Below are positions 1-25,006 of a stretch of 25,006 nt of DNA, piece by piece. The notes under the pieces are model-generated. The model worked only from the letters and a program-made list of their open reading frames with translations. It ran no database searches and was not told where the DNA came from. Source of the stretch: a virus; the IMG/VR virus record IMGVR_UViG_3300030012_002609, positions 1 through 25,006 of that record; one strand, given 5' to 3'. The position numbers were made by a program, and so were the translations under genes. Every line of letters begins with the position of its first letter. The first letter of the stretch is position 1.

Positions 1-92
1 GCAATATATATTAGCGTCACCAGTCCGACAGCATAGAAGATGAGACAGCCTATCATGAATACGCTGTCCCATTGGATATTATGCATTGCCAT
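1..92 (-). CDS. Partial small membrane protein, C-terminus outside the window
   Basis: Only the first 30 codons are in the window. The reading frame starts with ATG GCA ATG CAT at 92 and is open to the left edge. After a short polar start (MAMHNIQWDS) the residues form one hydrophobic segment, VFMIGCLIFYAVGLVTLIYI, so this is probably a small membrane protein. The start lies inside the end of the upstream minus-strand gene (14-base overlap), as expected for a compact phage operon. A second in-frame ATG at 86 is possible. Function is unknown. Confidence 0.5.
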   Translation of the reverse strand, partial: MAMHNIQWDSVFMIGCLIFYAVGLVTLIYI

Positions 93-309
93 AAAGTTTG
101 TCCGACTCTTCGTCAGTCAGATCGAATCTACCGCATGGTGATTTTGTCCGATCTGTTATCATGATTCCGTCATGCTCAAACTCTTTTCGCTTTTGCGGAA
201 CGTTCGTTAATCTCAAAAGTTTTTGCGTAACCATTGGGATAGGCTTGGGCTGTTTGATGATATGCCTTTCGCCTTTCTTATCTGGCCGCGTGACGTAAAC
301 GTATGTCAT
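79..309 (-). CDS. Small hypothetical protein (76 aa)
   Basis: The start at 309 is preferred because GAGAGGAAAG lies just upstream of ATG ACA TAC on the minus strand. A longer frame to 360 exists, but its first 17 codons would run into the preceding gene. The protein starts MTYVYVTRPDKKGERH, is charged and soluble, and shows no signal peptide or membrane segment. It is third in a run of four minus-strand genes transcribed away from the structural operon. I do not recognise a family, and a small regulatory or host-takeover protein is only a guess. Confidence 0.6.
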   Translation of the reverse strand: MTYVYVTRPDKKGERHIIKQPKPIPMVTQKLLRLTNVPQKRKEFEHDGIMITDRTKSPCGRFDLTDEESDKLYGNA

Positions 310-323
310 GATGCTTTCCTCTC

Positions 324-509
324 TTATCGTCGTCTCATAATATGTAACAGGATGGCGCAACCAAAAGCGCCCCCTGCATATACGATCATTGCTAATCGCA
401 TCAGTTGATCAGTGAAATTGTAGAGCGGATCAACCAGCCCGTACAATGCTTGTGCGGTAGCTAGCAGGAATATTCCTGCTAGCACCATTGAGATTTTAAC
501 GATCCGCAT
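324..509 (-). CDS. Small two-TM membrane protein (61 aa)
   Basis: The protein has two hydrophobic stretches, roughly residues 5-25 (KISMVLAGIFLLATAQALYG) and 38-57 (RLAMIVYAGGAFGCAILLHI). It ends in a basic tail, RRR, suggesting a cytoplasmic C-terminus. The start codon directly follows the stop codon of the upstream minus-strand gene, so translational coupling is likely. The Shine-Dalgarno match is weak (GTGGA). Size and topology would suit a holin-like or other accessory membrane protein, but no family motif is recognised and a better holin candidate lies elsewhere in the window. Confidence 0.6.
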   Translation of the reverse strand: MRIVKISMVLAGIFLLATAQALYGLVDPLYNFTDQLMRLAMIVYAGGAFGCAILLHIMRRR

Positions 510-776
510 TTACTTATTCCACTTCAGCGGATAAAACGTGTAGGCGTCCACTGTATAACTATTTCTTGTTTGTGGACTGTCCTTATCCTCATAGGCAATG
601 CCATTGGCTAGCGCATTGGCTTTCATATCAGACCGCAACTTTTTAGCGCGACCCTCAATCCTACCCAATGCCTTATAGGCAGCCTCATTGCATCGAGCAC
701 CAATGACCCCAATAAAATCCAGAATGATGCTATTGATATCATTAGTACGTTGAGTGTTTTTTAGTAATGCTTGCAT
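510..776 (-). CDS. Hypothetical protein (88 aa), first gene of the leftward operon
   Basis: The start at 776 is supported by GGAAGGACTAGGACA upstream of the ATG on the minus strand. The protein looks soluble and mostly helical, with a basic middle (GRIEGRAKKLRSDMKANAL) and an aromatic end (YTFYPLKWNK). I recognise no domain. It is the promoter-proximal gene of the leftward transcript and faces the palindrome-rich control region, which would fit an early or regulatory role, but no helix-turn-helix is evident. Confidence 0.6.
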   Translation of the reverse strand: MQALLKNTQRTNDINSIILDFIGVIGARCNEAAYKALGRIEGRAKKLRSDMKANALANGIAYEDKDSPQTRNSYTVDAYTFYPLKWNK

Positions 777-806
777 TGTCCTAGTCCTTCCATAGTAATG
801 CTTGCC

Positions 807-826
807 TTAATGTCTATAGACATTAA
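807..826. promoter_or_regulatory. Perfect 20-bp palindrome, operator candidate
   Basis: TTAATGTCTA is followed immediately by its exact reverse complement TAGACATTAA. Perfect symmetry over 10-bp half sites, in front of a divergent gene pair and about 30 bp from the leftward start codon, is typical of a site for a dimeric repressor. No repressor gene is seen in the window, so the binding protein is unknown. Confidence 0.5.
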
Positions 827-875
827 CACTACATGGCACTACATGCAACACATAACCCACAAGTAAAACACATTT

Positions 876-899
876 AATATGTCAAACGTTTGACGTATT
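876..899. promoter_or_regulatory. Imperfect 24-bp palindrome with core GTCAAACGTTTGAC
   Basis: The central 14 bp (881-894) are perfectly symmetrical, and symmetry extends to 24 bp with one mismatched pair (880/895). A near copy of the core, GTCAAATGTTTGAC, lies at 945-958 with centres 64 bp apart, about six helical turns. The AAACGTTT centre resembles LacI/PurR-type operators, but that is only a similarity. On the minus strand the half site supplies a TTGACA. Confidence 0.5.
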
Positions 900-939
900 T
901 AGCACTTGACAGCCAGGGGTTACTTGACCGAATCGGGCG

Positions 940-962
940 GGGGTGTCAAATGTTTGACCCCC
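940..962. promoter_or_regulatory. Second copy of the GTCAAA-GTTTGAC element, with G/C flanks
   Basis: The core GTCAAATGTTTGAC at 945-958 differs by one base from the core at 881-894. It is flanked by GGGG on the left and CCCC on the right, so the transcript could form a stem with a single bulged T at 944. There is no T run on either side, so it does not look like a rho-independent terminator. An operator is the better reading. Confidence 0.4.
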
Positions 963-1070
963 AGGCCCCCTTGACAAAAAAACGGGTTGCGCCGCCCCAC
1001 CCACCCGCCCTAGTTGGGTACATTTATTCCTGTGTTTTTCCATTCGACCAAGGTTCAGGTTGCAAGATCC

Positions 1071-1083
1071 ACAATTAAATTGT
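1071..1083. promoter_or_regulatory. 13-bp palindrome just before the rightward operon's first gene
   Basis: ACAATT-A-AATTGT is an odd-length perfect inverted repeat that ends right at the ribosome-binding site TAGGAA of the gene starting at 1095. It could be a small operator or a weak RNA hairpin affecting initiation. It is short and A/T-rich, so chance occurrence is possible. Confidence 0.25.
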
Positions 1084-1094
1084 AGGAATGGCCT

Positions 1095-1526
1095 ATGGAG
1101 TCCCAGGCGCCCGAAAAAAATTTGCATATAAATCCATTTGAGATGTTTGGACGCATGTGCGTGTTACTGGACTCTGCGCCCCATTATCGTGAGCAAAGCA
1201 TCAAGAACCTTGGCTACCGGTTCATTCCTGCGATACAGCATGGCAAGGTCAGGTATTATTTTCGTGACGGCAGTTTGATTGGTTTTTGCACTTGGTGTTT
1301 TCTGACAGAGGAGGAGGGGAAGACGCAGAAGTACAATGGCAGGGAGGTTTTTGCGCGGACGGAAGGGGAGCAAGCATGGGTTATAGACATGGTTGCGGTT
1401 GATAGTGTATCATACATTGCGAAGGACATGCGCCGTTTTATTCCTGAACATACAGGTCATCAGGTAGGGCATTGGCGCCGACCAAGTGGTAGGAGATGTT
1501 ATGCGCGGAATATTCCCAGAAACTAG
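1095..1526 (+). CDS. HlyC-like toxin-activating lysine acyltransferase family protein
   Basis: HlyC-family enzymes (GNAT-like fold) transfer a fatty acyl group from acyl carrier protein to internal lysines of RTX protoxins. This 143-residue protein shows the family's landmarks in order: NPFEMFGRMCVLL (13-25), SAPHYRE (27-33), the strand-turn IPAIQHGKVRYYFRDG (44-59), GFCTW (63-67), WVIDMVA (95-101) and DMRRFIP (111-117). By comparison with HlyC, H30 (one position off the SPLHR histidine) and D98 are the candidate catalytic residues. HlyC is about 170 residues, so this is slightly short at the C-terminus. AGGA lies 7 bases before the ATG. It overlaps the next gene by 26 bases. No RTX toxin is visible, so the substrate is unknown. 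The family call is by eye. Confidence 0.6.
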   Translation: MESQAPEKNLHINPFEMFGRMCVLLDSAPHYREQSIKNLGYRFIPAIQHGKVRYYFRDGSLIGFCTWCFLTEEEGKTQKYNGREVFARTEGEQAWVIDMVAVDSVSYIAKDMRRFIPEHTGHQVGHWRRPSGRRCYARNIPRN

Positions 1527-3711
1527 GAAGCGGTGGACAGACGGGCTGGACTTCGGCATCGAGGACACTCGTAATTATTATGAGCAAATGTACTGGTGCT
1601 TTGGTGGTGATAGTGACGCTGGCGGTGAGGGTCTTTCTGACGAAGACATAGATCAGGACATGCAACAAGACATCGCTGCCGCCGCATATGGCTATGATGC
1701 GGATGAGTTTGGATATTCTCCTGGTTTTGATCCAGATAATTTGAGTGACGATCAACAAACGGCTGTTGATGCGTCAAAGTCAATATCTGACGCAGCGGCT
1801 TTTGGTCAGGATGCGGTGAACGCGGCGCAAAACGCGGCGAACAACAGTCCATCAGTATCACAGGCTCTTGCTAACTTATCTGGCATGACCGTTAGCGGTT
1901 ATGCGCCTGGTCAAAGTCAAGCGCAGGCAAGACAACAGGCCATAGAACGGGCGTATGCGGTGGATCGTGTAGGAAATCCTGTCACAAGTAATCAAGGCAA
2001 GGGTAAGGTTGGTAGAAGTTTTGACCCTGTAACGGGTCGCGCACCTACGGCATCTGAGAAATCGGCGATACAGGCGGCGGCTGACATTGCATTAGATGAG
2101 AAAGCGTCAGGTGGTTTTGGTCTTGGTCTTTCGGATAGCATCACGGGTGATGACACAAGCGATCAGGGCAAGGATCCAGATCAAACGGCGGCAGAATTTA
2201 GAGCCGCAGAGCGAGCTAGAGCATTATCTCAAGGACTTCAATTGGCAAGTCCTTCTCTTTCAGCGGCAACGGATGAGATATTAGGCAGACCCTCTGCAAG
2301 TGTAGCGGCTACGCCAGGTGTTATGCCTGCATCTAGAAGTGAGGCTGTGTCAAGGGCGCTTAGTGATGTACCAAGTAGCATTTTGGGTCGGCCAGATTTT
2401 GGTAAAACTAATGTTTTTGGTATTGGTCAGAGTCTTGTTGATAATGAATTAGTGAGTAGAGCCACCGCTGGAGATCAAACGGCGTTAGACTCATTGAGTC
2501 CAGCACAAATGGAAGAAGCTCTTGATGCACGGTTCAGGGCACAGGCACCTGTGGGCATCATGTCCACGCCGCAAGCAACGGCGGCTAATGTTTTGGCTGG
2601 CATTCAGGGTAATATAGCAAAAGCAGCAGAAAACTTTACGCCTGGGGTAAGTCAACCAGGACAGGATCCTAATTTCTTCAGTGATTTAACTCAAGCGGCG
2701 GCTAGTGCGGCGGCTCCAGGTTTCCGAGTGGATGATATCTTTACCTCACCGAGAATGGATAGTGCATTACAGACAACAGCACCTGCAACCAGCACCACGG
2801 CACCTGGTCAGCTTTCCTCCGCAGAAATGTCGGCTCTTGATGCGTTAGCCGCTAGAGGTTTTGAGGATGAAACTGCTGAGATGGGTCTTCGTGCTGGTGA
2901 TCTAACACCCGATCAGATCGCTGATAATATCGCTGCAAACACAGGCTACACTGACGCTGGCTTACCCAGAGGTCTTGATTTTGTAACCACACCTGGCGGT
3001 GTTCGTGCATCAACAAATTTAGCCGGTCCTACAGTTAAACAGGCGCAAGAGGCACCTGGTTATTTGAGCACAATAGATCCTGTGACAGGGGAAGTTAAGG
3101 AAGGGTTTATACCTGGCGCCGTGAATTTTGCGTTTGGCAATCCTATACAACAGGCTTACGGTTTTGAGATACCTGATTATGATCCAAACAATCCTGACGC
3201 ATCAACAGGTCAAATAACGGGCGTTGTTAGTCCACCAGCTATGGGTCTGCCTGGTCCTTTGGCCGCAGGTATTAACTTTCTTACAGATCTTGTTTCTCCC
3301 GATCCTAAAACAATAAATTCTTCTTCTGAACTACTTACATCAATGCCATCGGTTTACACAGGTTTTGGACCAGGTTCTGAATTAGGTGTACAAGATCCTG
3401 ATGCGGGTGGTAGAACAGATCCACCAAAAGCACCGAATGACCCGTGCCCACCAGGTTATCAGATGATAAACGGCACTTGCACACCAGTTGATCAAGAACA
3501 GGAAGAAGATCCTAGCTCGAATTTTCAGATCAATCCTGTAACCGGACTGCCCACTTTGTTCGCTCCATTTACGCAAGCCACGCCGTTTGCCGGCGCAAAT
3601 CCGTTTGCATTGCAACCATATACGCCTAATCAAGCGCAATACATACAAGAACAGCGTTCTGGTTTACAGGCATTGTCTCCAACAGGGGCAGCACTTGGAA
3701 AACAGGTTTGA
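1501..3711 (+). CDS. Large Ala/Gln/Ser/Pro-rich low-complexity protein (736 aa), possibly virion-associated
   Basis: ATG at 1501 is chosen because AGGAG lies 5 bases upstream; a GTG at 1486 in the same frame lacks this. After an acidic N-terminus (GLSDEDIDQDMQQDI) there are about 550 residues rich in A, Q, S, G, T and P, with no membrane segment and recurring short stretches such as AAADIALDEKASGG. Near the end is a Cys pair in CPPGYQMINGTC (residues 649 and 660), then a Q/P/F-rich tail. Length, low complexity and position next to terminase suggest a structural or DNA-ejection protein. It is translationally coupled to the HlyC-like gene (26-base overlap), so it could be that enzyme's substrate. 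I do not recognise a named family. Confidence 0.65.
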   Translation: MRGIFPETRKRWTDGLDFGIEDTRNYYEQMYWCFGGDSDAGGEGLSDEDIDQDMQQDIAAAAYGYDADEFGYSPGFDPDNLSDDQQTAVDASKSISDAAAFGQDAVNAAQNAANNSPSVSQALANLSGMTVSGYAPGQSQAQARQQAIERAYAVDRVGNPVTSNQGKGKVGRSFDPVTGRAPTASEKSAIQAAADIALDEKASGGFGLGLSDSITGDDTSDQGKDPDQTAAEFRAAERARALSQGLQLASPSLSAATDEILGRPSASVAATPGVMPASRSEAVSRALSDVPSSILGRPDFGKTNVFGIGQSLVDNELVSRATAGDQTALDSLSPAQMEEALDARFRAQAPVGIMSTPQATAANVLAGIQGNIAKAAENFTPGVSQPGQDPNFFSDLTQAAASAAAPGFRVDDIFTSPRMDSALQTTAPATSTTAPGQLSSAEMSALDALAARGFEDETAEMGLRAGDLTPDQIADNIAANTGYTDAGLPRGLDFVTTPGGVRASTNLAGPTVKQAQEAPGYLSTIDPVTGEVKEGFIPGAVNFAFGNPIQQAYGFEIPDYDPNNPDASTGQITGVVSPPAMGLPGPLAAGINFLTDLVSPDPKTINSSSELLTSMPSVYTGFGPGSELGVQDPDAGGRTDPPKAPNDPCPPGYQMINGTCTPVDQEQEEDPSSNFQINPVTGLPTLFAPFTQATPFAGANPFALQPYTPNQAQYIQEQRSGLQALSPTGAALGKQV
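3684..3688 (+). promoter_or_regulatory. Ribosome-binding site that sets the terminase start
   Basis: AGGGG ends 6 bases before the TTG at 3695. No comparable site precedes the in-frame ATG at 3587. The site lies inside the 3' end of the preceding gene. Confidence 0.45.
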
Positions 3712-5161
3712 AACCGTACCTGAAGAAGCGTTAAAAGAGATCTATGCGCTTCAAAACCAGCAAATTCGCTTGCAAATTCGTGAAGAGGCACGCGAAAAAT
3801 TCATGCCGTTCGTTCATCATGTGTATGACGGGTTCATTGAAGGCCGTCATCACCGTGTAATCGCCGAAAAATTGGAAAAAGTAGCACGCGGAGAGCTAAA
3901 AAGGCTCATTGTGAACATGCCACCGCGTCATTCTAAGTCAGAATTCGCCTCATATTTGATGCCGGCGTGGTTTTTGGGGCGAAATCCGAAGTTGAAGATC
4001 ATTCAGGCCACTCATAACACCGAATTGGCGGTCAGATTTGGCAGAAAAGTGCGAGATTTGATTGATACGCCCGATTATCACACCGTTTTTCCGAATACGG
4101 CGCTAAAAGCGGACGATAAAGCCGCTGGAAGGTGGGGAACATCGGCTGGAGGCGAATATTTTGCCGCTGGAGTGGGTGCAGCGATGACTGGACGCGGCGC
4201 AGACCTGCTAATTATTGACGATCCGCACTCTGAACAGGATGCATTGTCGTCTACAGCGTTCGATAACGCATTTGAGTGGTATACATCTGGTCCTAGGCAA
4301 CGTTTACAGCCTGGTGGCTCGATAATTATCGTCATGACACGCTGGGGAATGAAGGATTTGACCGGACAAGTCATAAAAATGCAAGGGACGGACACTTTGG
4401 CTGACGAATGGGACGTTGTGGAGTTTCCTGCCATTTTACCGTCAGATAAGCCCCTATGGCCTGAATTTTGGGATCATGAGTCGTTAATCAAGGTCAAAGC
4501 GTCACTGCCCGTGGCTAAATGGAATGCACAGTGGCAACAAAACCCGACAGCCGAAGAGGGCGCCATCGTCAAGAAGGAATGGTGGAACTGGTGGGAGAAG
4601 GAAGAAATACCCACGGTAAAGTATATCATACAGTCGTATGACACGGCGTTTAGTAAGAAGGAGTCTGCGGACTATTCTGCAATCACAACATGGGGGGTAT
4701 TTACCAATGAAGAAACTGGCGCCGACAATATTATTCTCATGGATGCGAGACGCGGCAGATGGAATTTTCCAGAGCTTAAAAGCGTTGCTAGCGAAGAGTA
4801 TGAGTATTGGGAACCGGATATGGTCATCATTGAAGCGAAGGCTTCAGGGCAACCGTTAACGGATGAACTGCGTGCAGCCGGCATTCCTGTTATGAACTAT
4901 ACACCAAGCAAGGGTCGTGATAAGATCACCCGCATGCACACGGTAGCACCGCTGTTTGAGGCGGGGATGGTGTGGGCACCGGAACAGAAGTTCTCGGAGG
5001 AAGTTATCGAGGAATGTCTTGCATTTCCGCATGGAGAGCATGATGATTTTGTTGATAGCATGACCATGGCTTTGATACGTTTCCGGCAGGGTGGCTTTAT
5101 CGAACTTGAGGGCGAGAACGATAATGATGATTGGTATCCTAGGAAGCGGGAGTATTATTGA
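3695..5161 (+). CDS. terL: Terminase large subunit (packaging ATPase/nuclease)
   Basis: Drives ATP-dependent DNA packaging at the portal and cuts the genome concatemer. Numbering from a TTG start at 3695 (488 aa): a deviant Walker A region NMPPRHSKSE (74-83), Walker B LLIIDDP (171-177), then an RNase H-like nuclease domain with SYDTAFSKKESADYSA, IIEAKASG and HDDFVDSM, which carry the metal-binding acidic residues. The TTG start is preferred because AGGGG lies 6 bases upstream and MENRFETVPEEALKEIYAL resembles the usual N-terminus of marine terminases. A start at ATG 3587 would add 36 unusual residues overlapping the previous gene. It ends in a TGATG overlap with the next gene. No small terminase subunit is recognised nearby. 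Confidence 0.95.
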   Translation: MENRFETVPEEALKEIYALQNQQIRLQIREEAREKFMPFVHHVYDGFIEGRHHRVIAEKLEKVARGELKRLIVNMPPRHSKSEFASYLMPAWFLGRNPKLKIIQATHNTELAVRFGRKVRDLIDTPDYHTVFPNTALKADDKAAGRWGTSAGGEYFAAGVGAAMTGRGADLLIIDDPHSEQDALSSTAFDNAFEWYTSGPRQRLQPGGSIIIVMTRWGMKDLTGQVIKMQGTDTLADEWDVVEFPAILPSDKPLWPEFWDHESLIKVKASLPVAKWNAQWQQNPTAEEGAIVKKEWWNWWEKEEIPTVKYIIQSYDTAFSKKESADYSAITTWGVFTNEETGADNIILMDARRGRWNFPELKSVASEEYEYWEPDMVIIEAKASGQPLTDELRAAGIPVMNYTPSKGRDKITRMHTVAPLFEAGMVWAPEQKFSEEVIEECLAFPHGEHDDFVDSMTMALIRFRQGGFIELEGENDNDDWYPRKREYY

Positions 5162-5535
5162 TGTCTGAAAAAGATTTAAAAAGGCGGCAAAAGACGCAGG
5201 AAAGTCTGCAAAAAATCCGTGACGCAGCAAAAGGTAAGTTCCCGAACAGAGGACAGTCCAAAACCAACCCTCCGAAACGAGAAGTACGAACAGTTTCTAA
5301 AGGCGAGACGATGTATGATATCGCATTAGGTGAGGGTCGTGGTGAGAGCGGTGATGTTACTTCAATCCGAGCCTCTGCAAACACTCCTCGTGAGGCTTTG
5401 AAAGCAGTAGAAAAGATGGCAAAAGCATCTGGTATCAAAGACCCTGATAAGATCAAACCAGGTGATAAGGTTGTTGTTGGTGAGTTCCGCAACGGCGGTA
5501 AGGTTTCATTAGGTGATTTTAAAGGGAACTTCTAA
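5161..5535 (+). CDS. Small protein with LysM-like motif and GG-FKGNF tail
   Basis: The 124-residue product has a basic N-terminus, then VSKGETMYDIA (45-55) and GIKDPDKIKPGDKVVV (91-106). These look like the first and last parts of a LysM peptidoglycan-binding motif (GETxxxIA ... PxxIxPGxxV), but with about 35 residues between them, longer than usual. The C-terminus is NGGKVSLGDFKGNF, closely resembling the tail of the next protein. GGGAG lies 8 bases upstream of the ATG, which overlaps the terminase stop. It may be a minor virion component; the LysM call is tentative. Confidence 0.65.
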   Translation: MSEKDLKRRQKTQESLQKIRDAAKGKFPNRGQSKTNPPKREVRTVSKGETMYDIALGEGRGESGDVTSIRASANTPREALKAVEKMAKASGIKDPDKIKPGDKVVVGEFRNGGKVSLGDFKGNF

Positions 5536-5747
5536 TGACTTCTAAGAAAACTACTAAGAAGTTCGACCTTAGAACCGCTACGATAGAAGAGCTTGAACAG
5601 AAGATTGCTGAACTCAAGGCGGCACAAGAGCCAGTCAAGAAAGCTAAAGGTGGTTCTTTGAACGAGGCTATTGCTCGTGTGAAAAAAGAACAGGGTCTGC
5701 GTGACGGTGGTTTGGTACGCAGAGGCACATTCAAAGGATATTTCTAA
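5535..5747 (+). CDS. Small coiled-coil protein with GG-FKGYF tail (70 aa)
   Basis: Coupled to its neighbours by TAATG overlaps at both ends. Residues about 14-45 (ATIEELEQKIAELKAAQEPV and on) look like a helix or short coiled coil. The protein ends DGGLVRRGTFKGYF, matching the tail of the preceding gene product. No known domain is seen. The position between terminase and portal suggests a packaging accessory or minor head protein. It could be a small terminase subunit by position and size, but no helix-turn-helix is visible. Confidence 0.65.
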   Translation: MTSKKTTKKFDLRTATIEELEQKIAELKAAQEPVKKAKGGSLNEAIARVKKEQGLRDGGLVRRGTFKGYF

Positions 5748-8221
5748 TGGCATTACCTCCTCGACCCACAGGTAGTCTAACAGACTCTGGCATTGAAGCA
5801 GTAGAGGGAATGACCGTTGAAGTCCCGCAGGCACAAGACTTTGCCGGCGGTGCAGAGGTCATGCAAGGAGCTGACGGCAGTGCAATCATTCAAGCACTGA
5901 TGGGCGGTCAGCCAGAAGCCATGATGGTTGAGGCAGAACCATACAATCACAATGCCAATCTTGCAGAAATCATAGACGAAAACGTTCTTGGTGAGATTTC
6001 TAGTGAACTTCGTGGTTTGTACGAAGAGGACATGGAGTCACGCGAAGATTGGGAAGAGGCATACACAAAAGGGCTTGATCTACTTGGGATACGTTATCAA
6101 GAGCGTTCACAGCCGTTTGAAGGGGCGTCAGGCGTCACACATCCTCTGATAGCTGAGTCGGTCACCCAGTTCCAAGCACAGGCGTACAAGGAGCTTCTAC
6201 CGGCAGGAGGACCTGTTAAAACGCAGGTTTTAGGATCAAAGACTAAAGAGAAGGAAGCACAGGCGTCACGGGTTAAGAACTTCATGAACTATCAGGTTAC
6301 TGAGGTTATGGAGGAGTTTGACCCTGACACAGATCAGATGCTGTTCTATCTGCCTTTGTCTGGTTCTACATTCAAGAAAGTTTACTTTGATCCCACAAAG
6401 AACAGAGCCGTATCTGCTTTTGTACCCGCCGAAGACCTTGTGGTTTCTTATTCTGCAACAGACATCGCCACGGCGCCTCGTGTCACTCATGTATTACGCA
6501 TGGATGAAAATCAAGTCCGTAAGATGCAAGTCGCCGGCATGTATCGTGACGTTGAGATATCTGCAAATGACAAGTCTGACGATCCTGTCCGTGACAAGGT
6601 TGATGAGCTTGAAGGCGTTAGCAAAGGATACACGGACGAAACACACACGATCCTTGAGATGCATGTTGAGATGGATCTTGAGGGTTTTGAAGATGTCACA
6701 GCGGAAGGTCAGCCAACTGGTATAAAACTACCGTACATAGTCAATCTTGATCATGGTTCAGGTGAAATCCTGTCAATCGTTCGCAACTATGATCAGGAAG
6801 ATCAACTCAAGCGCAAGCGTCAGTATTTTGTGCATTACAAGTTCTTACCTGGCCTAGGGTTCTATGGCTTTGGTTTGATACACATGATTGGTGGTTTGGG
6901 TAGGGCAGCCACCAGTATTCTCCGTCAGCTTATCGACTCAGGCACATTAGCTAATCTGCCATCCGGTTTCAAAGCTAGAGGCATTCGTGTTCGTAATGAT
7001 GATGAGCCTATCGCACCTGGTGAATTTAGAGATATAGATGCACCTGGTGGGGACATCAGAAATTCAATCATACCTTTGCCATACAAAGAACCGTCTGGCA
7101 CTCTTGCACAACTTTTAGCTTCACTTATTGAAGGTGGGCGCCGTTTTGTATCAATCGCAGATCAACAGATAGGCGACAACAAAGGCGGCGACATGCCTGT
7201 AGGCACAACTGTAGCGTTGTTAGAGCGCGGCATGAAAGTCATGTCAGCTATTCATAAGCGCCTGCATTACGCTCAGAAAACAGAGTTCCGGCTCCTCGCA
7301 AGAATCTTCGCGGAAAATCTCCCTTCGACTTATCCGTATGAGGTAGCCGGAGCACCTTCAGAGATCAAGGCACAGGATTTTGATGGTAGAGTAGACGTAA
7401 TACCTGTTTCTGATCCCAACATCTTTTCGATGTCTCAGCGTGTCACATTGGCACAAACACAACTTCAACTGGCACAATCCAATCCTCAGATACATAATTT
7501 GTATGAGGCATTTAAGCGCATGTATCAGGCGCTGGAAGTTCAAAACATTGATGAGATACTACCGGCCAAAAAAGAGCCACAGCCTACGAGTCCAAGCATT
7601 GAGAACGCAAAAGGCATGCAAGGTGAACTGCTGACAGCCTTCCAACAGCAGGATCATGATGCACATATCATGACGCATATTACGTTCATGAAGCTACCAC
7701 TAGTGTCCACATCACCGAATATTTATGCTATATTCATGGGGCATCTTCAGGATCACATATCCATGAAGGCACGTTTGACTGTAATGGCACAGGTCCAGCA
7801 ACAGCAAATGCAGGCACAACAAGCAGCCATGTTGGCACAAACGGGTGCGATGGATCCCATGATGGCACAACAGCAAATGCAAGCTGCCGGCGCCATATCA
7901 GAGGATATGATTGAGGCAGAGGTAGCAAAACTTGAGGCACAGTTTACTCAAGAGATAATACAAATGCTTGCACCGCCAGAGGGTCAGTCAGATCCGCTTG
8001 TGCAGATACGGCAACAAGAGCTTGCAATCAAGGCCGCTGAAGCACAGCGCAGGGCACAACAAGATGCCGCAGAACTTGAACTAGAACGTCAGAAAGCTAA
8101 TCAAAGAGCTACGACTGACGCGGCAAGAATCGAACTCCAAGAAGAGATCGCAGCAGAAAGGGCAGATGTGAATCGTGAGCGCATCCAGACCCAGAGGGAC
8201 CTGGCATCGCGCTCCAGATAG
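5747..8221 (+). CDS. Portal protein (824 aa)
   Basis: The portal is the dodecameric ring at the packaging vertex through which DNA enters and leaves the head. The call rests on position directly after terminase, length, and family-typical stretches: EDWEEAYTKGLDLLGI, RSQPFEGASGVTHPLIAES, AQAYKELLPAGGPVKT, LPLSGSTFKKVYFDP and, in the clip region, GFYGFGLIHMIGGLGRAATS with RQLIDSGTLANLPSGFKARG. The last 170 residues or so are Gln/Ala/Met-rich (VQQQQMQAQQAAMLAQTGAM) and end in a charged helical coiled coil, like the long portal barrel of P22-type phages. The ATG overlaps the previous stop (TAATG). Confidence 0.93.
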   Translation: MALPPRPTGSLTDSGIEAVEGMTVEVPQAQDFAGGAEVMQGADGSAIIQALMGGQPEAMMVEAEPYNHNANLAEIIDENVLGEISSELRGLYEEDMESREDWEEAYTKGLDLLGIRYQERSQPFEGASGVTHPLIAESVTQFQAQAYKELLPAGGPVKTQVLGSKTKEKEAQASRVKNFMNYQVTEVMEEFDPDTDQMLFYLPLSGSTFKKVYFDPTKNRAVSAFVPAEDLVVSYSATDIATAPRVTHVLRMDENQVRKMQVAGMYRDVEISANDKSDDPVRDKVDELEGVSKGYTDETHTILEMHVEMDLEGFEDVTAEGQPTGIKLPYIVNLDHGSGEILSIVRNYDQEDQLKRKRQYFVHYKFLPGLGFYGFGLIHMIGGLGRAATSILRQLIDSGTLANLPSGFKARGIRVRNDDEPIAPGEFRDIDAPGGDIRNSIIPLPYKEPSGTLAQLLASLIEGGRRFVSIADQQIGDNKGGDMPVGTTVALLERGMKVMSAIHKRLHYAQKTEFRLLARIFAENLPSTYPYEVAGAPSEIKAQDFDGRVDVIPVSDPNIFSMSQRVTLAQTQLQLAQSNPQIHNLYEAFKRMYQALEVQNIDEILPAKKEPQPTSPSIENAKGMQGELLTAFQQQDHDAHIMTHITFMKLPLVSTSPNIYAIFMGHLQDHISMKARLTVMAQVQQQQMQAQQAAMLAQTGAMDPMMAQQQMQAAGAISEDMIEAEVAKLEAQFTQEIIQMLAPPEGQSDPLVQIRQQELAIKAAEAQRRAQQDAAELELERQKANQRATTDAARIELQEEIAAERADVNRERIQTQRDLASRSR

Positions 8222-8228
8222 CTGGAGT
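8211..8228 (+). promoter_or_regulatory. Hairpin spanning the portal stop codon and the next gene's Shine-Dalgarno
   Basis: CTCCAG (8212-8217), loop ATAG, CTGGAG (8222-8227) form a perfect 6-bp stem, extendable by a G-T pair. The loop contains the portal TAG stop (8219-8221), and the right arm contains GGAG, the only good ribosome-binding site for the gene at 8237. A ribosome finishing the portal would open the stem. This would couple the two genes; the mechanism is inferred. Confidence 0.45.
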
Positions 8229-8236
8229 TATGAGGC

Positions 8237-8710
8237 ATGGTCGTTGCGGAGATTCTAACAGGCATTGCGCTTGTTCAGAAAAGTGTCGAATTTATAAAAT
8301 CAAATATTGATACTGCCTCGGACATCAAGACCCTAGCAGGGTCTATTGATGATTTGATTCGTGGTGAACAAGAATGTCAAAAGGCTCGTAACAGAAAAAG
8401 CGGTCAATCACTGACTGACCAGTTTGGTGTTGAGAGTGTTGCCAGTGAAGTCATAGACGCGAAGCTGGCTCAAGAAAAGCTCCAAGAAATGCGGACACTT
8501 ATTGACTTGCGCTTTGGTCATGGCACATGGGCGAGTATCATTGCAGAGAGAAACAGACGCATTCAAGAGGCTAAGGCGGCTGAGAAGAAGGCTCGTATTG
8601 AGGCTAGAAGACGTCAGGAACAATTGACCGAAAATATACTGGTTGCGGCTGGTGTGATTGCAGCAATAGGTCTTTTCTTGTTAATGTTATTTATAGTAAC
8701 AAGGATATGA
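8237..8710 (+). CDS. Coiled-coil protein with C-terminal membrane anchor (157 aa)
   Basis: The first 115 residues look helical and end in a strongly charged segment (RNRRIQEAKAAEKKARIEAR). One clear transmembrane helix follows near the C-terminus (ILVAAGVIAAIGLFLLMLFI) with a short tail VTRI. Such tail-anchored proteins recur beside holins in marine phages. A role in lysis or membrane contact is plausible, but no family is assigned. GGAG lies 9 bases before the ATG, within the hairpin at the portal stop codon. Confidence 0.7.
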   Translation: MVVAEILTGIALVQKSVEFIKSNIDTASDIKTLAGSIDDLIRGEQECQKARNRKSGQSLTDQFGVESVASEVIDAKLAQEKLQEMRTLIDLRFGHGTWASIIAERNRRIQEAKAAEKKARIEARRRQEQLTENILVAAGVIAAIGLFLLMLFIVTRI

Positions 8711-8711
8711 C

Positions 8712-9032
8712 ATGGCACAGAAAAAGTTACAAAAAGAGTCAGTTTACGCGGATTATGATGAAGATGGTGATGGAATCGTCAGTGACGAAGAACTGTCTCA
8801 TATAAAGGCCATCAAAGAAACTGAAACGGAACTCCGTAAGAACTTAGCTCAACTGCGTATGGCTAGATATACCTTGATCTTTATGGGATGTTATGCTGTG
8901 TTTTTAGCATCTCCGTGGTGTTCTGCGGAAAAACTTGAGGGTTTGGGGGCTGTCACAGACCTTATCTTCTTGAGTGGCGCTGGTATAGTCGGTGCCTATA
9001 TGGGCACCACGGCGTGGATGTCGAAAAAATAA
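8712..9032 (+). CDS. EF-hand-like small membrane protein (106 aa)
   Basis: Residues 16-27, DEDGDGIVSDEE, match the canonical EF-hand loop: acidic residues at positions 1, 3, 5 and 12, Gly at 6 and Val at 8. This predicts one calcium-binding site. Two hydrophobic segments follow (YTLIFMGCYAVFLASPWC and TDLIFLSGAGIVGAYMGTTA), giving a small two-TM protein with a soluble N-terminal sensor. It sits in the block of small membrane genes before the holin, one base after its neighbour's stop. I recall similar EF-hand plus two-TM proteins in marine phages, without known function. Possible roles are lysis timing or membrane-stress sensing. Confidence 0.75.
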   Translation: MAQKKLQKESVYADYDEDGDGIVSDEELSHIKAIKETETELRKNLAQLRMARYTLIFMGCYAVFLASPWCSAEKLEGLGAVTDLIFLSGAGIVGAYMGTTAWMSKK

Positions 9033-9044
9033 CAGAGTAGATCT

Positions 9045-9215
9045 ATGGAAAATCTTGTAATAGCTGCAATTTTGGCGGCGATGATACATGGTCACATGAC
9101 TGGTGATAAAGAAACTCCAACCGTAATAGAAAATTCAAGTTCTGAGTTTGCAACAAAATTTAGAACGGAAAGCACTCCCAACACCGTTCAGTGGGTGATA
9201 ATCACGGATGAGTGA
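9045..9215 (+). CDS. Short hypothetical protein (56 aa)
   Basis: The product starts MENLVIAAILAAMIHGHM, a short hydrophobic stretch, then a polar Ser/Thr-rich tail ending VQWVIITDE. Its stop overlaps the next gene's start (ATGAGTGA), arguing that it is translated. The Shine-Dalgarno is weak (GAG about 10 bases upstream). The N-terminus could be a signal or a membrane-associated helix. The reading frame fills an otherwise empty 170-bp gap in a tightly packed operon. Confidence 0.5.
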   Translation: MENLVIAAILAAMIHGHMTGDKETPTVIENSSSEFATKFRTESTPNTVQWVIITDE

Positions 9216-9450
9216 GGTTCATCACACGGTTGAAACTTTATTTATCATGGTTATTAGCATGTGGGGTTTTGACGGTCATGAGTGGCAGTACATTGGAAAT
9301 CAGGTTGCTTTGCAACAACCAATGACACAAGCTCAATGCGAATACTTAATAAATGAAGATATGTGGCAAGCCACATATAAAAACGAATATTACCGCATGA
9401 TGGCGCATTGTTTTCCTACTGAGTGTGCAGGAAAGGACAAGTGTGATTAA
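9208..9450 (+). CDS. Small Cys-containing hypothetical protein (80 aa)
   Basis: A hydrophobic strand (TLFIMVISMWGF) is followed by a polar domain with four Cys residues: one in TQAQCEYL and three near the end (HCFPTECAGKDKC). The plan (hydrophobic start, Cys about 30 residues later, Cys again near the end) resembles the 70-residue protein at 9836, so the two may be distant relatives. Cysteines and the N-terminal hydrophobic stretch may indicate export and disulfides. The start overlaps the previous stop, and the next ATG overlaps its stop (TAATG). No family recognised. Confidence 0.65.
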   Translation: MSEVHHTVETLFIMVISMWGFDGHEWQYIGNQVALQQPMTQAQCEYLINEDMWQATYKNEYYRMMAHCFPTECAGKDKCD

Positions 9451-9839
9451 TGCCAAAATTGAATGAGAACACTGAGCTAGCTATGCCTATCCGCAATTTG
9501 ATTGCGTTGCTCATAGCTGCAACTGTTGGCACATGGGCTTATTTTGGAGTTATCGAACGTCTTAACACCATCGAGAACAAGTTGATTTTGATGGAAACAG
9601 ATTTGGGCATGAACACAGAATTCCGCATTAAATGGCCGCGTGGAGAGATGGGCAGTTTGCCAGCCGACTCAGAACAGTTTATGATGATCGAACATTTGGC
9701 TAGTGAGTTAGAAAAGCTAGCGGAGAATATTGAAAGTGGTAATGCCCCACATGACCAGCAACAGAAGCTGGTCTTGGAGTTTTATGACAGGCGGTTGACA
9801 AAAATTGAAGACAATATTGAAAAGTTGACTAACAAATGA
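9450..9839 (+). CDS. Single-TM coiled-coil protein (129 aa)
   Basis: An N-terminal tail (MPKLNENTELAMPIRN) precedes one transmembrane helix (LIALLIAATVGTWAYFGVI) at about residues 17-35. A predicted coiled coil (ERLNTIENKLILMETDLGM) and a second helical region ending RRLTKIEDNIEKLTNK follow. Topology is N-in with a long extracytoplasmic or cytoplasmic helix. It resembles marine phage proteins near the holin that I remember without a function, and in plan resembles XhlA-type membrane-associated lysis accessories. TAATG and ATGA overlaps couple it on both sides. Confidence 0.7.
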   Translation: MPKLNENTELAMPIRNLIALLIAATVGTWAYFGVIERLNTIENKLILMETDLGMNTEFRIKWPRGEMGSLPADSEQFMMIEHLASELEKLAENIESGNAPHDQQQKLVLEFYDRRLTKIEDNIEKLTNK

Positions 9840-10048
9840 TTGAGATGACCTTTGTATTGCTGTTGATGATAGGCGAAGAGCGGGTTGAATACACGCCGTA
9901 CAAGAACCTATCTGAATGCCTAAACATACGCCGTAAGATAAAACGAAACGTAGGGCATACTACAGACTTTGATAAAAAATGGTCATGTAAACAACTTAAA
10001 GTCAGATTAGAGGCTGGCGAAATTATGGAGATTATTGAAGAAGAATGA
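9836..10048 (+). CDS. Small hypothetical protein (70 aa)
   Basis: A short hydrophobic N-terminus (MTFVLLLMIG) is followed by a polar region with Cys in NLSECLNIRR and WSCKQLK, and a very acidic end (EIMEIIEEE). Its plan is like the protein at 9208. The ATGA overlaps at both ends show tight translational coupling with the coiled-coil protein upstream and the holin downstream. Function is unknown; the context suggests an envelope-related role. Confidence 0.65.
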   Translation: MIEMTFVLLLMIGEERVEYTPYKNLSECLNIRRKIKRNVGHTTDFDKKWSCKQLKVRLEAGEIMEIIEEE

Positions 10049-10428
10049 TACAGGCACTTCTTGGTCCGATCTCCTCTCTGGCAGGCACATGGCTAGAGGG
10101 TAAGGTTGAAGAGAAAAAAGCGGTGGCAGGCGCAAAAGTAGCGAAAGCTAAAGCTGAAGCAGTCATAATGGAGAAAAAAGCCACGGGTGAGATCGACTGG
10201 GATCTCAAGATGGCTGACGCATCTGCAAATAGTTGGAAAGACGAATGGCTTACAATTTTGTTTTCAGTGCCACTTGTGTTAGCCTTCTGTGGTGAATGGG
10301 GCAGAGAGATTGTTTCTGCTGGCTTTACTGCGTTAGATGCTATGCCAGAGTATTACAGATACACATTAGGCATAATCGTATCAGCCTCATTTGGAACTCG
10401 TGCAGCAACCAAATTTTTTAAGAAGTAG
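10045..10428 (+). CDS. Holin, 3-TM (gene transfer agent type)
   Basis: Holins form inner-membrane pores that time lysis. The 127-residue product opens with MIQALLGPISSLAGTWLEGK, has a charged helix (VAKAKAEAVIMEKKATGEID), then NSWKDEWLTILFSVPLVLAF, a second hydrophobic segment and a final one (YTLGIIVSASFGTRAATKFF). This order and the NSWKDEWLTI stretch match my memory of the GTA_holin_3TM family (Pfam PF11351), common in alphaproteobacterial phages and gene transfer agents. The start overlaps the previous gene by ATGA. No endolysin is visible in the window. Confidence 0.85.
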   Translation: MIQALLGPISSLAGTWLEGKVEEKKAVAGAKVAKAKAEAVIMEKKATGEIDWDLKMADASANSWKDEWLTILFSVPLVLAFCGEWGREIVSAGFTALDAMPEYYRYTLGIIVSASFGTRAATKFFKK

Positions 10429-10437
10429 GAGCGCATC

Positions 10438-10767
10438 ATGCCATTGACAGAAAAGCAAATGAAGATCGCCCGTGTGGCTGAACCCAGGGATAAAATCACT
10501 GGTGAGGATTTTAAGGAACTCCGTAAAGCATCTGGTGGCATTGTGAAGTTTGGTAACGGTGGTGACGTTGAAAGCGTAGAGCCTCGTATTCTTGAGTTAG
10601 ATGAACTTATCGAATCTGGTGATGATGATGTGCGAGAGATCGCCGAGTCTGACAAGTTTAAAGAAGATGTTAAGACTTTTCGTAGGGGCATGTCCGTTGA
10701 TGTATCTGGCATGGCTAGAGGTTGCGGCGCCGTTGTAAAAGGTAAGAAGTTCGCAGGAACATTTTAA
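10438..10767 (+). CDS. Small acidic protein with ARGCGAV tail (109 aa)
   Basis: AGGAG 6 bases upstream supports the ATG. The body is acidic (EPRILELDELIESGDDDV) and carries ASGGIVKFGNGGDVE in the middle. The end is MARGCGAVVKGKKFAGTF. ARGCG followed by V recurs near the C-terminus of the tiny basic protein at 16042, and the closing FAGTF resembles the FKGNF/FKGYF tails of the proteins at 5161 and 5535. Function unknown. It links the holin block to the capsid block and may be a virion accessory protein. Confidence 0.7.
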   Translation: MPLTEKQMKIARVAEPRDKITGEDFKELRKASGGIVKFGNGGDVESVEPRILELDELIESGDDDVREIAESDKFKEDVKTFRRGMSVDVSGMARGCGAVVKGKKFAGTF

Positions 10768-10774
10768 TTGTACA

Positions 10775-10987
10775 ATGGATGTTGCAGACTTTGCAAAACA
10801 TGTTTATAAGTTGTTGGCACAGCGTGAGGAACAGATCGCTGATATGTTGACATCTGGTGGCGTTCAAAACTTTGAGCAATACCAGCGGTTGGTTGGAGAA
10901 GTACAGGGACTTGTCTATGCCAAGGAAGAAATTAAAACCCTGCTGGAGAGAACTGTAGACGATGGCGAAGACATTATACGTTCCTGA
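10775..10987 (+). CDS. Small helical protein (70 aa)
   Basis: The product is helical and polar throughout (VADFAKHVYKLLAQREEQIA; LVGEVQGLVYAKEEIKTLLE). It overlaps the co-chaperonin start by 26 bases. No clear Shine-Dalgarno precedes the ATG (TTTTAATTGTACA), so translation may depend on the gene upstream. Similar small helical proteins precede the scaffold in other marine phage genomes as I remember them, with no known role. Confidence 0.6.
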   Translation: MDVADFAKHVYKLLAQREEQIADMLTSGGVQNFEQYQRLVGEVQGLVYAKEEIKTLLERTVDDGEDIIRS

Positions 10988-11423
10988 TCACATTGCAAAA
11001 TCGAAAGAACCCGTTTCCGCAGAAAGCGCATATGTAGAGGCAGATAAACGAGTTTTAGATCCCAGTCTTATTGAAAAGTCTTTGAAAGAACGCCTGCCTC
11101 AACCCACGGGCTGGCGTCTTCTTGTTATGCCATATCAAGGTAAGGCGAAGACTGACGGTGGGATTATCATACCGACTGAAGCTCGTGAACGAGAAGCGTT
11201 AGCCACCGTGGTAGCATATGTTCTGAAGCTAGGGCCTTTAGCGTATCAAGACCCCAACAAGTTTGGTGACAATCCAGAACCTTGGTGTAAAGAAGGTCAA
11301 TGGGTGTGTATTGGTCGGTACGCTGGATCAAGATTTAAGATTGAAGGTGGTGAAGTTCGCATCATCAATGATGATGAGGTGATTGCCACTATTCTTGAAC
11401 CAGATGACGTTAAGCATGTCTAA
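10962..11423 (+). CDS. GroES-like co-chaperonin
   Basis: Phage co-chaperonins (T4 gp31, RB49 CocO) cap GroEL so that the capsid protein can fold. Here an N-terminal extension of about 45 residues precedes a Cpn10-like barrel: LPQPTGWRLLVMPYQGKAKT, GGIIIPTEARERE (the mobile-loop region), ATVVAYVLKLGP, and GQWVCIGRYAGSRFKIEGGE with VRIINDDEVIATI at the end. At 153 residues it is longer than bacterial GroES (about 97). It lies directly before the scaffold and capsid genes. The start lies inside the previous gene with a weak ribosome-binding site. Confidence 0.8.
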   Translation: MAKTLYVPDHIAKSKEPVSAESAYVEADKRVLDPSLIEKSLKERLPQPTGWRLLVMPYQGKAKTDGGIIIPTEAREREALATVVAYVLKLGPLAYQDPNKFGDNPEPWCKEGQWVCIGRYAGSRFKIEGGEVRIINDDEVIATILEPDDVKHV

Positions 11424-11428
11424 GGAGG
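11422..11428 (+). promoter_or_regulatory. Strong Shine-Dalgarno that places the scaffold start at GTG 11434
   Basis: AAGGAGG ends 5 bases before GTG at 11434. The site overlaps the co-chaperonin stop codon (TAA at 11421-11423). An in-frame ATG at 11416 would place this site inside the coding sequence, so the GTG is preferred. Confidence 0.6.
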
Positions 11429-11433
11429 CCACA

Positions 11434-12330
11434 GTGGCAGAAGCTGAAGCACAAGTCGTTGAAGAAAACGTTGAAATTACAATAGATGACAGTTCAGACA
11501 GTAAACCTGTTCAACAAAGTCTTGAGCTTGGTGATGAACCTGAAGTTCAAGTTCAGGAGGGTGAGAGCGCCGAAGAAGAACTGGACAACTACAGTAAGGG
11601 TGTTCAGAAGCGTATCAAGAAACTGACTGAAAAGTACAGATATGCAGAGCGTGACAAAGAAGAAGCGGCACGTTTGGCCGGCGAACTCAAAAAAGAAAAC
11701 GAAGATCTGAAAACAAGACTAAACAATCTTGATCAAGGTTATCTCAACGAGTATGGCACCCGTATAAACTCACAGCTTGAACAGGCTAAGAGAGCATTTA
11801 AAGAGGCTCACGATAGTGGTGACGCTGAAGCTATGGTTGAAGCGCAGCGTGCAATTTCTAAAATAACTATCGAAGAAGAAAGATTTCGTTTAGCAAAACA
11901 AAATCAAGATCAAAAAGCCGCTGTAGCGGCAGAGCAACCCGCCGAACAAGCTCCTGCGCCAGCACAGAACCAACCTGTTGCCGCAGATCCTAAAGCTGAA
12001 AAGTGGGCAGAAAGAAACTCTTGGTTTGGTGAAGATGAGATTATGACGCAGGCTGCGTTCGTTATTCATAACAATCTTCGTGCTGAAGGGTTTGACGGCA
12101 CGGAAGATGAATACTATACTCAAATGGATTCTCGCATGAAGGAACGTTTTCCAAACGAGCTTGGTGAGAAACAAAACGGGGGAAGTACAAGGGTCGCCTC
12201 GGCTGATACTTCCGCATCCCGCAGTAACAAACAGGGGCGCAGGACCGTCAAGTTGACTCCGTCACAAGTGACTATAGCTAAAAAACTTGGTGTTCCACTT
12301 GAAGAATACGCTAAGTATGTAAAGGACTAA
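11434..12330 (+). CDS. Scaffolding protein
   Basis: Scaffolds are helical proteins that direct capsid assembly and then leave. This 298-residue product is highly charged, with an acidic N-terminus, a long coiled coil (YSKGVQKRIKKLTEKYRYAE; LAGELKKENEDLKTRLNNL), an Ala/Pro/Gln linker (AAEQPAEQAPAPAQ) and a C-terminal part with AERNSWFGEDEIMTQAAFVI, DEYYTQMDSRMKERFP and a basic end KLTPSQVTIAKKLGVP. It sits just before the capsid genes, and this C-terminal pattern is shared by marine phage scaffolds I remember. GTG at 11434 is chosen because of AAGGAGG 5 bases upstream; ATG starts at 11416 and 11383 are less likely. Confidence 0.8.
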   Translation: MAEAEAQVVEENVEITIDDSSDSKPVQQSLELGDEPEVQVQEGESAEEELDNYSKGVQKRIKKLTEKYRYAERDKEEAARLAGELKKENEDLKTRLNNLDQGYLNEYGTRINSQLEQAKRAFKEAHDSGDAEAMVEAQRAISKITIEEERFRLAKQNQDQKAAVAAEQPAEQAPAPAQNQPVAADPKAEKWAERNSWFGEDEIMTQAAFVIHNNLRAEGFDGTEDEYYTQMDSRMKERFPNELGEKQNGGSTRVASADTSASRSNKQGRRTVKLTPSQVTIAKKLGVPLEEYAKYVKD

Positions 12331-12333
12331 GCT

Positions 12334-12795
12334 ATGAGTGACACAAGACAACCACGGTCAAGACAGACACGCGAAAAGACAACGCGCAGAAAGCCTTGGG
12401 CACCGCCAAGTCGGTTAGAGGCACCAAATGCTCCAGAAGGATTTAAGCATCGCTGGATCAGAACATCGCTTAGAGGCGAAGACGATAAGATTAACGTTCA
12501 CACGAAACTTCGTGAGGGATGGGAACCAGTCAGAGCCGATGAGTATTCTGGAACAGATCATGCTGTAATTGATGAAGGACCGCATGCTGGTGTCATTGGA
12601 CACGGTGGATTAATGCTAGCAAGGATCCCTGAAGAGACAGCGCAGGAAAGAACCGAACACTACCGAGGACGGACTCGCGAACAAATGACTGCTGTGGATC
12701 AGGACTTAATGAGGGAACAACATCCCTCGATGCCTATAACAAATGATAGGCAAAGTCGTGTAACTTTTGGAGGTCGTAAAAGCGACTCCGATTAA
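12334..12795 (+). CDS. Conserved phage protein between scaffold and capsid genes (153 aa)
   Basis: A basic, Arg/Pro-rich N-terminus (PRSRQTREKTTRRKPWAPPS) leads to GFKHRWIRTSLRGEDD and REGWEPVRADEY, then DEGPHAGVIGHGGLMLARIP. A charged helix follows and the end is SRVTFGGRKSDSD. The motifs W-E-P-V and G-V-I-G-x-G-G-L-M-L-A-R recur in marine phage genomes at this same locus as far as I remember. The role is unknown; position between scaffold and capsid implies an assembly or minor head function. Confidence 0.75.
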   Translation: MSDTRQPRSRQTREKTTRRKPWAPPSRLEAPNAPEGFKHRWIRTSLRGEDDKINVHTKLREGWEPVRADEYSGTDHAVIDEGPHAGVIGHGGLMLARIPEETAQERTEHYRGRTREQMTAVDQDLMREQHPSMPITNDRQSRVTFGGRKSDSD

Positions 12796-12822
12796 ACCAT
12801 AGTGAGATAAGGAGTTATTCTC

Positions 12823-13467
12823 ATGGCAAATGCAAATGGAGCCTTCGGTCTAAGACCGTATGGTATGTTGGGTTCAGCCCCAGCCTCCGTTGGTACGACT
12901 GAGTACCGCATTGCATCCAATAACTCAAATCCCATTTTCCAAGGCATGCCTGTAATACCGCTTGCCGCTGGAGTGATTGATGATCTGCAAGCCGCCGCTG
13001 GTGGCACAGTGTCAATCGTGGGTGTGTTCAACGGATGTGAGTACGTCAGTTCAACCACTGGAGAAACAATTTTCTCTAACTTCTGGCCTGGCTCTGGCGC
13101 GGATTCCAATTTTCCCGTCAAGGCTTTTCTGTATGATGACCCTGCGATGTTGTTTACAATTGCAACATCCAATGTACAAGGTTCTAACGATACTGAAGCA
13201 GAACTTCGTACAGCAGTGTTCTCAAATATTCAGCTTGCTACAGGTAACAGTGGATCTACCACAACAGGTATTTCTTCTGCGACTGCGGATCTGAATACAG
13301 TTGCCGCCACCAACACACACGCTCTGCGTATTATGGGCATCCTTGATGACCCAGAAAACTCAGATTTTAGTGCTGCTGGTATCCCATTAATCGTTCGTAT
13401 AAACAACCACTTCAATGCTCCTAACGGTAGCATTGCACAGGGCACTGTTTCTACGACTGGCGTATAA
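12823..13467 (+). CDS. Virion structural protein, capsid-associated (214 aa)
   Basis: AAGGAG lies upstream of the ATG. The product begins MANANGAFGLRPYGMLGSAP and is rich in Gly, Ala, Ser and Thr, with a beta-type pattern including VSIVGVFNGCEYVSSTTGE and VKAFLYDDPAMLFTIAT. Proteins with this N-terminus and the GVFNGC motif lie directly before the major capsid gene in other marine phages that I remember, where they are called structural. It may decorate or cement the capsid. It is not the main capsid protein, which the next gene encodes. Confidence 0.7.
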   Translation: MANANGAFGLRPYGMLGSAPASVGTTEYRIASNNSNPIFQGMPVIPLAAGVIDDLQAAAGGTVSIVGVFNGCEYVSSTTGETIFSNFWPGSGADSNFPVKAFLYDDPAMLFTIATSNVQGSNDTEAELRTAVFSNIQLATGNSGSTTTGISSATADLNTVAATNTHALRIMGILDDPENSDFSAAGIPLIVRINNHFNAPNGSIAQGTVSTTGV

Positions 13468-13479
13468 GGAGGCTCAGTT

Positions 13480-14391
13480 ATGGCTATTTCTCGCGCACAA
13501 CTGGCGAAAGAGCTGGAGCCTGGCCTAAATGCTCTGTTTGGAATGGAGTATGACAGGTATGAAAACCAGCACGCCGAAATCTTTACCACCGAGTCTTCAG
13601 ATCGTGCATTTGAAGAGGAGGTAATGTTATCAGGCTTTGGAGCCGCTCCGACTAAAGCGGAAGGTTCTGCCGTCAGTTTTGACGATGCCAACGAAGCATT
13701 CACCGCTCGGTACAACCATGAAACCATTGCTTTAGCGTTCAGCATCACTGAAGAGGCTGTTGAAGACAATCTGTATGATCGTCTCTCAAGCCGCTACACC
13801 CGTGCTCTCGCTCGTTCAATGGCTCATACAAAGCAAGTCAAAGCTGCAAGCATTCTAAACAATGCCTTTACGGCTGGTGCCTCTGCTGGTGGTGATGGTG
13901 TTGCACTCTGTGACGCTTCTCACCCACTGACAAACGGTGGCACTTTTGCTAACGAACCAGCTACCGCTGCTGATTTGAACGAAACTTCTTTGGAAGACGC
14001 TCTTATCAACATTGCTGGTTTTGTAGATGAGCGTGGTCTGAAGGTAGCACTTCGTGGAACGAAACTTATCATTCCTCGTCAGCTACAGTTCATTGCCGAG
14101 CGTCTCATGGTTTCAAACCTTCGTGTTGGCACCGCTGACAACGATGTAAATGCATTGCGGTCAATGGGTATGCTGCCTGACGGCTATGCTGTCAATGACT
14201 TCCTGACAGACCCAGATGCGTTCTTCATCTTGACAGATGCTCCTCGTGGTTTCCTCCACTTTGAGCGTGTCCCATTGTCAACACAGATGGAAGCAGACTT
14301 CGACACCGGTAACATGCGCTTCAAGGCTCGTGAGCGTTACAGCTTCGGCTTCTCCGATCCTCGTTGTGTATTTGGTTCACCAGGTGCATAA
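13480..14391 (+). CDS. Major capsid protein (HK97-fold type)
   Basis: Builds the icosahedral shell. The 303-residue product starts MAISRAQLAKELEPGLNALF and contains DRAFEEEVMLSGFGAAP, ETIALAFSITEEAVEDNLYD, ARSMAHTKQVKAASILNNAF, a loop around LCDASHPLTNGGTF, and the C-terminal MEADFDTGNMRFKARERYSF. This series is characteristic of major head proteins of this phage group. Length fits an HK97-like subunit without a long delta domain. A strong Shine-Dalgarno (AAGGAGG) precedes the ATG, and two tandem terminators follow the stop, as expected for a highly expressed gene. Confidence 0.92.
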   Translation: MAISRAQLAKELEPGLNALFGMEYDRYENQHAEIFTTESSDRAFEEEVMLSGFGAAPTKAEGSAVSFDDANEAFTARYNHETIALAFSITEEAVEDNLYDRLSSRYTRALARSMAHTKQVKAASILNNAFTAGASAGGDGVALCDASHPLTNGGTFANEPATAADLNETSLEDALINIAGFVDERGLKVALRGTKLIIPRQLQFIAERLMVSNLRVGTADNDVNALRSMGMLPDGYAVNDFLTDPDAFFILTDAPRGFLHFERVPLSTQMEADFDTGNMRFKARERYSFGFSDPRCVFGSPGA

Positions 14392-14393
14392 AT

Positions 14394-14412
14394 CCTAGTC
14401 CTCCATACTAGG
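14394..14412 (+). other. Small hairpin after the capsid stop codon
   Basis: CCTAGT (14394-14399) and ACTAGG (14407-14412) form a 6-bp stem right after the capsid gene's stop. It lacks a following T run and so is not a terminator itself. It could protect the 3' end of the capsid transcript; this is inference. Confidence 0.3.
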
Positions 14413-14419
14413 GATTGCG

Positions 14420-14449
14420 AAAAGGGCGGCTTGCGGGTCGCCCTTTTTT
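14420..14449 (+). terminator. Rho-independent terminator 1 after the capsid gene
   Basis: GGGCG (14424-14428) pairs with CGCCC (14439-14443). The stem is extended by A residues pairing with the first part of a six-T run (14444-14449). It is a classic intrinsic terminator for the rightward transcript. Confidence 0.8.
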
Positions 14450-14489
14450 CTATTAGTTTATATGTACTCATGAAGATCCTCCCTAAACT

Positions 14490-14521
14490 CGGAGCCGTTT
14501 TGTTGCGGCTCCGCTTTTTTT
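14490..14521 (+). terminator. Rho-independent terminator 2 after the capsid gene
   Basis: CGGAGCCG (14490-14497) and CGGCTCCG (14506-14513) form an 8-bp perfect stem with an 8-base loop, followed by C and seven T residues (14515-14521). It is stronger than the terminator at 14420 and placed about 70 bases after it. Confidence 0.85.
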
Positions 14522-14531
14522 GATGTATGAT
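14503..14531 (+). promoter_or_regulatory. Weak candidate promoter after the tandem terminators
   Basis: TATGAT (14526-14531) is a good -10 match. TTGCGG (14503-14508), 17 bases before it, is a poor -35 and lies inside the second terminator. The genes after 14588 need transcripts that either start here or read through. This is only a positional guess. Confidence 0.2.
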
Positions 14532-14587
14532 GAGATATCCTGACAGTCGCATGGGGTGACTGACATTAGCCAAGACAGGAGACACAC

Positions 14588-15076
14588 ATGGCTAACACAA
14601 CGTTTAACGGACCAGTCCGTTCCGAAAACGGTTTCAAGAACATCATCAAAAATAGCACGACAGGTGGGCTGACTAATGAGATGACATTGTCAACCTACAC
14701 GGCAACAATTGATATTGCCTCTTCAGGCACAAGTCATAAAGAATCTTCTGTTGGAATTCCTTCAAACTTCATTCCTATGGCCGTGGCGGTCACTGTTGTG
14801 TCAGCCGCTGCCAACAATGTGAATCTTGTTGATATTGGCACAGACACCAATCCAGATGGATTTGTTGACGGACTGCCTACGACAGCTATCAACGCAACAG
14901 GGTTTAAAGGTTTCTTTGGCTGTAATGGTGTACTTGGCATGTCTGGTTTTGCCGCTGGTCAAGTAGCAGAAGAAACTGCTGATGAAGTTGAGGTGACTAT
15001 TTCAGGCACAGCAGGCGCTGGTGGTCAAATATCTTTGAAGTTCTTTGGCATTTCATCGGATTCACCAACCGCTTAA
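14588..15076 (+). CDS. Virion structural protein, beta-rich (162 aa)
   Basis: AGGAG lies 6 bases before the ATG. The product starts MANTTFNGPVRSENGFKNII and is rich in Thr, Gly, Ser and Ala, with hydrophobic beta-like stretches (FIPMAVAVTVVSAAANNV) and a C-terminal ISLKFFGISSD. This N-terminus is common for structural proteins encoded just after the major capsid gene in marine phages I remember. A head decoration or head-fibre role is plausible. It begins the transcription unit following the two terminators. Confidence 0.7.
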   Translation: MANTTFNGPVRSENGFKNIIKNSTTGGLTNEMTLSTYTATIDIASSGTSHKESSVGIPSNFIPMAVAVTVVSAAANNVNLVDIGTDTNPDGFVDGLPTTAINATGFKGFFGCNGVLGMSGFAAGQVAEETADEVEVTISGTAGAGGQISLKFFGISSDSPTA

Positions 15077-15088
15077 TAGGAGGTCGAT

Positions 15089-15361
15089 ATGGCTGCTTCT
15101 ATTACAGCTAAGACTGCTACGAGCACTGGAACCTTACAGGGCGGCAGGACTCGTCTTAAAGCGTTCTATGTAAAGACTGCTGGTAGTGGTTCTCCTGCCG
15201 TGGTTTTCAAAAACGGCAGTGGTGGTGCAACTCTGTTGTCAATGGTATTTCACACCTCTGATGACAATCAGATTACAATACCTGACCATGGTATAATCTT
15301 TGACAGTGAGTGTCATGTGACACTGACTAACATAGATTCCATAACTGGCTTCTTTGGCTAA
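15089..15361 (+). CDS. Small beta-rich virion protein (90 aa)
   Basis: Preceded by TAGGAGG and followed by a TAATG overlap. It begins MAASITAKTATSTGTLQGGR, then RLKAFYVKTAGSGSPAVVFK, a Gly-rich stretch, and ends LTNIDSITGFFG. The alternating pattern suggests a small beta-sandwich, such as a head decoration protein or trimeric cement protein. It forms a pair with the preceding structural gene. No named family is recognised. Confidence 0.65.
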   Translation: MAASITAKTATSTGTLQGGRTRLKAFYVKTAGSGSPAVVFKNGSGGATLLSMVFHTSDDNQITIPDHGIIFDSECHVTLTNIDSITGFFG

Positions 15362-15645
15362 TGGCTAGGAAAAGAGACAAACAGCCGCCCAAAACCAAAA
15401 AGTATTTCCGCTCCACTAAGTCTGGAGCGGGAATGACTAAGGCTGGTGTTGCTCGATACAGAAGAGAAAACCCTGGTAGTAAGTTAAAGACTGCTGTGAC
15501 AGGTAAGGTTAAGAAGGGTAGTAAGGCAGCAAAGAGACGTAAGTCATTTTGCGCTAGGTCTGCGGGGCAAATGAAGAAGTTCCCGAAGGCTGCAAAAGAT
15601 CCAAATAGCCGTTTGAGACAGGCTCGTAGAAGATGGAAGTGCTAA
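15361..15645 (+). CDS. Small basic Cys-containing protein, KSFCARS type (94 aa)
   Basis: Strongly basic, with GMTKAGVARYRRENPGSKLK, KGSKAAKRRKSFCARSAGQ and a C-terminal RLRQARRRWKC. The K-S-F-C-A-R motif with a closing W-x-C is a recurring small module in marine phages and large viruses; I believe it corresponds to a Pfam DUF (DUF6321-like) but cannot confirm the number. Two conserved Cys residues and high charge suggest a nucleic-acid-binding or metal-binding protein that may be packaged in the virion. TAATG overlaps on both sides. Confidence 0.75.
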   Translation: MARKRDKQPPKTKKYFRSTKSGAGMTKAGVARYRRENPGSKLKTAVTGKVKKGSKAAKRRKSFCARSAGQMKKFPKAAKDPNSRLRQARRRWKC

Positions 15646-15803
15646 TGACCCCAGAAGAAGTCCTACGTCAGCTTGAGAAGCATGAAGAGTCGTGTGATAA
15701 GCGATACGCTGAAATACAACGTCAATTAGATAAGTTGGATATGCGCCTATGGGGTATTGCGGCTCTCATAGTGGCGACAGCATTGGCTAATAGGTTCATA
15801 TAG
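15645..15803 (+). CDS. Tiny XhlA-like coiled-coil plus TM protein (52 aa)
   Basis: The product reads as a charged heptad-like helix (PEEVLRQLEKHEESCDKRYA; IQRQLDKLDMRLW) followed by one transmembrane helix (GIAALIVATALANRFI) at the end. That plan matches XhlA-type membrane-associated phage proteins, some of which assist lysis. ATG overlaps the previous stop (TAATG), and its TAG overlaps the next GTG. The only membrane gene in an otherwise basic-protein cluster. Family call by plan only. Confidence 0.6.
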   Translation: MTPEEVLRQLEKHEESCDKRYAEIQRQLDKLDMRLWGIAALIVATALANRFI

Positions 15804-16042
15804 TGGCTATTAATAGATCACGAATGAGTAAACAAATTACGAAGCCAGGAGGGAAAAAGATGCCCAAAGACGCTTGTTATAAAAAGGTAAAGGCACGTTA
15901 CAAGGTTTTTCCTAGTGCTTATGCTTCAGGTGCCATTGCAAAATGCCGCAAGGTAGGAGCGGCAAATTATGGAACTGGAGGAAAAAGTAAGAAGTCTAAA
16001 AAGAAGAGTCGCTCTTCTAAACGCAAAGGTAGGACGTTCTAA
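15803..16042 (+). CDS. Small basic protein, PSAYASG-KCRKVG module (79 aa)
   Basis: Contains KDACYKKVKARYKVFPSAYA followed by SGAIAKCRKVGAANYGTGG, a compact module with two Cys residues seen repeatedly in marine phage and large-virus genomes. The C-terminus is a Lys/Arg/Ser tail ending KRKGRTF. GTG at 15803, overlapping the previous TAG, is taken as start; an ATG at 15824 (MSKQITKPGGKK) is an alternative and may be the truer one by comparison with relatives I remember. Likely nucleic-acid binding or virion-packaged, function not established. Confidence 0.7.
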   Translation: MAINRSRMSKQITKPGGKKMPKDACYKKVKARYKVFPSAYASGAIAKCRKVGAANYGTGGKSKKSKKKSRSSKRKGRTF

Positions 16043-16176
16043 TGACGGTCCCTGTTACGAAACCCAAGCGGAAGTTTCGTGGGAAGAGGAAGACAGGGAC
16101 AGCCGTAGCCAGAGGTTGCGGCAAAGTATTGCCGAGGCGAAGAAAAAGAACTAAGGGCGCAGTGGAGCAATCCTGA
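16042..16176 (+). CDS. Tiny Arg/Lys-rich protein with ARGCGKV motif (44 aa)
   Basis: The start ATG overlaps the previous stop (TAATG), and the TGA overlaps the next ATG (TGATG), supporting translation of this very short gene. The product has about 18 Arg or Lys residues in 44: a run TKPKRKFRGKRKTG, then AVARGCGKVLPRRRKRTKG. ARGCG followed by V is also found near the end of the 109-residue protein at 10438. The motif plus extreme charge suggests a small DNA- or RNA-associated protein. No family number can be assigned. Confidence 0.65.
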   Translation: MTVPVTKPKRKFRGKRKTGTAVARGCGKVLPRRRKRTKGAVEQS

Positions 16177-16454
16177 TGGCAGTTAGAAAAACAAAAGCTG
16201 GTTTGGCTCTTAAACGATGGTTTAAAGAAGACTGGAAAGACGTTCGTACAGGTAAAAAATGTGGCCGTAAAAAGGGAGAAAAGCGTGGTGTCCCTTATTG
16301 TCGACCGTCAAAGCGGGTATCATCCAAAACTCCGAAGACAACTAAAGAAATGTCTTCAAAAGAAAAAGCCTCTCGTGTTGCCCAGAAGAAACGTTTGGGA
16401 CAACCAGCGGGTAAGCCAAGGCGTGTAAAAGCCGTTCGTAGAAGAAAGAAATAA
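16176..16454 (+). CDS. Small basic protein, KRWFKEDW-CGRKKG-PYCRPSKR type (92 aa)
   Basis: Begins AVRKTKAGLALKRWFKEDWK, followed by KKCGRKKGEKRGVPYCRPSK and RVSSKTPKTTKEM, then a basic tail GKPRRVKAVRRRKK. The order L-K-R-W-F-K-E-x-W, C-G-R, Y-C-R-P, S-x-x-T-P-K-T is a widespread small viral domain of unknown function (I believe DUF5872-like; number not confirmed). The two Cys motifs may bind metal. Third of the small basic Cys proteins in this cluster. Confidence 0.75.
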   Translation: MAVRKTKAGLALKRWFKEDWKDVRTGKKCGRKKGEKRGVPYCRPSKRVSSKTPKTTKEMSSKEKASRVAQKKRLGQPAGKPRRVKAVRRRKK

Positions 16455-16455
16455 G

Positions 16456-16923
16456 ATGCGTGAACTTATAGAAGAGTGGGTTCACAATGACCTTAGTGTT
16501 ATTGACCCTGATGTTGGATATGCACCGTGTCCTTTTGCGAAGAAAGCATTGAAAGATGATAGACTATTAGTAGTTGAATGTGTTGACAGAGAAGACTTAT
16601 GGCGAACTATAGCTGCAAAGTGCAAGAATTTTAGTAAGAAATATTCTGTTATCATTTGTTTAGAAGAGGAACCAAGTCAAACATACGAAGAAGTTGAAAG
16701 TGCTTGTGTTGCCATGAACGAGTGGTTTGCCTGTAATAAACTAGATTTATGGCTTTTATCCTTTCAAACTGACTTCACCATGGTTTTCATACAAAGATTG
16801 TCAGAACTTGATGATGCTAGTAGGATACTTGAAAAGACTGGGTACTACAAAAACTACAGTAAAGAAGACTACCTTAATTTAATTTTAACCCGAAGAAGGA
16901 GACGAGAAGATGGTAGGTGCTAA
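16456..16923 (+). CDS. Conserved phage protein with APCPFAKKA motif (155 aa)
   Basis: The N-terminus MRELIEEWVHNDLSVIDPDV is followed by GYAPCPFAKKALKDDRLLVV, then alternating strands and helices (KKYSVIICLEEEPSQTYEEV; WLLSFQTDFTMVFIQRLSEL), and the end is basic (LTRRRRREDGRC). C-P-F-A at the start of the domain and W-L-L-S-F-Q later are loosely like bacterial DUF1415 proteins, which also begin with LCPFA; that similarity is weak and by eye. Unlike its neighbours it looks like a folded alpha/beta protein, not a basic peptide. Function unknown. Confidence 0.7.
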   Translation: MRELIEEWVHNDLSVIDPDVGYAPCPFAKKALKDDRLLVVECVDREDLWRTIAAKCKNFSKKYSVIICLEEEPSQTYEEVESACVAMNEWFACNKLDLWLLSFQTDFTMVFIQRLSELDDASRILEKTGYYKNYSKEDYLNLILTRRRRREDGRC

Positions 16924-17029
16924 GAAAAAAGCCATGAAGCGTATGCGTGGTGGTGGAATGACAACCGTGAAGAAGAAAAAACTTCGTGGTGGAGGCATGG
17001 TCGGTGCAAAAAAGAAGGCCATGATGCGT
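16910..17029 (+). repeat. Diverged 33-bp tandem coding repeat
   Basis: Copies at 16910-16942 and 16997-17029 encode 11 residues each, identical at 10 positions. Base differences are mostly at third codon positions (GTA/GTC, GCT/GCA, AAG/AAA, AAA/AAG). Not a recent DNA duplication. Confidence 0.6.
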
Positions 17030-17056
17030 AAAGGTGGCAGAGTAAAGGCAAAATAA
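16910..17056 (+). CDS. Tiny Lys/Met/Gly protein with internal duplication (48 aa)
   Basis: AAGGAG precedes the ATG, which lies inside the end of the previous gene. MVGAKKKAMKR at residues 1-11 recurs at 30-40 as MVGAKKKAMMR, with a Gly-rich spacer (RGGGMTT and LRGGG) between. It ends RKGGRVKAK. About 40% of residues are Lys or Arg. The two copies differ mostly at synonymous sites, suggesting real translation under selection. Similar Lys/Met/Gly peptides occur in marine phages as I remember, function unknown. Confidence 0.6.
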   Translation: MVGAKKKAMKRMRGGGMTTVKKKKLRGGGMVGAKKKAMMRKGGRVKAK

Positions 17057-17722
17057 ATGGCAACGTCTGGATCAAGAGATTTTACTCTTGATGTCTCTGA
17101 TATCATTGAAGAGGCATATGAGCGGTGTGGGCTTGAGGTTCGCACCGGATATGATGCACGCACCGCTCGTAGATCTATGAACCTGATGTTTGCAGATTGG
17201 GCAAACAGAGGGGTGAATTTGTGGACAGTGCGCCAAGCTACGACAACGCTCACTCAAGGACAATCTATCGAGACTCTTGGGCAAGATGTGGTTGATTTGT
17301 TGGAGGTTGTGATCAGGCGTGCCGGCACTGATTTTAACATCACTAAGGTGAGCCGAGGCGATTATTTATCTGTTCCAAACAAAACAACACAGGGTAGACC
17401 TTCTCAGTATTATTTTAACAGACAGATAACTCCGCAGATTACTTTATGGCCTACTCCTGAAAACAGTACTGATCAGCTTGTTTATTACTATGTTAGACGC
17501 ATAGAAGATGCAGACGCATCTGTAAATGATGTTGAACTTCCCTTTCGTTTCTTACCCTGTGCAGCGGCAGGGATGGCTTATTACATAGCTTTGAAGAAGT
17601 CTCCTGAAAGAGTTCAACTGTTAAAAACGGTGTATGAAGAAGAATTTCAGAGAGCCGCAGATGAGGACGAAGATAGAGTGTCTTTGAAGCTACAGCCTGA
17701 CATTCAATTCTTGAGGGTCTAA
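17057..17722 (+). CDS. Head-tail adaptor, P22 gp4-like tail accessory factor
   Basis: P22 gp4 binds the portal ring after packaging and forms the seat for the tail. The 221-residue product begins MATSGSRDFTLDVSDIIEEA, with YERCGLEVRTGYDARTARRS and NLMFADWANRGVNLWTV, which are recurring stretches of the gp4-like family in marine phages. The rest includes RGDYLSVPNKTTQGRPSQYY, TLWPTPENS, and a helical C-terminal part with PFRFLPCAAAGMAYYIALK and DEDRVSLKLQP. It starts the head-completion and tail block; ATG directly follows the previous stop. Confidence 0.8.
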   Translation: MATSGSRDFTLDVSDIIEEAYERCGLEVRTGYDARTARRSMNLMFADWANRGVNLWTVRQATTTLTQGQSIETLGQDVVDLLEVVIRRAGTDFNITKVSRGDYLSVPNKTTQGRPSQYYFNRQITPQITLWPTPENSTDQLVYYYVRRIEDADASVNDVELPFRFLPCAAAGMAYYIALKKSPERVQLLKTVYEEEFQRAADEDEDRVSLKLQPDIQFLRV

Positions 17723-18429
17723 TGGGCAACTATACATCAGGAAAAGATGCTTACGGAATTTCAGATCGTTCTGGATTTCGATATCGTTTACGCGATATGC
17801 GAACCGAGTGGAACGGAATGAAGGTGGGTCCTGATGAGTATGAATCCAAACATCCTCAATTAGAACCCAGGCGCAGAGTTATTGATCCTCAAGCGTTAAA
17901 AGATCCTAGACCGGAGAACAACAGCATTCCGGTCACAGCCAGCTTTCCTGCATTCAATTTAGAGTCTTTGACCTTTGAGTTGGTGCCTAAATTAACAGCT
18001 ACATTAGGAGAAGTAACGGTCAATGCGCCTACGACTGTTTCTGTTAATACTCCTGTGACAGGGTTTGCTGTTACCTCTTCTCTTGGCACGGCATCAACGA
18101 CTGGTACAACGATTACACAAACATTCACTGTAACTGTTGTAAGCACTGGTTATGGTAATAAGTATTACATAGATGGAGTACAACAGGCCACTGTTACACT
18201 GACTGAGGGTAACACTTATAGGTTTGATCAGTCTGATAGCAGTAATTCTGGACATCCTTTGCGCCTCTCAGCAACGTCAGATGGCACACACGGTGGAGGT
18301 TCACAATACACCACGGGTGTAACAACCACTTCTACTTACACTCAAATCACGGTTGCTGTAGGAGCACCGACACTGTACTACTATTGCACTAATCACAGCG
18401 GCATGGGCGGTCAGGCGAACACACCATGA
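17722..18429 (+). CDS. Virion protein with C-terminal cupredoxin-like domain (235 aa)
   Basis: Residues 1-65 are polar and aromatic (SGKDAYGISDRSGFRYRLRD; EWNGMKVGPDEYESKHPQL), a stretch shared with adaptor-linked virion proteins in marine phages. A Thr/Val-rich linker follows. From about residue 132 there is a beta-type domain: NKYYIDGVQQATVTLTEGNT, DQSDSSNSGHPLRLS, and LYYYCTNHSGMGG at the end. H178, C222, H225 and M228 in the pattern H ... C-x2-H-x2-M are the ligand set and spacing of type-1 copper proteins such as amicyanin. Whether copper is bound is unknown; the fold may be used for structure or adhesion. TAATG and ATGA overlaps couple it to both adaptor genes. Confidence 0.75.
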   Translation: MGNYTSGKDAYGISDRSGFRYRLRDMRTEWNGMKVGPDEYESKHPQLEPRRRVIDPQALKDPRPENNSIPVTASFPAFNLESLTFELVPKLTATLGEVTVNAPTTVSVNTPVTGFAVTSSLGTASTTGTTITQTFTVTVVSTGYGNKYYIDGVQQATVTLTEGNTYRFDQSDSSNSGHPLRLSATSDGTHGGGSQYTTGVTTTSTYTQITVAVGAPTLYYYCTNHSGMGGQANTP

Positions 18430-19070
18430 CATATACGTTAACGACACTTAAACAAGCTATTCAAGACTACACTGAGAATGACGAAACTACGTTCGTCAAC
18501 AACCTCAACAATTTTATTGAGAATGCAGAAGAGAAAATATTAAAATTAGTTGATCTTGATTATTTCCGTAAGAATGTTACGGCAACAATGACTTCTGGAA
18601 ATAAGTTCTTGCTGCAACCAACTGATTATCTTTCTTCTTTCTCTTTGTCGTTCACAAATACGGCAACATCTGAACAGGTCTTTCTTGATCAAAAAGATGT
18701 AAATTATATTCAAGACTATTGGCCTAATGCCTCAAGCACAGGAGTGCCTAGATATTATGCACCTTTTGACATAACTAGTTTTATTATAGCTCCTACTCCT
18801 AATCAAAATTACGCTTGTGAACTGCATTATTATTACAGACCAGCCTCGATAACTGGTGGCACAAACACTTGGCTTGGTGATAATGCTCCAGATTTACTGT
18901 TGTATGGGTCATTGGTTGAGGCTTACATCTTTATGAAAGAAGATGTTAATTCTTTGAATATATACAAACAACAGTTTCAAGAGGCTTTGTTGAGGCTTAA
19001 AAACTATGGAGAGGCTGTTGAGAATACGGATGCATACAGAACTGGTCTTGTGAGGATTGCAAAGACATGA
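18426..19070 (+). CDS. Head-tail adaptor, SU10-adaptor-like (214 aa)
   Basis: Starts MTYTLTTLKQAIQDYTENDE, then FVNNLNNFIENAEEKILKLV and DLDYFRKNVTATMTSGNKF, followed by YLSSFSLSFTN, a strand-rich middle, ELHYYYRPASIT and a C-terminal helix LYGSLVEAYIFMKEDVNSLN. This resembles phage SU10-type adaptor proteins, which sit below the portal in the neck. ATGA overlaps with the genes on both sides. Together with the gp4-like protein at 17057 it suggests a portal-adaptor neck of the podovirus kind. Confidence 0.75.
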   Translation: MTYTLTTLKQAIQDYTENDETTFVNNLNNFIENAEEKILKLVDLDYFRKNVTATMTSGNKFLLQPTDYLSSFSLSFTNTATSEQVFLDQKDVNYIQDYWPNASSTGVPRYYAPFDITSFIIAPTPNQNYACELHYYYRPASITGGTNTWLGDNAPDLLLYGSLVEAYIFMKEDVNSLNIYKQQFQEALLRLKNYGEAVENTDAYRTGLVRIAKT

Positions 19071-19795
19071 ACGTAGCGATAGTGGCTTTAGGCGGTTCTT
19101 CTCAAGAATACGTTATGACAAGGATCAATTCGCATAAGTTCGATGAGGTTTGGGGTATCAATAGCATAGGCGCCGTATTCAACGTTGATAGAACCTTTAT
19201 GATGGATCCGGCGTCTAGATTTTTAGACGGAATAAAGGCTGGAAAACAGACGGGAATAGCTCAAGAGTTTTTGCTGAAAACACCAAACAAGGGACCTATC
19301 TATTCTTGCTGCAAGGATGAAAGAGTACCAGAGATAGAGCTTTACCCTTTAGACAAAGTGGTCAAAAAGGCTGGGCATGCGTATTTCAACAATACCGTGG
19401 CGTATGCTTTAGCTTACGCAATATATAAAGAAGTTGAGTCTATCAACCTCTACGGCATTGATTTTAGCTATAAAGAAAACATAAATTTTGCAGAGGCGGG
19501 TCGAGCCTGTTGTGAATTTTGGTGTGCCATAGCTTTAAGTAAAGGAATAAAGGTCAATGTTGCCAGTACGTCTGGTTTCATGGATACTAACGTTCCTGTG
19601 AATGAGAAGTTGTATGGATATCACAGGCTTGAGGATCCATTGGTTCAGGTAATACAAGACGGCAAGCTAATCGTCATGCCTGAATCAGAATACGAAAAGG
19701 AACTTCAAGAAGAATTGCGTCCACCTGAGCCGTTGGATGGCAAAGAACCTGTGCTAATAGGAAAACATGATATACCAGGGGTGACATATGTTTAG
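19067..19795 (+). CDS. DUF115/MptE-like Rossmann-type protein (242 aa)
   Basis: Begins MNVAIVALGGSSQEYVM, a strand-loop of Rossmann type, then FDEVWGINSIGAVFNVDRTF, MMDPASRFLDG, a PIYSCC loop, and AYFNNTVAYALAYAIYKEVE. After this come INLYGIDFSYKENINFAEAG and RACCEFWCAIALSKGIKVNV, ending with a proline-rich acidic tail. The order VALG-S, WGIN, MDP, FNNT-AYA, LYG-DF, A-GRACCEFW resembles proteins in marine phage genomes related to DUF115/6-hydroxymethylpterin pyrophosphokinase MptE-like enzymes. Substrate unknown; a nucleotide- or sugar-linked modification activity is possible. It lies among structural genes. Confidence 0.65.
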   Translation: MNVAIVALGGSSQEYVMTRINSHKFDEVWGINSIGAVFNVDRTFMMDPASRFLDGIKAGKQTGIAQEFLLKTPNKGPIYSCCKDERVPEIELYPLDKVVKKAGHAYFNNTVAYALAYAIYKEVESINLYGIDFSYKENINFAEAGRACCEFWCAIALSKGIKVNVASTSGFMDTNVPVNEKLYGYHRLEDPLVQVIQDGKLIVMPESEYEKELQEELRPPEPLDGKEPVLIGKHDIPGVTYV

Positions 19796-20078
19796 TGTAA
19801 ATGTTGGTGCTTCTCTTGGCGACATAAGCGTTGCGACTTCAGATGAAGGTGGTTTGTCGTCTGATCAATTAGCAGAGATGGCTAGAAGAAAAATTATTTA
19901 TGTATCACAGGACGCTCCACCGGCTGTGCGGGAACAAGCTCAAGTGTTTTCTGAAAGAGTAGAGCAAGTGGTTAAACATTATGTAGACTTGGCGAGGGGT
20001 GAGGAGCGTGCTACCATATGCCAGATTTTGCGTAATGCAGGACATAAAGACATCGCCGAATATGTTAGGAGGCTATAA
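19788..20078 (+). CDS. Small conserved phage protein (96 aa)
   Basis: A Gly/Ser-rich start (GASLGDISVATSDEGG) is followed by helical segments: LSSDQLAEMARRKIIYVSQD, APPAVREQAQVFSERVEQVV, and an end RATICQILRNAGHKDIAEYV with RRL. This pattern of three helices, with APP-x-x-R-x-Q-A and NAGH, is common in marine phages near tail genes. Role not known; a small virion or chaperone-like component is possible. Overlaps the previous gene by 8 bases and the next by TAATG. Confidence 0.7.
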   Translation: MFSVNVGASLGDISVATSDEGGLSSDQLAEMARRKIIYVSQDAPPAVREQAQVFSERVEQVVKHYVDLARGEERATICQILRNAGHKDIAEYVRRL

Positions 20079-20533
20079 TGGCAATAACACAGGCAATGTG
20101 TAGTTCTTTCAAGCAGGAACTGCTTGTGGGTACACACAATTTTACGAATGGTTCAGGTAACACCTTTAAGTTGGCCTTGTATGCAATCGGTGGCGGTGGC
20201 AAATCTGGCACAACTGCCACTCTGGGTGCTGCGACCACTGCTTTTACTACGACTGGTGAAGTAGCGAATAGTGGATCCTATGCTTCTGGTGGTGGTGCAC
20301 TAACAAATGTAACACCAACGTTGAGTGGCACTACCGCGTTAACTGACTTTGCTGATCTAAGTTTTACCACGGCAACAATAACTGCTAGAGGTGCTTTGAT
20401 CCATAACTCATCAGCGTCTAACAAAGCTGTAGCCGTGCTTGATTTTGGATCAAATAAAAGCTCTAGCTCTGGTACGTTCACGATTCAGTTCCCTACGGCA
20501 GACGCATCAAACGCTATCATTCGGATAGCTTAA
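20078..20533 (+). CDS. Tail/fibre-associated structural protein (151 aa)
   Basis: Starts MAITQAMCSSFKQELLVGTH and continues with FKLALYAIGGGG, a Gly/Thr-rich stretch, TTGEVANSGSYASGGGALTN, TITARGALIHNSS, AVAVLDFGSNKSSSSGTF and an end ADASNAIIRIA. This series is common in marine phages, with the C-terminal LDFG and FPTAD motifs. A beta-rich minor tail or distal tail protein is likely. I cannot assign a family number. Confidence 0.7.
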   Translation: MAITQAMCSSFKQELLVGTHNFTNGSGNTFKLALYAIGGGGKSGTTATLGAATTAFTTTGEVANSGSYASGGGALTNVTPTLSGTTALTDFADLSFTTATITARGALIHNSSASNKAVAVLDFGSNKSSSSGTFTIQFPTADASNAIIRIA

Positions 20534-20544
20534 CGAGGTAAGTC

Positions 20545-21099
20545 GTGTCTAACATAGGTGGATGGGGCAGAGGCGCTTGGGGTGAAGGTGCTTGGGGTCA
20601 ACCTGTACCTGTAGTTCTCACTGGAGTTTCTGCTACCACTGGTGTTGGGACGGTTCTCGCCGGAGGTGGCAGTGTTGTAGGACCTGTTGGTGCCGTTGGC
20701 ACCATAGGTTTTGGTGATGAACAAGTAACTACCACCGCTAATGTAGCTGTAACTGGTGTTACAGCGACCATTGCTACATCCACTCCTACGGCTCCAGCCG
20801 CAGTTATTTTAACAGGCGTTCCTGCCACCGCTTCTACGACAACACCAACAATCGTGGGTAACGCAATCTTTAGCGTTACTGGTAATTCTGCGTCTATCAC
20901 CGCAGGATCTCCGGTTGTGGACGATTTTGCTTTTGGTGTTACAGGATTGTCAGCAACCGGAAATGTTGGTATTGTCTTTATCTGGGGACAGGTAGTTCCA
21001 GATCAAACAGCCTCGTGGTCAGAGATTACTTCGGCTGAAAGTGATATTTGGACGGAAATAACACCAAGTCAAACTCCAGACTGGAAAGAGGTTGCATAG
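20545..21099 (+). CDS. Repeat-rich protein with WG motifs, probable tail/adhesin component (184 aa)
   Basis: Starts with GTG at 20545, preceded by ACGAGG. The N-terminus GGWGRGAWGEGAWGQP has three W-G units. The body consists of five imperfect repeats built on TG-x-(S/T/P)-A-(T/S): LTGVSATTG, VTGVTATIA, LTGVPATAS, VTGNSASIT and VTGLSATGN. The end has three W-x-E-I/V units (WSEIT, WTEIT, WKEVA). No membrane segment. The repeats suggest a filament or fibre; the WG start is shared with other tail proteins in this window. Confidence 0.65.
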   Translation: MSNIGGWGRGAWGEGAWGQPVPVVLTGVSATTGVGTVLAGGGSVVGPVGAVGTIGFGDEQVTTTANVAVTGVTATIATSTPTAPAAVILTGVPATASTTTPTIVGNAIFSVTGNSASITAGSPVVDDFAFGVTGLSATGNVGIVFIWGQVVPDQTASWSEITSAESDIWTEITPSQTPDWKEVA

Positions 21100-21588
21100 A
21101 TGGCAAGCAGTTATACAACTAGGACTGGCATAGAAAAACCAGCTACCGGCGAACAATCTGGAACTTGGGGTGCCACGACAAATACTAATTTTGATATAAT
21201 TGATACGGCTCTTAACGGAGTTGTAACATTAAGTTTATCAGGCACAAGTTCAACATTAACTACGTCTGACGGTACAGTTTCGGATGGAATGAACAAACTT
21301 ATTGTTTGTGGCGGTTCCCCGTCTGGAACGCATACCATAACCATCGCTCCTAACGATGCAGAAAAGATATATTTCGTAACCAACAGCACTAATCAGTCTG
21401 TTATCTTCTCTCAGGGAAGCGGCGCAAACGTGACTGTTGCAGCGGGTGAAAGCCGTATAATTAGATCCGATGGCGCAGGAAGCGGTGCTGCGGTGACTGA
21501 TTTCACTTCAACGATGGCGGCAAGCACTACATTTATCAACAACACCGCGTCAGGTGACGCTACCGCTCTGGCAATCGCGTTAGGATAA
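21100..21588 (+). CDS. Tail fibre-like protein (162 aa)
   Basis: The ATG follows directly after the previous stop. The N-terminus MASSYTTRTGIEKPATGEQS with GTWGATTNTNFDIIDTALNG is a common opening for tail-fibre proteins in marine phages. Next are VTLSLSGTSSTLTTSDGTVS and HTITIAPNDAEKIYFVTNST, with NVTVAAGESRIIRSDGAGSG. The pattern is beta-rich. It probably forms part of a trimeric fibre, either as a short fibre or an adaptor for the larger spike at the end of the window. Confidence 0.7.
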   Translation: MASSYTTRTGIEKPATGEQSGTWGATTNTNFDIIDTALNGVVTLSLSGTSSTLTTSDGTVSDGMNKLIVCGGSPSGTHTITIAPNDAEKIYFVTNSTNQSVIFSQGSGANVTVAAGESRIIRSDGAGSGAAVTDFTSTMAASTTFINNTASGDATALAIALG

Positions 21589-21592
21589 GGAT

Positions 21593-21940
21593 ATGGCAAA
21601 CACATTCAAAGTTATAACAAAACAGAATGTTACCTCGGAAGATGTTATATATACGGTAGCCTCATCAACTACCACCGTCATCTTGGGTATTATTCTTGGC
21701 AACACCACTACGAGCCAAACTACAGCAACAGTTACTTTGTCATCTAACACAGCAAACCGCGCTGGCAATAATGACGAAGCCAATCAAGATGTTGAACTTG
21801 TAACAAATGCACCAATACCCGCAGGATCGTCATTAGAGATGCTGGCAGGAAACAAAGTGGTCATGGAAACAACTGACATTTTGAAAGTAACCGCTGCCAA
21901 TTCTACGGATGTAGCCTTGTCAATTATGGAGATCACCTAA
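21593..21940 (+). CDS. Small beta-rich tail protein (115 aa)
   Basis: AAGGAT precedes the ATG, and a TAATG overlap joins it to the next gene. It begins MANTFKVITKQNVTSEDVIY with TVASSTTTVILGIILGNTT; the later part includes NAPIPAGSSLEMLAGNKVVM and VALSIMEIT. Mostly strand-forming residues and few charges. This is a size and pattern typical of small tail proteins encoded among fibre genes. No family recognised. Confidence 0.65.
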   Translation: MANTFKVITKQNVTSEDVIYTVASSTTTVILGIILGNTTTSQTTATVTLSSNTANRAGNNDEANQDVELVTNAPIPAGSSLEMLAGNKVVMETTDILKVTAANSTDVALSIMEIT

Positions 21941-22605
21941 TGCCATATCTGGGTAATCCTCTCGCATTTGCTTACAGCGCGGTAAGCTATCAGGATCTAA
22001 CTGGAGTCACAGGAAGTCCCGTAAAAAGGGGCTTTACTCTTAACAATTCTGTTTTAAATGCTAATGAGTTAGAAGTTTTCGTGAATAACGTCCGACAAGA
22101 GCCTTCCGTGGCCTATACCGCCGCTGGCACAACTTTGACCATGACAGGTGATGTCGAGACAACGGATGACTTTTACGTTGTTTATCAAGGCATGGCAAAG
22201 CAGACTGTCACTCCTGCCGCAAGTACAAATCTGTCAATTACGGATCTTACATTGAGTGGTGAGCTTGCACTTGCTAAAGCGGTTCAAGGCACAACTTTGA
22301 CGGATACCAGCAACACAGGTAGCGTCACACTTGATTTTGATACTTATCAGAATTTTGTCTTGACCCTCACAGGGAATGTCACACTTGCTAACCCAACCAC
22401 AGAGGCGGTGGGTCAAGTGGGTTCGATTGTTCTTATCCAAGACGGTACGGGTAGCCGCACCTTGTCATTGGGAACAGACTATGAGTCGGTTGGTGGTTCT
22501 GGAATCACGCTGTCAACTGCGGCTAGCGCAACCGACATGATCCCTTATGTGGTGGCTGCATCTAACCGTATTTTGCTTGGAACGCCGCAACTGGCGTTTA
22601 GCTAG
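21940..22605 (+). CDS. Tail fibre or receptor-binding protein (221 aa)
   Basis: The N-terminal part MPYLGNPLAFAYSAVSYQDL and GFTLNNSVLNANELEVFVNN with VRQEPSVAYTAAGTTLTM and DDFYVVYQGMAKQTV resembles the beta-rich fibre N-terminal domain common in marine phages (VFVNxVRQxP-x-x-AYT, VVYQGxA). A second, Thr/Ser-rich part follows (LTLSGELALAKAV; FVLTLTGNVTLANPTT), and the end is LLGTPQLAFS. Probably a trimeric fibre. It precedes the large spike gene by 8 bases. Confidence 0.7.
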   Translation: MPYLGNPLAFAYSAVSYQDLTGVTGSPVKRGFTLNNSVLNANELEVFVNNVRQEPSVAYTAAGTTLTMTGDVETTDDFYVVYQGMAKQTVTPAASTNLSITDLTLSGELALAKAVQGTTLTDTSNTGSVTLDFDTYQNFVLTLTGNVTLANPTTEAVGQVGSIVLIQDGTGSRTLSLGTDYESVGGSGITLSTAASATDMIPYVVAASNRILLGTPQLAFS

Positions 22606-22613
22606 GAGGCAGT

Positions 22614-25006
22614 ATGTCAGGTCCTTTTGGCGCAAGTCCGTGGGGATACAGCCCAAGCACAGATTTCTATGACTACAGCATCAATCAGTCTTTGCGGCTA
22701 GATGACAGTTCTGGTGCAAAACTAACTATATCTTCTGCATCTCCAACAGCGACTAATAGAAAAAAGGTTACGATAAGTTGTTGGGTAAAACGTGCGGTTC
22801 TCGGTTCAGGGGTTTACACCATATTTCACGGAGGCAGTTCTGGATTAATGATGCAGTTCGGGCCGACTGGTGCCGATGAAATATACATATATCAATCCCC
22901 ATGGCAAATATATAAAGACGCTCTGTTAATACGAGATGCATCAGCGTGGTATCACTTCGCCTTAATTCTAGATAGTACGCAGTCAACTGACAGTGATAGG
23001 GCAAAATTTTACATAAATGGTCAGTTAGAAGATTTAAGCACTTGGCAGGTCGGCTCCGGTGCAGGACGCTATCCTGGACTAAACGTAGACTTTAATTGGC
23101 ATACAGGAACTACGCAGAGGATTGGTAGCACGGGTGGCACAGATGATTTAGCTGGGTACATAGCTGAGTTTATTTCTATTGATGGTCAGGATACCTCAAT
23201 ATCTGATTTCGGAGAGACGAAAAACGGAGTTTGGGTTCCAAAAGATGTGTCAGGTTTGACATTAGGTAATGCTGGCTTTCATCTTGATTTTGCAAATAGC
23301 GCAGACATTGGAAACGACATAGGCGCAAACAATATTGATTTTACTGCAACCAACCTATCCGCACACGATGTCGTGTCAGACAGCCCGACAAATAACTGGT
23401 GTACATTAAACTTTAATGACAGCCGCACATCACAAGGTTGGCAAGAGGGTGGATTAAAATGGCTTGCGTCATCAACTCAATACCAAGCTCATTCAACTAT
23501 GGTCATACCTGAAATATCAGATAGTGATATATACTATGCGGAGTGTCGGTGTAACTCTATTGGATATTCAAGGGGCATATCTCCAGTTACACTTTCTGGA
23601 GCAAACAATAGCACAGACATCACTGGTGTGCTTGTGTTGTATGATAACGGTAGACGATATAATGGAAGCACTCCGTTAGGAAGTGGCAACAATGAATATG
23701 CAACAATCTCTGCTGGCGACATATTTGGCATCAAAGCTGGTAATGGTGAATTAAGGTTTTTTCAAAATGGAACAGACCTTGGTGCGGCTTTTACAGGGCT
23801 GTCTGGGTCATACAAGTTTGTCAATTGGGCTGCTGGTGCGACTGGAACAGGCCAAACTTGGAACTTTGGTCAAGATAGCACGTTTCACGGACAAGAAACT
23901 GCTGGCACAACAACCGATAAAAATGGTCTTGGTTTGTTTAAATATTCTGATGCCTCTGGCTGTATTGCGCTTTGTGCGGCTAATATAGCAGAACCAGCCA
24001 TCGGCCCGAACAGCAATACACAAGCTGACGATAATTTTAACACGGTGCTGTATACTGGAAATGGCACAGGTCAAAGCATTACTGGTGTTGGTTTTCAACC
24101 AGACTGGGTTTGGTTAAAGACAAGGAGTGTGGGTTATCAGCATAGTCTTTATGACAGTGTTCGTGGGGGGCAATACCGTTTGGCCTCTGACCAAACTGCT
24201 GCTGAAGTAGACAATTCTTCTGCTAATTTACAGAGTTTTGATGTAGATGGCTTTACGGTCGGAACACTTATTAATGACAACCAAAACAGTGTAACATATG
24301 TTAGTTGGAACTGGAAAGCTGGTGGAACTGCATCAAGCAACACCGATGGCAGTATTACGTCACAGGTATCGGCTAATACTGACGCTGGGTTTAGCATAGT
24401 TTCTTATACGGGAAATTTTACGGGCAGCACAACTGTTGGTCACGGCCTATCAAAAAAGCCAGAACTTATATTTGTAAAAAATAGAGAGGTTGCAAGAAAT
24501 TGGCTTGTTTGGAATAAAGATGCAACCAGTGAAAAAGTTTTGTACTTAAACCTTACGAGTGGTGAAAACACTTCCGCTGCGGCTTTCGGCACACATACGA
24601 ACGAGGTTTTTGGTGTAGATGCAAGTGTGGAAACCAACGAAAACACAAAAGATATGATAGCCTACTGTTTCCACAGCGTTGAAGGCTACAGCAAGGTCGG
24701 GTCATATACGGGAAATGGCAGCTCAGATGGCACGTTTATTCACACAGGATTTAGGCCAGCTTGGATTTTATTTAAACGCTTGTCTGGTGGAAGTAATGGG
24801 TGGTTTTTGATGGACACCACAAGAGACACAGGAAATGTAATGAATACATTTTTAAGACCAAGTAGTGCCAATGATGAAGACACAGCGGCAAACTCAATAG
24901 CAGATTATTTGAGTAATGGTTTTAAATTAAGAGGCACAGGCGGTGATCTAAATACGAGTGGTCAAACCTACATCTACCTCTCCTTTGCCGAAGTCCCATT
25001 TAAATA
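22614..25006 (+). CDS. Large tail spike/fibre with lectin-like domain and DUF7483-like repeats, 3' truncated by window
   Basis: TAGGAGG lies 4 bases before ATG 22614. The frame is open to the window edge (797 codons), so the end lies outside. The N-terminus MSGPFGASPWGYSP is followed by a LamG/concanavalin-like lectin domain (about residues 25-200: VTISCWVKRAVLG, WYHFALILD, AKFYINGQLED, GTDDLAGYIAEF). A SPRY-like middle follows (NLSAHDVVSDSPTNNWCTLN; IFGIKAGNGELRFFQNGT). The C-terminal part has three repeats beginning YTGN at residues 480, 598 and 698, each with a G-F/L-x-P-x-W/L-I/V core and K-x-R (QPDWVWLKTR; KKPELIFVKNR; FRPAWILFKR). This last part resembles DUF7483 proteins (number from memory). 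It is a likely receptor-binding protein. Confidence 0.8.
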   Translation, partial: MSGPFGASPWGYSPSTDFYDYSINQSLRLDDSSGAKLTISSASPTATNRKKVTISCWVKRAVLGSGVYTIFHGGSSGLMMQFGPTGADEIYIYQSPWQIYKDALLIRDASAWYHFALILDSTQSTDSDRAKFYINGQLEDLSTWQVGSGAGRYPGLNVDFNWHTGTTQRIGSTGGTDDLAGYIAEFISIDGQDTSISDFGETKNGVWVPKDVSGLTLGNAGFHLDFANSADIGNDIGANNIDFTATNLSAHDVVSDSPTNNWCTLNFNDSRTSQGWQEGGLKWLASSTQYQAHSTMVIPEISDSDIYYAECRCNSIGYSRGISPVTLSGANNSTDITGVLVLYDNGRRYNGSTPLGSGNNEYATISAGDIFGIKAGNGELRFFQNGTDLGAAFTGLSGSYKFVNWAAGATGTGQTWNFGQDSTFHGQETAGTTTDKNGLGLFKYSDASGCIALCAANIAEPAIGPNSNTQADDNFNTVLYTGNGTGQSITGVGFQPDWVWLKTRSVGYQHSLYDSVRGGQYRLASDQTAAEVDNSSANLQSFDVDGFTVGTLINDNQNSVTYVSWNWKAGGTASSNTDGSITSQVSANTDAGFSIVSYTGNFTGSTTVGHGLSKKPELIFVKNREVARNWLVWNKDATSEKVLYLNLTSGENTSAAAFGTHTNEVFGVDASVETNENTKDMIAYCFHSVEGYSKVGSYTGNGSSDGTFIHTGFRPAWILFKRLSGGSNGWFLMDTTRDTGNVMNTFLRPSSANDEDTAANSIADYLSNGFKLRGTGGDLNTSGQTYIYLSFAEVPFK

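Follow-up and report, generated by a model that had tools for sequence, protein, structure and literature searches.

Introduction

Small blue-copper cupredoxins, such as amicyanin, plastocyanin, pseudoazurin and rusticyanin (PF00127), are free electron carriers. A cupredoxin is also encoded by cyanophages, in which the plastocyanin PetE is an auxiliary metabolic gene (PMC3037559). With reference to metals on phage particles, tail fibres with iron-binding HxH motifs have been described from T4 gp37 and alterophage R22Y (PMC11705849), while the cyanophage A-1(L), a myovirus, carries neck fibres from separate fibre genes (PMC10966104). No report of a cupredoxin domain or of copper in virion proteins was found in the openly accessible, published papers searched.

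In this study, the C-terminal domain of a putative neck protein was investigated in a window of 25,006 nucleotides, that is, the whole stretch of viral DNA analysed (IMG/VR record IMGVR_UViG_3300030012_002609). This domain shares with the small cupredoxins the fold and the ligand positions along the strands, and with amicyanin the very length of the C-x2-H-x2-M loop. However, it falls below the curated sequence cut-offs, harbors an extra conserved GTHGGG..Y loop and a His-Pro, and is found within structural proteins. Like PetE, it is a cupredoxin encoded by marine phages, but PetE is a separate metabolic protein, whereas the present domain belongs to putative virion proteins. It resembles the HxH tail fibres in that a metal, here predicted to be copper, would be carried on a marine phage virion with a possible role in attachment; in those fibres iron is held by pairs of histidines in a trimer, whereas the window encodes a copper-type site within a single domain, which occurs on the neck as well. 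The neck fibres of A-1(L) are likewise an accessory protein displayed at the virion neck, as we propose for this domain, though the accessible portion of that source reports neither a metal nor a cupredoxin domain for them. The domain is thus a member of the known cupredoxin superfamily, representing an uncatalogued and divergent family in an unusual setting.

Results

The neck gene lies on the plus strand at 17722-18429 and encodes a protein of 235 residues (translation read from 17722-18426), in which an N-terminal neck domain, a linker and a C-terminal cupredoxin-like domain follow one another; homologues of the same architecture were present in our alignment. The neck domain covers approximately residues 1-70 (17722-17931, plus strand) and matched phrog_28581 with an E-value of 7.9e-18. 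The linker (17932-18114, plus strand) is variable, poorly conserved and of low complexity, with low model confidence at residues 90-127. The cupredoxin-like domain comprises residues 132-235 (18115-18426, plus strand), residue 132 beginning at base 18115. On the side of the neck domain, a zinc-ribbon-like CxxC...CxxC was noticed in 16 of the 78 open reading frames matching it, with all four cysteines swapped in the window protein (SDRS...GPDE) and in most of its relatives.

The neck gene is situated between two SU10-type adaptor genes on the same strand, as in the neck cassette of SU10-like short-tailed phages. The upstream adaptor (17057-17722) matched PF24175 with an E-value of 1.5e-14, and the downstream paralogue (18426-19070) matched it at 1.4e-24, as well as phrog_2941, a virion structural protein family. 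Among 65 homologous loci, the upstream adaptor was present in 63 and the downstream one in 51. Judged by gene order, the host protein of the domain is encoded by the central gene in a conserved adaptor-neck-adaptor cassette, which supports its earlier reading as a neck or virion protein. Elsewhere, the window encodes an HlyC-like protein of the RTX toxin acyltransferase family (1095-1526; PF02794, E 3.1e-12), a GroES/Cpn10 co-chaperonin ahead of the head genes (11010-11423; PF00166, E 5.2e-10; phrog_3188), and a large virion protein with DUF7483 that runs off the window end (22614-25004; PF24299, E 2.4e-117).

Regarding the fold, the full-length protein was modelled poorly (pLDDT 65) because of the linker, and therefore the domain was modelled alone. 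With a 74-sequence alignment of residues 132-235 and 73 diverse homologues as input, AlphaFold2 returned a pLDDT of 97.2 and a pTM of 0.89. The model is a Greek-key beta-sandwich with cupredoxin topology, and the segment carrying the ligands is beta-rich, as had been read from the letters alone. Nearly all Foldseek matches at the top of the PDB list were copper proteins or cupredoxins; the 18 best were all multicopper oxidase (McoA), rusticyanin, copper nitrite reductase or amicyanin, and lower down, within the top 50, came plastocyanin and AcoP. The E-values were modest (best 3e-4) and the TM-scores to small cupredoxins moderate (about 0.46-0.60 by query length), values that would fit a divergent member of the superfamily. 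By a route that does not use the structure, hhalign against a profile of 29 PF00127 proteins gave a probability of 71, compared with at most 1.4 for nine controls (one reversed and eight column-shuffled). When the alignment was relaxed (-mact 0), H178, C222 and H225 were paired with true cupredoxin ligands, and M228 lay two residues nearer, as in amicyanin. The cupredoxin-like fold put forward in the earlier note is therefore supported by the domain model, the PDB matches and the profile comparison.

No cupredoxin model was matched in the Pfam and NCBIfam scan of the window domain, which did not reach the curated cut-off of PF00127 (Copper-bind); weak matches to that model were observed in 10 of the 74 domain members (best E 0.015), and some members other than the window domain weakly matched plastocyanin and rusticyanin models. 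As the domain lies outside all Pfam models, we regard it as an uncatalogued, divergent cupredoxin family. A PDB sequence search with the single protein found nothing. The PDB profile matches, mostly chance matches to antibodies with pseudoazurin 3tu6 at an E-value of 1.4, were rejected, and so were CBM_4_9 and other Pfam identities, whose matches were weak, sub-threshold and scattered.

The translation confirmed H178, C222, H225 and M228 within the last hundred or so residues, with the C-x2-H-x2-M spacing. The four putative copper ligands are all on the plus strand: H178 (18253-18255), in a His-Pro just ahead of a strand; C222 (18385-18387), which ends the next-to-last strand in the domain model; and H225 (18394-18396) and the putative axial ligand M228 (18403-18405), both in the loop preceding the last strand. 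This is the type-1 order of His...Cys-x(n)-His-x(n)-Met at cupredoxin strand positions. Shuffling the residues of the domain 20,000 times gave the pattern H-x(30-60)-C-x2-H-x2-M once, and C-x2-H-x2-M is unique in the 16,569 residues of the window's six-frame open reading frames of at least 60 residues; chance alone would not be expected to produce such an arrangement. The proline after H178 stands where small cupredoxins usually have asparagine, though in laccases proline does follow the type-1 histidine.

These four residues are conserved among the homologues, as the reading in the earlier note requires: all four are kept in 430 of 440 homologous domains. In the 74 aligned domains, histidine was found at position 178 in 73, C222 and H225 in all 74, and M228 in 72. 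Across 46 clusters at below 60% identity, H178, C222 and H225 were each kept in 44 and M228 in 45, the remaining cluster having glutamine, and the ligand columns ranked 2, 3, 5 and 6 of 90 in conservation. Some database scans had ligands in their search patterns, and one that required the cysteine and the histidine was excluded from the unbiased tally; among the hits for which no ligand had been demanded, all four were intact in 52 of 56 clusters. Such a conserved set argues for selection on the site itself.

Among the exceptions, changes confined to the axial position consisted of one glutamine and one leucine, which are known axial variants of type-1 sites. Zinc and other divalent ions can enter type-1 sites in vitro, so the site might instead hold such a metal, or several, purely for fold stability, and the predicted iron-binding HxH motifs on marine phage tail fibres (PMC11705849) also speak for it; we consider this improbable, as Cys-His-His-Met with a short loop is the copper set and the axial-only changes go to Gln and Leu. 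Other domains lacking the full set were two copies with a D/L double change (DCHL), one copy cut short, and a PSS2-type group (DATM, AATM or YAPM) that has lost C222 together with both histidines. In homologues of the PSS2 and DCHL types the site is therefore dispensable. Loss of C222 was always accompanied by loss of both histidines, an all-or-none pattern that is suggestive only, because one event may underlie all the C222 losses.

Phage virions often bear metal-free beta-sandwich decoration domains, and a cupredoxin fold could serve in the same manner as a display domain, with the four residues being a relic or a matter of packing; the persistence of the PSS2-type copies without ligands would agree with this. 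Ephrins are metal-free cupredoxin relatives whose ligands drift, whereas the ligand columns of the present family are among the most conserved at below 60% identity, and copies without C222 are also without both histidines. A metal-free display domain is thus rather unlikely, and the structural relic entertained in the earlier note is disfavoured.

Comparatively, hundreds of further marine phages were found to carry the domain, as were some microbes of the sea. In agreement with the earlier note, the end motif returns in structural proteins from other marine phages: the domain is present on pelagiphage tail fibres, S-TIM5 virion proteins, structural proteins of T4-like cyanophages and a PSS2 baseplate protein of short length. 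Many modelled copies of it are available in BFVD. From cells, proteins at nine Poseidoniales (Marine Group II) loci end in the domain with full ligands and, where read, are lipoprotein-like with collagen-like repeats. Lipoprotein-like proteins of SAR86, SAR92 and OM182 also end in the domain; in the SAR92 protein (L121:3227-4315) it follows a PEBP domain, and the OM182 protein has a cadherin domain alongside it. With signal peptides read by eye, the domain seems to be common to phages and apparent cell-surface proteins. Twelve loci from Pelagibacteraceae assemblies encode mostly proteins of about 580-700 residues with the domain near the C-terminus. They were rejected as host proteins: a T7 tail-fibre N-terminal domain is present in L089, the single one tested, and the others are of similar architecture, so that we regard the genes as phage genes that were assembled with the cell genomes. 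A weakly resolved tree did not divide phage copies cleanly from cell copies, and it is too short to order phages against cells.

C222 is usually the sole cysteine of the domain, with exactly one in 43 of the 46 clusters, and a single conserved cysteine would suit inter-subunit disulfide cross-links in the neck, the fold likeness then being incidental to function. This leaves the co-conservation of H178, H225 and M228 unexplained, and the same cysteine appears in unrelated architectures, including tail fibres and archaeal lipoprotein-like proteins, so that we find cross-linking very improbable.

The mobility of the domain was examined in a second survey of 80 loci, seeded by the neck N-terminal domain and thus independent of the cupredoxin. 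Both adaptor types were present at 72 of the 80, and 77 loci, whose neck gene was uncut by a contig end, could be scored. Among these, the cupredoxin domain resided on the neck gene in 33 and on another gene within 4 kb in 11; it was not seen in the other 33, of which 22 have incomplete flanks. Minimal neck genes encode about 106-134 residues, and the isolates DSL-LC04, HTVC023P, HTVC027P and CRP-902 have a neck gene without the domain. In phage 023Pt_psg01, the neck gene also lacks it, and the domain is found, with four ligands intact, at the N-terminus of an SU10-type adaptor (L239:2995-4092). In that phage at least, the fusion ties the domain physically to the adaptor ring, and it gives further support to the assignment as a neck or virion protein. 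On the evidence of these gene arrangements, the cupredoxin domain is an optional, exchangeable and mobile module. The window also encodes a GWGRGAWGEGAWG protein at 20545-21099; the same kind of start was noticed in a protein bearing the cupredoxin domain (L041:3439-4257), a further case in which the module sits on a different gene.

Electron transfer is the normal task of type-1 sites, and a redox-active protein, for example one shielding the virion from reactive oxygen, might be envisaged. Nevertheless, a redox partner was not seen in the window, and the domain is optional and fused to fibres as well as neck proteins; we give such a role hardly any credence.

Discussion

On balance, we slightly favour the explanation that the domain is a divergent cupredoxin with an intact type-1 ligand set, which acts as an exchangeable module of the head-tail joint, holds copper and probably assists attachment. 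Under this explanation, the N-terminal neck domain would dock onto the adaptor ring and the flexible linker would project the cupredoxin domain outward. A single copper ion may then enter the domain, most readily once the cell has lysed; the virion is assembled in a reducing cytoplasm, which makes uptake after lysis plausible. The ion would lock the C-terminal loop and the last strand of the exposed surface, and the displayed module would probably serve for attachment to the surface of a host or of a particle, rather than for joining head and tail or for electron transfer. Head-tail joining is unlikely to depend on an optional tail that resides on different genes in different phages. The fold, the identity and conservation of the ligands, the modular behaviour and the conserved cassette rest on the analyses above. 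Copper occupancy, exposure on the particle and the attachment role are, in this account, what we infer from the conserved site and its setting.

A broader reading is more doubtful, though it deserves mention: true type-1 copper may be present on many marine phage virions, namely those of pelagiphages, cyanophages and uncultured podoviruses, at the neck, fibre or baseplate, in a module also carried on surface proteins of marine archaea and bacteria and serving adsorption, in which case the particles would be carriers of copper in biologically bound form in the sea.

If copper is bound, blue-copper centres would be carried on the virions of abundant marine phages, and the idea of iron on phage tails would be extended to copper. 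Through these centres, phage particles could be probed spectroscopically, and a connection between the chemistry of trace metals and the adsorption of phages could be put to the test. Should no copper be bound, our data still provide a widespread, uncatalogued domain family that is common to phages and marine cells.
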